Shown: positions 1 through 64,000 of the stretch, piece after piece
Layout: each line of letters opens with the position of its first letter
How positions within the stretch are numbered: position 1 is the first letter of the stretch
Source: Symploca sp. SIO1C2
GTDB taxonomy: Bacteria > Cyanobacteriota > Cyanobacteriia > Cyanobacteriales > Coleofasciculaceae
Length of the DNA stretch: 64,000 nt
Direction of reading: 5' to 3'
NCBI GenBank assembly: GCA_010672925.1
Contig: JAAHFP010000020.1
Span: forward strand, 50,186 to 114,185
The notes under the pieces: generated by a model
Told to the model about the DNA's origin: nothing
What the model saw: the letters and a program-made list of their open reading frames with translations, nothing else
Database searches by the model: none
Translations under genes and position numbers: made by a program

Positions 1-233
1 TTCATACATGGTGGTGAAAGACATTTTTTCATCAGGACTGTCTTCTCCCTGGTTTCTTCAGAGCAATTAGCCATTAGCAATTAGCCATTAGCCAGAGTGT
101 TTCTGAAGAGCCCCCCAACTGGCGGCACGCCGCCCCCTACAAAGGTCAGAAACACTACTTCCTACCTTAGAGGCTTAGAACCTTATTTCCTTCTGCCCTC
201 TGCCTTCTGCCTTCTGCCTTGTTTCTTAAAAGC

Positions 234-2048
234 CTAATCTTCCCTAACTTGCAGCTCATAAAGGTTCCAGAAAGTACCTCCTAAGGCAGAGTATTTGATA
301 TTCTGGAGGCGATCGCGTACTGCTTGCAATGAGAGAGGAGTCACCAGGCAAAATACCGGCAGCTGTTCGGTAACAATTTGTTGAAACTGACTATATATTA
401 CTTGACGTTGACCCTCATCTAATTCTTTAGCTCCAGCTAGGAAAAGGCGGTCAATCTCTTGTTCCCAATCTGATGCTACCCAATCTAAGATGGGGGGTTC
501 TCCTGGTTGAGGGCCTTGGTTAAATTGGTGAAATGAGCCTCCACTAGACCAAAAGAGGGAGAGGAGGAAAGGTTCAAGATCTGCTCCAGGTACACCAAAC
601 GAACCGACATAACAATCCCAATCTCGACTGCGGAGTAGTTTTTTGAGCACAACGTTGAAACTGAGTACTTGTAAATCTGCTTGGATACCAATCTGGCTGA
701 GGTCTTGTTGAATTTGTACAGCTAGATCTACCCTGGATTTATCCTCTGATTTGACTAGGATGGTAAATTTGACCTGATGACCATCCCCATCGAGTAACTG
801 TTGTTGGGAATTGTAGTTAAAACCAGCATCTAAAAGTAGTTGCTTAGCCTTTTGGGGGTCATAGGAGTAGACTTTTAAACCCTCCTCTGGAGAGAGATAA
901 TAGGGACTAAGCACACCAAGGGGGGAATGTTGGATTTCACCGAGTCCCCGATAGATATTATTTTTTATCCTTTCGCGGTTAAGAGCATAGGCAACTGCTT
1001 GCCTAAAAGCCAAGGTATTGAACCAACGGGACTTGATAGGGTCTACAAAGAGTTCTCCTCGCTCATTGCGGGCTTGATTTAGATTGAAACCGACAAATCT
1101 AATACCACCTTCTGGTCCGCCATTATAAATAGTATATTTACCCCGCTTGGAATCTCGCTTGAGCAACCCAAAGGCTTCAGAAGTTACCTGTATGCTATCA
1201 AGATCTCCAGAGCGAAATCTGATTAACTGGTTGTCGGTAGATTCGATTACTTGCAAAACCAGGCGCTCAATGTAGGGTTGGGGATTTCCCTGAGCATCGG
1301 AGCGCCAGTAATAGGGATTGCGTTGAAAAATTACCCGCTCGGAAGGACTGTAACTTACCATTTGGTAAGGACCATTGCCGACAATTTTGTTCGGTTCTGT
1401 ATCGGTTCCCCAAGTTGCTAGAAATTGGGGATTGCCATTAGCATCAGTAGATTCTACAGAGGAGCGCAGGGCATGAGCTGGTAGTATAACTAGCCGGTTT
1501 GTGTATCTTAAGAAAGGGGTAAAAGGTTCAGGCAGGGTAAACTCAACTCGCCGCTTATCGAGTTTCTGTAGTGAGGGGAAAGCTTTGGTATTGCCAATCC
1601 GAAGAAAATCTCTATATACAGTAGGAATTTTGGGGTTGAGGTAAATATCCCGATAGGTAAAGATTACATCATCAGCAGTCAGAGGTTGGCCATCAGACCA
1701 CTTTAGCCCTTCCCGGAGGGTAAAGACAATCCGCTGGAGATCCGGGGAAATTTCCCAAGACTCAGCCAAGGCAGGTTCTAAGGCTCCCGTTACTCCATTG
1801 ACGGTAACCAATCCTTCGTAGAGGAAAGAAAAAACACCATAGGGAGATTGATTTAGGGGATAGTTAAAAGTAGATGGCTCACTAGGAGTGGCTAAAATTA
1901 ATTGGTTCTCTTGAGTCGCTTTAGTGTTCAACTGATTAGGAGAACAAGCAACTACTATAAGTAACAGACAAGATAAGCCTAGGGCTATTAGTGGAAGAAA
2001 CCAGGATTTGGTCTTTGCTTTTCGTCTATGGTTAGAAGGGTACTCCAC
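234..2048 (-). CDS. ABC transporter substrate-binding protein, family 5 (peptide/oligopeptide type), lipoprotein
   Basis: 604 aa; lipoprotein-like N-terminus (LLLIVVACS), AESWEISPDLQRIVFTLREGLKWSDGQPLTADDVIFTY motif typical of SBP_bac_5. Confidence 0.9.
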   Translation of the reverse strand: MEYPSNHRRKAKTKSWFLPLIALGLSCLLLIVVACSPNQLNTKATQENQLILATPSEPSTFNYPLNQSPYGVFSFLYEGLVTVNGVTGALEPALAESWEISPDLQRIVFTLREGLKWSDGQPLTADDVIFTYRDIYLNPKIPTVYRDFLRIGNTKAFPSLQKLDKRRVEFTLPEPFTPFLRYTNRLVILPAHALRSSVESTDANGNPQFLATWGTDTEPNKIVGNGPYQMVSYSPSERVIFQRNPYYWRSDAQGNPQPYIERLVLQVIESTDNQLIRFRSGDLDSIQVTSEAFGLLKRDSKRGKYTIYNGGPEGGIRFVGFNLNQARNERGELFVDPIKSRWFNTLAFRQAVAYALNRERIKNNIYRGLGEIQHSPLGVLSPYYLSPEEGLKVYSYDPQKAKQLLLDAGFNYNSQQQLLDGDGHQVKFTILVKSEDKSRVDLAVQIQQDLSQIGIQADLQVLSFNVVLKKLLRSRDWDCYVGSFGVPGADLEPFLLSLFWSSGGSFHQFNQGPQPGEPPILDWVASDWEQEIDRLFLAGAKELDEGQRQVIYSQFQQIVTEQLPVFCLVTPLSLQAVRDRLQNIKYSALGGTFWNLYELQVRED

Positions 2049-2225
2049 AATTGGGTTGAGTTGAGGAACAAACTCAGTCTACAAGAGATTTGCGATAGTG
2101 CTGATTGAGTGAACCATAACAGGTACACCGGACTTTAACTCCCCGACTTCTCGGTTCAACCCATGATTAAGATCAATTCCGGCTACATTGGGAGAATATT
2201 CGTGATGTAGGGGCGCAAAGCTTGC

Positions 2226-2437
2226 CATTGGTGTCAACTTAAGGTGAAAGCCTTACCTCACCGGTCACTCAAGTGACCGGCTAATAGCTCAAGTCATCTA
2301 AAGATGACTAACTAAAGGTAAAGCGGAAATATTTAGTCCCTTTTAATGGACTTAAGCTATTAGCCTTGGATTTGAATCCAAGGTGGTTTAGGTCATCCAA
2401 CTAGTCAGCTATGTCTAGGCTTAAGTTGACACCAATG
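2226..2437. mobile_element. MITE-like non-autonomous element with 18-bp TIRs, 9-bp TSD and internal hairpins
   Basis: CATTGGTGTCAACTTAAG (2226-2243) is the perfect inverse of CTTAAGTTGACACCAATG (2420-2437); AAAGCTTGC flanks both sides (2217-2225 and 2438-2446); no ORF. Confidence 0.85.
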
Positions 2438-2732
2438 AAAGCTTGCGCCCTCGGTGTATCTATGTTTTATAACCAGAAAGCCAGATTTTTAATCATTCCG
2501 ATGCAACTGGAATTGATATAACTTGACAATCTGGAAGAAGAAATCTAAGGTCTGTCACTAAGACTAAGCGATCGCATTGTATAGTTAGAACAATTTACAG
2601 CGCTAAAAGCTTAGGTTAGGACATTCCTAAATTCTCCAAGTCCAGTTATGGCTTACTGTTGCCTTTTGCCTGTTGCCTTTTGCCTAGCACGTAGCGCTAT
2701 ACAATTGAGGTGAGATAGATTGAGGCAAGAAA

Positions 2733-2795
2733 ATGCTGATGACGTTACAAGAATTGCAAAAGCAAGCGTTGCAATTACCAATTAGCGATCGCTAA
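2733..2795 (+). pseudogene. Remnant of a cyanobacterial antitoxin/addiction-module N-terminus
   Basis: Encodes MLMTLQELQKQALQLPISDR then stop at a HIP1 site; resembles the start of small cyanobacterial antitoxins (MTLQELQKQALQL..DR). Confidence 0.4.
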
Positions 2796-3096
2796 TAATA
2801 TAATAGTGCGATCGCATAATCTTGTAGCTTGAGCGAAGAGTTCGCGTTTGCGTAGCATGGTGCGCTAGCAGCAAAGCGTCTCTGTAGGAGAATCGAAACT
2901 TAACGCCTTGGGTGAACCATAAAGACACATTATCCCTAGGAGTTCCCGAAGGGTAGAGCACAAAGGACGAAAAAAAGAAGATGGGTAATCTTGCGCTGGG
3001 AAGGGAGCAAGAGTTACGATACTTTAGAAGCGATCGCGTTAGGGTTCCTTAATTAGTTTTTGTCACAATCTGGATCTTCCATCGAGAAACATATAG

Positions 3097-4173
3097 ATGA
3101 GTATGGGTCAAGTAGATCAACAAATTCGTATCCTCCACCTCTCCGATATCCACTTAGGAACTGTAGATCAAGCCAAGCGCTACTTTACTCAACTGGCTAC
3201 TGACCTGAAGCAAAACCTGAAAGTTAAACAACTCAACTACTTGGTCATTTCTGGAGATATTGCCAACTACTCTACTGAGGATGAATACAAAGCGGCTTTT
3301 GAGCTAGTAAATAGCATAGTGAAACACTACGGATTAGATCCTAGTCGGGTGGTAATAATTCCTGGCAACCATGACCTCAACTGGGATTTAGCAGCAGATG
3401 CTTATACTTATGTCCCTCACCACCGACTGCCTAATCCTTTAACTGAAGAGTATATCTCTCTTGGTGATTCTAGAGTTTTAAAATGCGACTCAGAAAAATA
3501 TCAGCAACGCTTCCAATATTTTAGTGAATGCTTCTATCAAAAAATCTACAATGAACCTTATCCTCTTAAATACGAAGACCAAGCCATTCTCTACCCCTGT
3601 CCCCAAGATAAAATTCTTTTCCTTGGTCTCAATTCTTGTTGGGAAATCGACAATGAACATACTGAACGCGCCAGTATTAACTCTAATGCTGTTGCCAAGG
3701 CCATTGAGGAAATTGTATTCGGGAACTATGATGACTGGCTAAAAATTGCTGTGTGGCATCATCCAGTTACAACTGCTGAGTCCATGAAAAATGTTGAATT
3801 TTTGGAACAGCTAGCCGTTAGTGGTTTCCAAATTGCGGTGCATGGTCATATCCACGAAGCTAAGAATGAAGTTTTTCGCTACGACACAGGACGAGGACTT
3901 CACATCATTACTGCTGGAACTTTTGGTGCAATTGCTAATCATCAAGTTCCAGGTATTCCTCTGCAATACAACTTGCTGGTACTTAATCCAGAAACAGGTA
4001 TATTAACAGTAGAAACACGCAAGAAAGAAAGAACTGATGGTGCTTGGTCAGCAGATGCACGGTGGGGTGATAAAAATAACCCTTCCCCCAGATATGAAAT
4101 TCCCTTAAAGTACAGTTTTCCCAAGGTTACTCAAGAATTACAAGCAGATTCTACTAATTTAAAAAAAAACTAA
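3097..4173 (+). CDS. Metallophosphoesterase (calcineurin-like / class III phosphodiesterase type)
   Basis: ILHLSDIHLG, GDIAN, GNHDLNW, WHHPV, HGHIHEA motifs; ends in an A9 tract. Confidence 0.9.
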   Translation: MSMGQVDQQIRILHLSDIHLGTVDQAKRYFTQLATDLKQNLKVKQLNYLVISGDIANYSTEDEYKAAFELVNSIVKHYGLDPSRVVIIPGNHDLNWDLAADAYTYVPHHRLPNPLTEEYISLGDSRVLKCDSEKYQQRFQYFSECFYQKIYNEPYPLKYEDQAILYPCPQDKILFLGLNSCWEIDNEHTERASINSNAVAKAIEEIVFGNYDDWLKIAVWHHPVTTAESMKNVEFLEQLAVSGFQIAVHGHIHEAKNEVFRYDTGRGLHIITAGTFGAIANHQVPGIPLQYNLLVLNPETGILTVETRKKERTDGAWSADARWGDKNNPSPRYEIPLKYSFPKVTQELQADSTNLKKN

Positions 4174-4223
4174 ACAAACCAAATTTACCTTTAGGCTTAA
4201 CGCATATTCTTCATCTCTCTGAC

Positions 4224-7200
4224 TTGCACATCACCAATTTAAAGCAAGCTGAGCATTGGCATAGTCTACTATACGAGGATCTATACTACCCACTTAAGAT
4301 CAATAAGCTAGACAGTCTAATTATATCCGGCGACATTGCCAATAAATCCACTCTAGAAGAATACAAAGTTGCCAAACAGTTTATCGACAATCTCTGCCAA
4401 GATTTTTCCCTAGAACCAAAACAAATTATCATTGTTCCTGGTAACCACGACCTCAACTGGGAGCAAACAAAGAAGGCATTCCATCCCAAAAATAACAAGG
4501 AAAAACCCAAAATTTACATCGAAAAAGATAAATACAAACAGCGCTTTGTACACTTCAGCGAGTTTTATAAAGACATTAAAGGTCAATCCTATCCCTTAGA
4601 TGACGACAAACAATATACTCTCGACCACTTGCCAAAGCAACACCTTCTGATTTTGGGACTAAACTCTGCTTGGCAGCTCGATCATTATGATAAATACTGC
4701 GCCAGCATCAATATGGATGCCCTAAACAAAGCTCTGACAGAAATTAAGTACAATAAAGACTACCAAAACTGCATAAAAATCGCTGTTTGGCATCATCCTG
4801 TCAACAGTGAGTGTGAGGGAAAAATTTCCGACTCTGCTTTCCTTCATCGACTTGTTAATTATGGATTCCGTTTCTTCCTCAATGGGCATATGCACATCCG
4901 CGAAGCAGAAACCTCTAACTACCGCTACGAAAAGATTTACCAAGAGGAAAAAATTTACGGAATTTGTGCCGGAACCTTCGGTGTACATACTTCAGAACTA
5001 TCAAAAGCTACTCCTTGGCAATACAACCTGCTGGAATTTAATACAGATACACTGACTGTCCATCCCCGTTGGCGTCAACAAGAAAACAGCCCTTGGGAAT
5101 CCGGAGACAACTATACGATAAACATAAAATCTAACCAAAAAACTATAGATCAGGATAAATTAACAAGAATTATTGACAATTTAAAGCAAGATATGGGAAC
5201 AATATCTAATGATTATTATAAGATATACAATGAAGGTTTTAAGGAAATTATTTACAATGCTTTAGAAGGTATTACAACAATAATTAAAGACTTTATCGTT
5301 GCTGACAGGGCAACTATTTATTTTTTGAATGAAAGTGAAAGGCTTTCTTCGATAGTTGACAAAAAAGGCGAATATTTAGAGATTGCAGTTCTAATTGGTC
5401 AAGGGTTTGCGGGTAAGGTTGCCAAAAGCAAAAAAATTCATATAAGTGCTATGGAGGAGTGTCGTAATTCTGATGAAACTGTAAAACAGTCGAAAAGAAC
5501 AGGGTATACTACTTACACTCTTTTGACTTATCCTTTATTGGATGAGCAGGAAAATTTAGTAGCTGTTATTCAGTTAATCAATAAATTAAAAAAGTCTAAT
5601 AATCAAAAATCTTCTCTAGAAGAAAGAATTGATCAAAGTGGTTTTAAAGAAGAAGATAAAGAAGATTTAGATAAATTAGCAGACCAAATTAGACCAATAT
5701 TAGGGGAATTTAAAAGCTCTTATAAAATGGCTCATGAAATGCAAGGATTTATCGATTATACAAAGGCAATACACAAGCTAAGTAAAGCAAGTACAAAATG
5801 TAATGATTTAGAAGAGATTTGTAAAATGGTGACCAAGGTCGCCGAAGACTTTATGCAAGCTGACCGTACTACTTTATGGTTAGCTGATCGTCAACGCAAA
5901 GAATTACAGGCAACTATTATCTCAAAAGATGGTTCACCAGAAGAAAAGATCATAAAATTTGGAGACGGATATGTTGGAGAAGCCGCAGCAGAAAAAAAGA
6001 TCAAAATCATCCCTTTTGATCTTTACGAACATCAAGATTCACAGATGTCTAAGAAAACGGATAAAGAGACTGGCTATCGTACCTGTAGTCTGATGTCTAT
6101 GCCAATTTTCCATGTTGATCAATTAGTTGGTGTACTGCAACTAGTCAATAAAAGAAAACCAGGAGTGGATATCGAATATGATGACGAAAAATTAATTAAA
6201 AATCCTCTAGATTGCTTTCAAAATAGCTTTACAGATGAAGACAAGAAGCTGATAAAGCAACTGAATTATTTCATAGCAACTGCTATTTCAGAAGTCAACC
6301 AATCTATAACAGATAAAGCAGATAATATCCTCTATGAATTTTTAAGTAAAATTACTGAGCTAGCTAAGGATGAACTATGCTCCCATCGTGTAACTATTTT
6401 TCTCTTAGATCAAGAAGCAAAAGAATTTTGGTCTATTATTAAAGAAAACATAGAAATTAGAGTCCCTATTAATAAAGGAATTGTAGGGGAAGCTGGACGG
6501 AAAAAGCCAGGAGAATTTGTTAAAGCACGTAATGTAGACAAGGATAATAATCCACGCTTTAATGAAGCAAAAAAACAGGATAAAAAGAACGATTATACTA
6601 CTTATAATTTATTGGCTATCCCTCTATTTAATGAAAAAGAAGAATTAGTAGCTGTTGTTGAATTTGTAAATAAATTAAAAAATATTCAATCAAGAATAAA
6701 GCAAGATATTGCCCCTAAAGATAAAGTTGATAAAGATAAAGTTGATATGGAAGGATTTACGGATACTGATCCCAAAAAGTTTTCCGAAATATCCTACATC
6801 ATGCTAAAATTTTTAGAAGGTTTCAAAGCTCTTTATGAAACAACTCGCAGAAAGCAAGGAGAATTGAGGCTTAAAAACGCAATAACTACACTTTCTGAAA
6901 TTAATATTGATGCAGAACGTTCACAAATATTTGAAAAAGTTCAGGAAGAGGCAAAGAAGCTTGTGAATGCGGATAGAAGTACCTTATGGCATCTAGACCG
7001 CAAAAGTAATAAATTATGGGCTCACTTTGATGAGGATGGGGAGTCTCAACGAAAGGAAGTTCCGGTAGGTACAGGCTATGTTGGTAAAGTAGCAGAGCAT
7101 TGCAAGTCCCTCAATATCTCTTTTGAGCGGTATGGTGAGCCCAATTATGCAATTTCTCTGGAAAGTGATGATGAGAATAGTTATCTTATCTATAGTTTAA

Positions 7201-7448
7201 TATGTATGCCGATCCTAAATTCTGATAAAGAATTACTGGCAGTGATTCAACTAGATAATAAAAAGAAACCAGGTAACTTCTCAGATGATAACCATGAAGA
7301 TTACGATTCTACTCAAGTACCAGAATTATTTCAGGCTAACTTTACCAAAGAGGATGAAAAATTACTTAATGAATTCAATATTGCTGCTGCTAGTTATCTC
7401 TCTCAAATTGAATTGTTTGAAGAAATGCACAAAATAGCAAGTAGTTAA
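4224..7448 (+). CDS. Metallophosphoesterase fused to four GAF domains (frame open from 4158; no ATG before the metal-binding motif)
   Basis: Upstream in-frame ILHLSDLHI, then GDIANKST, GNHDLNW, WHHPV, NGHMHIREA; four GAF-like blocks (e.g. DRATIYFL...GQGFAGKVA...LLTYPLLDEQENLVAVIQLINK). Confidence 0.88.
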   Translation: MHITNLKQAEHWHSLLYEDLYYPLKINKLDSLIISGDIANKSTLEEYKVAKQFIDNLCQDFSLEPKQIIIVPGNHDLNWEQTKKAFHPKNNKEKPKIYIEKDKYKQRFVHFSEFYKDIKGQSYPLDDDKQYTLDHLPKQHLLILGLNSAWQLDHYDKYCASINMDALNKALTEIKYNKDYQNCIKIAVWHHPVNSECEGKISDSAFLHRLVNYGFRFFLNGHMHIREAETSNYRYEKIYQEEKIYGICAGTFGVHTSELSKATPWQYNLLEFNTDTLTVHPRWRQQENSPWESGDNYTINIKSNQKTIDQDKLTRIIDNLKQDMGTISNDYYKIYNEGFKEIIYNALEGITTIIKDFIVADRATIYFLNESERLSSIVDKKGEYLEIAVLIGQGFAGKVAKSKKIHISAMEECRNSDETVKQSKRTGYTTYTLLTYPLLDEQENLVAVIQLINKLKKSNNQKSSLEERIDQSGFKEEDKEDLDKLADQIRPILGEFKSSYKMAHEMQGFIDYTKAIHKLSKASTKCNDLEEICKMVTKVAEDFMQADRTTLWLADRQRKELQATIISKDGSPEEKIIKFGDGYVGEAAAEKKIKIIPFDLYEHQDSQMSKKTDKETGYRTCSLMSMPIFHVDQLVGVLQLVNKRKPGVDIEYDDEKLIKNPLDCFQNSFTDEDKKLIKQLNYFIATAISEVNQSITDKADNILYEFLSKITELAKDELCSHRVTIFLLDQEAKEFWSIIKENIEIRVPINKGIVGEAGRKKPGEFVKARNVDKDNNPRFNEAKKQDKKNDYTTYNLLAIPLFNEKEELVAVVEFVNKLKNIQSRIKQDIAPKDKVDKDKVDMEGFTDTDPKKFSEISYIMLKFLEGFKALYETTRRKQGELRLKNAITTLSEINIDAERSQIFEKVQEEAKKLVNADRSTLWHLDRKSNKLWAHFDEDGESQRKEVPVGTGYVGKVAEHCKSLNISFERYGEPNYAISLESDDENSYLIYSLICMPILNSDKELLAVIQLDNKKKPGNFSDDNHEDYDSTQVPELFQANFTKEDEKLLNEFNIAAASYLSQIELFEEMHKIASS

Positions 7449-7524
7449 GATTTGGTATCGGTAGTGCGTTCCCGTAAGGGAGACGTGGTACAACCTCCAG
7501 AATTGTTAGTTACTTGGCAGGTCA

Positions 7525-7700
7525 TCTCACCTCCAGAACTTGCTCAGCAGTAAGCTTCAGCTCAGGAAAAGTCCGAGAAACAATCCGCTGATTACCAGAA
7601 AACTCAGTTGCCTGATACTTACCATTAACCAACAGCAGTACAGTCACTGACTCTGCTTGAGGGCCAACAATCCAGTATTCCAGTGGATTCAACAAACAAT
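7525..7700 (-). pseudogene. C-terminal fragment of a Uma2-family (DUF820) protein
   Basis: Reverse strand reads NPLEYWIVGPQAESVTVLLLVNGKYQATEFSGNQRIVSRTFPELKLTAEQVLEVR*, a Uma2 C-terminal signature with no N-terminal part. Confidence 0.65.
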
Positions 7701-7781
7701 TCTTGAGCCCAGTTTGGGTGAACCTTTATCCATGAGAGCCAGCATTGGAAGGGTTACTCATGGCTTACCGGGGTTGCACCG

Positions 7782-7976
7782 TTACTTTGTTTGTTGATTC
7801 TGAGGTTTTGGTTTATGGAACTTACCCTCTTCCTTAGCTTGTCTAATGGCAACTTCAATTAAGAAAGCTGCAAGATTAGCAGTCGGTCTACCCTCCGATT
7901 CTGCCCACCATTCCAAATCCTCAAAAATTGAGTCTGGCAAAGTAACGTAAACCCGTTTACTCACAATTGTTGACAC
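7782..7976 (-). CDS. Ribbon-helix-helix (CopG-type) protein, probable antitoxin/regulator
   Basis: 64 aa; KRVYVTLPDSIFEDLEWWAESEGRPTANLAAFLIEVAIRQA. Confidence 0.7.
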   Translation of the reverse strand: MSTIVSKRVYVTLPDSIFEDLEWWAESEGRPTANLAAFLIEVAIRQAKEEGKFHKPKPQNQQTK

Positions 7977-8055
7977 TCTTGATTATCTCCTCTATGTTAC
8001 ATTTTCGCTTCACCTAACCAGCTATTTTTTACTTAGAGCTGCTTTTCTGAGCTAA

Positions 8056-8298
8056 TTGTTGCTAATTAGCTGCATATTAGTTACTATAGTCAAAATAGAT
8101 TATCATAAGGAGATTCTCGCTATCCCCACATCAGAACAGAAAACTCAGTGCTATATCTTGTGTTGCTGGTTTACTAAACTTTACTTACCTATCAATATTG
8201 TTCGCCTAGATGAACGAACTGGCAATATCTTTTTGCTAGCAGGTGAGGAAAATATAATCGAAATCTATGCTAACGGTCGCTGGAGGTACATTGGATGA
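8056..8298 (+). CDS. DUF6888-like small protein (start uncertain)
   Basis: TKLYLPINIVRLDERTGNIFLLAGEENIIEIYANGRWRYIG; overlaps the next ORF by 4 nt. Confidence 0.6.
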   Translation: MLLISCILVTIVKIDYHKEILAIPTSEQKTQCYILCCWFTKLYLPINIVRLDERTGNIFLLAGEENIIEIYANGRWRYIG

Positions 8299-8504
8299 GT
8301 CAACCTAACTTTAAAACAATGAGTCAAAAGGAATTGCATGATTACGTTCTTTCTCATCGAGAAGATCAAGCTGCTTTTTATGCTTATGTTGACAAATTAC
8401 ACGCTGAGGGAAATTGGATTGAAATGCCTCCTTTAAAATCATTGGAAGACCTAGAAAATTATCCAGAATTTGTTGGTCGTTTTCGTGATGATTCTATGAC
8501 TTAA
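8295..8504 (+). CDS. DUF6887-like small protein
   Basis: MSQPNFKTMSQKELHDYVLSHREDQAAFYAYVDKLHAEG; ATGA overlap with upstream ORF. Confidence 0.6.
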   Translation: MSQPNFKTMSQKELHDYVLSHREDQAAFYAYVDKLHAEGNWIEMPPLKSLEDLENYPEFVGRFRDDSMT

Positions 8505-8574
8505 ATTTAGTGTGAGCCTCTTGCTCTCTAGTGTTTCATAAGTAATAGCAAGAATTTAGTATTGATTATTAGCT

Positions 8575-8904
8575 ATGACTACTCAACTCCAGATTGTAGA
8601 TCAAGAACGTCTTAAGGTATCCCGTTACCAAATTGTTAACTTTTGCGATCGCTGGAAGATTATTGAGTTTTCTCTGTTTGGTTCCGTGCTAAGAGAAGAT
8701 TTCCACCCCGACAGCGATATTGATATACTTTATCAATTTGCTCCTAATCACGGCTGGAGTTTATTCGATATTGTTCATATGAGAGAAGAGTTAGAACAAA
8801 TGTTCGGGCGAAAAGTTGATTTTGTTAGTAAGCAATCTCTACAGAATCCTTATCGCCGTTATGAAATTTTGAGAACACATCAAGTCATTTATCGCCATGA
8901 ATAA
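8575..8904 (+). CDS. mntA: MntA-type minimal nucleotidyltransferase (antitoxin)
   Basis: GSVLREDFHPDSDIDILYQF (GS-x-DxD) motif; overlaps the HEPN ORF. Confidence 0.85.
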   Translation: MTTQLQIVDQERLKVSRYQIVNFCDRWKIIEFSLFGSVLREDFHPDSDIDILYQFAPNHGWSLFDIVHMREELEQMFGRKVDFVSKQSLQNPYRRYEILRTHQVIYRHE

Positions 8905-9253
8905 CCGTGATGCTGGCTATCTTTGGGATATGGTTCAAGCAATTAAAAATATTCAAGAATTTCTGGGTAATGTATCATACAACGATTATCTGGACAGTAT
9001 TTTGCTCCAAAGTGCTGTAGAAAGACAGTTGGAAGTTCTCGGCGAAGCTGCACGTAGAATATCTGATGTTTTTCAACAAGCACATCCAGAAATTGACTGG
9101 CGTGGAACTATTGGCTTGAGAAATATTATTGCGCATCAGTATGACAAAGTTGAGCAAGAAACTCTTTGGGCAATAGTTCAATCAGAGCTTCCAGAGCTAT
9201 TGAAGCTAATAGAACCTTTATTGCCGCCTTTACCAGATAATGAATTGCAGTAG
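8897..9253 (+). CDS. hepT: HepT-like HEPN-domain toxin (ribonuclease)
   Basis: RNIIAHQY (RX4-6H motif); VERQLEVLGEAARRISD; 8-nt overlap with mntA. Confidence 0.85.
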   Translation: MNNRDAGYLWDMVQAIKNIQEFLGNVSYNDYLDSILLQSAVERQLEVLGEAARRISDVFQQAHPEIDWRGTIGLRNIIAHQYDKVEQETLWAIVQSELPELLKLIEPLLPPLPDNELQ

Positions 9254-9315
9254 CACAAGATCTAGGGCGGACATTCATTATGAGAAAGTCAGCATAAACA
9301 TCCAGCAAGTTCATC

Positions 9316-10107
9316 CTATTCTATTTCATCGGGGTCAATTCCTGCCTCTCGTAAACGCTGAGCTAATCGTTCAGCACGTTGACTTTCTTGTTCGGCACGT
9401 TGACTTTCCTGTTCAGCACGTTGACTCTCTCGTTCAGCATCAGTGAGAATCCACTTACCTTCACTATCGTACCAACGTAGCCACTTTCTTTCTCGTTCTT
9501 CATATTTGCCCTGCCATAATCCCAATCCTAACTGCAAATCTGGCAACCAAATTCGCTTCTGAGTCAATTCTAGTTTGCGGTAGTGGATACCATCTAATTG
9601 AAATGCTTGCAATTCATTGGTGAGGCGATCAAATATAATGTAGTAAGGAATGGCTAAAATTTGCTCGTAAACTTCCCATTTTGTAGGAGGTTTTCGATTA
9701 CGCTCTGTTTCTCCTAAATCCTCGGCACGGGTGCTGGGGGAAAGAAATTCGATCGCAACAGTCGGACGTATTCCTTCTTGCCAATTGACGTAGCTAAGAC
9801 GCAACTCTTGCTCTTGGTAGAACCGTGATACTCCCAAAACAGCGAACCAGTCGGGACGTTTGTACCAAGTCGGATGTAGAGGATCGTAGTACAGATTTAA
9901 GTCGCTGGCAACAAAGGTGCGATTGCTTGGATAATGGGGAGGGCGAAACGTTGCTGAGCAAAGTTGTGCCTGCAACAGGTGAAATTGATCGGGCAAACCA
10001 GGTTCCTCCGGGTCTTCGCTAGGTAGATCATACATTGTGGGGAGGACTTCTTTCGGAGAGTGGGGAGGATTGATTTGCTGGGTAAAAGATTCAACTTTGA
10101 CACTCAT
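9316..10107 (-). CDS. Uma2 family protein with C-terminal SQRAEQE repeats
   Basis: PDWFAVLGVSRFYQEQ...PTVAIEFLSPSTRAEDLGETERNRKPPTKWEVYEQILAIPYYIIFDR; 21-bp repeat encodes AEQESQR. Confidence 0.85.
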   Translation of the reverse strand: MSVKVESFTQQINPPHSPKEVLPTMYDLPSEDPEEPGLPDQFHLLQAQLCSATFRPPHYPSNRTFVASDLNLYYDPLHPTWYKRPDWFAVLGVSRFYQEQELRLSYVNWQEGIRPTVAIEFLSPSTRAEDLGETERNRKPPTKWEVYEQILAIPYYIIFDRLTNELQAFQLDGIHYRKLELTQKRIWLPDLQLGLGLWQGKYEERERKWLRWYDSEGKWILTDAERESQRAEQESQRAEQESQRAERLAQRLREAGIDPDEIE

Positions 10108-10177
10108 GATTAATACTCTCGCCGATATAAATTTGAGACTTTACTTTAACGATGTCCACCCTACGGTTTGTTGTGAC

Positions 10178-10435
10178 TCACTGTTGTCCCATCCCTGTAA
10201 CGTGCCTCATGATGATGTCAAGGGTTGCTTTGATTTGGCTTTGACCATGTTCTAATTTAGCTAACCGCTTCCTGGTTTCTTCCCTAAAAGACTCTATATC
10301 ATCGGCTAAATATTCAAAGCCCTCTGAAATTCTCCCTTCTGGCTCTACATCCATTTCCAATGTCTTGAGTCTTTGCTCGAACAAGATTAGTTTTTGCTCT
10401 ATCTGGGTTAATCTTTCTTCTGACATTGTGCTCAC
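10178..10435 (-). CDS. Small coiled-coil protein, unknown function
   Basis: 85 aa heptad-rich ORF (EQKLILFEQRLKTLEMDVE...REETRKRLAKLEHGQSQIKATLD). Confidence 0.5.
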   Translation of the reverse strand: MSTMSEERLTQIEQKLILFEQRLKTLEMDVEPEGRISEGFEYLADDIESFREETRKRLAKLEHGQSQIKATLDIIMRHVTGMGQQ

Positions 10436-10640
10436 TCAAGTTAAATGACTGAAGGGGTTTATATGGCGCACACTTTTCCCATTATAAAATAATACTACCA
10501 CAAAATAATTGCCCTCAATACCAGAAATTGTGGTGAATCAGGAAAACTGCGCAGCAAACCAGATCCCCGACTTCTCGGTTGAACCGGTTACCTGACAGTA
10601 AAAACCGAGAGAAGAAGTCGGGGCTCTGCGGAACCGAGAA

Positions 10641-12362
10641 CTAATCTAAACGGAAGAATAGATCGCTCCTTTGAATGCCATTATCGATACCGTAACTGCT
10701 CAGACTTAGCGATCGCAAATGGTCAAATAAGGGTTTTCCTACTAGCTCCAATACTCGCACAATTGGGAGCTGCTCTTTGAGGAAGGCTTCACTTTTTCTC
10801 CAGTCGATATACAAGTAGCCGTCATTGGCGCTAGGTAACGGAGCGATCGCTTCTTGGAAATTCTTATTGTTTAATAGAGAATTGCGTCTTTTCCCTAATG
10901 CTTGATCCATCGCATCAACTGAACTGCTGAAAATTTCATAATCCCCTACCTCTGCATGAACTCCATAAACCTGTGCTTCTAACTTCATCAAGCTGTTTTT
11001 TTTATCAGATGTGGTCAACTTTGTCCAAACGGTAATGTTTTGTTCTCCTAGAGGCAAAATCCCTACACTCAGTCCCTGTTGCTTAGCAAGATTATCTAAA
11101 TACTCAATAGACTCTTGAGCCGCTGCCTTGTCGGTTTTTTCGGCAACAAAAAGCCAATCGGGATTAGCTTTATCCCCACGAGGCAACTGTGAGATGGCGT
11201 ATTCCCCTTGTACCCAACTGAAAATATCTTGAGGTAGTTGCACCTTCAAGTTAGACTGCAAACGGCTAAGGTATTGGTTCAGCAGTGCTTTGAGCAGTTC
11301 ATCCCTTTCTGCTCCCGTAGACAGACGCTCCCAAAATTGATGCAAATCCTTACCAGCAACAGCTAAAGCACTAGAAGTTGGAATATACTCTAAGGCATTT
11401 ACTGGCTCCTCCAAGACTGGATTGAGACTAAGTTCACTTGGTTGAGTACCAACTAAAGCAGTTTTTGCCAGTAACCCCTGAGGATTCAAAGAAAGAGCCA
11501 CAGCCAGAGTCTCTGCACCCTGCAAGCTATCTCGTACTAGGGTTGGTTGATGGGAAATCCAAGCCGCTAAAGCGGGGATATTGACAAAGCTGAGACCAAT
11601 TCTCGGTTCGGTGAGGGTTTGTAATGTTTGCTGGTAGACACTATCATTATCTAAACTGAGACTGGCTGCTTGGACATTATTGATGGCAGCTTTCAATACC
11701 TTGGGATGATTAGCAAACAAGACAAAGCGATCGCCTACTACGGCACTGGTTAAAGTTTCTGGTATATTACTGGGGTTACTACCTAAAAGAGATGCTGCTA
11801 CTGCTCCTAAGGGACGGCGATAGATCAAGTTAACACCTTTGTACTGTTCAAAAGCAATATTTGCCATACCAGCAATCGCTTGCTTGGAATAGAACAGTTG
11901 CAGAAACTCCCGCGCTTTTTCTGCATCTTTGGTGGTAACGGCTAACAAGTACCCAGGTTGCAGATTATTTTCCGGGTTGCGGTCATAGTCTAGGGAAATT
12001 ACCGCTAGAGTGATTTCATCCCCTAGCCAGGGTTGGATATCTCGCCGATAGTCTAAGTCAACACTGGCATTTTCCAGCAGACTTTTTTCCAGTTGGTTGA
12101 GTTGACCACGGGATTGCCGCCGATTCAAGGGTTTAGCTACTAGTTGCCGAAATTCCTCCAAACGATCCGGATTTACCAGCAGTGAGGTCATTACTGATGC
12201 CTGTTTCGGTACAAAAATAGCAGCAGCGGGTTTGGTTAGAGGCATTTCCCGCAGTAAATTCAGTGGACTCTGGGAAGTTAACCAGAAAAAGCCCCACCCA
12301 GCACTTAGCAGGAGTACAATAACGATGGCGACCAGGGTAGAAAAAAACAAGCGTAACTTCAT
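10641..12362 (-). CDS. DUF3352 domain-containing protein
   Basis: 573 aa; N-terminal TM; AAAIFVPKQASVMTSLLVNPDRLEEFRQL. Confidence 0.8.
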   Translation of the reverse strand: MKLRLFFSTLVAIVIVLLLSAGWGFFWLTSQSPLNLLREMPLTKPAAAIFVPKQASVMTSLLVNPDRLEEFRQLVAKPLNRRQSRGQLNQLEKSLLENASVDLDYRRDIQPWLGDEITLAVISLDYDRNPENNLQPGYLLAVTTKDAEKAREFLQLFYSKQAIAGMANIAFEQYKGVNLIYRRPLGAVAASLLGSNPSNIPETLTSAVVGDRFVLFANHPKVLKAAINNVQAASLSLDNDSVYQQTLQTLTEPRIGLSFVNIPALAAWISHQPTLVRDSLQGAETLAVALSLNPQGLLAKTALVGTQPSELSLNPVLEEPVNALEYIPTSSALAVAGKDLHQFWERLSTGAERDELLKALLNQYLSRLQSNLKVQLPQDIFSWVQGEYAISQLPRGDKANPDWLFVAEKTDKAAAQESIEYLDNLAKQQGLSVGILPLGEQNITVWTKLTTSDKKNSLMKLEAQVYGVHAEVGDYEIFSSSVDAMDQALGKRRNSLLNNKNFQEAIAPLPSANDGYLYIDWRKSEAFLKEQLPIVRVLELVGKPLFDHLRSLSLSSYGIDNGIQRSDLFFRLD

Positions 12363-12804
12363 GATGGATTCCGAAGGCGTTTGAAGGCAATTAAGGGAGA
12401 ATTTATTCCAATTCCACGCTTAATTATAGGTTTGTTGTTTGTTATTTGTTGTTTGTTGTTTGTTGTTTGTTATTGGTTATTGGTCATTTGTACTAATGAA
12501 TGGAGTACACTTGTTGGTGAAATCCCTTTATATAGGAACCGCCAAGGCGATTAGGACAAAGACAAGGGGCTTAAGCCCCTTGTTAACTAACTTGCCTTAC
12601 TTGAGATATGTTTTAACCGCCCTGGTGACTGCTATATCACGTCCTCTTCCCAATTCTCCATTCTCAATTCTCAATTCTCAATTCTCAATTCTCCCTTCTC
12701 CATCCATCGCTGGAGGTGCTGAGGGTTCTGGGGAAGCTAGTCTTGTCGAAAAATTGGGGTGATTTATTTCTTGGAGTTCCCAATACGAGAGGCAAATATT
12801 AACT

Positions 12805-13791
12805 ATGTCCTACCAACAAGAAAAGCAATTAGCAATTGCCGCAGTCACCGCTGCTGCTCAATTATGTGAGCAAGTACGACAGGAACAAGGTTCTTCCGCC
12901 ATGAAAAAACCGGATCGTAGTCCTGTGACGGTTGCTGATTTTGGAGCCCAGGCAGTAATCTGTCAGGCACTGGCATCGGCTTTTCCTGAGGATCCGGTAG
13001 TGGCGGAGGAAGACTCTGCTTTTTTGCGATCGCCTGCTAATATCGAGCAGTTGTCCCTAGTTACGAACTATGTTCAGGCTCAGATACCAAGTGCTACTAC
13101 TGAAGATGTTACCACTTGGATTGACCGGGGAAATGGAACAGTAGCGTCTCGATATTGGACTTTAGACCCGATTGATGGCACAAAAGGATATGTTCGAGGT
13201 GATCAATATGCGATCGCATTAGCACTAGTGGAAGAGGGGGAGTTGAAGTTGGGAATCATGGGTTGTCCGGCTTTACCGATTAATCTAACTCAACCGGATA
13301 GTGAAAAAGGGGTTATTTTTGTGGCAGTTAAGGGTCAAGGTACAACCATGATTTCCCTTAAGGGAGGTGAACCCCAATCAATTGCTCTCACTAACACCGA
13401 TGAAGTTGCTTCCCGACGATTAATCGAGAGTGTGGAAGTAGAACATGGTAACGCAGCAGTGCAAAAAGCAGTTGTTCAAGATATTGGACTTATTCCCCCC
13501 TCCCTTCGGATCGATTCTATGGCCAAGTATGGTGTAGTGGCAAGGGGTGAAGCGGCTTTGTATATCCGTTTGCCTTTGCCTCTTGCCTCGGAGAAAAGGC
13601 AGAATATTTGGGATCATGCAGCAGGAACAATTGTGTTAGAAGAGGCTGGTGGCAGGGTAACGGATATGTATGGCAAGCCTTTAGACTTTTCTTGTGGTGC
13701 TAAGCTTTTCAATAATCAGGGTATTATCGCTAGTAATGGGGAGATTCATGAGACAGTGCTAGCGGCTGTAGCACAGAGGATTAAGGAGTGA
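12805..13791 (+). CDS. 3'(2'),5'-bisphosphate nucleotidase (inositol monophosphatase family, CysQ/HAL2-like)
   Basis: VVAEEDSAFL, WTLDPIDGTKGYVRGDQYAIALAL, IWDHAAGTIVLEEAGG. Confidence 0.9.
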   Translation: MSYQQEKQLAIAAVTAAAQLCEQVRQEQGSSAMKKPDRSPVTVADFGAQAVICQALASAFPEDPVVAEEDSAFLRSPANIEQLSLVTNYVQAQIPSATTEDVTTWIDRGNGTVASRYWTLDPIDGTKGYVRGDQYAIALALVEEGELKLGIMGCPALPINLTQPDSEKGVIFVAVKGQGTTMISLKGGEPQSIALTNTDEVASRRLIESVEVEHGNAAVQKAVVQDIGLIPPSLRIDSMAKYGVVARGEAALYIRLPLPLASEKRQNIWDHAAGTIVLEEAGGRVTDMYGKPLDFSCGAKLFNNQGIIASNGEIHETVLAAVAQRIKE

Positions 13792-14003
13792 TGTCTGCAT
13801 AAGTTCTTTGCTATCTTTGAGCATCCGTACTGAAAAACTGTAAGATTCCCAAGTAATTGCTCAAGTAAACACCCTTGCCTTTAGTCAGGAAAATGAGGCT
13901 CAGAGAGGAAAAACCAGTCAGCTTTCTTTGGAACCTCCTGCCTCTTTGTAATAGTATTGTCTTTTTATGCCAAATTAGGTATATTCTCTAGTGAGGTAAG
14001 TTA

Positions 14004-14357
14004 ATGACAGACAAACTAATTTACTGGGTTGGCTCTTCTAGAGAAGAATTATCGAATTTTACCCAGGAAGCACGGCGCAAAGCTGGTTTCCAATTGAGAG
14101 CGATTCAAAGGGGTCAGCAACCTACAGATTTTAAGCCGATGACAATAATCGGTAAGGGAGTTGAAGAGATTCGCATTGAAGCGGAGGAAGCCTATAGGGT
14201 TTTCTATGTGGCTAGATTTGAAGAGGCAGTATATGTGCTTCATGCTTTTCAGAAAAAAACCCAGAAGACTTCAACGCAGAACATTGAACTAGGAAAGAAG
14301 CGTTATCAGGAAATGGTTCGGTTTAGACGCCAACAAAGGGAGACACAACAAAAATGA
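14004..14357 (+). CDS. RelE/HigB-like toxin (phage-derived Gp49-like)
   Basis: KLIYWVGSSREELSNFTQEARRKAGFQLRAIQRG...YRVFYVARFEEAVYVLHAFQKKTQKTS. Confidence 0.85.
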   Translation: MTDKLIYWVGSSREELSNFTQEARRKAGFQLRAIQRGQQPTDFKPMTIIGKGVEEIRIEAEEAYRVFYVARFEEAVYVLHAFQKKTQKTSTQNIELGKKRYQEMVRFRRQQRETQQK

Positions 14358-14653
14358 CTGAGGAAAAAATGTTCAAAGTCGTGCCAGGAGAAGAGAATGT
14401 ATTTGAAGACTTGGGATTTGAGGTAGAAGAAGCAATAAATCTTAAGGTAAGAGCTGATCTGATGTTAGATTTGCGCTCTTATATTCAGAAGCGAGGATGG
14501 ACTCAAAAAGAGGCAGCAGAGCTTTTGGGAGAAACGCAACCAAGAATTAGTAATTTAATGAACGGAGAAATTAGTCGTTTCAGTGTGGATAAGTTAATTA
14601 ATCTGCTAGGGAAAGTAGGGATGAATGTGAAGGTAGAAGTTGTTTCAAAGTGA
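14354..14653 (+). CDS. XRE/HigA-like antitoxin
   Basis: KRGWTQKEAAELLGETQPRISNLMNGEISRFSVDKLINLL HTH; overlaps toxin by 4 nt. Confidence 0.85.
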   Translation: MTEEKMFKVVPGEENVFEDLGFEVEEAINLKVRADLMLDLRSYIQKRGWTQKEAAELLGETQPRISNLMNGEISRFSVDKLINLLGKVGMNVKVEVVSK

Positions 14654-14696
14654 CATAATTTAGACTCAAACATTGCCACTGGAATTATTCAGCTAT

Positions 14697-17600
14697 ATGA
14701 AACACTGTTTACCTTATTTTAGCGTTACCACAGCAACCATTATACTTGTGGTAACCTCTTCTTTTTTACCCCTTACTCCCTGGAAGCCTCTGACTGTTCA
14801 AGCACAGACGGTTGAAGTCGAAAAAATTAGGGCACAGCAGCTGTTGCAGCAAGGGATTGAACAAGCTAAAAACAATCAACTAGAAGCGGCTTTGCAGTCT
14901 TTCCAAGAAGCAAGGGTAATTTACCAAGGGATTCAGGATTTTTCAGGGGAAGGGCAAGCTCTTAATTACCTCAGCCTCGTTTATTCTAGTTTAAAAGACT
15001 ATACTAAAGCTATTGATTATCAGCAACAAGTTTTAGCGATCGCGAGGAGCCTGGAAGATCCGAATTTAGAATGGTCAGCTTTGAGTACTTTGGTTAGCTT
15101 TTTTACTCAGCTTGAAGATGAGCAAAAGATTATTGAATTTGCTCAACAAGGTTTAATTGTAGCACGGGAAAGTCAAAATAGTCAATGGAAATGGGCGGCT
15201 TTGAGTACTCTAGCCAGCACTTATAGTTCCCTAGAGAATTATGAAAAAGTTGTTGAATATGCCCAGCAAGGATTAGTTGTTGCTCAAGAAGTGCAAAATC
15301 CCAACTATGAAGTTTTAGCTTTGGTATTTTTGAGTGAAGCTCATAATTTACTGGGAGACTCTCAGAAGGCGCTGGAGTTAGGGCAAGAAGGTTTAGCGAT
15401 CGCTAGGAAAATCAACAATAGTGAGTTAGAAGCCTGGACTCTGTTGGTATTAGGTAATGTTAACGTATCTTTGAGGAACTATTCCCAAGGAATTGATTTG
15501 GTTCAAAAGGGTTTAGTAATTGCCCAAGCTAGCTCCAACCGTAACCTCGAATCCAATGCTCTGTTTTATCTTGCTCTGATTCACTGGACTCAGGGAGATT
15601 ATCAACAAGCTATTGATTACGGACAGCAGTCTTTAGCTATTTACCGAGAACTTGGAGACCACGACTCTGAGTTAATCGCACTGCACAATTTAAACACTAA
15701 TTATATTTACCTGGGAGATTATCAAAAAGTCATTGAACTAACTCAGGAAGAGTTGGCACTGGCAAGGCAAGTCAAAAATTATGATTATGAAGGTATTGCT
15801 TTAGTTTACCTGGGTTTTGCCCATTTTGCCCAGGGAGATATTGCCAAAATACTGGAGTATGGACAGCAAGCTTTGGCGGTGGGGAAGGAGAAACAAAGTA
15901 TTACTTCTGAGCATTTAGCTCTGATTGCTTTAAGCATTGGTTACAGTAATTCTGGAAATAACCAACAAGCTTTGGAATTGGCTCAAAATAGTTTAGCCAT
16001 TGCGAGAAATCCTCAGCATCGTCATCAATTACTAGTGAATGCCGAAGAGCTTTCCTTGAATACCCTAGGTAGTCTTTATCGCAAAGTTGGACAACAAAAA
16101 GAGGCAATTACTGTCTACCAGGAAACCTTAGCCATTGACCAGCATCACTTCACGGCTCAAGTTGGTCTAGCGCGGAGCTATCGGGAGCTAAATTTGCCCC
16201 TAACGGCGATTACTTATTACAAACAAGCGATTAGTAATATTGAGCAAATTCGTGGTAATATTACTGGTCTTGACCGTCAGTTACAAGAGTCTTTTCTGCA
16301 AGCGATTTTGGTGGATGCTGACGGCAGCAAAAATACGGATATTTACCGGGAACTGGCAGATTTGTTACTCTCCCAAGGACGTATCCTGGAAGCACAACAG
16401 GTATTGGAACTCCTCAAAGCGGAAGAATTAAGGGAGTATACAAGAACTGGTGATCAGCGGCAAGATGTTTCCTTCACTGATACTGAATCCGCAATTATTC
16501 AAGAACACGGCACGTTAGTTGCTTTTGGACAAAAATTGGCGGATTGTCAGCGCCATAATTGCCCCCAAAAAGAGCAACTTATTGCCCAGCGTCAGGTGTT
16601 AACCGAGGAATTCAATCAAGCAGTGCGGACTATCGAAACTGAAATTCGCGATCGCCAAACTAAAGACTATAATTTTCTCAATCCCCGTAATGATTTTAAC
16701 CGTAAAGCTCAGGAAATTATCAAAGCTCAACCAGGGACAGTACTTATTTATCCTTTGGTCCTTGCAGATAAGCTGTGGTTACTGATAGCATCGGAAGGGG
16801 GTGTAGTCAAAAAGTTTGAAGTAGAAGTAGGACAGCAGCAGTTGGGAGAAACGGTGTTACGGTTGCGCCAACTATTAGCTACTCCTAACTCTTCCTTGAG
16901 TGAAGTTAAAAAAACTAGTCAACAACTCTATAGTTGGCTAATTCAACCCCTGGAAGCAGAACTTCAAGGTAGCTCAGATATTCCTATTCAGCACTTAATC
17001 TTTGCTTTAGACCGGGTAACACGCTATATTCCGATGAGTGCTCTATTTGATGGTCAACAATACCTGATTGAGAACTATACTGTTTCCACAATTGTCTCTG
17101 CTGATACCACAAATACTACCGAACGACTACCAAATCAACCCCAAGCTGTTTCTGTGTTAGCTTTAGGTCTCTCAGATGCAGTTGCGGGTTTCAATCCTCT
17201 GAAAAATGTCCCTGAAGAAATCGATGCTATCGTACAAAGGGATAGTCAAGACTCCAAAGGAGTGTACCCAGGACTAGAATTTCTCAATCAGGATTTTAAT
17301 TTGGATGCGCTGCAAAATAATCTTTATGGTCGTCAGATTCTCCACGTTGCTACCCACGGTGAATTCGTGCCAGGGAGTTTTGATGACTCCTATTTGTTAT
17401 TGGGGACGGGTGAGAAGTTAGCTATTCCCGAAATTGAGAATTTGAATGATTTAACGGATGTTCATTTAGTCGTTTTGAGTGCTTGTGAAACGGCTTTAGG
17501 TGAACCGGGACAAGATGGGGTAGAAATTGCTGGCATTAGTCACTATTTTTTAGCCAGAGGTGCGGAATCGGTTCTGGCTTCTCTCTGGCAAGTTAATGAT

Positions 17601-17843
17601 GCTAGTACAAGTTTACTGATGCAGCAATTTTACAATAGTCTGGTCACAGGAACCAAAGCTGAAGCCTTACGCCAAGCACAGTTACAACTTTTGCAAAGTG
17701 AAGCAGTAGTAACAACGGACGAGGAACGGGCAACTATTGGGGTAGAATCTCCAGATAAGCCACTCTCCCAAAGGAATCTTAACTCCAAGTTTTCTCACCC
17801 TTATTATTGGGCATCGTTTATTATGATTGGAAATTCGCTTTAG
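14697..17843 (+). CDS. Secreted TPR-CHAT domain protein (caspase-like peptidase fold)
   Basis: Signal-peptide-like N-terminus; repeated TPRs (GDYQKAIDYGQQSLAI..); CHAT motifs ILHVATHGEF and LVVLSACETALGE; the ORF track begins at TTG 14673, ATG at 14697 is more likely. Confidence 0.9.
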   Translation: MKHCLPYFSVTTATIILVVTSSFLPLTPWKPLTVQAQTVEVEKIRAQQLLQQGIEQAKNNQLEAALQSFQEARVIYQGIQDFSGEGQALNYLSLVYSSLKDYTKAIDYQQQVLAIARSLEDPNLEWSALSTLVSFFTQLEDEQKIIEFAQQGLIVARESQNSQWKWAALSTLASTYSSLENYEKVVEYAQQGLVVAQEVQNPNYEVLALVFLSEAHNLLGDSQKALELGQEGLAIARKINNSELEAWTLLVLGNVNVSLRNYSQGIDLVQKGLVIAQASSNRNLESNALFYLALIHWTQGDYQQAIDYGQQSLAIYRELGDHDSELIALHNLNTNYIYLGDYQKVIELTQEELALARQVKNYDYEGIALVYLGFAHFAQGDIAKILEYGQQALAVGKEKQSITSEHLALIALSIGYSNSGNNQQALELAQNSLAIARNPQHRHQLLVNAEELSLNTLGSLYRKVGQQKEAITVYQETLAIDQHHFTAQVGLARSYRELNLPLTAITYYKQAISNIEQIRGNITGLDRQLQESFLQAILVDADGSKNTDIYRELADLLLSQGRILEAQQVLELLKAEELREYTRTGDQRQDVSFTDTESAIIQEHGTLVAFGQKLADCQRHNCPQKEQLIAQRQVLTEEFNQAVRTIETEIRDRQTKDYNFLNPRNDFNRKAQEIIKAQPGTVLIYPLVLADKLWLLIASEGGVVKKFEVEVGQQQLGETVLRLRQLLATPNSSLSEVKKTSQQLYSWLIQPLEAELQGSSDIPIQHLIFALDRVTRYIPMSALFDGQQYLIENYTVSTIVSADTTNTTERLPNQPQAVSVLALGLSDAVAGFNPLKNVPEEIDAIVQRDSQDSKGVYPGLEFLNQDFNLDALQNNLYGRQILHVATHGEFVPGSFDDSYLLLGTGEKLAIPEIENLNDLTDVHLVVLSACETALGEPGQDGVEIAGISHYFLARGAESVLASLWQVNDASTSLLMQQFYNSLVTGTKAEALRQAQLQLLQSEAVVTTDEERATIGVESPDKPLSQRNLNSKFSHPYYWASFIMIGNSL

Positions 17844-18051
17844 TATAGCGCTACGCACTAGGCAACAGGCAAAAGTAAGTCATAATTGGGTTTGGTTTGA
17901 CCTCAAAGCACTGCTAGATCAAGTATTCTATACAAAGCGATCGCGCCTTACCCCATATCAATCTAAAATAGGCTACAGGGGTTCGGGCGAAGCATTTGGA
18001 TTTGTATATGCTGGGTCTATATGCTTAAATTGTCGCCTAAATGCTTCGTCC

Positions 18052-20997
18052 CTACTCTTCACAAAGCATCGTTCCCTTCAGATTTGCTCCTTGAAGATTA
18101 GTCTCTTGAAGATTCGTATCTTGAAGATTGGCTTCTTGAAGATTAGCTCCTTGAAAATTTGCCCACTGAAGATTGGCTTCTTGAAGATTGGCTCCTTGAA
18201 GATTGACCCCTTGAAGATTTGCCCATTGAAGATCCGCCCCTTGAAGATTGGCTTCTTGAAGATTGGCTCCTTGAAGCTTTGCCCATTGAAGATCCGCCCC
18301 TTGAAGATTGGTCTCTTGAAGCTTTGCCCATTGAAGATTGGCCTCTCCAAGGTTCACATTTTGAAGACTGGCCTCTTGAAGATTTGCCTCTTGAAGGTTC
18401 ACATCTTGAAGGTTAGCATCTTGAAGATTAACTCCTTGAAGATCCACTCCTTTAAGATACGCCTTTTGAAAATTTGTCCCTTGAAGATTCACTCCCTGAA
18501 GATTCACCCATTGAAGATTAGTCTCTTGAAGATTAGCTCCTTGAAGATTAGCCCCTCGAAGATAAACTCCTCGAAGACAAACTCCTCGAAGATATGCCCA
18601 TTGAAGGTTGCTATGAGCAAAATTTGCCTGGTAAAAATCCCTGATATCTAAAATACAGCCCTGCAAATTGAGAAAGCTAAGACAGTCAAAAGCAAGTACA
18701 TTCTTGTTTCCTATCCTCTGCCCTTGCAGCCTAGATATCCATGTATCAAAAGCATCAGCAGAAGGCCATTTAATTACTGAAGTTTCCCTCGTCACTCTTG
18801 CACAAGCATTTAATACAACTAACAAAGCTTCTTCTGCATTCCCTGCTTGTCGCATTTCTTCGTGAAAATTAGGTCTAGGTGTCAAACGTTCCATTGGCAT
18901 ACCATGATTTAGCATAAATTCAATCAGACGACACAATGTCTTCTGCCAATTACCAACATTCGAAGGATTCTGCAAACCGATTTCATCGCAGATAAAGCGA
19001 AACAGATATTTATCCATTGCAGAAGCACCGCAGAGGTTTGCCCAAGTTACTAACGCCTCACTCTCATCACAACCCTTACGAAAGTTGTTCTGGCGTTCTT
19101 CTAAATCTTCGTGAATGAGCTTGATGCCTAACACAATGCGTCTGGCTGTCAGATACTCGCCAAAGCTCTTATGAGTAAACTCAAAGGTTTTCTCATTTGC
19201 CCTAACACCGTCACTTTCTCGAAAATAAAAGGCAGTTAGCAGACGTGTGACACTGGCTTTTGAGTCTTCATTGAAACTTGCTTGAAAGCGATTCAAAATT
19301 CCCCTGAGACCACTATTGTCACAGTGGCGCTCAATTTCTCCCACAGTGGTTGTTCTACCATCTCCATGCCAGCAAGCTAGGGCAATTTCCTCCAGAATAC
19401 CGATAAATTCCTCTTTCTTAATACCCTCAGTTGGACGATAGCTGTGCTTTTCATACCCTCGCTCGTAAACTGCCTCTAGTAAATCCTCATAAATTTGATT
19501 GAGGTTAGTGTCTTCTGAGAATTGCAACTTATTCCGCTCAATACTGAGAGCCACCAGATAATTAAGCAACGGTTGAGCCGTAATCTCTAAGAGATTATTC
19601 CTGTCTAGTTCCGGTGGCAACCCAGTGTAATCTTTACCTTTAGCCTTACCATAAGATTGCCACCACAGCTGCCTTTGATCCTGCTCCAGCAATTTTTGCT
19701 TGTCAATATAGCCTTTGCTCTCCTCTTCTGTCAGAAAATAGGGTAAAAGATACAGCAGTTGCTGGAGTTGGCGAAACTTGCTACGGTTGGCTTGTACTAC
19801 CACTTCTCGCCCACTGATTAAAACTTGTAAGCGAGTTTTATGCTGATTAAATTGATTAACTTTAAGCCTGACTTCTTCGATAAACTCCCTAGCGGCTTCT
19901 GCTGCAATCTTTCCCTGCATCGATAACTCGTCTAAGCCGTCAAAAATAATCAGTAACCTGGGCTCACCATCACTTCTATCCAGTGGGTTATGAGGCAAGA
20001 AATCTTCAACTTGGACAAACTCCCACACTGCTCTCACCAAGTCATCCGAGAGTTTAAACAGATGCAGAGGGATAAATAAAACTGGAATCTCGCCTTTTTC
20101 TGCCTGTTGTGCGGCAAAGATTTTGCTAAAAGAAGATTTACCACTCCCTGGCCCTCCACTAATCAAACGAATAGCATCATCAGATTTAGCTTCCTGCAAC
20201 CAAGTTTCCAATTCCTTGTTTAAATCAACAACAACTCGCTCCTGGTTTTTCTCTTCAACGATGCCTCTTTCTAACCTTTGCTCCAGCTGAGACTCAACCT
20301 CCCGTTCATAATAAGCTCTTAAGGGCACATAAACCTGTTTCAAGCTAAAGGCTTCCAAAAACATCGGTTCTTCCACCCGTTTTTGCAGCCATGCTCGATA
20401 ACGCAGCCACCCCTGCTCTCGTTTAGTCGCTTGAGTGAAAGGTGTATCCAGTACCTCCTTCAGGACAAGATAATCTTGAGAATGCTTGACCCACTGCTCA
20501 TTAAGGGCAAAAACAAAGTAAGTTGGTAAGCGATCGCTAATTTTTTGTGCCTCAACCGGTTTTTCCACCAACTCTTCCAACCACTGTAGAAAACCAGTCT
20601 TAGCTTCCTGCACAATCGGCAACTGCTGAGGCCGCAAGAAAAAGTCTTGGTTAATAACTAACTCACCATGTCCTAAGGAATTATTGAGCTGTTGATACAA
20701 TACCTTAAGATTATCTGGCTGTTTAACCAACAACTCCCGATTTTCCCTCAACAAATCCTGCATTGCCTGCATCAGAGAGCGCACAATTAGTAAACCAGCA
20801 ATTTCTCCCGGCCCTGTCTTTAATCCCAGAGCATCTAAAACCTCTACTCCACTTTTCGCCAACTCATCCCACTTGAGGAATGTCCCATTGATTGTCGCCT
20901 TTCCCAGGGAAATAAACAAAGATTTCGGGTTAACCTTAATATCCTTACGCAATAAGGAAACAGGTTTATCGACTTGAATTCCAGGCTCCCCAGACAT
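18052..20997 (-). CDS. NACHT-domain NTPase with C-terminal pentapeptide repeats (NLR-like)
   Basis: Walker A GGPGSGKSSFSK, Walker B RLLIIFDGLDEL, about 30 pentapeptide-type NLQGANLQEANLQ repeats. Confidence 0.9.
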   Translation of the reverse strand: MSGEPGIQVDKPVSLLRKDIKVNPKSLFISLGKATINGTFLKWDELAKSGVEVLDALGLKTGPGEIAGLLIVRSLMQAMQDLLRENRELLVKQPDNLKVLYQQLNNSLGHGELVINQDFFLRPQQLPIVQEAKTGFLQWLEELVEKPVEAQKISDRLPTYFVFALNEQWVKHSQDYLVLKEVLDTPFTQATKREQGWLRYRAWLQKRVEEPMFLEAFSLKQVYVPLRAYYEREVESQLEQRLERGIVEEKNQERVVVDLNKELETWLQEAKSDDAIRLISGGPGSGKSSFSKIFAAQQAEKGEIPVLFIPLHLFKLSDDLVRAVWEFVQVEDFLPHNPLDRSDGEPRLLIIFDGLDELSMQGKIAAEAAREFIEEVRLKVNQFNQHKTRLQVLISGREVVVQANRSKFRQLQQLLYLLPYFLTEEESKGYIDKQKLLEQDQRQLWWQSYGKAKGKDYTGLPPELDRNNLLEITAQPLLNYLVALSIERNKLQFSEDTNLNQIYEDLLEAVYERGYEKHSYRPTEGIKKEEFIGILEEIALACWHGDGRTTTVGEIERHCDNSGLRGILNRFQASFNEDSKASVTRLLTAFYFRESDGVRANEKTFEFTHKSFGEYLTARRIVLGIKLIHEDLEERQNNFRKGCDESEALVTWANLCGASAMDKYLFRFICDEIGLQNPSNVGNWQKTLCRLIEFMLNHGMPMERLTPRPNFHEEMRQAGNAEEALLVVLNACARVTRETSVIKWPSADAFDTWISRLQGQRIGNKNVLAFDCLSFLNLQGCILDIRDFYQANFAHSNLQWAYLRGVCLRGVYLRGANLQGANLQETNLQWVNLQGVNLQGTNFQKAYLKGVDLQGVNLQDANLQDVNLQEANLQEASLQNVNLGEANLQWAKLQETNLQGADLQWAKLQGANLQEANLQGADLQWANLQGVNLQGANLQEANLQWANFQGANLQEANLQDTNLQETNLQGANLKGTMLCEE

Positions 20998-21481
20998 ATT
21001 TGTTAGGTATTAGGTGGTAGTTTGTTTGTGGAATAGGCTGACCGCCTGTCTTTAGGTGTTAGATCTAGAATATACTCCCGTGGAACAGGCTTCTAGCCTG
21101 TCCTATGATTGCCACCAATGAGATATAGCAAAAGGCCACAGGCAACAGTCAGTAATAACTAGAGAGTGGAGGGTTTAGGAATGTCCTAACTATAGCGCGT
21201 AGTACTATATCGACAGAGAGGTTTATATATAAGCGCACACCTTTCCTATTATAAAAAAAATACTACCAAAAAATAATCGTAAAAGCAACTAACGCGACAC
21301 AACTAAAAATATAAGTTAGGTGGAACATTCCTGTAGTGCGTTCGCGTAGCGTGCGCGTAGCGCAAACATCTTGCTCGCTTTTAATACACCTAAGCACGAG
21401 GGAGACCCAACTCTCTTAGGGGACTGTGTTGAGTCTCGTTGCCTCCTGACTTGGTGTTTCTTAGCAATTAGCCATTAGCAA

Positions 21482-23068
21482 TTAGCCATTATCTATTCTC
21501 AATTCCGGCGCTTCTGCTGGCAGAGAAAAGAGTAAACTGAAATCAGCCTGACGTTGCTTTAGCGGTTCTTCCGTGCGCTTCCACAAAGTTTCATAGAAGA
21601 AAAAAGACACACCAGCAAATCCTCGGCGACGTACTGCTCCCACTTGCTGCCGAATTTGTGAGCTAGAAACAAACTTGTTTTTTAAACCAGTCAAAATGCC
21701 TACACTAACAGGAATACGACTGTGGGCTAATTGCAATTCTGGTTTTTCCAATTCTGAGATAAAGCTCTTAAAACTGTCTCGATAAATCTGTACAATCAGC
21801 TCATCTACCAAACCAAGCTGTACCCAATTTGACCAATCAGCGAGAAAGAATTGGTAAGAAAAACGCTGAGGATTAGGAGAGACGGAAATGAGCACTTCTT
21901 CTTTGCGGTCTTTAACTGCCCCTACCAGTTGCTGGAGGAAATCAGTCATTTTGTTTGCTCGCCAGCTAAGCCATTCCGGATCTTTCGAGTCAGTAGAGGG
22001 TAATTGTCCTTGGTGTTCTTGTTGATATAACCCAACAGTAAAATCATCGTAACCCAAATCCGATGGTAAGCCGAAATGGTCATCTAATTGGATACCATCA
22101 ACATCATAGTTGCTGACAATCTCAATAATTAAATCCTGAATAAACTGTTGCACCTCTGGCATAAAGGGATTGAGCCAGACTCGTTCATGGGTACCTTCTT
22201 GCTTAGTTTTGACTCCTTCTGCATTTTGAGTGAGCCAATCAGGGTGGCGTTTTGCTAACTCAGAATCAGAGGGAGCCATAAAACCAAACTCAAACCAAGG
22301 AATGACTCTCATACCTTGTTGATGTCCTTCTTCGACAATTTCTTGGAGGACATCTCGCCCTTGTAATCCCAATTCTGGCTCAAAAGGTTCCTCTAAAGGT
22401 GTAGCAATTCTGGCTAATTCACCAATCTCTTTTTCGGCAATCTTACTGGGGTAGAGGGTATAACCCCAGTTCCAAACAGTAGGGTAGATAGTGTTAAAAT
22501 GTAATTGCTTCAGAAGTCGTAGGGCAGTGGTGGTGTTTTGGGAAGAAAACAGCACATCACTATCAATATTCGTCAACCAGACTCCCCGTAGTTCGGGGTT
22601 ATTGGCTGAGGGAATCTTCCCATGGGCTAAGTCCTGAGTTGGTGCTGACCGAGGAGTGAGCGAAATATGAGGTGGGATTTCTATTCTCCGCGTCCCCACG
22701 TCTCCGCGTCTCCGCGTCTGCTGACTCGCTTCCCCACTCATAATCTGCTGCTGTGGCAATTGTTCGATGTTAGATTGCCTTCCACCTTCTGTAACATGAT
22801 TAAACTGCGCTTGAGGATAAGCAGTCGCTGGCTCCCACACTGCTATGGTTATGCCTAAGACGAATAAGAAAAGTAACCCAGTGGGATGTCCAAAACTGCG
22901 CTTTAGAGAAAAACCTACTTTCATTGGGACTGTCTTCCTCCCAAAGAGTGACCCAGGAAGAATTTTCCTTCTGCCTTTTTGCACTAGCTGATTTACCCAG
23001 ATTGCGGTCAAGTTTTGGAGAAACCTTTTCATAGATAATGACTCAACAGAAATGACTAACAAACACAA
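21482..23068 (-). CDS. GHL10-type family 10 glycoside-hydrolase-like protein
   Basis: ELRGVWLTNIDSDVL...LLKQLHFNTIYPTVWNWGYTLYPS...GMRVIPWFEFGF...DGIQLDDHFG. Confidence 0.88.
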   Translation of the reverse strand: MCLLVISVESLSMKRFLQNLTAIWVNQLVQKGRRKILPGSLFGRKTVPMKVGFSLKRSFGHPTGLLFLFVLGITIAVWEPATAYPQAQFNHVTEGGRQSNIEQLPQQQIMSGEASQQTRRRGDVGTRRIEIPPHISLTPRSAPTQDLAHGKIPSANNPELRGVWLTNIDSDVLFSSQNTTTALRLLKQLHFNTIYPTVWNWGYTLYPSKIAEKEIGELARIATPLEEPFEPELGLQGRDVLQEIVEEGHQQGMRVIPWFEFGFMAPSDSELAKRHPDWLTQNAEGVKTKQEGTHERVWLNPFMPEVQQFIQDLIIEIVSNYDVDGIQLDDHFGLPSDLGYDDFTVGLYQQEHQGQLPSTDSKDPEWLSWRANKMTDFLQQLVGAVKDRKEEVLISVSPNPQRFSYQFFLADWSNWVQLGLVDELIVQIYRDSFKSFISELEKPELQLAHSRIPVSVGILTGLKNKFVSSSQIRQQVGAVRRRGFAGVSFFFYETLWKRTEEPLKQRQADFSLLFSLPAEAPELRIDNG

Positions 23069-23768
23069 CTAAGGTAACAGGACGTAGATCTTTTCCCAGT
23101 ACAGAAGCAGTCTAAAGTAGCGTGAGTAAGGTTTTTGGTTCAACCACTCAACTAGATCAGCTAGCTAAGTAAAAATACTGATATAAGCTTACAGCTTGTT
23201 ATACCTCGCCCTAAACTCCCTTCATCAGCTAGTTTCAGACAATTAACGAGGAAGCTTAACTCGATCTCCCAGGGACATTTGTTTATATTTCATGACATTT
23301 ATCAAGTGATCACACCAAGCCATAAATTCAGTATTCTGACTGATTGTACAGTTTTGAGTGTTGCGATATGGTTAACTCTGTTCTCTATGAACAAAGTTTC
23401 AGTATGCTATTTTTTATACTCTTGCTGAAACAACTTCAGCATTACTGACCACAATATACAGTATGCTAGGTTCTAGGTTAGTGTACCTCAGTAAAACTAC
23501 TGGATACTTCATTTCAGAAAGTATTGGCACTCGTCATAAGCCGCTAGCTCTTTTAAGCACTGATTGCATATTTATGCCAATGTGTCAATATATTTAAGTT
23601 TTGTTACAAGTATACGGATTTCTGGACACCTAGGCTGTGGTTTTCCATTAACTAGCGTCGAGCAATCTTCGGCTCTGACAACATCTAGGACAACAGCAAA
23701 CTGAAATATTAAAATATAATTTCATTTTGTGTGTTTCCAGAAGATATAATGCTAACTTGTGTGTTCCT

Positions 23769-24269
23769 ATGATTAAACACCATGACCCAGAAGATGTCGC
23801 CGCGAGTAACCAAGAGTCCCTCGGTAGGCTACTCAGAGCAATTACTTTGTCTGAGGGTCAGTTTTCACTGATCTTAGTGTGCAGTACCCGTCTGCCTTTA
23901 CGACGGAAAATACTGAAGCAACTGATAGAACGATCCTCAGTATCCATCCAGGAAATAACCCTCCATCCATCGGTCAACACTCTTTTCTCAACTATAGAAA
24001 CAGCGGTTGAAGGCTCATCTCCCCTAGCCTTGATCGTCTCTGGTCTAGAATCGGTGGTTGCGATTGATGAGTTATTAAGTTCGACGAACCTGGTGCGGGA
24101 TGAGTTTCGCAAGCAATTCCCCTTCCCTCTCGTGTTGGTGATCAATGACGAAATTTTACAGAAACTAATCCGACTAGCACCTGATTTTAAGAGTTGGTCA
24201 GCAAATCCGATTCGATTTCAATTTCCAGAAAATCATCGTTGTCCTGAGAATAGAGCCATCACCGCTTAG
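23769..24269 (+). pseudogene. Truncated N-terminal region of a cyanobacterial STAND/TPR-type protein
   Basis: NQESLGRLLRAITLSEGQFSLILV...ALIVSGLESVVAIDELLSSTNLVRDEFRKQFPFPLVLVINDEILQKLIRLAPDFKSW then stop; the family is normally much longer. Confidence 0.55.
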
Positions 24270-24314
24270 TGGCTTGTGGGGAGTGTGGGAAGCTGAGGAA
24301 GCTGGGTAAACATC

Positions 24315-24443
24315 TATAGCAACGAGCGCTGGTGTGTTTACAGATTGACTGTGGTGAATAATTCACAAATACCTTGATTTAACAGTACTTTCTACCTCCC
24401 TAACACCTAAAACCTAATACCTCACACCTGCGCGAAGCGCTAT
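24315..24443 (+). repeat. 129-bp interspersed repeat (copy A), inverted copy at 31292-31420
   Basis: TATAGCAACGAGCGCTGGTGTGTTTACAGATTGA...ACCTGCGCGAAGCGCTAT matches the reverse complement of 31292-31420. Confidence 0.85.
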
Positions 24444-24660
24444 CACTCATCAGTCATTCCTATTGAACAGATTGATACAGGCACTGAAGTTTGTTCCACA
24501 GCTAATTTTTTACTTTATTAAGTTAATTAAAATAGGGCAGTTTAAATACCCGTTAGCTGACAAATAATCCTGTTCTCTTACTTACCACTAAAAGTAGATT
24601 AAATATAATACTGAGTACTCTATACTGCCAGGAATTATTAACAATCTCAGGTCATGCCGG

Positions 24661-27408
24661 ATGAATCCTCGATTTATAGCAGTTATCGCATCTGTGAGGT
24701 ACATCTTCCGTTCCCTATTCCCCATTCCCTATGCCCAAAAACCAATAGGGTATGTACCATCACTCAATGAGAAACCCTATATTCTCTCATTGCTTGTCAG
24801 TTACCTCCTGTTGAAAGTTACTGCTCTACCGGTCAATGGTCAAATCGTTCCTGATCTGACTTTGCCTAACCCATCGGATGTCAGACTCAATGGCAACACC
24901 TTTGAGATTAATGGTGGCACAACTGCGGGAGCTAATCTTTTCCACAGCTTCAGCGATTTTTCAGTATCCACCGGCACTGAAGCTTGGTTCAATAATTCTC
25001 TCGTCATAGACAATATTATTAGCCGCGTCACCGGGGGACAAATTTCCAACATTGATGGGTTGATTCGTGGCAATGGGGGAGCTAATCTGTTCCTCATTAA
25101 TCCCAATGGGATAATCTTTGGCAAGAATGCTAGCTTGGATATTGGTGGTTCATTTTTCGGCAGTAGTGCTGAGAGTATTCACTTTGACGATGGCAGTATC
25201 TTTAGTGCTACTGAACCGACAGCAACACCTCTATTAACTATTAGTACTCCCATCGGTTTGCAGTTAGGTCAAAATCCCGGAGCAATTCAGGTAAACGGCG
25301 GGGGTCATAGTTTGACTGCTCCTAGTATATTCTTACCAATTAATCGAAGTTTCAACAATTCTGGTTTGCAGGTAAAACCGGGAAATACCCTAGCTTTAGT
25401 TGGAGGTGAGCTAACTTTAGCAGGGGGTATCTTAACAGCAGAAGGAGGAAGAATTGAGCTAGGTGGTGTTAGCCAAGGTTTAGTCAGCCTTACTCCTCCT
25501 TCGGGAACCATAGATAGGTGGACTTTAGGATATGAAGAGGTACAAAACTTTGAGGATATCCAGTTACTCTCCCAAGCCTTAGTGGATGGGAGTGGTATAA
25601 GTAGTGGTTCGATACAGGTACAAGGAAAAAATATCCAACTACTTGATGGTTCGATCATTTTGATTCAAAACCAAGGATTGCAACCAGCGGGAAGCATCAA
25701 GGTTAATGCCTCAGAATTGCTAGAAATGAGTGGAACCAACCCCAGCGGGGATATTTCTAGTAGCCTGCAAAGTGAAGTGGTAGGATTTGGTCCAGGTGGG
25801 GACATTAAAGTATCAACCCAGCAGTTACTAATTCAGGATGGGGGATTAATTGTTACTAGAGTTTTCAGTAATGCCCCTGGAGGCAGTATACAAGTAAACG
25901 CTTCTGAGTCTGCTCAATTTATTGGTTTTGCTAATGCTGGTACTCGTGCTGTTTCCAGTGGCATTGGTGCTACGACTCTCAGCGCTGGAGATGCGGGAGA
26001 TGTGGTAGTTTCTACAGGTAAGTTAACTCTGTTGGATGGAGCAAATATTTCCTCTTCCACCTTTGGCACTGGTGCTGGGGGAGATGTAACCGTCAACGCC
26101 TCTGAATCGGTAGAAATTATTGGTATCATACCAATCGTGCTGCAACCAAGCATTTTGTCGGCAACCACCCTCAATCAAGGAAATGCTGGTAGCTTAACGG
26201 TTAATACCTCAAGATTGGTAGTCCGGGATGGAGCAAGGATTGATTCCTCTACCCTAGCAACTGGTGCCGCTGGACGTATTAATATCCATGCTTCGGAGTC
26301 GGTAGAAGTTAGTGGTACAGTACCAGGTGCTCTCAATCCCTCTGTAATTATCTCTTCTGCTAATATTGTCGATGCCATTTTTCAACAATTGTTTAGACTA
26401 CCTCCGGTACCGACGGGAAATTCTGGAAATGTGACGATTAAAACAGGAATATTGAAGGTTACAGATGGGGGTTTAGTCAGTGTTAGGCATGATGGCAGAG
26501 GTGATGCTGGAATATTGAAAATTAATGCTAACTCAATTTTGCTAGATACAGGAGCAATCGCGGCTAGTAGTTTATTAGGTCAAGGGGGAGACCTCCAGCT
26601 GCACATCGAAGAAGCTTTAATCTTACGTAACCAAAGCGAAATTTCTACTAGAGCTGGTACTCAAGATACTGGTGGGGGAGATGGTGGTAATATTACTATT
26701 GGCTCACCGGTATTAGCTCTCGTAGAAGGGAGTAATATCAATGCTAATGCTTTTGGGGGTAACGGAGGCAAAATCCAAATCATTATCCAAGGGTTATTTG
26801 TTTCCCCTGATAGCTCTATTACTGCTAGTTCTCAGCTAGGAATTGATGGAGAAGTAATCATCAATAATCCGGATGTTGACCCTAGTTCTGGTTTAGTAGA
26901 CTTACCGACACAATTAACTGAATCTAACAACCAAATTATAGCCGGTTGTCCTGCGGATCAGGGAAATGTATTTGTGGTTACAGGACAAGGTGGTTTACCC
27001 GCTAATCCCACTCAACCTCTGCAAAATCAATTAGCTTGGCAAGATTTGCGGTTTCTGTCGAACCCAGAAAATGATTCTCCTCCTCTAGTTGGGTGGGAAG
27101 GTTTAACTACGATACAACAGGAACATTCTTCTTCAGGAGTTGCTAATCAACGACCTTCGATAATTGAGGCAACAGGCTGGATTGTTAATAAGTCAGGTCA
27201 ATTAGAGTTAGTAGCTCAGATACCTGACTATTCTACTAATGATTCCTGGTATCAATCTGCTCAATGTGGTGGATCCCCCTCAATCCCCCTTGACAAGGGG
27301 GACTTTAATCTAATAAACAAAATCAGCATTGCACTGGTAGGGGCGGGTTTAGGGTCACCGTTAACCAATCTAGGGACAATTGAACTACAAAACCCGCCCA
27401 AGGGATAA
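24661..27408 (+). CDS. Filamentous-haemagglutinin / two-partner-secretion (TpsA-type) exoprotein
   Basis: TPS domain: FEINGGTTAGANLFHSFSDFSVSTGTEAWFNN...ISRVTGGQISNIDGLIRGNGGANLFLINPNGIIFGKNASLDIGGSF; start uncertain. Confidence 0.88.
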   Translation: MNPRFIAVIASVRYIFRSLFPIPYAQKPIGYVPSLNEKPYILSLLVSYLLLKVTALPVNGQIVPDLTLPNPSDVRLNGNTFEINGGTTAGANLFHSFSDFSVSTGTEAWFNNSLVIDNIISRVTGGQISNIDGLIRGNGGANLFLINPNGIIFGKNASLDIGGSFFGSSAESIHFDDGSIFSATEPTATPLLTISTPIGLQLGQNPGAIQVNGGGHSLTAPSIFLPINRSFNNSGLQVKPGNTLALVGGELTLAGGILTAEGGRIELGGVSQGLVSLTPPSGTIDRWTLGYEEVQNFEDIQLLSQALVDGSGISSGSIQVQGKNIQLLDGSIILIQNQGLQPAGSIKVNASELLEMSGTNPSGDISSSLQSEVVGFGPGGDIKVSTQQLLIQDGGLIVTRVFSNAPGGSIQVNASESAQFIGFANAGTRAVSSGIGATTLSAGDAGDVVVSTGKLTLLDGANISSSTFGTGAGGDVTVNASESVEIIGIIPIVLQPSILSATTLNQGNAGSLTVNTSRLVVRDGARIDSSTLATGAAGRINIHASESVEVSGTVPGALNPSVIISSANIVDAIFQQLFRLPPVPTGNSGNVTIKTGILKVTDGGLVSVRHDGRGDAGILKINANSILLDTGAIAASSLLGQGGDLQLHIEEALILRNQSEISTRAGTQDTGGGDGGNITIGSPVLALVEGSNINANAFGGNGGKIQIIIQGLFVSPDSSITASSQLGIDGEVIINNPDVDPSSGLVDLPTQLTESNNQIIAGCPADQGNVFVVTGQGGLPANPTQPLQNQLAWQDLRFLSNPENDSPPLVGWEGLTTIQQEHSSSGVANQRPSIIEATGWIVNKSGQLELVAQIPDYSTNDSWYQSAQCGGSPSIPLDKGDFNLINKISIALVGAGLGSPLTNLGTIELQNPPKG

Positions 27409-27619
27409 TCTAGACATATAGAATTGGAAATTGGTTGTATTAATCGGGGAACGGTGTTGGGCGGGTTTTGATTCTAATATTCAGTTAACATGGTCTAAGT
27501 TGTCCCTAAACCCGCCCCTACAGATATACACTTAATTTTATTCCTCATTATCAATAAGAATGGGATTGTCTATGGCACTAAGGACGCGATCGCATTAATC
27601 TTTTGTTGGAATAGCGATC
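27331..27619. repeat. Palindromic interspersed element, tandem copy 1 (289 bp)
   Basis: GTAGGGGCGGGTTTAGGG (27337-27354) / CCCTAAACCCGCCCCTAC (27503-27520), inner AAAACCCGCCC/GGGCGGGTTTT; directly repeated at 27620. Confidence 0.9.
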
Positions 27620-27910
27620 GCACTGGTAGGGGCGGGTTTAGGGTCACCGTTAACCAATCTAGGGACAATTGAACTACAAAACCCGCCCAAGGAATAATCT
27701 GGACATATAGAATTGGAAATTGGTTGTATTAATCGGGGAACGGTGTTGGGCGGGTTTTGATTTCAAGATTCAGGTCAAATGGTCTAAGTTGTCCCTAAAC
27801 CCGCCCCTACAGATATACACTTAATTTTATTCACCATTATCAATAAGAATGGGATTGTCTATCGCAATAGGGAAGCGATCGCATTAATCTTTTGTTTGAA
27901 TAGCGATCGC
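27620..27910. repeat. Palindromic interspersed element, tandem copy 2
   Basis: Near-identical repeat of 27331-27619 with 289-bp period. Confidence 0.9.
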
Positions 27911-27978
27911 AACAGATAAATTAACCTTGGCTAATCTCCTCAACCCCATATCCAAAATTCACCCAACCTACAACTCTC

Positions 27979-30900
27979 CTAACCTAAATTTGGATTATTA
28001 TTCCATAAAGTCCACAATTCTTCTGGCACATTAACGGCTGTCTCCCAACCTAGGATATTCTCCCATTGCGTATACTCATTCCAGATAATTCCTGTGAAGT
28101 CTGTGTCCCTAAGACAGGCGTTGCTAAAGTTTGCGAAACTAAGGTTTGCACAATTAAGATCTGCGCAACTAAGGTCTGAACCACTAAAGTTTGCACGAGT
28201 AAGGTTTGTTTCAATGAAGTCTGCATCCCTTAGGTCTGTGCCAATAAGTTTTGCGTAACTAAGATCTGCAAACCTTAGGTCTGTGTTCCTAAGGTTTGCG
28301 CCACTAAAGTCTGCGCCACTAAGGTCTGTGTCTCTAAGGTTTGCACCACTAAAGTCTGCGCCACTAAGGTCTGTGTCTCTAAGGTTTGCGCCACTAAAGT
28401 CTGCGCCACTAAGGTCTGTGTCTCTAAGGTTTGCACCACTTAGGTCTGCAACACTAAGTTTTGCATCACTAAGGTCTGTGCCACTAAGGTTTGCAACACT
28501 AAGTTTTGCATCACTAAGGTCTGTGCCACTAAGGTTTGCACCACTAAGGTTTGCGCCACTAAGATCTATGTTTCTAAGGTTTGCATCACTAAGGTCTGCA
28601 CCACTAAGGTTTGCGCCAATCAGTTTTATGTGACTAAGGTTTGCACCAATCAGTTTTATGTGACTCAAAAATTCCCCAATTTTCCTTAAGAAGCCATCAA
28701 TACCTATACAATCGCTGTAGCTGATAATATGAAGCAATCGAGTTTTATCAAAACCTTCTGTACCGTATTCACCACAAGGGTAAAAGATGATTTTATCCTT
28801 AAGCTCATTTCTTGATAGAGCATAACGATGCAACTCTAAGAGTAAAATCATCACATTCAGTCCCGTATAGACATCCACCTGCCGCTGACCTAACTGAATT
28901 CCTTGTTTTTGTAATTGCCTGGTCTTTTTCTGAGCTAAGGTTTCCTCTGCTAGATCAATAAATTCCCCCTCACACCAACGAAGATAAAAATCTTCCAAGC
29001 GCTGAAACAATTTAACTGGGCGAAACTCACTCTCCGTTGCTCCCTCTGGGATAGCTGTTAGCAATGCCATCAGGTATTCCACAATTTCTGGTGTTAAACC
29101 CCCATAACCCAGCAAGTCATAGATTTCCCAATGCAATTGCTCCTCTGGCAGGTTAAAGCCTCGCCCTCTTCTTCCGGGCTCTGTCCAGTTTTCCAGGCTC
29201 TCTTTCAACCGTTCAGCACAGAGAAATTCACCAAAACTTTTATGAGCAAACTCTACTGCTCCTTCCTTACCCCCAGTTGCAGCTTGGAGATAAAAAGCAG
29301 CTAAGGCATTTCTCAGGGGATTGTCCTTGAGGTTTTCCCTAGCTTCTTCCAGTAACTCTTTAACTGTATTATCCCCCTTCAACCGTGTTTCAATCATTCT
29401 GACGGAAGCACATTCTCCTCCTGACTGCACCACGCACAAACCAGCTTCTGTAAGAATCCGCCGCAAATCTTCTGTATCTTGTTCCGTTAGTTCCCGATTG
29501 AGCCATTGGGGACGTTGTTTTGTCAGTACCCAATCTAAGGTTCTTTGATAAATCAGGATTTTTGCTGTTGTGCTATCAGCACCCTTAAATATGCCAACAA
29601 TACTTTCCCCTTGTAAGGATCCAGAAGAAGTACCTGTATTTACCTTCTGCCCTCTGCCCTCTGCCTTCTGCCTTCTCTTAAATTCATCATCCCGATGCAT
29701 GGCTGCCAACAGGTAAAGTAACAGAGGTTCCTGGGCTAATTCCCGCACTCGTTGAGGACAATGTTTATCTTGTAAAAACTGTTCAAAAGCTCTAGTTTTA
29801 TCCGTACCAACCTGTACTTCCCACTTGCTCAACCACTGTTGCTGGAGTTCCTCATCCATCAGTTGGATTTCCACTCTTTCCAAGTTCGGTGGCATCAACC
29901 GTTCAATACTCTGTAACGCTAAACTTCTGCCGGTAATCAAAACCCGATGTCCCATTTCTGGACTCTGTTGACAATCCCGTTGAAATTGACCAACTTGCAG
30001 AAGAAACTCTTTTAATCCCTCGCTGCTTCTTCGTTCCATTAACAACTCATCAAAACCATCCAGCAGAAACAAAAACCGGGTATTGCGGTCGTATAACCAG
30101 CGATTATCACGAGCAAAATTGGCTTTAACCGCAGCTTGTAGCGTGGCTTCAAAATTCTTTTCAAAAGTTCTGATATCCCGCAAGCGAATTAACACCGGTG
30201 TCCAAACCGGATGTAATTGCTGCCGTACCCAATCGGCAAACATCCGACAAAAAACACTCTTGCCTCTGCCTGGTCCCCCTTGAATAAACATCACCCTATC
30301 TTGTTTTTGGGATTCATTGAGCATAGCCTTTGCCCAAGTCTCTAACCCTAATACTTCTACTTGTTGCGCAACATCACCATTGTCATCAGCTGGTTTTACC
30401 TTGAGGGGTACATAAATATCCTGGAAGGTAAACTCTTCAGCAAAGACTTTTTCTAAAGGTTTGGTAGCAATTTGCTCCTCTAAGTAACTATCCAGACTCT
30501 GGTATTTTTCTAATAACTCCCTACCACCAGTACGATACAGTTCTGCTAACGGTTCGACTTGAGCTGCCTGACTAGCGATCGCTTGATTAATATATCGAGT
30601 TGTATTCCAGGCTATCCGTTGGGTTAAGATGTTTGCTTTGCTAGCACCGACTCCTGCATCTTGGAGTCGAGTCATCAGTATTTGGTTAAAATTCTCAGCT
30701 AACTGAGACTCATGGAAGCAGACAACAGCTTTCTTTGCTTGTTCCTCATCTAGTTGCCACTCTCCTAGCTTAACAATCTGCTTTTCTACAGGTGCAGAAG
30801 CCGGTGTTTGACTAATTTGCTCTAACCAAACCCGATTTTCCGGTAAACTCAACAAAGCTTGTAAGCTTTCCAAATAAGCTCCCTGACTTACCAGCGCCGT

Positions 30901-31212
30901 ACATTGCGCCAAGGTTAGCTCCTGTTGCGACTTTTCCAAGTACAATTTGAGGAAACCCGTTGCGCTCGAGACAAACGGTAATCCTGCCCCCACCACCTGA
31001 ACCAAGGGTAAGTTTAACACATCCAAAAGAGTAGAAATTCTGCCTACTAAAGGTGCTAACTGCTCAACATTTGAACCTTGCTCCTTCAGGGCTTTTGCCA
31101 ATTCCAAAACCGCCTTAGCTGAATCAACCCCATCTTTGAGAGTTTCTGCTGAAAACAAGTCGCCAATATCAGTATTTAAGAACTTCCACAGTCTCTTGAG
31201 AGGTTCCGCCAT
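27979..31212 (-). CDS. NACHT-domain NTPase with C-terminal pentapeptide repeats (second NLR-like protein)
   Basis: Walker A QGGPGRGKSVFCRMFA, Walker B RFLFLLDGFDELL, pentapeptide-type LSGADLSDANLRN repeats. Confidence 0.9.
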   Translation of the reverse strand: MAEPLKRLWKFLNTDIGDLFSAETLKDGVDSAKAVLELAKALKEQGSNVEQLAPLVGRISTLLDVLNLPLVQVVGAGLPFVSSATGFLKLYLEKSQQELTLAQCTALVSQGAYLESLQALLSLPENRVWLEQISQTPASAPVEKQIVKLGEWQLDEEQAKKAVVCFHESQLAENFNQILMTRLQDAGVGASKANILTQRIAWNTTRYINQAIASQAAQVEPLAELYRTGGRELLEKYQSLDSYLEEQIATKPLEKVFAEEFTFQDIYVPLKVKPADDNGDVAQQVEVLGLETWAKAMLNESQKQDRVMFIQGGPGRGKSVFCRMFADWVRQQLHPVWTPVLIRLRDIRTFEKNFEATLQAAVKANFARDNRWLYDRNTRFLFLLDGFDELLMERRSSEGLKEFLLQVGQFQRDCQQSPEMGHRVLITGRSLALQSIERLMPPNLERVEIQLMDEELQQQWLSKWEVQVGTDKTRAFEQFLQDKHCPQRVRELAQEPLLLYLLAAMHRDDEFKRRQKAEGRGQKVNTGTSSGSLQGESIVGIFKGADSTTAKILIYQRTLDWVLTKQRPQWLNRELTEQDTEDLRRILTEAGLCVVQSGGECASVRMIETRLKGDNTVKELLEEARENLKDNPLRNALAAFYLQAATGGKEGAVEFAHKSFGEFLCAERLKESLENWTEPGRRGRGFNLPEEQLHWEIYDLLGYGGLTPEIVEYLMALLTAIPEGATESEFRPVKLFQRLEDFYLRWCEGEFIDLAEETLAQKKTRQLQKQGIQLGQRQVDVYTGLNVMILLLELHRYALSRNELKDKIIFYPCGEYGTEGFDKTRLLHIISYSDCIGIDGFLRKIGEFLSHIKLIGANLSHIKLIGANLSGADLSDANLRNIDLSGANLSGANLSGTDLSDAKLSVANLSGTDLSDAKLSVADLSGANLRDTDLSGADFSGANLRDTDLSGADFSGANLRDTDLSGADFSGANLRNTDLRFADLSYAKLIGTDLRDADFIETNLTRANFSGSDLSCADLNCANLSFANFSNACLRDTDFTGIIWNEYTQWENILGWETAVNVPEELWTLWNNNPNLG

Positions 31213-31291
31213 TTTTAATTCTCAATTTCACCTTTTCCCAACTTAACTTAAGGAATTGTTGATGGTTTAAAAGTCCAAGAGTAAAAAAATC

Positions 31292-31420
31292 TATAGCGCT
31301 TCGCGCAGGTGTTAGGTATTAGGTGTTAGGTGTTAGGGAGGTCGAAAGTACTGTTAAATCAAAGTATTTGTGATTATTCACCTCTATCAATCTGTAAACA
31401 CACGAGTGCTCTTTGCTATA
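31292..31420 (-). repeat. 129-bp interspersed repeat (copy B), inverted relative to 24315-24443
   Basis: Reverse complement reads TATAGCAAAGAGCACTCGTGTGTTTACAGATTGATAGAGGTGAATAATCACAAATACTTTGATTTAACAGTACTTTCGACC... Confidence 0.85.
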
Positions 31421-31534
31421 TATCTTCTCTCCCCAATTCGACCTTCGACCTTCGACCTTCGACCTTCGACTTTCCCTACCACCTACCACCTAATTGTAGT
31501 AAAGTTAAATTTTATGAAGTTATAAGCAACATCT

Positions 31535-33010
31535 ATGTATATTGTCCAAGTTGCCTCTGAATGCGCTCCTGTAATCAAAGCTGGAGGTTTAGGAGATGTA
31601 GTTTACGGACTCAGCAGAGGACTAGAGGTTCAGGGTCATTGTGTAGAGATTATCCTACCGAAATACGATTGTATGCGCTATGACCATATCTGGGGACTTC
31701 ACGACGCCTATCGTGAGTTGTGGGTGCCTTGGTATGGTGGAGCTATCCACTGTTCCGTTTACTGCGGCTGGGTACATGGGCAAGTTTGCTTCTTTATCGA
31801 ACCCCACTCCCAGGATAACTTCTTCAACCGGGGGTGTTATTACGGATGCAACGATGACAATATGCGCTTTGCCTTCTTCAGTAAAGCAGCATTAGAATTC
31901 CTACTCCAAAGCAACAAACGCCCCGATGTCATCCACTGCCATGACTGGCAAACTGGCTTAGTCCCGGTCATGCTCTTCGAGATGTATAAGTACCATGGCA
32001 TGGAGCATCAGAGGGTCTGCTACACTATTCACAACTTTAAGCACCAAGGGATTGGCGGCACTGAAACCCTCTGGGCAACTGGTTTAAATCAAGAGTCTTA
32101 CTACTTCCACTACGATCGCTTACAAGATAACTTCAATCCTTTTGCCATAAACTATATGAAGGGTGGGATTGTTTACTCCAATTATGTCAATACAGTTTCT
32201 CCTCACCACGCCTGGGAAGCTCACCATACAGATATTGGCTGTGGGTTAGGGCATACTTTACATCTCACCCAGGACAAATTTGCCGGGATTCTCAATGGCA
32301 TTGATTACAAAATGTGGAATCCAGAGTTAGACAGTTACATTCCCTATCACTATGCCAAGGATAACTTAGCAGACAAGACCTTAAACAAAAAAGCCCTACG
32401 GGAGAGGCTTCTAATGCAGCAAGCCGATAAACCCCTCATCGCTTTTATCGGTAGGTTAGATGCTCAAAAAGGTGTTCATTTAGTTCACCATGCCCTCTAT
32501 TATGCCCTAAGCAGGGAAGCACAGTTTGTACTCTTAGGATCAGCAACAGAACCAGGAATCAATTCCCGCTTCTGGCATGAGAAAAACTACTTAAACAATC
32601 ACCCTGACTGCCATTTAGAACTAGGCTTTAACGAAGAATTAGCCCACCTAATTTATGCAGGAGCAGATATGATTGTCGTTCCGAGTAACTATGAACCTTG
32701 TGGGCTGACTCAAATGATTGGCTTACAGTATGGCACTGTACCTATTGTACGGGCAGTTGGTGGGTTAGTAAATACCGTATTTGACCGAGATTATGAGCAA
32801 ACTAAGCATCCTGAAGAACGGAATGGTTATGTGTTCCATCAAACAGATAATTATGCTCTTGAGTCGGCAATGAATCGAGCCATTCAATTATGGTATCAAG
32901 AACCTGAAGAGTTCAGTAAACTAGTTATTCAAGGTATGGAGTATGACTACTCCTGGAATCATCCAGTTGAGGAATATTTAGGGGTTTATGACCGTATTCG
33001 CCACAAGTGA
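31535..33010 (+). CDS. glgA: Glycogen synthase (ADP-glucose type)
   Basis: MYIVQVASECAPVIKAGGLGDVVYGL (KxGGL), DVIHCHDWQTGLVP, PSNYEPCGLTQMIGLQYGTVPIVRAVGGL. Confidence 0.95.
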   Translation: MYIVQVASECAPVIKAGGLGDVVYGLSRGLEVQGHCVEIILPKYDCMRYDHIWGLHDAYRELWVPWYGGAIHCSVYCGWVHGQVCFFIEPHSQDNFFNRGCYYGCNDDNMRFAFFSKAALEFLLQSNKRPDVIHCHDWQTGLVPVMLFEMYKYHGMEHQRVCYTIHNFKHQGIGGTETLWATGLNQESYYFHYDRLQDNFNPFAINYMKGGIVYSNYVNTVSPHHAWEAHHTDIGCGLGHTLHLTQDKFAGILNGIDYKMWNPELDSYIPYHYAKDNLADKTLNKKALRERLLMQQADKPLIAFIGRLDAQKGVHLVHHALYYALSREAQFVLLGSATEPGINSRFWHEKNYLNNHPDCHLELGFNEELAHLIYAGADMIVVPSNYEPCGLTQMIGLQYGTVPIVRAVGGLVNTVFDRDYEQTKHPEERNGYVFHQTDNYALESAMNRAIQLWYQEPEEFSKLVIQGMEYDYSWNHPVEEYLGVYDRIRHK

Positions 33011-33153
33011 TGTTTAGGTGGTAGGTGGTAGGTAGTAAGTAGGTGGTTGCAACGGGCTTTGGAGACGAATGCAGATTTAAAAATAGCGATCGCAATATCT
33101 TTAAATAGCTCCTGTGAGGGGAATTGTTCGTTATCCGCAAGGTTATCGCTAGG

Positions 33154-33225
33154 GCGGGTTTTGATTGAGAGGTTATCGTTTAAGGTGTTAAGGTATTCCT
33201 CAACCCGCCCCTACAAATACACGGA
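33154..33225. repeat. Partial or diverged copy of the GGGCGGGTTTT...AACCCGCCCCTAC palindromic element
   Basis: GGGCGGGTTTTGAT ... CTCAACCCGCCCCTACAAATACAC, same ends as 27459-27530. Confidence 0.6.
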
Positions 33226-33382
33226 ATTTTTTGGGGATTATTATCGATATAATGCGATATCGCAGCGGGACGGAGTCCGGCAAATTTTAAATTTTGAATT
33301 CCCCACAGCGGTACTAGGCACATTTCCCCTGTTCTTGTACATTGAATGAAGTTAAACTGGGCTTTTCGAGGAACAAAGAGCT

Positions 33383-33964
33383 GTGCAATGTCCCAAATGT
33401 AAGACGGTAAACTTAGAGGAAGGCATCCTCGACCAAAAAGTGAGTGTGAAGTACTGCCAAGAGTGTAAAGGCTTTTGGATTCCTGCTGATGAATACGAAA
33501 CCTGGCAGGCTGAACAACCCAATCATCCAGTCACCCCAGATTTACTCTCCAGCAAACTCAATGTGGATTTTGTACAGTCTCCCTATGATACTAAAGCAGC
33601 TCTATGTCCAGAGTGCCGACGTTATCTATCCCGTGCTAAAGTCAACCTCAAAACACCCTTCTATGTAGAGCGGTGTCAACAATGTCGAGGAATTTGGTGT
33701 GATCACGGTGAATGGGAAGTTCTCAAACAGTTGGGATTGCACACTACAATTGAACAATTATTTTCCCATGAGTGGCAAACACAAATGCGATCGCAACAAT
33801 CTTTAGACCAAGAGCGTCAAGCAACCATCAAAAAGTTAGGACCATCACTAGCTCAACGACTATTTGAGCTGACTGAGGAACTCGAACAACACCCCAATGG
33901 CGATTTTGGCGTAGCCTATATGATGCGACGAATTGCAGTTAATCTGCAATCTCCTAATGATTGA
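33383..33964 (+). CDS. TFIIB-type zinc-ribbon protein
   Basis: MQCPKCKTVNLEEGILDQKVSVKYCQECKGFWIPADEYETW and second CPECRRYLSR...CQQCRGIWCDHGEWEVL. Confidence 0.85.
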   Translation: MQCPKCKTVNLEEGILDQKVSVKYCQECKGFWIPADEYETWQAEQPNHPVTPDLLSSKLNVDFVQSPYDTKAALCPECRRYLSRAKVNLKTPFYVERCQQCRGIWCDHGEWEVLKQLGLHTTIEQLFSHEWQTQMRSQQSLDQERQATIKKLGPSLAQRLFELTEELEQHPNGDFGVAYMMRRIAVNLQSPND

Positions 33965-34114
33965 ATAATTGAACTAAGTAGGTTTGGTATGAAAAACTGA
34001 ACTATGTTAAGAAAAGTAAACACAGGTCAGACTCTTACCAATGACAAAAGACAAAGGACAAATGACGATCTTCACTAGCTAGCTATAATTATCCAAACCT
34101 ACTTACCATAACCA

Positions 34115-35842
34115 ATGACTGAATCCCTATTTTGTGTAGAAAACTTGCGGGTTGCCTATTCTAGTAGCCAGTTAGGGAAAAAGCTCAGCTGGGCGGTAAA
34201 TGATGTTTCTTTCACCTTGGATGCTGGGGAGCGCTTGGGGTTAGTAGGAGAATCTGGTTGTGGTAAGTCAACTCTGGGTAGAGCAGCAATGCGTTTGTTA
34301 CCCCCTGCTACACAAATTGAGGGACGGGTAACGTTTGCTGGAAAGTCGGTTTTTGATTTGAACTCCAGCCAATTACGCCAATTTCGTGGGGAAGCAATTG
34401 CCCTGGTATTTCAAGACCCGATGACTCGCCTCGATCCCCTGATGTCAATCGGGGAGCATTGTCTGGAAACCTTAAGAGCACACCAACCTCAGCTATCGCG
34501 ACGCCAGAGTAAGGTTCGGGCGATGGAAACCCTAGAAGCTGTCAAGATTCCGGAAAACCGTTGGGATCAATACCCCCACGAGTTTAGTGGTGGAATGCGA
34601 CAACGGGTAGCAATTGCTCTAGCCCTATTGCTCAACCCCAAACTTATTGTGGCAGATGAGCCCACCACTAGCTTAGATGTTACTGTCGCTGCACAGATTT
34701 TACAGGAACTTACTCGACTTTGCCGCGAACGAGATATGGCCTTGTTGCTCATTTCTCATGACTTAGCAATGGTAGGAGAATATTGCGGCAAGATAGCCGT
34801 AATGTATCAGGGCAAGATTGTGGAAACTGGAGCCGTAGAAACCATTCTGCGACAACCAAGCCATAAGTATACCCAATCTCTCTTGGAAGCAGCACTGCAT
34901 CTGCAAGCTATTGGTGGAGATGAGGGAGGTGAGGAAGCTGAGGAAGCTGAGGAAGAGGCGAAGAATTTAAATATACCAATTCCCGATTCCCAAACGACAA
35001 ACAACCAACAACCAACAACAAATAACAATCCCTTACTCAAAATAAGCAATGTCAAGCAGTATTTTACTCTGGAAGGGAATTTTATTGAACAACTGTTTAA
35101 GAAAGAAAGCACAGTTATCAAAGCTGTAGATGATGTAAGTTTTAGCCTCTATCCCGGTGAAGTACTGGGATTAGTCGGAGAGTCTGGTTGTGGCAAAAGT
35201 ACTCTTTCGAGGACTATCTTGCAATTAATGCGTCCTACTTCTGGAACTGTGGAATTTTTAGGAGAAGAGCTAACTAAACTAAATCGACAATCCCTAAGAA
35301 GCATTCGTCGTCAAATCCAAATGGTGTTTCAAGACCCTAATGCTTGCCTCAATCCCCTGATGAAGGTGGGGGAAAGTATTGCCGACCCTTTATTTATACA
35401 TCATCTGGCTGACACCACACAAGCCAAAAGCCAGGTAAAGGAAATGTTAGAGCGAGTGGGATTGACACCAACAAATGACTACTATAATCGTTACCCAGGG
35501 GAACTATCTGGAGGACAACAACAAAGAGTCGCGATCGCGCGGGCTTTGATTACTCGCCCTAATCTGTTAATTTGTGATGAACCAGTTAGTATGCTGGACG
35601 CTAGTGTCCAAACACAAGTACTGGAATTAATGCAGGAGTTAAAGGCAGAATTTAACCTGACTTACTTGTTTATCACCCATGATCTCTGGGTAGCCAGATT
35701 TTTTTGCGATCGCATTGCGGTAATGAACAGTGGACAAATTGTGGAAATCGGTTCAACGGGCGAATTGTTCACTAATCCCCAACACCCCTACACTCAGACA
35801 CTCTTAGAAGCTGCTCCTTTGTTAGCAAAACAGCAGGGATAG
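34115..35842 (+). CDS. ABC transporter ATP-binding protein with two fused nucleotide-binding domains (dipeptide/oligopeptide type)
   Basis: Two Walker A GESGCGKST and two signature motifs (FSGGMRQRVAIA, LSGGQQQRVAIA). Confidence 0.93.
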   Translation: MTESLFCVENLRVAYSSSQLGKKLSWAVNDVSFTLDAGERLGLVGESGCGKSTLGRAAMRLLPPATQIEGRVTFAGKSVFDLNSSQLRQFRGEAIALVFQDPMTRLDPLMSIGEHCLETLRAHQPQLSRRQSKVRAMETLEAVKIPENRWDQYPHEFSGGMRQRVAIALALLLNPKLIVADEPTTSLDVTVAAQILQELTRLCRERDMALLLISHDLAMVGEYCGKIAVMYQGKIVETGAVETILRQPSHKYTQSLLEAALHLQAIGGDEGGEEAEEAEEEAKNLNIPIPDSQTTNNQQPTTNNNPLLKISNVKQYFTLEGNFIEQLFKKESTVIKAVDDVSFSLYPGEVLGLVGESGCGKSTLSRTILQLMRPTSGTVEFLGEELTKLNRQSLRSIRRQIQMVFQDPNACLNPLMKVGESIADPLFIHHLADTTQAKSQVKEMLERVGLTPTNDYYNRYPGELSGGQQQRVAIARALITRPNLLICDEPVSMLDASVQTQVLELMQELKAEFNLTYLFITHDLWVARFFCDRIAVMNSGQIVEIGSTGELFTNPQHPYTQTLLEAAPLLAKQQG

Positions 35843-35952
35843 TAGGTGTTAGGTAAGTATTTGTACTTAAATTATTCCCAAATGCTATGCTCCTAAATGT
35901 TCCTGATTGATGCTACTATTTATCAGGTTAATAATGGAGAACTCTTACTGCC

Positions 35953-36435
35953 ATGTCTTTGTTCAAGAAGATTGCTAACCAAATTAAGACCTGGTTTCCT
36001 GCTCCCACTGTTCATGCTCACTGCGATGGCCCTTGTGGAGTATATGATCCTGCTTCCGCCAGAATTGCAGCTGAAGCCGTTCTATCAATGACCAAGAAAA
36101 TCCTGGCTCTGGAACTTCCACCTGCTGGTGATGCTAAGGCAATGGCTGCCTACGAAAACACCGTCACTCGTTATATTCAAATCAAAGAAGAACAAGCACA
36201 ACTCACTAAAAAAGAATTGCTGGTTCTGTGGACAGATTACTTCAAGCCTGTGCATCTAGAGAAATACCCAGATTTGCATACCAAGTTTTGGAATGTGGGT
36301 AAGCTATGTTCTGCCTGTAAGGTTGAAGTTAGCCTACAACATGCAACAGAGTTGATGGATGCCATCAAAGAGATTCAGGAAATATTCTGGGCTACAAAAG
36401 GTCGCACAGATGTTCCCTGGTACACAGCCAGCTGA
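35953..36435 (+). CDS. sodN: Nickel superoxide dismutase precursor
   Basis: Leader then HCDGPCGVYDP Ni-hook; MTKKILALE. Confidence 0.95.
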   Translation: MSLFKKIANQIKTWFPAPTVHAHCDGPCGVYDPASARIAAEAVLSMTKKILALELPPAGDAKAMAAYENTVTRYIQIKEEQAQLTKKELLVLWTDYFKPVHLEKYPDLHTKFWNVGKLCSACKVEVSLQHATELMDAIKEIQEIFWATKGRTDVPWYTAS

Positions 36436-36811
36436 ACTTGACGGTCTTTCAAGTTTGACTGTATCCCAAATCCGAAACAGTAATTTTTGGGATATATTGC
36501 TTTGGCTATTGAGGCAGCGGCAGCGCTTTCGAGTCGTCGGACTTTCAATGTTGCCTCTACTACTGCCAGGAGATGAAGTCTTGGTGGATAGAAGGGCTTA
36601 TCGGCGATTGCTCCCTGCCTCAGATGATGTGGTCGTCATTATACCTCCGGATAGACAAGATATTCGGCTAATCAAGCGGGTGATTGCAGTTAAGCAAAAT
36701 GGAGCTTGTTTTGTCCAGGGGGACAATCCTTCCCAGAGTACCGATAGCCGAAGTTTTGGATGGGTAGAGCCACATCTAATTATGGGTCGTGTAACTAGTC
36801 GCTTTTTTTAG
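36410..36811 (+). CDS. sodX: Nickel-SOD maturation protease (S26 signal-peptidase-like)
   Basis: VVGLSMLPLLLPGDEVLVDR and RLIKRVIAV; overlaps sodN; ATG at 36410 preferred over 36359. Confidence 0.85.
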   Translation: MFPGTQPAELDGLSSLTVSQIRNSNFWDILLWLLRQRQRFRVVGLSMLPLLLPGDEVLVDRRAYRRLLPASDDVVVIIPPDRQDIRLIKRVIAVKQNGACFVQGDNPSQSTDSRSFGWVEPHLIMGRVTSRFF

Positions 36812-36952
36812 AGAGATTTTAGATTTTAGATTTTAGATTTTAGATTTTAGATTGAATAATTGGTTGGGACATTCCTAAACTCTCTACTCCCCAGTTATTC
36901 CTTACTGTTGCCTGTTGCCTGTTGCCTGTTGCCCGTTGCCTAGCGCGTAGCG

Positions 36953-37753
36953 CTATACCGTCAATGGGAATTGATGACCAGCTTGATAAGCGGCAAAGTG
37001 CTGTTTGAAGTATTTCCAAGATGTCATATTTTCTCTGTCTAATGGGGATTTTGGTGCATCCTTGTACAAAGGAACACGCTGATTGATTTCATCTTGTAGT
37101 AGCGGAGGTAAGTCATTCAAACGGCTAACCTTGAAACCACTAGTACTATAAATAAGTTGACCAGCCTTATTTCCCATCTTCATCCAGGGTACCCAGGGTC
37201 CAATTCTATCCCAACTCAAAATCATTTCAGAAATAGAAGTTTGCTCAGGGTCTAGCAAATCTTTGGTAGGCACTGTCAGTTTAAATAACTCAGCGGCTTG
37301 ATAAGTAGGGTTAGGGCTGTACTCGATAAATCTTTCATCTTCTGCTAGAGGATTAGGATAACTGGAAAATAAATCAAACGCAAAGGTAGTAACCTCACCT
37401 TCCATTTTTGCTGGTATAGTCCCTTCAAAGCGACCCTGCACTGGATTATTGGCAACATGAACTACGGGAAGGATTTCCCCAGTCCAAGGGTTTTCCCATT
37501 TGTGAAGAATCTCACCGGTGATTGGGTCTAAATAGTAAGTTAATTCTCTAGATGTAAAATCCCAGCTATTATCTTCGTTAGCAATACATCTGCTAACACT
37601 CATCCCCACAATCTTGAACAGACGCTTTTTTGGTTCATTTGGTATAAAAGCATAGATTGAACCACTCCAGGTGATAAAGGTTGGTGTAGCATCTAATGAA
37701 CTACGTACCTTTACCCAATACTTGGCATCAAATTCCTCAATTGAAGTAACCAT
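36953..37753 (-). CDS. DUF1838 family protein
   Basis: 266 aa; YYLDPITGEILHKWENPWTGEILPVVHVANNPVQGRF. Confidence 0.75.
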   Translation of the reverse strand: MVTSIEEFDAKYWVKVRSSLDATPTFITWSGSIYAFIPNEPKKRLFKIVGMSVSRCIANEDNSWDFTSRELTYYLDPITGEILHKWENPWTGEILPVVHVANNPVQGRFEGTIPAKMEGEVTTFAFDLFSSYPNPLAEDERFIEYSPNPTYQAAELFKLTVPTKDLLDPEQTSISEMILSWDRIGPWVPWMKMGNKAGQLIYSTSGFKVSRLNDLPPLLQDEINQRVPLYKDAPKSPLDRENMTSWKYFKQHFAAYQAGHQFPLTV

Positions 37754-38243
37754 AGATATATACTCCTGGAAACACTTACATTAACTACAACGTGATGACA
37801 CCACTTTCTGGAACATGAATGATCAAATTTAGTATCTAATGCTCACTTTGTAATACCTATATTATGGCAATAATATTCCTAATAGGTGTATTTTTAGCAC
37901 AAATACTAGTTATATAAATGATAGATGTTTTATTAAGTTATAATTGCCAATAGCAATGTGTATGACGCGACAAAAGCTTTTTATTAATTTTAATTATACC
38001 TTTGATTAAAAAGTATTTTGAAACATCTTTGATTAGCCCAAGGCTAACATTGGGAAAATTTACTGTCAACTAATGATAAAAAGCTATATTTCTCCCTCAA
38101 CCTCCCACACATTTTTAACCGAGCAGTCTTGTCTGATGGGAGCTGCCACAGCTGTAGGGAGCTTTTAATCATCACTGAGTCTCCCCAATTACCAACGATG
38201 GCTTAAGATCATACAGGTGAATTACTTGAATTATTTGTTGGAC

Positions 38244-38492
38244 ATGATCAAACTGAGATTAAAGCGATACGGCAAAAAGCGTGAAGTTAGCTACCGGATT
38301 GTAGCGATCAACAGTAGTGCTCGCCGTGACGGTCGTCCCCTAGAAGAACTGGGCTTCTACAATCCTAGAAGTAACGAAACTAGGCTGGATGTCCCAGCAA
38401 TTGTCAAATGGCTCAAAAGTGGCGCTCAGCCTACTGACACAGTACGCAGTATCCTGCATAAAGCCAATGTTTTTGAACAAATCAATGCCTAA
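38244..38492 (+). CDS. rpsP: 30S ribosomal protein S16
   Basis: [41 protein letters not shown]. Confidence 0.97.
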
Positions 38493-38889
38493 CACCCAAT
38501 CTACCTCTACTGAGGAGGTTAGCCCTAATTATGTCGGTCTCGTCAGATTTTTGGTAGAACCATTTCTGGAGTCATCAACATCCTTAAGCATAGATTGTGA
38601 GAAGTCCAGCAAGGCGAGGGTTTGGATTAGACTAGCTTTTGAAGGAGAGGACAAAGGACGAGTATTTGGTCGAGGTGGTCGCAATATTCAGGCGATTCGC
38701 ACGGTAATCAAAGCAGTGGCTCAAGCAGCTGGTCAATCTGTCCATCTGGATATCTACGATGATTCTGACGGTGCACACCCCAAAGAAAATAGTAAAGAGA
38801 AAAACTTTGGTGGTAGAGTTGATGTCAAAAGAAGAGTTCGTCCCCGACCATCGCTCCCCAAGCCAGCTCCTAAACTACGCTCTCAGTAG
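38485..38889 (+). CDS. khpA: KH-domain RNA-binding protein
   Basis: [24 protein letters not shown] GxxG; start overlaps rpsP stop. Confidence 0.88.
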
Positions 38890-38974
38890 AGCTTTGCTAC
38901 ATGTCAGTGGTTAGTAGGTTGTCCAATTACGGTCACTCATCGTCCCTAACCACTGACGATTGACTAGAAACATA

Positions 38975-39931
38975 ATGAATGAAGCATCTAAGACAATTCA
39001 GCTGCCTAGTAACGAAAGCGCGATCGCCTTAGCTGGTAGTCGGGAAGAAAATATCAAAACCTTATCGCGGCAAACTGGCGCAACTTTGGTGATACGAGGT
39101 CAAGAACTACTAATTTCTGGAACTCCAAAACAACTTGAACGAGTCCAGGCACTAGTATCCGCACTAAAACCCTTTTGGGTCGAAGGTAAGATGGTTACGA
39201 GAGTAGATATCCTCACTGCCTGCCATGCCTTAGACAGTCACAGACCAGATGAGTTAAAAGACTTACAAAAAAATGTTTTAGCTTGTACTAGGCGGGGGGA
39301 AGAGATTCGTGCCAAAACCTTCCGACAGCAACAATACATCAAAGCAATTCTTTCCCACGATCTTACCTTTTGCACGGGGCCAGCAGGTACTGGTAAAACT
39401 TTTCTAGCAGTAGTCCTAGCAGCACAGGCGCTTTTAGCCAATGAATATGAACGATTGATTCTCACTAGACCCGCAGTAGAAGCGGGGGAAAAACTAGGCT
39501 TCCTCCCTGGAGACTTGCAGCAGAAGGTCAATCCTTTTCTGCGACCTCTTTACGACGCTTTGTATGAGCTGATTGACCCCGAAAAAATTGCTAGTTTGAT
39601 GGAACGAGGCATTATTGAAGTTGCGCCTCTAGCATATATGCGAGGAAGAACCCTCAGAAATGCCTTTGTGATTGTTGATGAGGCTCAAAATACCACTCCA
39701 GCTCAAATGAAAATGGTGCTAACGCGCCTTGGCTTCCACTCTCGTATGGTAGTTACAGGGGACATTACTCAAACAGATTTACCTGAGCACCAACGCTCTG
39801 GTTTAGAAGTTACTCTGAAAATCCTGCAATCTGTGGAAGGGATTGCCTTGTGTCATCTTACTCAGAATGATGTCATCCGCAATCCTCTGGTTCAGAGAAT
39901 TATTGCTGCTTATGAAAAATCTGGGAAATAG
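38975..39931 (+). CDS. PhoH family protein
   Basis: FCTGPAGTGKTFLAVVLAAQALL, LTRPAVEAGEKLGFLPGDLQQKVNPFLRPLYDAL. Confidence 0.95.
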   Translation: MNEASKTIQLPSNESAIALAGSREENIKTLSRQTGATLVIRGQELLISGTPKQLERVQALVSALKPFWVEGKMVTRVDILTACHALDSHRPDELKDLQKNVLACTRRGEEIRAKTFRQQQYIKAILSHDLTFCTGPAGTGKTFLAVVLAAQALLANEYERLILTRPAVEAGEKLGFLPGDLQQKVNPFLRPLYDALYELIDPEKIASLMERGIIEVAPLAYMRGRTLRNAFVIVDEAQNTTPAQMKMVLTRLGFHSRMVVTGDITQTDLPEHQRSGLEVTLKILQSVEGIALCHLTQNDVIRNPLVQRIIAAYEKSGK

Positions 39932-40016
39932 ATGTCGTGGACTGACACATCTAAAAACGTGGGTTAGGTCTTGTTGCCTCGACCCAACCTACGCTTGTTC
40001 GACCACTTTAGCTGGG

Positions 40017-40604
40017 TCACGACACTACCTTCTGAGAAAAATGCTTTTCCATCAGCGTCGGCACTTGTTTAGGGTCAACATGTAGGTAACGGGATTTATC
40101 TGGCATAAAGACTACACAAGGACCTTTCTTGCACTGCTTCATGCAACCAGTACCTTTGATAGTGACCTGGTTTTCCCAACCGCGATCTCGCAGATATTCT
40201 GTTACTGATTGGCTAACTTTGCGACCCCCCCGCTTGCGGCAGGAAGATTTTTGGCAAACCATAACACAAGCTTTAGTTTTAGGTTTAGGCGCAGCAGTTT
40301 TTGGTGAAGATACCTTCTTTGGCTGAACAGGAGCCATTGATTGAAGCTGATGAGCCTTCAGCTTAAGTTTACCGGTTTTCCTTTTGTACTTCTGTTTACC
40401 AGAAATTTGTACCCAGTCTCCAGGTTCTAAAACCTCGACTACGGAGCCACGCAGCTTTTTTAAGAGTTTGATATTGCGTTCTCCGTCTGATGTTGCCACT
40501 AGTATGCGCTTCGGTTGTTTCCCAAAGTCACCGACAAAGCCAACAAACCGTCCTTCTAGACTGAACTTTGACTTTATTGTGTTTTTTTGCTTAACCACGC
40601 CCAA
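40017..40604 (-). CDS. Thioredoxin-like [2Fe-2S] ferredoxin domain protein with basic N-terminal region
   Basis: CVMVCQKSSCRKRGGRKV...GTGCMKQCKKGPCVVFMPD. Confidence 0.85.
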   Translation of the reverse strand: MGVVKQKNTIKSKFSLEGRFVGFVGDFGKQPKRILVATSDGERNIKLLKKLRGSVVEVLEPGDWVQISGKQKYKRKTGKLKLKAHQLQSMAPVQPKKVSSPKTAAPKPKTKACVMVCQKSSCRKRGGRKVSQSVTEYLRDRGWENQVTIKGTGCMKQCKKGPCVVFMPDKSRYLHVDPKQVPTLMEKHFSQKVVS

Positions 40605-40662
40605 ATTGTCAATCTACATGTTTTAAGGATAACCTTAATTGAGAAATAATCTCATTCCTGCA

Positions 40663-41811
40663 ATGACCACTTCCCAGCCTCAGTCTGGATATACCTTACC
40701 CGTATTTGCCTGTGCCGCTGCAGTTGCTGCCCTTCATTGGTTACGTCGACCCCAAGCAGTGGCAACAGTATCAGTAGATTTAATTCAACCTCCAGAAACA
40801 GCAACAATTACTATTGAACAGGTAGCGGGTATTCGGGAAGGTATGGCGCTAGGGGTGACTCGCTCCCAACCTGGTGATAATCTTGACCTTACTCGCCACA
40901 CTCCTATTTGGTCATTAGTAGAATGGGCACAGCCCAACCAAATTGAGCAGGTAAAGTTAATCGGTGGTGAAGGTATTGGACGACAGTTGTCTGCTGATGG
41001 CAAAGCAGCAATTTATGCTTATGCTGAACAATTGTTGCACAATAATCTGAAGCGCCTGCTAGCACCAACAGAAAAAATTCAGGTGAGGATAATTCTGCCA
41101 GAAGGACGCCTACTAGCACAACGTACTTCCAATGAGGCTTTCGGTGTAGTAGAAGGACTGTCTTTGCTGGGAACTACCGGTATTGCCCAACCCTTGAGCG
41201 CTCCTGGACAATTGGCATCTTATCGAGAAGAACTACAACTAAAGGCTAGCAAATTAGCTCAAGCTAGAGAATCCTCTCACATTTCTACCTTAGTATTCTG
41301 TGTGGGGGAAAACGGTTTAGATATAGCACAGAGAATGGGTATTAACCCAGAACAGTTGGTGAAAACAGCCAATTGGCTAGGCCCTCTGCTAGTAACAGCG
41401 GGATTGCAGCAAGTACCGGCAATTTTACTGTTTGGCTATCACGGTAAACTCATTAAACTGGCAGGGGGGATTTTTCATACTCACCACCATCTCGCTGATG
41501 GTAGATTAGAAATTCTGACGGCTCACTGTGCTCAGCAGGGTTTACCAACGGCGGCACTAAGGGAAGTTTTTGCTAGCTCAACAGCAGAAGCAGCGCTGCA
41601 ATATCTCCAAAAATTAGACAAGAGTGATGGCAGTAACTGGGTAGAACAAGTTTACGGTGCGATCGCTTCTACTATTGACCGACGTTGCCAAGATTATATT
41701 CGCAAGCATAGTGAGCAGGAAGTGGATGTTGGCTGTGTACTGTTTAATCGCGATCGCCAAATTATAGTTACCAGCAAAATCGGTGAGACGTTGCTTTCCC
41801 AATTATGCTAA
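40663..41811 (+). CDS. cbiD: Cobalt-precorrin-5B (C1)-methyltransferase
   Basis: YTLPVFACAAAVAALHWLR, LGTTGIAQPLSAPGQLASYREEL. Confidence 0.88.
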   Translation: MTTSQPQSGYTLPVFACAAAVAALHWLRRPQAVATVSVDLIQPPETATITIEQVAGIREGMALGVTRSQPGDNLDLTRHTPIWSLVEWAQPNQIEQVKLIGGEGIGRQLSADGKAAIYAYAEQLLHNNLKRLLAPTEKIQVRIILPEGRLLAQRTSNEAFGVVEGLSLLGTTGIAQPLSAPGQLASYREELQLKASKLAQARESSHISTLVFCVGENGLDIAQRMGINPEQLVKTANWLGPLLVTAGLQQVPAILLFGYHGKLIKLAGGIFHTHHHLADGRLEILTAHCAQQGLPTAALREVFASSTAEAALQYLQKLDKSDGSNWVEQVYGAIASTIDRRCQDYIRKHSEQEVDVGCVLFNRDRQIIVTSKIGETLLSQLC

Positions 41812-41946
41812 CTTTGAATGAATATCTACAAGTCTAATTTGTAAGAAACCAAAGAGTCTCAACCTCAATCTATTCTCTTCAATATATTCTCACTGCTCAG
41901 GTACTTGCCTTGAGCAGTGAACTTTTTCCCAACTCACCTAATTGCC

Positions 41947-43590
41947 ATGACGGATACATCAGTTACTCTACCAACAGAACCCGCATCTCAAAATCTAGAG
42001 ACTTTATCGACAACTTCCGTACCAGAGCAACTTGTGCGCCAGATGATTGTCATTTTGGACTTTGGCTCTCAATATTCTGAGCTGATTGCCCGTCGTATCC
42101 GTGAGACTCAAGTTTATTCGGAAGTGCTTTCCTATCGCACCACTGCTCAACAATTGCAACAGCTTAATCCCCAGGGAATTATTCTCTCCGGTGGTCCAAA
42201 CTCTGTCTATGATGAGGGTGCGCCTCTCTGTGATCCAGAAATTTGGCATCTCGGCATACCGATCTTGGGAGTGTGTTATGGTATGCAGTTGATGGTACAG
42301 CAACTTGGTGGAGAGGTGACGCGAGCGAAACGAGCTGAATATGGTAAAGCAGCTCTATATATTGATGATCCCACTGATTTACTGACCAATGTTGAAGAAG
42401 GATCAACCATGTGGATGAGTCATGGAGACTCTTGTCAGAATTTGCCACCGGAGTTTGAAACCCTAGCCCATACCGAGAATACCCCCTGTGCTGCGATCGC
42501 GCACCATGAAAAGAAGCTGTATGGTGTACAATTCCATCCTGAAGTAGTCCATTCTGTTGACGGTCTTGCCCTAATCCGCAACTTTGTTTACCATGTCTGT
42601 GATTGTGAGCCCACCTGGACAACTGCTGCTTTTGTTGAAGAAACAATTCGGGAAATTCGCGCCAAGGTGGGAGAAAAACGAGTACTGCTAGCTCTTTCTG
42701 GTGGGGTTGATTCTTCTACCCTAGCCTTCTTACTCCATGAGGCAATTGGTGATCAACTAACTTGCATGTTTATTGACCAAGGTTTCATGCGGAAAGGAGA
42801 ACCAGAGCGCTTGATGAAACTCTTTGGAGAAGAATTTCACATTCCAGTGGAATATGTCAATGCTCGGGAACGCTTTCTGACTCGGCTTGAGGGTATTCTT
42901 GATCCAGAAGAAAAGCGTCGCCGCATCGGTCACGAATTTATTCGCGTCTTTGAAGAAGAGTCAAAACGCCTTGGACCTTTTGATTATCTTGCCCAAGGTA
43001 CCCTCTATCCTGATGTTATTGAGTCGGCTGACACCAATGTTGATCCCAAAACCGGGGAGCGAGTGGCAGTAAAAATCAAGAGTCATCACAATGTTGGCGG
43101 CTTACCGAAAGACCTCTGCTTCAAACTTGTTGAACCATTACGCAAACTCTTCAAAGATGAAGTACGTAAAGTGGGTCGTTCTATTGGTTTACCTGAGGAA
43201 ATTGTACGACGACACCCCTTTCCCGGACCAGGGTTAGCGATTCGGATCATTGGAGAAGTAACAGCTGAGCGACTCAATATTTTGCGGGATGCAGATTTAG
43301 TAGTCCGCCAGGAAATTAATCGGCAGGGAATATATCATGACCTTTGGCAAGCTTTTGCAGTGTTGCTGCCGGTAAGGAGTGTTGGTGTTATGGGGGATCA
43401 ACGAACTTACGCTCACCCAATTGTTTTACGCTTTGTTTCCAGTGAAGATGGTATGACCGCAGATTGGTCTCGTGTTCCTTATGATTTATTGGAAACAATT
43501 TCTAACCGGATTGTCAACGAAGTTAAGGGAGTAAATCGGGTGGTTTATGACATTACTTCTAAACCCCCCGGTACAATTGAGTGGGAGTAA
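41947..43590 (+). CDS. guaA: GMP synthase (glutamine-hydrolysing)
   Basis: [36 protein letters not shown]-terminal KPPGTIEWE. Confidence 0.97.
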
Positions 43591-43719
43591 TAAGGGTTTG
43601 CTTTAGAAGGCAGGAGGCAGGAGGCAGGAGGCAGGAGGAACAAGAGTTTTCTCCAACACCTACCACCTACCACCTACCACTTATCCGAACCAATTATTAC
43701 TTATTCTCCCAAGCCCTAC

Positions 43720-44130
43720 TTATTGCGTGACAGGTATGCCATTCAAGGTAATAAAGGGGTCACGATCACAAAGACTAATGTCAGCTTGCCAACGGGAGGG
43801 AAAATCTGGGTCGATAAAGGTGATTTCAAATTTGCCCCAATAGTGAGTTGGTCTCCCATTAGCTCCCTCCCTGTAAGTATCACAACGCACTGATGAAGAC
43901 TTTTGTACCCAATAGCCGGTGTAGGAACCTCTGTCCGTGTACACTCCTGCTAAACCATCGATAAAGATTACTCCATCTTTACCGTAGTGCCAGATAGCGG
44001 TGTTGTTGCGGTCTTCATGATATATCACATTGTACTCTTCGGTTGTCCAAACCTCATCCGCTAGAACTTGCTGGGATGTAACCGTGCAAGTCAACAAAGC
44101 TAAGGTTACAAGGAAATAATTCTTTTTCAT
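43720..44130 (-). CDS. Hypothetical secreted protein
   Basis: 136 aa with signal peptide MKKNYFLVTLALLTCTVTSQQVLA. Confidence 0.6.
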   Translation of the reverse strand: MKKNYFLVTLALLTCTVTSQQVLADEVWTTEEYNVIYHEDRNNTAIWHYGKDGVIFIDGLAGVYTDRGSYTGYWVQKSSSVRCDTYREGANGRPTHYWGKFEITFIDPDFPSRWQADISLCDRDPFITLNGIPVTQ

Positions 44131-44179
44131 GGTTCAGTAACTTGGTATAACTGAGATTTTGCACGCTTGTCGTTGGGTA

Positions 44180-44992
44180 TTATCGTCGCCAAGCATACAG
44201 ATTGAACAGATTAGAACCATTTAGCATAGCTTCCTGTTCAACTTTAATTTCACTAAAACCTTGTTCCTTGAGTAAGGCCGTAATTTTTTGTAGTCGATCC
44301 TCAATATTGTGAACTTCTACAACAATTTGTTTGAGCTTTGGCCAATCCTGAGCTTCGATGCCTAAAAGTACATCCAACTCACTTTTCTCTACATCTATCT
44401 TAAGCAAATCAATTTGTTCAATCTTATGTTCTCTTATAATCTCTGAGATAGTTCTTAATTGACAAGTAACCGACTCAATTTGAAAAGCTCTTTGTAATTT
44501 ATTGGTGATGAGTAGTGAGCGCAGGAAAGATGGTGCCCAACGCAGCCAACGAAAGGATTTAGGTGCATATTTAATATTGCGAATCATAGCCCCTTGCAGT
44601 TGCTGTTGTAGCTCCGATAAATCTTCTGGATATGCAGTAGATAACATGGTGGCATTGGGATGATAAGCGAATGCTACACTTTTAGATTCTTTAAAAAGTC
44701 CACAGGGAAAGACTTTAATTTTCTCTGAATCAAAACGTTGAGCGTTAGCCTGTAGTACATTAAAAATGGTGGGGATAGGTTCAAAAGCGTAAATATTCAC
44801 ATCTTTCTGACACTTTTGATATGTCCATAAGGCAAACAAACCAATGTTAGCTCCTACATCAAATACTGTATCTCCTTGATGCAGTTCGATTCCATATTTA
44901 ACGTAGTCTTGAATCTGTTCGTAAAGAACAGGTACTTCTTCTTCCTGTAGGCAAAATATTTCCATTCCATTGGGAAGTTTAATTTCTGGCAT
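44180..44992 (-). CDS. FkbM family methyltransferase
   Basis: DTVFDVGANIGLFALW, YAFEPIPTIFNVLQANA, DLLKIDVEKSELDVL. Confidence 0.88.
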   Translation of the reverse strand: MPEIKLPNGMEIFCLQEEEVPVLYEQIQDYVKYGIELHQGDTVFDVGANIGLFALWTYQKCQKDVNIYAFEPIPTIFNVLQANAQRFDSEKIKVFPCGLFKESKSVAFAYHPNATMLSTAYPEDLSELQQQLQGAMIRNIKYAPKSFRWLRWAPSFLRSLLITNKLQRAFQIESVTCQLRTISEIIREHKIEQIDLLKIDVEKSELDVLLGIEAQDWPKLKQIVVEVHNIEDRLQKITALLKEQGFSEIKVEQEAMLNGSNLFNLYAWRR

Positions 44993-44995
44993 TGT

Positions 44996-45076
44996 AGGTA
45001 GTAGGTGGCAGGTGTTAGGTGGTAGGTGGTAGGTGGTAGGTTATAGGTGGTAGGTGGTAGGTGGTAGGTAGTAGGT
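44996..45076. repeat. Heptanucleotide tandem repeat (GGTAGGT)n
   Basis: Direct reading. Confidence 0.9.
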
Positions 45077-45120
45077 AAGGTTTGAGGTCTTAGGGAATTT
45101 TCCTATTTACTTACAGCAAT

Positions 45121-46410
45121 TTACTCGATAGTGGTGAGAGAAGGAACCGGTTTTCCTGTAGCAATAACCTGTTCAATAATATCAGCTGCTCGCTTCACTC
45201 CCCCGGCTCTACTAATCGCCTCTTGTAGCCTCAAAGCATTCTTTCTGTAGGAATCTTCCGTCAGTACCTGCTTAATCGCACCTCGAAGCCTAGAAACACT
45301 TAAACCTTTCAGAGTTAAAACCTCTCCTGTACCTGTCCAAGCTATCCTCGCTGCGACTCCTGGCTGATCATTAGTAATGGGAATAGCTACCATCGGTACT
45401 CCATTACTCAAAGATTCTAGGGTAGTATTCATTCCTGCGTGAGTAATGGTAAGAGTTGCTTTTTGTAGTAGTTCTAATTGCGGTGCATAGCCCACAACTA
45501 AGGTATTTCCCGGTAATTCTGGCAATGATTCTGGAGCAGCACCACCACCTAAAGCAATGACTAATTGAGCATCTAAACCTAGGCAAGCTTCAGCAATCAT
45601 TTCAAAAATCCATAGCAGGCGATTTTGTAAAGTCCCCAGAGAAGCATAAATCAGTGGCTGTCCAGTTAACTTTTCATAAGGGAAAGGTGCAGGTTCTCGA
45701 CTGATGGGATTACTGTAGGGACCAGTGAAATGGAAAGTTGATGGTAATTCTTTTCGGGGAAATTCAAACTCAGCAGGCTGCTGACTTAATTGAGCAAGTT
45801 GGGAATAGTTCTCATTGGGGTTGTTACTTCTCTCAGATAAGTTCCATTCCTGACGATAGGAATTGATCACTTCTCTAATAGATTTCCCAACACGAGTCAG
45901 CACTTCATAACCCAGTCGATTGCGTAGAAGTGCCCACCATGAAAGATTATAATTCCAAGTTGTGTTAAAAGGAGGAACAGTGATTTCCCGGTTGATCATT
46001 ATAGCACTGCATACACTTACGAAAGGAATATCTAAATATTCCGCTATAGTTCCTCCTGCTTGAGAAACTTGATCTACTAATAGTGCTTCTATCCCTACCA
46101 TTTTTATGACTTCCGGGGCATCCCGAAAACACGTTCGTGTTTCATCGGTAATCCACTGAAGGGTATACTGCAATGCCTCAAATCCGCTCATTTTACCCAG
46201 TTGGATAAATAAGTCTTTGGTTGCTCCCTTAGGAAAATCGGACTCACCGATTACCTGAAATTCTAACCCCGCTGCTACAGTCTTCTGTTGAGCATCTTCT
46301 ATTCCCACTACAGTGACACGATGACCCCGTTGTTTAAGTTCGTAGCCTAAAGTTGTCATCGGGTTGAGATGACCAGCAGCAGCAGGACAGATAATACCAA
46401 AATGAGTCAT
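45121..46410 (-). CDS. UDP-glucosyltransferase-like (MGT/zeaxanthin glucosyltransferase-type) protein
   Basis: GIICPAAAGHLNPMTTLGYELKQRGHRVTVV; YAPQLELLQKATLTITHAGMNTTLESLSNGVPMVAIPITNDQPGVAARI. Confidence 0.88.
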   Translation of the reverse strand: MTHFGIICPAAAGHLNPMTTLGYELKQRGHRVTVVGIEDAQQKTVAAGLEFQVIGESDFPKGATKDLFIQLGKMSGFEALQYTLQWITDETRTCFRDAPEVIKMVGIEALLVDQVSQAGGTIAEYLDIPFVSVCSAIMINREITVPPFNTTWNYNLSWWALLRNRLGYEVLTRVGKSIREVINSYRQEWNLSERSNNPNENYSQLAQLSQQPAEFEFPRKELPSTFHFTGPYSNPISREPAPFPYEKLTGQPLIYASLGTLQNRLLWIFEMIAEACLGLDAQLVIALGGGAAPESLPELPGNTLVVGYAPQLELLQKATLTITHAGMNTTLESLSNGVPMVAIPITNDQPGVAARIAWTGTGEVLTLKGLSVSRLRGAIKQVLTEDSYRKNALRLQEAISRAGGVKRAADIIEQVIATGKPVPSLTTIE

Positions 46411-46532
46411 AAAAAAAATCTCGCCTGTTCAGTTTTGTATAAATTTGTTCAGGAGCCAGAGAGTTGCCACACAAAACCAGTAGGATCAAAAATGGCTATC
46501 CTACTCAAATTATCACCTAGAGGAAATACTTC

Positions 46533-47129
46533 ATGGCTTATTTCTGGTTTAAAGCCTTTCACCTAATTGGCGTTGTTGTCTGGTTTGCTGGGTTGTTTTA
46601 CCTGGTGCGTCTTTTTGTTTATCACGCAGAAGCTTCCCAAGAGCCAGAACCTGCTCAAACAATTTTAAAAAATCAATATCAAATTATGGAAAAACGCCTT
46701 TATCACATCATTACCATGCCAGGAATGGTAGTGACTGTGGCAATGGCGATTGGTCTACTGAGCACTGAACCAGAAGTGTTAAAATCTGGCTGGATGCACA
46801 TTAAACTAGCTTTCGTAGTAGCTTTGCTAGCTTATCATTTTTACTGCGGTCGGCTGATGAAACAATTAGAAGCAGGAGAGTGTAACTGGAGTGGTCAACA
46901 GTTCCGTGCTCTCAATGAAGCACCTACTATCCTGCTATTAGTAATAGTGATGCTGGCAGTATTCAAGAATAGTTTTCCCACAGATATCAGTGCCTGGTTA
47001 GTTTTCGGTCTGATTATTGTGATGGCCGCATCGATTCAGCTTTATGCCAAAAAACGTAGGCTGGACAAAGAAAGACGCCTAGCAGCAGAAGCTCAAGCTG
47101 AACAAGAGATGACGGGACAATCTGCTTGA
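46533..47129 (+). CDS. hemJ: Protoporphyrinogen oxidase HemJ
   Basis: MAYFWFKAFHLIGVVVWFAGLFYLVRLFVYHAEA. Confidence 0.92.
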   Translation: MAYFWFKAFHLIGVVVWFAGLFYLVRLFVYHAEASQEPEPAQTILKNQYQIMEKRLYHIITMPGMVVTVAMAIGLLSTEPEVLKSGWMHIKLAFVVALLAYHFYCGRLMKQLEAGECNWSGQQFRALNEAPTILLLVIVMLAVFKNSFPTDISAWLVFGLIIVMAASIQLYAKKRRLDKERRLAAEAQAEQEMTGQSA

Positions 47130-47334
47130 GGTCATTAGCGATTGGCTGTGGCACAGTTAAAATGGTGGAATACGAAGTAGTGAGTAGTCAGTAATGAGTA
47201 ATGAGTAGATATAGATTTTTTCCCTATCTCCGCAGCTCCCTCAGCTCCCTCAGCTTTCTAATCATTTTAGGTGTGCCACGGCATTAAGTTAAATCTAAAA
47301 TCTAAAATCTAAAATCTATCAAACCACCACAATT

Positions 47335-48003
47335 ATGGTTCAAACTCCCATCACTCCTCAAACCTTATACCCCGACTCAGATGGTAAACCGATGGCTGAT
47401 AACACGGAGCAGTATAAATGGATTGTGATGCTAGTGGAGAACCTCAAGCGACTTTTGCAAGACCAAACTGCTTTTGTTGCAGGGGATTTGCTCTGGTATC
47501 CTATCAAGGTTGAGTCAGTTCCTGGAGAAGAAACCCAAAAAGTTCCCTGCCAAGCACCAGACGCCATGGTTGTTCTTGGTCGTCCTGATAATTATCGAGG
47601 TAGCTATCAACAATGGAAAGAGGACAATATTGCACCTCAAGTGGTGTTTGAGATTCTTTCCCCCAGCAATAGCCATCTGGAGATGGCGGAAAAACAACGG
47701 TTCTACCAAAAGTATGGTGTCCTAGAGATGTACTTTTATGACCCGAAAACCAAAAATTTCTGGGGATTTACTCGCTCAGAAGACAATTGGAATTTTGTGA
47801 CTGAACTCAATTTGCCTTGGATTTCTCCACTGCTGAAGATTTGCTTTGAGATGTTCGAGGATAGTTTAGAGGTATCCTATCCCAATGGAGAACCTTTTAA
47901 GACTTTGAGTGGGTTTGCTCAAGAAAGGGATCAAGCTCAAGAAGAACGCGATCGCTTGGCTGCTAAACTCAGGGAATTGGGTGTTGATCCAGATCAGTTA
48001 TAG
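47335..48003 (+). CDS. Uma2 family protein
   Basis: PDAMVVLGRPDNYRGSYQQWKEDNIAPQVVFEILSPSNSHLEMAEKQRFYQKYGVLEMYFYDP. Confidence 0.9.
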   Translation: MVQTPITPQTLYPDSDGKPMADNTEQYKWIVMLVENLKRLLQDQTAFVAGDLLWYPIKVESVPGEETQKVPCQAPDAMVVLGRPDNYRGSYQQWKEDNIAPQVVFEILSPSNSHLEMAEKQRFYQKYGVLEMYFYDPKTKNFWGFTRSEDNWNFVTELNLPWISPLLKICFEMFEDSLEVSYPNGEPFKTLSGFAQERDQAQEERDRLAAKLRELGVDPDQL

Positions 48004-48115
48004 CGTTTCTCATGATTGATTAAGTACAAAGTGTTTGGTTTTAGGGAATGGGGAATGGGGAATTGGGAGATGGAAACAGAGAGTATATTATTTAGGTGGG
48101 TATTTAGCCTAAAAC

Positions 48116-49606
48116 CTATTCATTGCAAGGTATACCCTTCTCTACCTGAAAACGATAGGAAACACCATAACCAGCACCACAATAAGGCATTCCACCAGTG
48201 CGGTGAACATAGACAAGGAAAGTCAAGCTAATCAATAATTGCACTAAAGCGATCGCTAATAGTATTTTGATCTTGTTGCGATATAGTCCCGCTAGCCACA
48301 AGTAGATAAAGGGAAATGCGATCGCAATATAGTAAGGATGGACATTAACTCGAGATAAAGTGAACGCACCACCAACACCAAAACCCAAGGCTTTCAGGTA
48401 AAAACTTAATTTCGGTTCTTGTGAGTGGGGAATTGGGAATCGGGAATCGGGAATTGGGAATCGGGAATCGGGAATCGGGAATCGGGAATCGGGAATTGGG
48501 AATAGTCTACTTTCATCACCTGGTGGTGGATTTTTTTCATCGGGACTACTTCCGGTTCCCCTCCTTGGAGGGGTTAGGGGTGGGTTCTGCTTTTTTTTCA
48601 ACCACCTGTAGAGAGGATACAAACCGATTCCCACCAAAAACAGATGAGCCGGAATCATTAGATAAGTAGGTATACCAAAAACTGAAGGTTCACGGAGGAA
48701 ATCCTGCCAGAAAAAATCTTTGAGAGTGAAACTGAGATTAACACCTAATGCTGTCGTTACCCATTGACTATAAAATTTGGGAACAAGAAGAGCGACTATC
48801 GAACGTCTGTAACTCTCCATTTGCGGTAGTACTTCCCACAGCCAGGGAATAAGGGGAAGAAAGCCAATAGCAGTACCCAAAAACCAGCCAACCCAAGCTG
48901 TTTTTCTTAAAATTTTTTGTTTATACTCATGCCAAACAGTCCAGAGGAATAGTCCTATAACTAAAAAGAAGCCCCCCATCTGCACCTGTCCCGTCAAAAT
49001 AGCGACAAATCCCCAGAGAAAACTACCCCAGAATTTGCGTCGAAACCAGTGACCTAACAAGACCAAGAAACAAAAAGGAGCCAGGATATCCGGTTGCCAA
49101 ATTCTCCTAGATAGTAAAATTGCTAGAGGATTAACACTCATGATCGCTAATCCCCATAGCCAAGTATGTCTTTCTTCCTTGGCAATTTGCCAGAGGATAA
49201 AGCCGAAGAATAGCCAAATTGTGATTACATTAAGCCATTGCACCCAGCGAACCATAGCAATGGGGTCATGAGCAAACTTGGCAATAACCGCAAAGCACCA
49301 AACACTCATGCCAGGAATGCGTACTAAGACTGAACTAGGAAATCCCGATACAGGCCAAGGTGTACTACCACTAGCAATTTGTTGACTTAGCTCAAAGATC
49401 GATTTCTCATCATATTTCCACTCCATATCTGCTGCCCAGATTAGCCTGAGTATACTACCAATGAGGAGGAAACTAATAACTGTCAGCAGCTGTAGCCGAG
49501 GATTGAACTGCAAGTTAGAGATTTTAGTAATCGATTTAGTTATTTTCATTGTGCCGGAGATGGCGAAGAGTGCCGTAGGGTGTGTTAGCGCAGCGTAACG
49601 CACCAT
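48116..49606 (-). CDS. Polytopic membrane protein, glycosyltransferase-39/ArnT-like (paralogue 1)
   Basis: Multiple TM segments; [25 protein letters not shown]; about 55% similar by eye to 49800-51230. Confidence 0.7.
   Translation of the reverse strand: MVRYAALTHPTALFAISGTMKITKSITKISNLQFNPRLQLLTVISFLLIGSILRLIWAADMEWKYDEKSIFELSQQIASGSTPWPVSGFPSSVLVRIPGMSVWCFAVIAKFAHDPIAMVRWVQWLNVITIWLFFGFILWQIAKEERHTWLWGLAIMSVNPLAILLSRRIWQPDILAPFCFLVLLGHWFRRKFWGSFLWGFVAILTGQVQMGGFFLVIGLFLWTVWHEYKQKILRKTAWVGWFLGTAIGFLPLIPWLWEVLPQMESYRRSIVALLVPKFYSQWVTTALGVNLSFTLKDFFWQDFLREPSVFGIPTYLMIPAHLFLVGIGLYPLYRWLKKKQNPPLTPPRRGTGSSPDEKNPPPGDESRLFPIPDSRFPIPDSRFPIPDSRFPIPHSQEPKLSFYLKALGFGVGGAFTLSRVNVHPYYIAIAFPFIYLWLAGLYRNKIKILLAIALVQLLISLTFLVYVHRTGGMPYCGAGYGVSYRFQVEKGIPCNE
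48428..48504. repeat. 11 x 7-bp tandem repeat (GGGAATC/GGGAATT) inside CDS 48116-49606
   Basis: Direct reading; antisense translation (FPIPDSR)n. Confidence 0.95.
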
Positions 49607-49799
49607 ATCGCAGGTACAATTATTATCAAAAATTTCCTTACTCTATATTATACCAAATCCGGTTGGTGTTGAGTATGTGAAAAATAATTCAAAGTCCCCC
49701 AGAATTGGGGGATTTAGGGGGCGAAGTAACACGCTTTTTCTCAACCAGATTTGATATCCCCTAATACCTAACACCTACCACCTACAACCTACTACCTAA

Positions 49800-51230
49800 T
49801 TAATTAAGCAGCTGAAAACGATAAGAAGTACCGTAGCCAGAACCCTCAAAAGGAATGCCGCCAGTGCGATGAATAAAGATGAGGAAAGTCAAGCTAATCA
49901 GTAGCTGCACTAGTACAATTGCTAGCAATAGCTTAGTTTTATGGCGATACAGTTGAGCTAGCCAGATGTAGGTAAAGGGGAAAACTAAAGCCATATAATA
50001 AGGAGGAACATTAACGGCTAGTAAAGTAAAAGTTCCACCGACACCAAATCCTAAAGACTTAAGGTATAAATTTAATTTCGGTTCTTGTGAGTGGGGAATT
50101 GGGAATTGGGAATTGGGAATTGGGAATTGGGAATTGGGAATTGGGAAGAGTTGACTTTCATTGCCTGGTGGTAGATTTTTTTCATCAAAACTGCCTTCTG
50201 CCTCCTGCCTCCTGCCTCCTGCCTTCTGCCTTCTGCCTTCTGCTTTCTTCCTTCTTTTCAACCATCTATAGCAAGGATAGATGCCAATACCTACCAAAAA
50301 TAAATGAGCAGGAACCATCAGATAAGTAGGAATACCGAAAATTAACGGTTCCCGGAGAAAGTCTTGCCAGAAAAAGTCTTTGAGGGAATAGCTCAGATTA
50401 ATTCCTAGGGCAGTAGTTAACCATTGGCTGTAGAATTTAGGTACTAACAGACCTACAATGGAAGAGCGAGAACCTTGCCATTGAGGTAAAACTTCCCATA
50501 ACCACAGCAGAAGAGGAATGCTTCCTATCGCGTTTCCCAAAATATAGCCCATCCAGGCTATTTTCCTGAGTATTTTCTTTCTCCCATCATGCCAAACAGT
50601 CCAGCAAAAGATGCCGATAACGACAAAAAATCCCCCCATATGAACTTGTCCACTGCAAATACCAGCTACTCCCCACAAAAAACTACCCCAGAATTTCTGC
50701 CTAAACCAGTGACCAAGAAAGATTAAAAAACAAAAAGGAGCCAGGAGATCCGGTATCCAGATTTTCCGAGAGAGGATAATAGCTAAAGGATTAACACTAG
50801 CGATCGCTAAACCCCACAACCAAGTATGCCTTTCTTCCTGGCCAATTTGCCGAAGGACAAAAGCGAAGAAGAGCCAAAGTGCGGCAATATTCAGTAATTG
50901 TACTCCCCTAGCCATTGATACTGGGTCATCAGCAAACTTAGCGATCGCAGCAAAGCACCAAACCCCCATACCGGGATTAGGAATCCCAATCGAACTCAGT
51001 ATTCCTGATATCGGAAGAGGTATTGTACCATTAACAATCTGTTGCGCCTGGTTAAACATCCACTGTTCTTCACTCTTCCACTCCATATCAGCTGCCCATA
51101 GTAGTCGCAGCAAGCTACCGATGATGAGGAAGCCAATAATTACCAGTAGTTGTAATTGGTTGTTTGTAATTGGTTGTTTGTTGTTGGTTGTTGGTGGTTT
51201 GGCGTTAATCATCAATTGGTTTGACAGCAA
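49800..51230 (-). CDS. Polytopic membrane protein, glycosyltransferase-39/ArnT-like (paralogue 2)
   Basis: [28 protein letters not shown]; parallel TM layout to paralogue 1; start may be downstream of 51230. Confidence 0.7.
50094..50142. repeat. 7 x 7-bp tandem repeat (GGGAATT) inside CDS 49800-51230
   Basis: Direct reading; antisense translation (FPIPNSQ)n. Confidence 0.95.
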
Positions 51231-51843
51231 AATCCCCTAAGGTGATCGTGAAACCTGATTGCTTACCAGAGGCAACAAAGGTGATAATTACCTCACAAGC
51301 AACGGCAACTGTCAGCATAACTAAATTTCTGGCCAGTGGATAGTCGCAAACATCATCATTGGTAGGTGAGGGAACTCGATAATCCTCATTCCAGATGATT
51401 TCAGCATAGTCACGCTCTAATCCTACATGGAGACAAGGCAACTGAGACTCCTGGCAATAGTCCTTCACTGCTTGACGTGCCACACTATTATCAAAGGTAT
51501 CAATTACCAGACTGACATCTTGCAGTAGTTGAGGAGCATTAGCGGCGGTTAATTCTTTAGAACGTCCATCTACAGCTACTCCTAATGCACGATAAAGACT
51601 ATTTGTCAATATTTTAGCTTTGTAGGCTCCCACATCAGACTTGTAGTAAGGTTGGGTAGAGAGATTCCGTTCTTCAATGCGATCGCGATCGATTACCCGT
51701 AATTTACCAAAGCCAGAACGAGCCAGGTTTTCGGTAATATTTGCTCCCAAAGCTCCCGCGCCACACACCGTTACCGAAAAGTCCTTTAGCTGCCCCATCA
51801 ATGTTGGTGTCCTGTGGAGTCGTTCATGGAAGAAAATAGACAT
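51205..51843 (-). CDS. ThiF/E1-like adenylyltransferase-fold protein
   Basis: [49 protein letters not shown]. Confidence 0.88.
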
Positions 51844-52079
51844 ATTTTGTCATTGGTCATTGGTCATTGGTCATTTGTTGTAGTTATAGCAGTTCCCACA
51901 TCCGTGAGGTGCGGTTAACTTTGACCAATTTATTCTTAATTCCCTATTCCCCATTCCCTATTCCCAAAAACCAAGAACTTTACACCTCATCCCAATGAGA
52001 AACTCTATAAGATTTTACTCCTTGTATCTAATATGACAGTTATCAGGGCTATTGTGCCAAGATCAACTAAAGTGGGTCT

Positions 52080-53645
52080 GTGACAGCAGCATTAATGATT
52101 GGACAAATATTACGACAGCGTTACCAAATTATCGATAAGTTAGGATCTGGAGGGGTAGGGGAAACCTATCTGGCGGACGATTTGGATATTCCAGTTTCCC
52201 CTAAACCAAAATGTGTCGTCAAGCGACTTCACCCTAAAGCAATCGATTCCGATACACAACGGTTGTTTCAGACAGAAGCTGAAATTCTTTACAAATTAGG
52301 ACAAGACTACGACCAAATTCCTCAGCTTTTTGCCTACTTTGAGGAAAATCAAGAATTTTATCTGGTTCAAGAACTTATCGAAGGAAATAACTTGAGTCAA
52401 GAAATTATTGTAGGGAAACCGTGGAGTGAAGCACGGGTGATTCAGTTATTGCGAGAGCTGTTGGAAATTTTGGCTTATGTTCATCAGCATAATGTGATTC
52501 ACCGAGATATCAAACCCTCCAATCTTATGCGACGTCGCCGGGATGACAAACTAATTCTCATCGATTTTGGGGCAGTTAAGCAAGTTAGTTCCTTAGTTGC
52601 TCATGATTCAGATACAGAAAACCGCACTATCGGCATTGGTACATTTGGTTATATGCCTGGTGAGCAAGCTTTAGGGAAGCCACGACTTAGTAGCGATGTT
52701 TATGCGGTGGGAATGGTAGCAATTCAAGCTTTGACAGGTATTGCACCAAACCAACTTCCTGAGGATGACAAGGGTGAAATTCTCTGGGAAAAAAATGCTC
52801 AGGTGAGCGAAGCATTAAGGAACATTCTTAACCAGATGGTACGCTATCATTTTAGCGATCGCTACCCTTCGGCGATAGAGGCATTAGCAGAACTCAATCT
52901 CCAGATTCCTCCCTCCGAGACTGAACTCCCATCCTCCCCAGAAGAGCTACTCAAGCCAGTTAAAATTGATGGCAAGTATGGCTACAAAGACACTACTGGG
53001 GCAGTTGTTATTCCACCTCAGTTTGATCGGGCAGGTAAATTTTCGGAAGGCTTAGCAGAAGTTAAACTGGGCTCCAAGTATGGCTACATCCAGTCCAAAG
53101 GTAAGATGGTTATCCCACCCCAATTTGAGAAAGCCGGGAGTTTTGCTGGAGGAGTAGCAAAGGTCAAAATTGATAACTGCTCTACTTATATTAATCAAGC
53201 TGGAGAAAGATTATTTGAGGAGGTAAGTAGCTTTTGCGAAGGGTTAGCAAGGATCAGGATTGGCTCAAGATACGGCTACATCAATAATAGTAAGCAGGTA
53301 GTTATTCCACCTCAATTTGAAAAGGCTTGGAGCTTTTCTGAAGGGTTGGCTCTGGTCACCATTGATAATAGGTATGGCTATATTGACCAAGCAGGCAAAA
53401 TGATTATCAAACCTCAATTTGAGAAGGCTTGGAGCTTTTCCCAAGGGTTGGCGCTAGTTACCATTGAGGGCAAGTACGGCTATATCGACACAACAGGGGA
53501 ATTAGTAACCCAGTTATTTGATGAGGCTTGGAGTTCTACAGAAGGACGAGCAAAAATTGAGATTAAAAATAAATTGCTAGGGATCTTACCAATTGGTAAG
53601 CAGTATCGCACGATTGATCAAGCAGGAAAGTTTATTGATTCATGA
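52080..53645 (+). CDS. Serine/threonine protein kinase with C-terminal WG repeats
   Basis: HRDIKPSNLM, LIDFGAVKQV; repeated YGYIDQAGKMIIKPQFEKAWSFSQGLALV; GTG start at 52080. Confidence 0.92.
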   Translation: MTAALMIGQILRQRYQIIDKLGSGGVGETYLADDLDIPVSPKPKCVVKRLHPKAIDSDTQRLFQTEAEILYKLGQDYDQIPQLFAYFEENQEFYLVQELIEGNNLSQEIIVGKPWSEARVIQLLRELLEILAYVHQHNVIHRDIKPSNLMRRRRDDKLILIDFGAVKQVSSLVAHDSDTENRTIGIGTFGYMPGEQALGKPRLSSDVYAVGMVAIQALTGIAPNQLPEDDKGEILWEKNAQVSEALRNILNQMVRYHFSDRYPSAIEALAELNLQIPPSETELPSSPEELLKPVKIDGKYGYKDTTGAVVIPPQFDRAGKFSEGLAEVKLGSKYGYIQSKGKMVIPPQFEKAGSFAGGVAKVKIDNCSTYINQAGERLFEEVSSFCEGLARIRIGSRYGYINNSKQVVIPPQFEKAWSFSEGLALVTIDNRYGYIDQAGKMIIKPQFEKAWSFSQGLALVTIEGKYGYIDTTGELVTQLFDEAWSSTEGRAKIEIKNKLLGILPIGKQYRTIDQAGKFIDS

Positions 53646-53704
53646 ATGGAGAATTGGGAATTGGGAATGGAGAATGGAGAATGGAGAATGGAGAATTGAT
53701 CTTC

Positions 53705-53785
53705 TTTCCACCTACCACCTACCACCTACCACCTACCACCTACCACCTAAAACCTACCACCTAAAACCTACCACCTACCACCTGT
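53705..53785. repeat. Heptanucleotide tandem repeat (CCTACCA/CCTAAAA)n
   Basis: Direct reading. Confidence 0.9.
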
Positions 53786-53790
53786 CCAAC

Positions 53791-55152
53791 TCAACTGCTT
53801 TGCGTACTTATAGTCAGCTGTTCTAGAGCATCGGAAATTTCCACTAACAGTGGTGTTGGCTGGTTAATTTCCCTGGTTGAGTCTGGAAGAGCAGCAACAG
53901 ATGCCGCTGTACGCTGGGCAATTTCTGTTAATGGTTCTGGTGGTTGTAACCTTTTACCTTGTTGCATTACTAATTGCAGTAAAGGTTGTTCATTTGCCAA
54001 ACAAGATTCCGATACCAATCCCAAACGGTCTTGACTAATTTGACCCCCAACAACTTGGCGATAGATTTGCTTACGCCCTGGATAGGTTACTTTGTTACTG
54101 GCACGTTTCATCGTAGGAATACCATCAATTTCCACTAGCTTGTATACTCCATTGACGGGATGACCAGTTACCAACTTCGTTCCTAATCCATAGCCGTCAA
54201 TACAAGCACCAGCACTTTGGAGTTTGGTGATTTCATATTCATCCAAATCGCCACTAGCAAAAATCTTTACCTTTGGCAGAAGCGATCGCACTTTCTGGGA
54301 CAATTTCACCAAATCTCCAGAATCCAGGCGTATACCTGTTACTTCTATTTCCCCAGATTTTACCCGTTCAGCTAACTGCTCAGCTGCTGCGATGGTATTG
54401 TAGGTATCAATTAATAAAGGGGCATGGGGAAAATAGCGTCCAAAGGTAGTAAAAGCATCCTGCTCACTACCAGAGGTTGCGGCAATCGCCATTACTAAAG
54501 CATGAGCCATCGTGCCGCTAGGCTTTTGCCCTAATTTAAGCGCTGCCAGCACATTTGATGTGGCATCCAATCCCCCCGCTAAAGCTGCTCGTGCAGCCCA
54601 AACTGCTCCTTGGGGACTAAAAGCCCGCCTCGTACCAAATTCTAGTAATTGAGCCTGGGAGCCTGCCACATCTCGCAGTCGTGCTGCTTTGGTAGCAATC
54701 AAGGTTTGATAGTTAATGGTATTTAACAGGTACGTTTCTACTAACTGTGCTTGCCACAGGGGAGCATCTACCCGCAACAAGGGCTCATTAGGAAACATTG
54801 CCGTTCCTTCGGGCACTGCCCAAATATCCCCAGAAAACTGACCTTCTGCCAAAAGTGACCAAAATTCTTTTGGTGCTCCGGCAAAAATCCCTGTTTCTTG
54901 CAAAGCTTCTAGCTGGGGGGAAGTGAATCGCAACTTTTCCAGATATTCCAGTACTTGTTCTAGTCCCATAGCAATCAAGTAACCAAAGCCAGACGGTAAG
55001 CGCCGCGCAAATAGTTCAAAAGATGCCGGGGTTTTTGCTAGACCTTCCCCCGTATAGCAGGCTATCATGGTTAACTGGTAAAGATCAGTTAATAAACTGT
55101 AATCTTCAGTCCCAATTACTAGTTCTTGGTTCACTTTATTACTGTTATCCAC
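53791..55152 (-). CDS. pncB: Nicotinate phosphoribosyltransferase
   Basis: LLTDLYQLTMIACYTGEG, LLEFGTRRAFSPQGAVWAARAALAGGLDATSNVLA, GIRLDSGDLVKLSQKVR. Confidence 0.93.
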   Translation of the reverse strand: MDNSNKVNQELVIGTEDYSLLTDLYQLTMIACYTGEGLAKTPASFELFARRLPSGFGYLIAMGLEQVLEYLEKLRFTSPQLEALQETGIFAGAPKEFWSLLAEGQFSGDIWAVPEGTAMFPNEPLLRVDAPLWQAQLVETYLLNTINYQTLIATKAARLRDVAGSQAQLLEFGTRRAFSPQGAVWAARAALAGGLDATSNVLAALKLGQKPSGTMAHALVMAIAATSGSEQDAFTTFGRYFPHAPLLIDTYNTIAAAEQLAERVKSGEIEVTGIRLDSGDLVKLSQKVRSLLPKVKIFASGDLDEYEITKLQSAGACIDGYGLGTKLVTGHPVNGVYKLVEIDGIPTMKRASNKVTYPGRKQIYRQVVGGQISQDRLGLVSESCLANEQPLLQLVMQQGKRLQPPEPLTEIAQRTAASVAALPDSTREINQPTPLLVEISDALEQLTISTQSS

Positions 55153-55404
55153 TAACTAATCATTATCTATCGGGACAGGGGAGATGGGAAGATAAGGGAG
55201 ACAAGGGAGACAAGGAAGATAAGGGAGACAAGGAAGATAAGGAAGACAAGGGAAATATGTACAATCACCTATTCCCAAATGACCAATGACAAATAACAAA
55301 CAACAAACAACAAACAACAGCTGTATCAGAGCTTACTGAACTCAATTTATGGATCAGTTATTCTCTAGCAGTTATTAACAGATATAATCTGGCTAACAAA
55401 AACT

Positions 55405-56394
55405 ATGCGCATTGAGCAGTTGCAAGCCTTTTTGGCAGTGACAGAAACTGGAAACTTTGGACAAGCGGCGCGAAAATGCGGGGTGACCCAATCCACCATC
55501 AGTCGCCAAATTCAGTCTCTGGAAACTGACTTAGGTTTGCCCTTGTTCCATCGTACAGCTCATACTAAACTAACTGTCGGAGGGGAACTGTTTTTACCCC
55601 GTGCCCGGAAAATTTGCCTGGAGTGGCAAAAGGCAACCAGAGAATTAACCGATTTAGTGGCAGGAAAGCAACCAGAGCTCTGTGTTGCAGGAATTCACTC
55701 TGTTTGCTCCTACTACTTACCCCCGATACTCAAGCAATTTTGTTCTAACTATCCTGAAGTGCAGCTGCGGGTGACTGCTTTGGGAAGCGATCGCGCTTTG
55801 AAAGTGCTCCGAGATGGTTTAGTAGATATTGCGATCGTTATGAACAATCGCTTTTTAACTGCTAGTCCAGAAATGGTGGTGGAAGTACTCTACAATGAAC
55901 CGGTAGAAGTGTTGATGGCAGCTGACCATCCCCTGAGTCAATATGAAGAAGTACCCTGGTCTAAACTGGTTCACTATCCCCAAGTGGTGTTTAAAGATGG
56001 GTATGGAATGCAACGGTTAGTGCAAGACCGGTTTGCTAGATTGGGAACTACCCTAAAGACTGTAATGGAATTGAATTCCCTGGAAGCTTTCCGAGGAGTA
56101 GTGCGCCAGGGAGAAATGATTACTTTATTACCCCACAGTGCCTTGATAGAAGCACAGAAAGACCCAACCTTAGCCGTGCGATCGCTTGCCAACTTTCCCC
56201 AACCAGTAACTAACTCAAACAATGTTGTAGGCAATCTCTCTAATATAGATGCTAAGCTTACTCGTCAGGTAGTATTAGTAACTACTCAAGACCGGCTGGA
56301 AATACCCCCAATTAAGTATTTCTGTGAATTAGTACGTCAGTTGAAAGTACCAACTAACAGAGAAGCACAAGACCCAAACCTTTGTGCTATTTGA
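55405..56394 (+). CDS. LysR family transcriptional regulator
   Basis: LQAFLAVTETGNFGQAARKCGVTQSTISRQIQSLETDLGLPLFHR. Confidence 0.93.
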   Translation: MRIEQLQAFLAVTETGNFGQAARKCGVTQSTISRQIQSLETDLGLPLFHRTAHTKLTVGGELFLPRARKICLEWQKATRELTDLVAGKQPELCVAGIHSVCSYYLPPILKQFCSNYPEVQLRVTALGSDRALKVLRDGLVDIAIVMNNRFLTASPEMVVEVLYNEPVEVLMAADHPLSQYEEVPWSKLVHYPQVVFKDGYGMQRLVQDRFARLGTTLKTVMELNSLEAFRGVVRQGEMITLLPHSALIEAQKDPTLAVRSLANFPQPVTNSNNVVGNLSNIDAKLTRQVVLVTTQDRLEIPPIKYFCELVRQLKVPTNREAQDPNLCAI

Positions 56395-56450
56395 GCACCT
56401 GGGTTGGGAGTATCTCTTTACTTATTACTTATTAGTTACTTACTTATTGC

Positions 56451-57488
56451 ATGAGCGATATTTTCAGGGAGTTATTAAAAAAAGTTGGCAGTGGTACCCA
56501 CACTAGTAAAAACTTGAGTCGTCAGGAAGCGGCAACTGCTACCCGAATGATGTTGTTGCAAGAAGCAACACCGGCGCAAATTGGAGCATTTATGATTGCT
56601 CATCGGATTAAAAGACCTACTAGTGAAGAACTAGCAGGAATGTTGGATGCTTACGAGGAAATTGGACCAAAGTTGCAACCAACTAAACCAGTAACAGTAT
56701 TTGGTAATCCCTATGATGGACGTTCTCGTACCTCTCCTGTAACTCCTTTGACAGCCTTGGTTTTGGCTACTGCAGGGATGCCAGTGGTAATGCATGGGGG
56801 GAATTGTATGCCTACTAAGTATGGGGTTCCCCTCATCGAAATTTGGCAGGGATTGGGAGTTGACTTCTCTAAATTGACTCTCCCACAAGTTGAGCCCTTA
56901 CTAGAGAAAACTGGTTTAGGTTTTATTTATCTACCACAACAATTTCCCGAAGCACAGGAATTGGTTACTTACCGTGAACAAATTGGGAAACGTCCACCTG
57001 CGGCAACAGTAGAATTAATCTGGTCTCCTTGTGCTAGGGATAACCATTTAGTTGCTGGGTATGTTCACCCCCCTACAGAAGTCCGGTTCAGAGAAACATT
57101 TAAACTGCGGGGAGTAAGTAATTTTACCCTAGTGAAGGGATTAGAGGGTAGCTGTGACTTGCCCTGCGATCGCACTGCAATCATTGCTATTAGTCATCCC
57201 GATGCCGAAGATGGCTTTGAACGACTGCTACTACATCCCTCTGATTATGGTTTTGCCGAGAAAGAGGTAAGTTTTGATTCAACTGCTAAGCTATTGGTAG
57301 AGATGCAGAAGGTGTTACAGGGAAAATCTTCCCCATTGATGCCAGCAGTTATCTGGAACAGTGGATTTTATTTGTGGCGTTGTGGCATCTGTGCTGATTT
57401 ACCTACGGGGCTTGCTCAAGCTGAAACCCTCTTCACTAGTGGAGATGTGTCTCAAAAACTAGAGGAAATCAGTCAGGCGATCGCTTAA
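56451..57488 (+). CDS. Anthranilate phosphoribosyltransferase-like protein (TrpD2-type)
   Basis: LSRQEAATATRMMLLQEATPAQIGAFMIAHRIKRPTSEELAGMLDAYEEIG; VVMHGGNCMPTKYGVPLIEIWQGLG. Confidence 0.85.
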   Translation: MSDIFRELLKKVGSGTHTSKNLSRQEAATATRMMLLQEATPAQIGAFMIAHRIKRPTSEELAGMLDAYEEIGPKLQPTKPVTVFGNPYDGRSRTSPVTPLTALVLATAGMPVVMHGGNCMPTKYGVPLIEIWQGLGVDFSKLTLPQVEPLLEKTGLGFIYLPQQFPEAQELVTYREQIGKRPPAATVELIWSPCARDNHLVAGYVHPPTEVRFRETFKLRGVSNFTLVKGLEGSCDLPCDRTAIIAISHPDAEDGFERLLLHPSDYGFAEKEVSFDSTAKLLVEMQKVLQGKSSPLMPAVIWNSGFYLWRCGICADLPTGLAQAETLFTSGDVSQKLEEISQAIA

Positions 57489-57620
57489 ACGGGTGGTGTG
57501 GCAGCGCTAAAATGGTGGTGAGAGAAATGGGTTTTGAAGTAACAAGTAACAAGTAACAAGGTAATGAAAAATTTATCCCATAAAAAAGGAGAAAAAGCTG
57601 CTTCTCTTCCAAGCATTCTT

Positions 57621-57696
57621 CCCCTCCTTGGAGGGGTTAGGGGTGGGTTCCGCCTTATGTTCCCCTCCTTGGAGGGGTTAGGGGTGGGTTTTGCCT
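57621..57696. repeat. Two tandem copies of CCCCTCCTTGGAGGGGTTAGGGGTGGGTT interspersed repeat
   Basis: 57621-57655 and 57662-57696; third copy at 48558-48586. Confidence 0.95.
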
Positions 57697-58577
57697 TCTG
57701 CCTTCTTGCTTTAGCCTCACCAGTAAAAGCACAATTTCAGGAGAACTTTCAACAAGAATTCCAGCAGCAGTGCCAGAATGCTAGCTATAACCGAAGTGCT
57801 AGTTCAACTCAAACAACTAGTTATGATTATTTACGAGCAGCAGCTTATGATCTTCCCGAAAAAACTAGAGTAAGTTTTGCCGGTTGTTATTTGAGAGCTG
57901 CTAATCTCAAAGGTGCTAATTTAAGCGGGGTCGATTTCACTGGAGTAGATCTCGGTCCAGTTACGACAGTTCAACGAGCAGATGTCACTCAAAGAGTATC
58001 TGACCTGAGTGAAGTCAATTTCAGTGATGCTAAGTTAGATTATGTTAGTTTTGCTCGAGCAATTTTGAATAATGCTAACTTTACTCAGGCTCGCTTGTAT
58101 AGTGCAGACATGAGTAATGCTCAATTGAGAAATGCAAAATTAGATAATAGTTTTGCCCCTTATTTAACATTGTATAATGCAGATTTAACCGGAGCTACTC
58201 TCACTTCTGCTGAGCTTACTTCTGCGAGAATGACTGGTGCTCGTCTGATTAATACTAATTTATCAGGAGCGAAATTAGTTGGTGCAGATTTAAGAAATAT
58301 CAATCAAAGTATTAATCGCAATTTAAATGCAGAGGTTAGTGCCAGTAATACTAATCTCAGAGGTGCTGACTTGAGTAGGGCTCAACTCAGAGGTGCTAAT
58401 TTAAGGGGAGCTAATTTGAGTAGTGCTAACTTAAGTGGCGCTGACCTCAGAGAAGCAGATTTAACCGGTGCTAGCCTAAATGGAGCCTCCGTAAGTGGAG
58501 CCAATTTTTGTCGAGCCACTATGCCCAACGGTACCATATCTCAGCGAGGCTGTGAGCAGTTAACTTTACCAATTTAG
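57657..58577 (+). CDS. Secreted pentapeptide-repeat protein
   Basis: Signal peptide MFPSLEGLGVGFAFCLLALASPVKA; ANLKGANLSGVDFTGVDL ... LRGANLRGANLSSANLSGADLREADL; ORF track start 57564. Confidence 0.85.
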   Translation: MFPSLEGLGVGFAFCLLALASPVKAQFQENFQQEFQQQCQNASYNRSASSTQTTSYDYLRAAAYDLPEKTRVSFAGCYLRAANLKGANLSGVDFTGVDLGPVTTVQRADVTQRVSDLSEVNFSDAKLDYVSFARAILNNANFTQARLYSADMSNAQLRNAKLDNSFAPYLTLYNADLTGATLTSAELTSARMTGARLINTNLSGAKLVGADLRNINQSINRNLNAEVSASNTNLRGADLSRAQLRGANLRGANLSSANLSGADLREADLTGASLNGASVSGANFCRATMPNGTISQRGCEQLTLPI

Positions 58578-58882
58578 TTGTGGTGGCATGACACAGATAA
58601 AAATGTGTAATAGATTTTAGATTTTAGATTTAATCTAATGGCGTGGTACGGCTAAAAATGTAGGTTGGGGGTCACGCTACATGAACACACTGCTGGCGTG
58701 ACTCAGCCCCTCCTGCCTCCTGCCTCCTGCCTCATTGTCACCAAAGTGTAAGTATTCAACCGAACTTGATATAATTACCAACTTTCGTAGCAATCAAAAA
58801 ATCGAGCCAAAATCTCCACATTGACTGTGTAAACTGTCTCAGTGTTAAATTGGTCTGGGATTTTTGCCAAGGAAGACATTCT

Positions 58883-60181
58883 ATGGAAGGCGTAACAGCG
58901 CAGGAAAAAAATTACAACCGGGTCTCATTTTTTCGTGAAGCAGCACCCTATATTTATAGTCATCGTGGAAAAACTTTCGTCATCGCTTTTGCCGGTGAAG
59001 TGATTACCACCAAACAATTCCAGCAAATCGTACACGATCTTGCCATTATATCAAGTCTGGGGGCACGACTGGTGCTGGTGCATGGAACCCGACCACAAAT
59101 CAACAAACTTCTAGATCAAAACAACACCCCCATCTATCTGCACAAAGGTATCCGCATTACGGATCCTCCTGCCTTACTTGCTGCTAAAGAAGCTATCGGT
59201 TTCCTGCGTATCCGGATTGAAAACCTGCTAACCTATGCTCTCAATCAACCCTCCCTTTCTAGCAATGGACTTGGTATCATATCTGGTAATTTTATTACGG
59301 CGCGTCCCTTAGGCATTCATGACGGCATCGACTACGGTTTTAGCGGACTAGTCCGTAAGATTAATCACAACCTCATTAAGCAACAACTTGATGCCCATAA
59401 TATTGTTTTACTCTCACCAATAGGTTATTCTCCGACAGGAGAAGCCTACAATTTGCGCTACGAGGAAGTTGCCATTGTCGCCGCTAATGCTCTCAAAGCA
59501 GACAAACTGATTTTCCTGAGTCACCAACCCCTGAACCTACCGCGCGAACTTACTTTGGATGAAGCCAAAACCCATACTCCCGATAATGAACTCCTGTCTT
59601 CTCTCATCGAAGTATCGGAAACTCATGTGGAGCGTATCCACCTGCTTAACGCTAATATTAATGGGGTTCTCTTGCTAGAACTCTATACAAGGGATGGTAT
59701 TGGTAGCATGATCTCTGCTGAAAGATTTGAACTGCTGCGAGCTGCTAATATTGGTGACATCAGTGGTATTTTGGAGCTAATTCGTCCACTGGAAAATGCT
59801 GGCATACTGATTGAACGTTCCCGTGAACAGCTAGAGTTGGAAATCAGCAACTTCCACATTATCATCCGCGACCAGAAAATTATCGGCTGTGCTGCCCTAT
59901 ACAACACTGATAACCCGCAGATTGCCGAACTTTCCTGCTTTGCAGTTCAACCACATTATCGGGGCAATAACCGTGGCAACAAACTGCTTAAACACGTTGC
60001 TCAACTAGCTCAAACCCAGGGAAAAACCAAGCTGTTGGTTTTAACAACCCAAACCACTGACTGGTTTCGGGAACGTGGATTTATCAAAGGAACAATTGAA
60101 GAACTTCCTCCAAACAAAAAGTCACTGTACAACTATCAGAGAAATTCACAAATATTGTTCAAACCGCTGAAGGAGAATTAG
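58883..60181 (+). CDS. argA: N-acetylglutamate synthase (amino-acid kinase + GNAT, ArgA type)
   Basis: FFREAAPYIYSHRGKTFVIAFAGEVI, LGARLVLVHGTRPQINKLL, ENAGILIERSREQLELEISNFHIIIRDQKIIGCAALY. Confidence 0.88.
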   Translation: MEGVTAQEKNYNRVSFFREAAPYIYSHRGKTFVIAFAGEVITTKQFQQIVHDLAIISSLGARLVLVHGTRPQINKLLDQNNTPIYLHKGIRITDPPALLAAKEAIGFLRIRIENLLTYALNQPSLSSNGLGIISGNFITARPLGIHDGIDYGFSGLVRKINHNLIKQQLDAHNIVLLSPIGYSPTGEAYNLRYEEVAIVAANALKADKLIFLSHQPLNLPRELTLDEAKTHTPDNELLSSLIEVSETHVERIHLLNANINGVLLLELYTRDGIGSMISAERFELLRAANIGDISGILELIRPLENAGILIERSREQLELEISNFHIIIRDQKIIGCAALYNTDNPQIAELSCFAVQPHYRGNNRGNKLLKHVAQLAQTQGKTKLLVLTTQTTDWFRERGFIKGTIEELPPNKKSLYNYQRNSQILFKPLKEN

Positions 60182-60402
60182 GGCTTGTTGAATAAGTCGT
60201 AATTTGCTGGTTGGAATAGGTGGTAGGTGGTAGGTGTTAGGTGTTAGGTTTTACTCCTAACTAACACATTTTGAAACCCTTACCTGGCAAGGACTTGAGA
60301 TTTTTACTAAAAATGTGTTTCTTTTCAAAATAAAGAATTAAGAATGAGTAAGTAATCCTACATTCTTAATTCTAAATTCTAAATTCTAAATTCTAAATTC
60401 AT

Positions 60403-62940
60403 TTACCCTCCTGCATTTAAAAATGCTCCGCCTTGAACATAATCTTCCAACTCAATTTTGACTGGCTTGACTTTCCAGATTTGTTCACAGTACTCCCGAA
60501 TCGTGCGATCCGAAGAGAACTTACCCATGTTAGCGGAGTTGATAATTGACATGCGAGTCCAATACTCTTGATCTTGGTAAGCTTGACTTACCCGGTGCTG
60601 ACAATCCATGTAAGCTTGGTAGTCAGCAAGGAGCATGTATTGGTCTTGATAGAGCAGGGAGTCTACAATTGGCTTAAATATTTCGGTATTGCCGTGGGAA
60701 AAGTAACCGTTAGCAATATTGTCGATAACGTTTTTGAGTTCTCCATTACCGTTGTAGTAATCCATCGGATTGTACCCATTGGCTTTCATTTCCTGTACTT
60801 GTGAAGCAGTTAAGCCAAAAAGGAAGAAGTTTTCTGCTCTTGCCTCTTCTCGGATCTCAATATTGGCACCATCAAGAGTGCCGATGGTAAGAGCACCATT
60901 CATGGCAAATTTCATATTGCCTGTACCTGAAGCTTCCTTACCAGCGGTAGAAATTTGCTCTGAGAGATCTGCTGCTGGGTAAATCCGTTGTCCTAAAGAG
61001 ACGCTAAAGTTGGCTAAAAATACTACTTTTAAGCGATTCCGAACATCAGGATCTTTATTGACTACTTCTGCTACTGAGTTGATTAACTTAATCACCAATT
61101 TAGCCATAAAGTAACCAGGAGCTGCTTTACCAGCAAAGATGAAAGTTCGGGGTACGATATCTAAGTTGGGATTCTGTTTAATCTGATTGTAAAGTGCAAT
61201 AACGTGCAGCACACTCAACAGCTGACGCTTATACTCGTGCATCCGCTTGACTTGGACATCGAAAATTGAATGGGGGTCTACTTCAATGTTATTGTGCTTC
61301 CAAATATAGGCGGCTAGATTACGTTTGTTTTCTTGTTTAATTTCCTGCCAGCGAGCACGAAATTGGGGATCTTCAACAAATTCTTCTATTTGTCTGAGTT
61401 TATCCAAATCAGTGAGCCAAGCATCACCAATTTTTTCGGTCATCAGTTCAGCCAGCTTTGGATTACTCAACAGGATCCAACGGCGTGGTGTAACTCCATT
61501 AGTCTTGTTGTAGAATTTTTCTGGCCACAACCAGGCAAAATCCCGCAGTGTAGTTTTTTTCAGGAGTTCTGTATGAAGTGCTGCTACTCCATTGACGGCA
61601 TGACTACCAACACAAGCTAGGTTTGCCATGCGAATCGCTCTTTCTGGATATTCCTCAATAATCGATAGTTTGCCTGCTAGTTCTTCATCACCGGGATACC
61701 AAGTTCTGATATCTTCGAGGAAGCGGTGATTGATTTCATAGATAATTTCTAGATGCCTGGGTAACAAGCTACCAAACAGGTCTATCGGCCAACGTTCCAG
61801 AGATTCTGGCAATAGAGTATGATTGGTATAGGCAAAGGTCTTTTGGGTAATATCCCAAGCCTTATCCCAATACAATTCATGTTGATCCACCAGTAACCGC
61901 ATTAACTCTGCAATGCTGACAGCTGGGTGGGTATCATTAAGCTGAATTGCTACCCGCTCATGGAGATTATCCAAATTTTCGTTGTGTCGAAGGTGATGAC
62001 GGATAATATCTTGGAGGGAGGCGGAAGCAAAAAAGTACTGTTGTTCTAAGCGGAGTTGTCGCCCCTGAGGAGTATTATCGTTGGGATAGAGCACCTTGGA
62101 GATAGTCTCTGAGCTCATTTTGTCAGAGACAGCTTGGTCGTAGTAACCAGCATTAAAAGCATCGAAGTCAAACTCATCACTAGCTTCTGCCTTCCAGAGG
62201 CGTAGGCGATTGACCATATTGGTGTTGTATCCCGGTACAGGAGTATCGTAAGGAACCGCTTTTACTGTCCTCTCGGATATCCAAGAAACCTTACTATGAC
62301 CCTTATGTTTACTGTAGGTTTCTGTGTGGCCTCCAAACTGTACATCGACGCAAGCCTCAGGACGGGCAATTTCCCAAGGATTAGTTAAACGCAACCACTT
62401 ATCAGGGAGTTCAACTTGCCAGCCATCCTTAATTATCTGGTGAAAGATACCGAACTCATAGCGAATTCCGTAGCCGACTGCCGGAATTTCTAGGGTGGCT
62501 AGGGAATCTAGGAAACAGGCTGCCAGTCTTCCTAAGCCGCCATTCCCTAAACCAGGGTCTACTTCTTGTTCCAACAGGTCATCTAAGTTCAATCCCGCTT
62601 CTGTGACTACTTGACGGATTTTTTCAGAGATACCCAAGTTGAGCAGATTATTGCCTAAATGGCGACCCATGAGGAACTCTGCTGAGAGGTAACAAACACT
62701 TTTGACATTCTTGTCTGAGTAGGTTTTCGCTGTCTGGAGCCAACGTTGAAGGAGTCGGTCTCGCACTGTATAGGCAAGAGCCATATAGTAATCGTGGGGT
62801 GTGGCTATAGACTCAGATTTTCCCTGGACATAGAAGAGGTTGTCTGCGAAGGCTCGCTTGAGAGTCTCCACACTCATACCAGTACGATCGTCTTCTACTT
62901 GAATATCGACGGTTTCTGTGAGGTTAAGAGATTCGTTCAC
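60403..62940 (-). CDS. glgP: Glycogen phosphorylase
   Basis: SVCYLSAEFLMGRHLGNNLLNLG, NDTHPAVSIAELMR, EASGTGNMKFAMNGALTIGTLDGANIEI. Confidence 0.97.
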   Translation of the reverse strand: MNESLNLTETVDIQVEDDRTGMSVETLKRAFADNLFYVQGKSESIATPHDYYMALAYTVRDRLLQRWLQTAKTYSDKNVKSVCYLSAEFLMGRHLGNNLLNLGISEKIRQVVTEAGLNLDDLLEQEVDPGLGNGGLGRLAACFLDSLATLEIPAVGYGIRYEFGIFHQIIKDGWQVELPDKWLRLTNPWEIARPEACVDVQFGGHTETYSKHKGHSKVSWISERTVKAVPYDTPVPGYNTNMVNRLRLWKAEASDEFDFDAFNAGYYDQAVSDKMSSETISKVLYPNDNTPQGRQLRLEQQYFFASASLQDIIRHHLRHNENLDNLHERVAIQLNDTHPAVSIAELMRLLVDQHELYWDKAWDITQKTFAYTNHTLLPESLERWPIDLFGSLLPRHLEIIYEINHRFLEDIRTWYPGDEELAGKLSIIEEYPERAIRMANLACVGSHAVNGVAALHTELLKKTTLRDFAWLWPEKFYNKTNGVTPRRWILLSNPKLAELMTEKIGDAWLTDLDKLRQIEEFVEDPQFRARWQEIKQENKRNLAAYIWKHNNIEVDPHSIFDVQVKRMHEYKRQLLSVLHVIALYNQIKQNPNLDIVPRTFIFAGKAAPGYFMAKLVIKLINSVAEVVNKDPDVRNRLKVVFLANFSVSLGQRIYPAADLSEQISTAGKEASGTGNMKFAMNGALTIGTLDGANIEIREEARAENFFLFGLTASQVQEMKANGYNPMDYYNGNGELKNVIDNIANGYFSHGNTEIFKPIVDSLLYQDQYMLLADYQAYMDCQHRVSQAYQDQEYWTRMSIINSANMGKFSSDRTIREYCEQIWKVKPVKIELEDYVQGGAFLNAGG

Positions 62941-63298
62941 CAGTTTACTTTACTCCTACAATCTAAAGATTTTCCATCGATAGTGGTTTGTGGCCAACCT
63001 GCAAAACAACGGAGATACCGCTGTTAAATGCAAAGAACAATATAACGTACTCTATTTGTCCCACTCAGGGACGGTCGTGATTGCTCAAAGATAGCATGGT
63101 AATCTAATCATTACCCTACCTTTAGTACTATCAGTTCAATGCAGCCTATTAAGTCTTAGCATATAGAGCTTGCTATTGTGGTGCATTGGCTACAAGTTCA
63201 GTTTCGATGCTACATTGCTTAACCTCAATCCTTTAGCTGGTCAGTGGTTTAAGGTCTCCATCTCTGGCTTGTATCAGTTAACCAGACTTATCTCTTCC

Positions 63299-63886
63299 TT
63301 AAATTTCATAAAAATTTAAGGCAAAGTCCAAAACTTGAACAATAAAATCTGCATCTTCTCTGGTAATACAAAGTGGTGGCTTAATCCGTAGTACATTACG
63401 ATGTAAACCCCCTTTACCAATCAGTAGCCCTAAATCTTTGGATAGTTCATGAATTTGAGCAGCAAGTTCGGAGTTTGGCTCTTTTGTTTGACGATTTTGC
63501 ACTAGATCAACACCGATCATTAAGCCAGAACCACGAACATCGCCAATAAATTCATACTTTTTTTGTAAATTCTGAAGAGATTCTAGTAAATAATCTCCAA
63601 TTAGACAACAATTTTGTTGTAGTTTGTCTCTTTCAATGGCCTCCAAGACTGCTTTCCCGGCGGCGCAAGACACCGGGTTGCCAGCAAAGGTATTAAAATG
63701 CATCTTTTGAGTAAATGCTTGGGCAATTTTGGGTGTGGTTACCACAGCAGCAAGGGGCACCCCATTACCAATACCCTTGGCTAAGGTTACAATATCAGGT
63801 TTGACATCCTGGGATTCAAAACCCCAAAAAGCTTTACCCGTTCTACAAAATCCAGTTTGTACTTCGTCTATAAGGCTCTCCCGGAT
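63299..63886 (-). pseudogene. C-terminal part of a class III aminotransferase (AGXT2-like), truncated at its 5' end
   Basis: Antisense frame reads LIDEVQTGFCRTGKAFWGFESQDVKPDIVTLAKGIGNGVPLAAVV...; in-frame TAG at about 63887-63889 and no N-terminal half before the window edge. Confidence 0.7.
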
Positions 63887-64000
63887 CTATGTTGATAAAC
63901 TTTATTTATATATACTCCCCAATTCTTTGGTTTTAGTCTTGGCTCGGAGCGATAGTGGAGAGTCAAGACTAGGCTCTCTTAGTGCAACTTTTTCAGGATT

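Follow-up and report, generated by a model that had tools for sequence, protein, structure and literature searches.

Two metallophosphoesterase reading frames meet at a run of nine adenines

The 64-kb stretch of DNA from the marine cyanobacterium Symploca sp. SIO1C2 analyzed here (the window) carries two calcineurin-like phosphoesterase domains, MPE1 and MPE2, which lie in different reading frames that meet at a run of nine adenines (A9; Table 1). Both halves matched PF00149 in Pfam, MPE1 with an E-value of 2.4e-14 (54.7 bits) and MPE2 with an E-value of 3.3e-11 (44.4 bits); both scores exceed the gathering cut-off of 21.5 bits, and the catalytic motifs align. In frame 0, ORF1 ends with TTA AAA AAA AAC TAA, the stop codon being located at 4171-4173. 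This ending at the A9 run, as originally described, was confirmed base for base. The -1 frame contains no stop codon from 4158 until a TAA at 7446-7448 and leads, again as predicted, into the second metallophosphoesterase. According to frame computations, one additional A in the tract creates a single product of 1,450 amino acids, and loss of one A leads to an early stop (TGA 4220-4222). The lengths derived from the frames, 1,450 and 358 amino acids, agreed with the earlier proposal of a slipped product of about 1,450 amino acids alongside a 358-aa MPE protein. Four GAF domains had been proposed for the C-terminal region; three were matched by Pfam, and the remaining repeat was not.

Table 1. 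Features of the MPE1-MPE2-GAF locus of Symploca sp. SIO1C2 in window coordinates.
Feature	Position	Strand	Remarks
ORF1, MPE1, calcineurin-like phosphoesterase, 358 aa	3097-4173	+	motifs DIH, GD, GNHD, HH and GHIH complete
Open -1 frame with MPE2 (about 4206-5120) and GAF region	4158-7448	+	
A9 homopolymer at the MPE1/MPE2 junction, putative slippage or indel site	4161-4169	+	
Slippery heptamer A AAA AAC, frame-0 phase	4164-4170	+	X XXY YYZ form
Linker LNKPNLPLGLTH, -1 frame	4170-4205	+	gap-free alignment to LDQSNLPVSLSY of the paralogue C194 of the same genome
MPE2 motif ILHLSDLH, comprising the beta-1 strand and the metal-binding Asp and His	4206-4229	+	no common start upstream in frame
Conventional TTG-start ORF2, 1,074 aa	4224-7448	+	lacks the metal-binding Asp
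GAF domain 1	5262-5690	+	PF01590, E 1e-4
GAF domain 2	5805-6176	+	PF01590, E 1.5e-13
Repeat 3, classed as GAF-like from its position and co-linearity alone	6345-6875	+	no Pfam match
GAF domain 4	6918-7289	+	PF01590, E 1.5e-11

Elsewhere in the window, adjacent small ORFs at 8575-9253 resemble, by eye only, an MNT nucleotidyltransferase/HEPN pair. The intergenic regions at about 2200-2500 and 7680-8090 contain repeats that occur in many copies across the genus with up to 95-97% identity.

The conserved start of MPE2 lies upstream of the first common start codon

In the -1 frame between 4158 and 4223, none of the codons ATG, GTG, TTG and CTG is present, as claimed before, and common start codons begin only with TTG 4224. 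The sole table-11 start in this interval is ATT 4206, which is the first codon of the ILHLSDLH motif, and a near-cognate ACG is found at 4200. An AlphaFold model of the -1-frame MPE2 (pLDDT 84) matched metallophosphoesterases in the PDB, Rv0805 and GpdQ among them; its first strand comprises residues 15-21, and TTG 4224 corresponds to residue 23. A protein started at TTG would, according to the model, lack the beta-1 strand and the metal-binding Asp; this accords with the original view that an intact MPE2 cannot arise from TTG 4224. The Asp of SDLH is invariant across 21 aligned relatives. Of the 62 MPE copies, all but three have an in-frame start ahead of the motif; the exceptions are the A9 gene, L167, which lies near a contig end, and L157, which is cut off by an in-frame TAA.

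In comparison with the relative L166, six of the eight codons of ILHLSDLH differ and every difference is synonymous, which argues that the motif has been translated from further upstream for most of its history. For MPE2 versus its relatives, dN was about 0.27 and dS about 1.3, giving a ratio of about 0.2 (range among the relatives 0.1-0.3), and by its substitution pattern the -1 frame is genuine coding sequence under purifying selection. Pseudogene decay of MPE2, suggested by a long tree branch of 0.71, was rejected in view of the dN/dS ratio near 0.2.

Besides its counterpart in C194, the linker resembles TKQTNLPVCLRY of Symploca sp. SIO2E6 C957, and in both C194 and C957 the corresponding stretch is translated behind other domains. 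The linker alignment with C957 seemed to contain a gap of one base, which raised the possibility of a frame break elsewhere than at A9, an assumption that is unneeded given the gap-free match to C194.

Homologues point to one modular gene

A single-protein scan of genome contigs returned no loci, and an alignment-based scan returned 68. The genomes most closely related to Symploca sp. SIO1C2 were those of Symploca sp. SIO2C1 and SIO2E6. Orthologues of MPE1 shared 66-71% identity (68% for the Nostoc sp. C057 plasmid, 67-71% for Calothrix, 67% for Nostoc LEGE 12450), and nearly all of them run on into CHAT, NACHT or NB-ARC/WD40 within the same ORF. The closest one, an MPE1-NACHT gene of Calothrix sp. 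CSU_2_0 (L123:6007-8397), has an in-frame TGA inside MPE1 that is immediately followed by GTG, and the same frame resumes thereafter. The closest homologue of the MPE2-GAF half, SIO2E6 C646, is a single ORF of 1,243 amino acids in which an alpha/beta-hydrolase-like domain precedes MPE and GAF; it is co-linear with the Symploca sp. SIO1C2 protein and 58% identical over 940 residues. Since the MPE1 orthologues mostly run on and the closest MPE2-GAF homologue is uninterrupted, ORF1 and ORF2 appear to be one modular gene, MPE1-linker-MPE2-GAF, with a homopolymer frame break. The proposed joining of the two ORFs, with the A-run as break point, was thus backed by the homologues and by the linker homology. 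Uninterrupted orthologues had been named as an observation that would speak against a frameshift; homologues of MPE1 and of MPE2-GAF were indeed uninterrupted, but none was the same MPE1-MPE2 fusion, and MPE1 joined to MPE2-GAF was not found in any genome searched. The MPE1-MPE2 joint turned up in no other strain or orthologue, so that an in-frame ancestor is something that we infer rather than see.

Two tandem arrangements (L170:5995-10022 and L177:5663-9504) consist of an MPE-CHAT gene followed by another MPE gene whose C-terminus differs and looks SIR2-like by eye. They were considered as instances of the same fusion and rejected, being separate genes, each with its own start. Such tandem genes and a standalone MPE gene (L127) are nevertheless compatible with a reading of the Symploca locus as two separate genes, the second being translated from the non-canonical ATT 4206 or ACG 4200, and ACG 4200, one change away from ATG, corresponds to an ATG in many homologues. 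The nearest linker relatives, however, have AGG or AGT there rather than ATG, starts at ATT and ACG are rare, and the linker homology to C194 runs upstream of both codons to the A-run, which makes two separate genes very unlikely.

The A9 run is of a kind avoided in genes

The A9 run is unique in the window when both strands are searched. We surveyed homopolymers in a 1.26 Mb sample of the genome with about 900 ORFs. Runs of at least nine A occurred six times in coding sequences, compared to 22.8 (range 18-29) expected from synonymous shuffles of 958 kb of coding sequence of Symploca sp. SIO1C2, which corresponds to a four-fold depletion; an under-representation of such slippage-prone runs has been reported for the genes of many bacteria (PMC1088944). 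Because runs of this length are depleted in genes and A9 is a known site of transcriptional slippage, some 1,450-aa product is likely to be made, provided that A9 is correct.

The previously described heptamer A AAA AAC is correctly phased, and a second in-phase slippery heptamer, A AAA AAA, is located at 4161-4167. In pseudoknot-free predictions, the RNA downstream of the run did not fold better than shuffled sequences (z +0.95 for 65 nt, z -0.15 for 120 nt). No Shine-Dalgarno-like stimulator was seen by eye within 4140-4160, and the locus gave no Rfam match to an RNA element. The exact junction 30-mer was absent from the viral contigs searched, and none of the homologues found shared the tract or the frame break. 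With no downstream fold signal and no orthologue having the same junction, the idea of a "programmed" -1 ribosomal frameshift was not sustained; a homopolymer indel, be it real or an artefact, or slippage of RNA polymerase would be simpler.

Comparison with known slippage systems

The Symploca gene resembles tssM1 of Citrobacter rodentium, where slippage on A11 reaches 20-25% (PMC4256274): the gene is interrupted, poly-A is located shortly before the premature stop, an extra A in the mRNA restores the frame, and the C-terminal domain is encoded in the shifted frame. It differs from tssM1 in having A9 instead of A11 and in being known from its sequence alone, whereas for tssM1 experiments demonstrated the slippage, the two products and the proportion between them, and Yersinia is a further case of slippage (PMC4256274). 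In Thermus thermophilus dnaX, nine A's within the coding region cause 50% slippage (PMC1088944) and two products are formed, as predicted for Symploca; the unslipped frame leads to the long product in dnaX, but to the short one in Symploca. Closest in terms of host are IS elements of the cyanobacterium Nostoc sp. PCC 7120, in which a length-variable poly-A of 8-10 A's, similar to the run in Symploca, allows an ORF fusion product (PMC1088944). These elements are present in several near-identical copies, whereas the Symploca gene is single and has no matching copy.

With a run of about nine A's, a frame restored by one extra base and a host that avoids such runs, the Symploca gene shares traits of transcriptional slippage genes; conservation of run and break, another such trait, was not seen in the homologues found. 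The A9 run might be selected for (programmed) slippage of RNA polymerase or ribosome and be kept to set the ratio of MPE1 to MPE1-MPE2-GAF. This would fit the position of A9 exactly at the joint, its avoidance elsewhere in genes, and the fact that among single-base slips +1 A alone restores the frame, and it has precedents in the efficiencies of 20-25% on A11 and 50% on A9 and in the IS elements of Nostoc (PMC4256274, PMC1088944). The purifying selection on MPE2, which has no common start ahead of its motif, points in the same direction, but is equally expected from a young break. As neither a conserved frameshift site in the relatives found nor a stimulatory structure was detected, we regard selected slippage as doubtful.

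Even less probable is phase variation, in which replication slippage would flip the tract within the population, A9 giving MPE1 alone and A10 the full protein. A hypermutable tract between the domains of a defence-like gene would suit such a mechanism, and homopolymeric tracts appear in PMC2831843 as a proposed general prokaryotic switch, but homologues do not share the tract.

Broken relatives and the most probable origin of the frame break

Broken members are frequent in this MPE family. In the paralogue of the same genome (C194:1897-3532; L100), a MITE-like insertion flanked by terminal inverted repeats interrupts the MPE, whose split was for this reason discarded as a second case of slippage. 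In Symploca sp. SIO2E6, an MPE gene (L157, about 258-540) has an in-frame TAA in the N-terminal domain; a related N-terminal domain on the same contig (4304-4843) is free of this TAA. Clear homopolymer-linked splits were limited, in the 1.26 Mb sample, to the A9 gene and a CHAT-CHASE2 gene (C112:177470-179984; L199:17470-19984) that is split at a G7 run and whose CHASE2 end appears to go on in the +1 frame. Of the A/T≥9 sites inspected in Symploca sp. SIO1C2, the A9 run is the only one at which a long open frame is split off from an ORF.

Taken as they are, the data are best explained, with a probability of roughly one half, by a recent one-base change in a hypermutable A-tract of an often-broken gene that now yields mainly MPE1 and, by leaky slippage, the 1,450-aa protein. 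In the given sequence, MPE1 and MPE2 are shifted against each other by one base at the A-tract, presumably due to an indel whose recency we infer. The 358-aa MPE1 would be the main product, and stuttering of RNA polymerase on A9 would lead to a minority of 1,450-aa MPE1-MPE2-GAF protein, to which some -1 ribosomal slippage would perhaps add. A plain recent indel is the simplest account because relatives are often broken (C194, L157, L123). Against a recent break stands that ORF2 keeps 1,074 codons open as well as its catalytic residues, which also fits a functional slippage gene.

Next after a plain recent indel ranks an assembly or sequencing error, i.e., a true tract of A10 and a single uninterrupted 1,450-aa ORF, which we nevertheless consider unlikely. 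The homologues are uninterrupted, a one-base homopolymer miscount is a common type of error, a large survey judged homology-confirmed singleton frameshifts to be mostly errors (PMC3711429), and the G7 run represents a second homopolymer-linked break in the sampled genome. On the other hand, such breaks are very few among the approximately 900 ORFs and other A/T≥9 runs within ORFs leave the genes unsplit; the assembly is therefore free of a general homopolymer problem.

A probable relation to anti-phage phosphoesterases

In NCBIfam and PADLOC, both MPE domains were nearest to anti-phage phosphoesterases, at the domain level only. The best NCBIfam matches were DS9_1 for MPE2 (95.1 of 420 bits) and DS8 for MPE1 (76.4 of 790 bits), both below the equivalog cut-off. 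Across the family, MPE modules are shuffled with CHAT, NACHT, NB-ARC/WD40, HEAT, alpha/beta-hydrolase and GAF partners. Calcineurin-like phosphoesterase effectors have been described in EAD/STAND conflict systems (PMC8195603), and in these as in DS9_1 and DS8 the MPE module is swapped among varied partners. The Symploca gene differs from them in scores far under the cut-offs and in its double-MPE plus GAF architecture, which was not found elsewhere. From its domains, the gene is probably a cyanobacterial conflict-type member of the anti-phage phosphoesterase family, and domain-level similarity makes a role in defence probable. That A9 is a maintained switch of a double-phosphoesterase GAF-sensor defence protein, setting the ratio of free MPE1 to full protein by slippage that is possibly modulated by conditions, is a speculative and rather improbable extension.

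If slippage is real and kept, a cyanobacterial and probably defence-related gene would reach its sensor region and second enzyme via poly-A slippage alone. If not, the locus would clearly exemplify how a homopolymer breaks a gene in a family that is rapidly shuffled and in which damage is common, and it would caution against annotating splits of this kind as pairs of genes.
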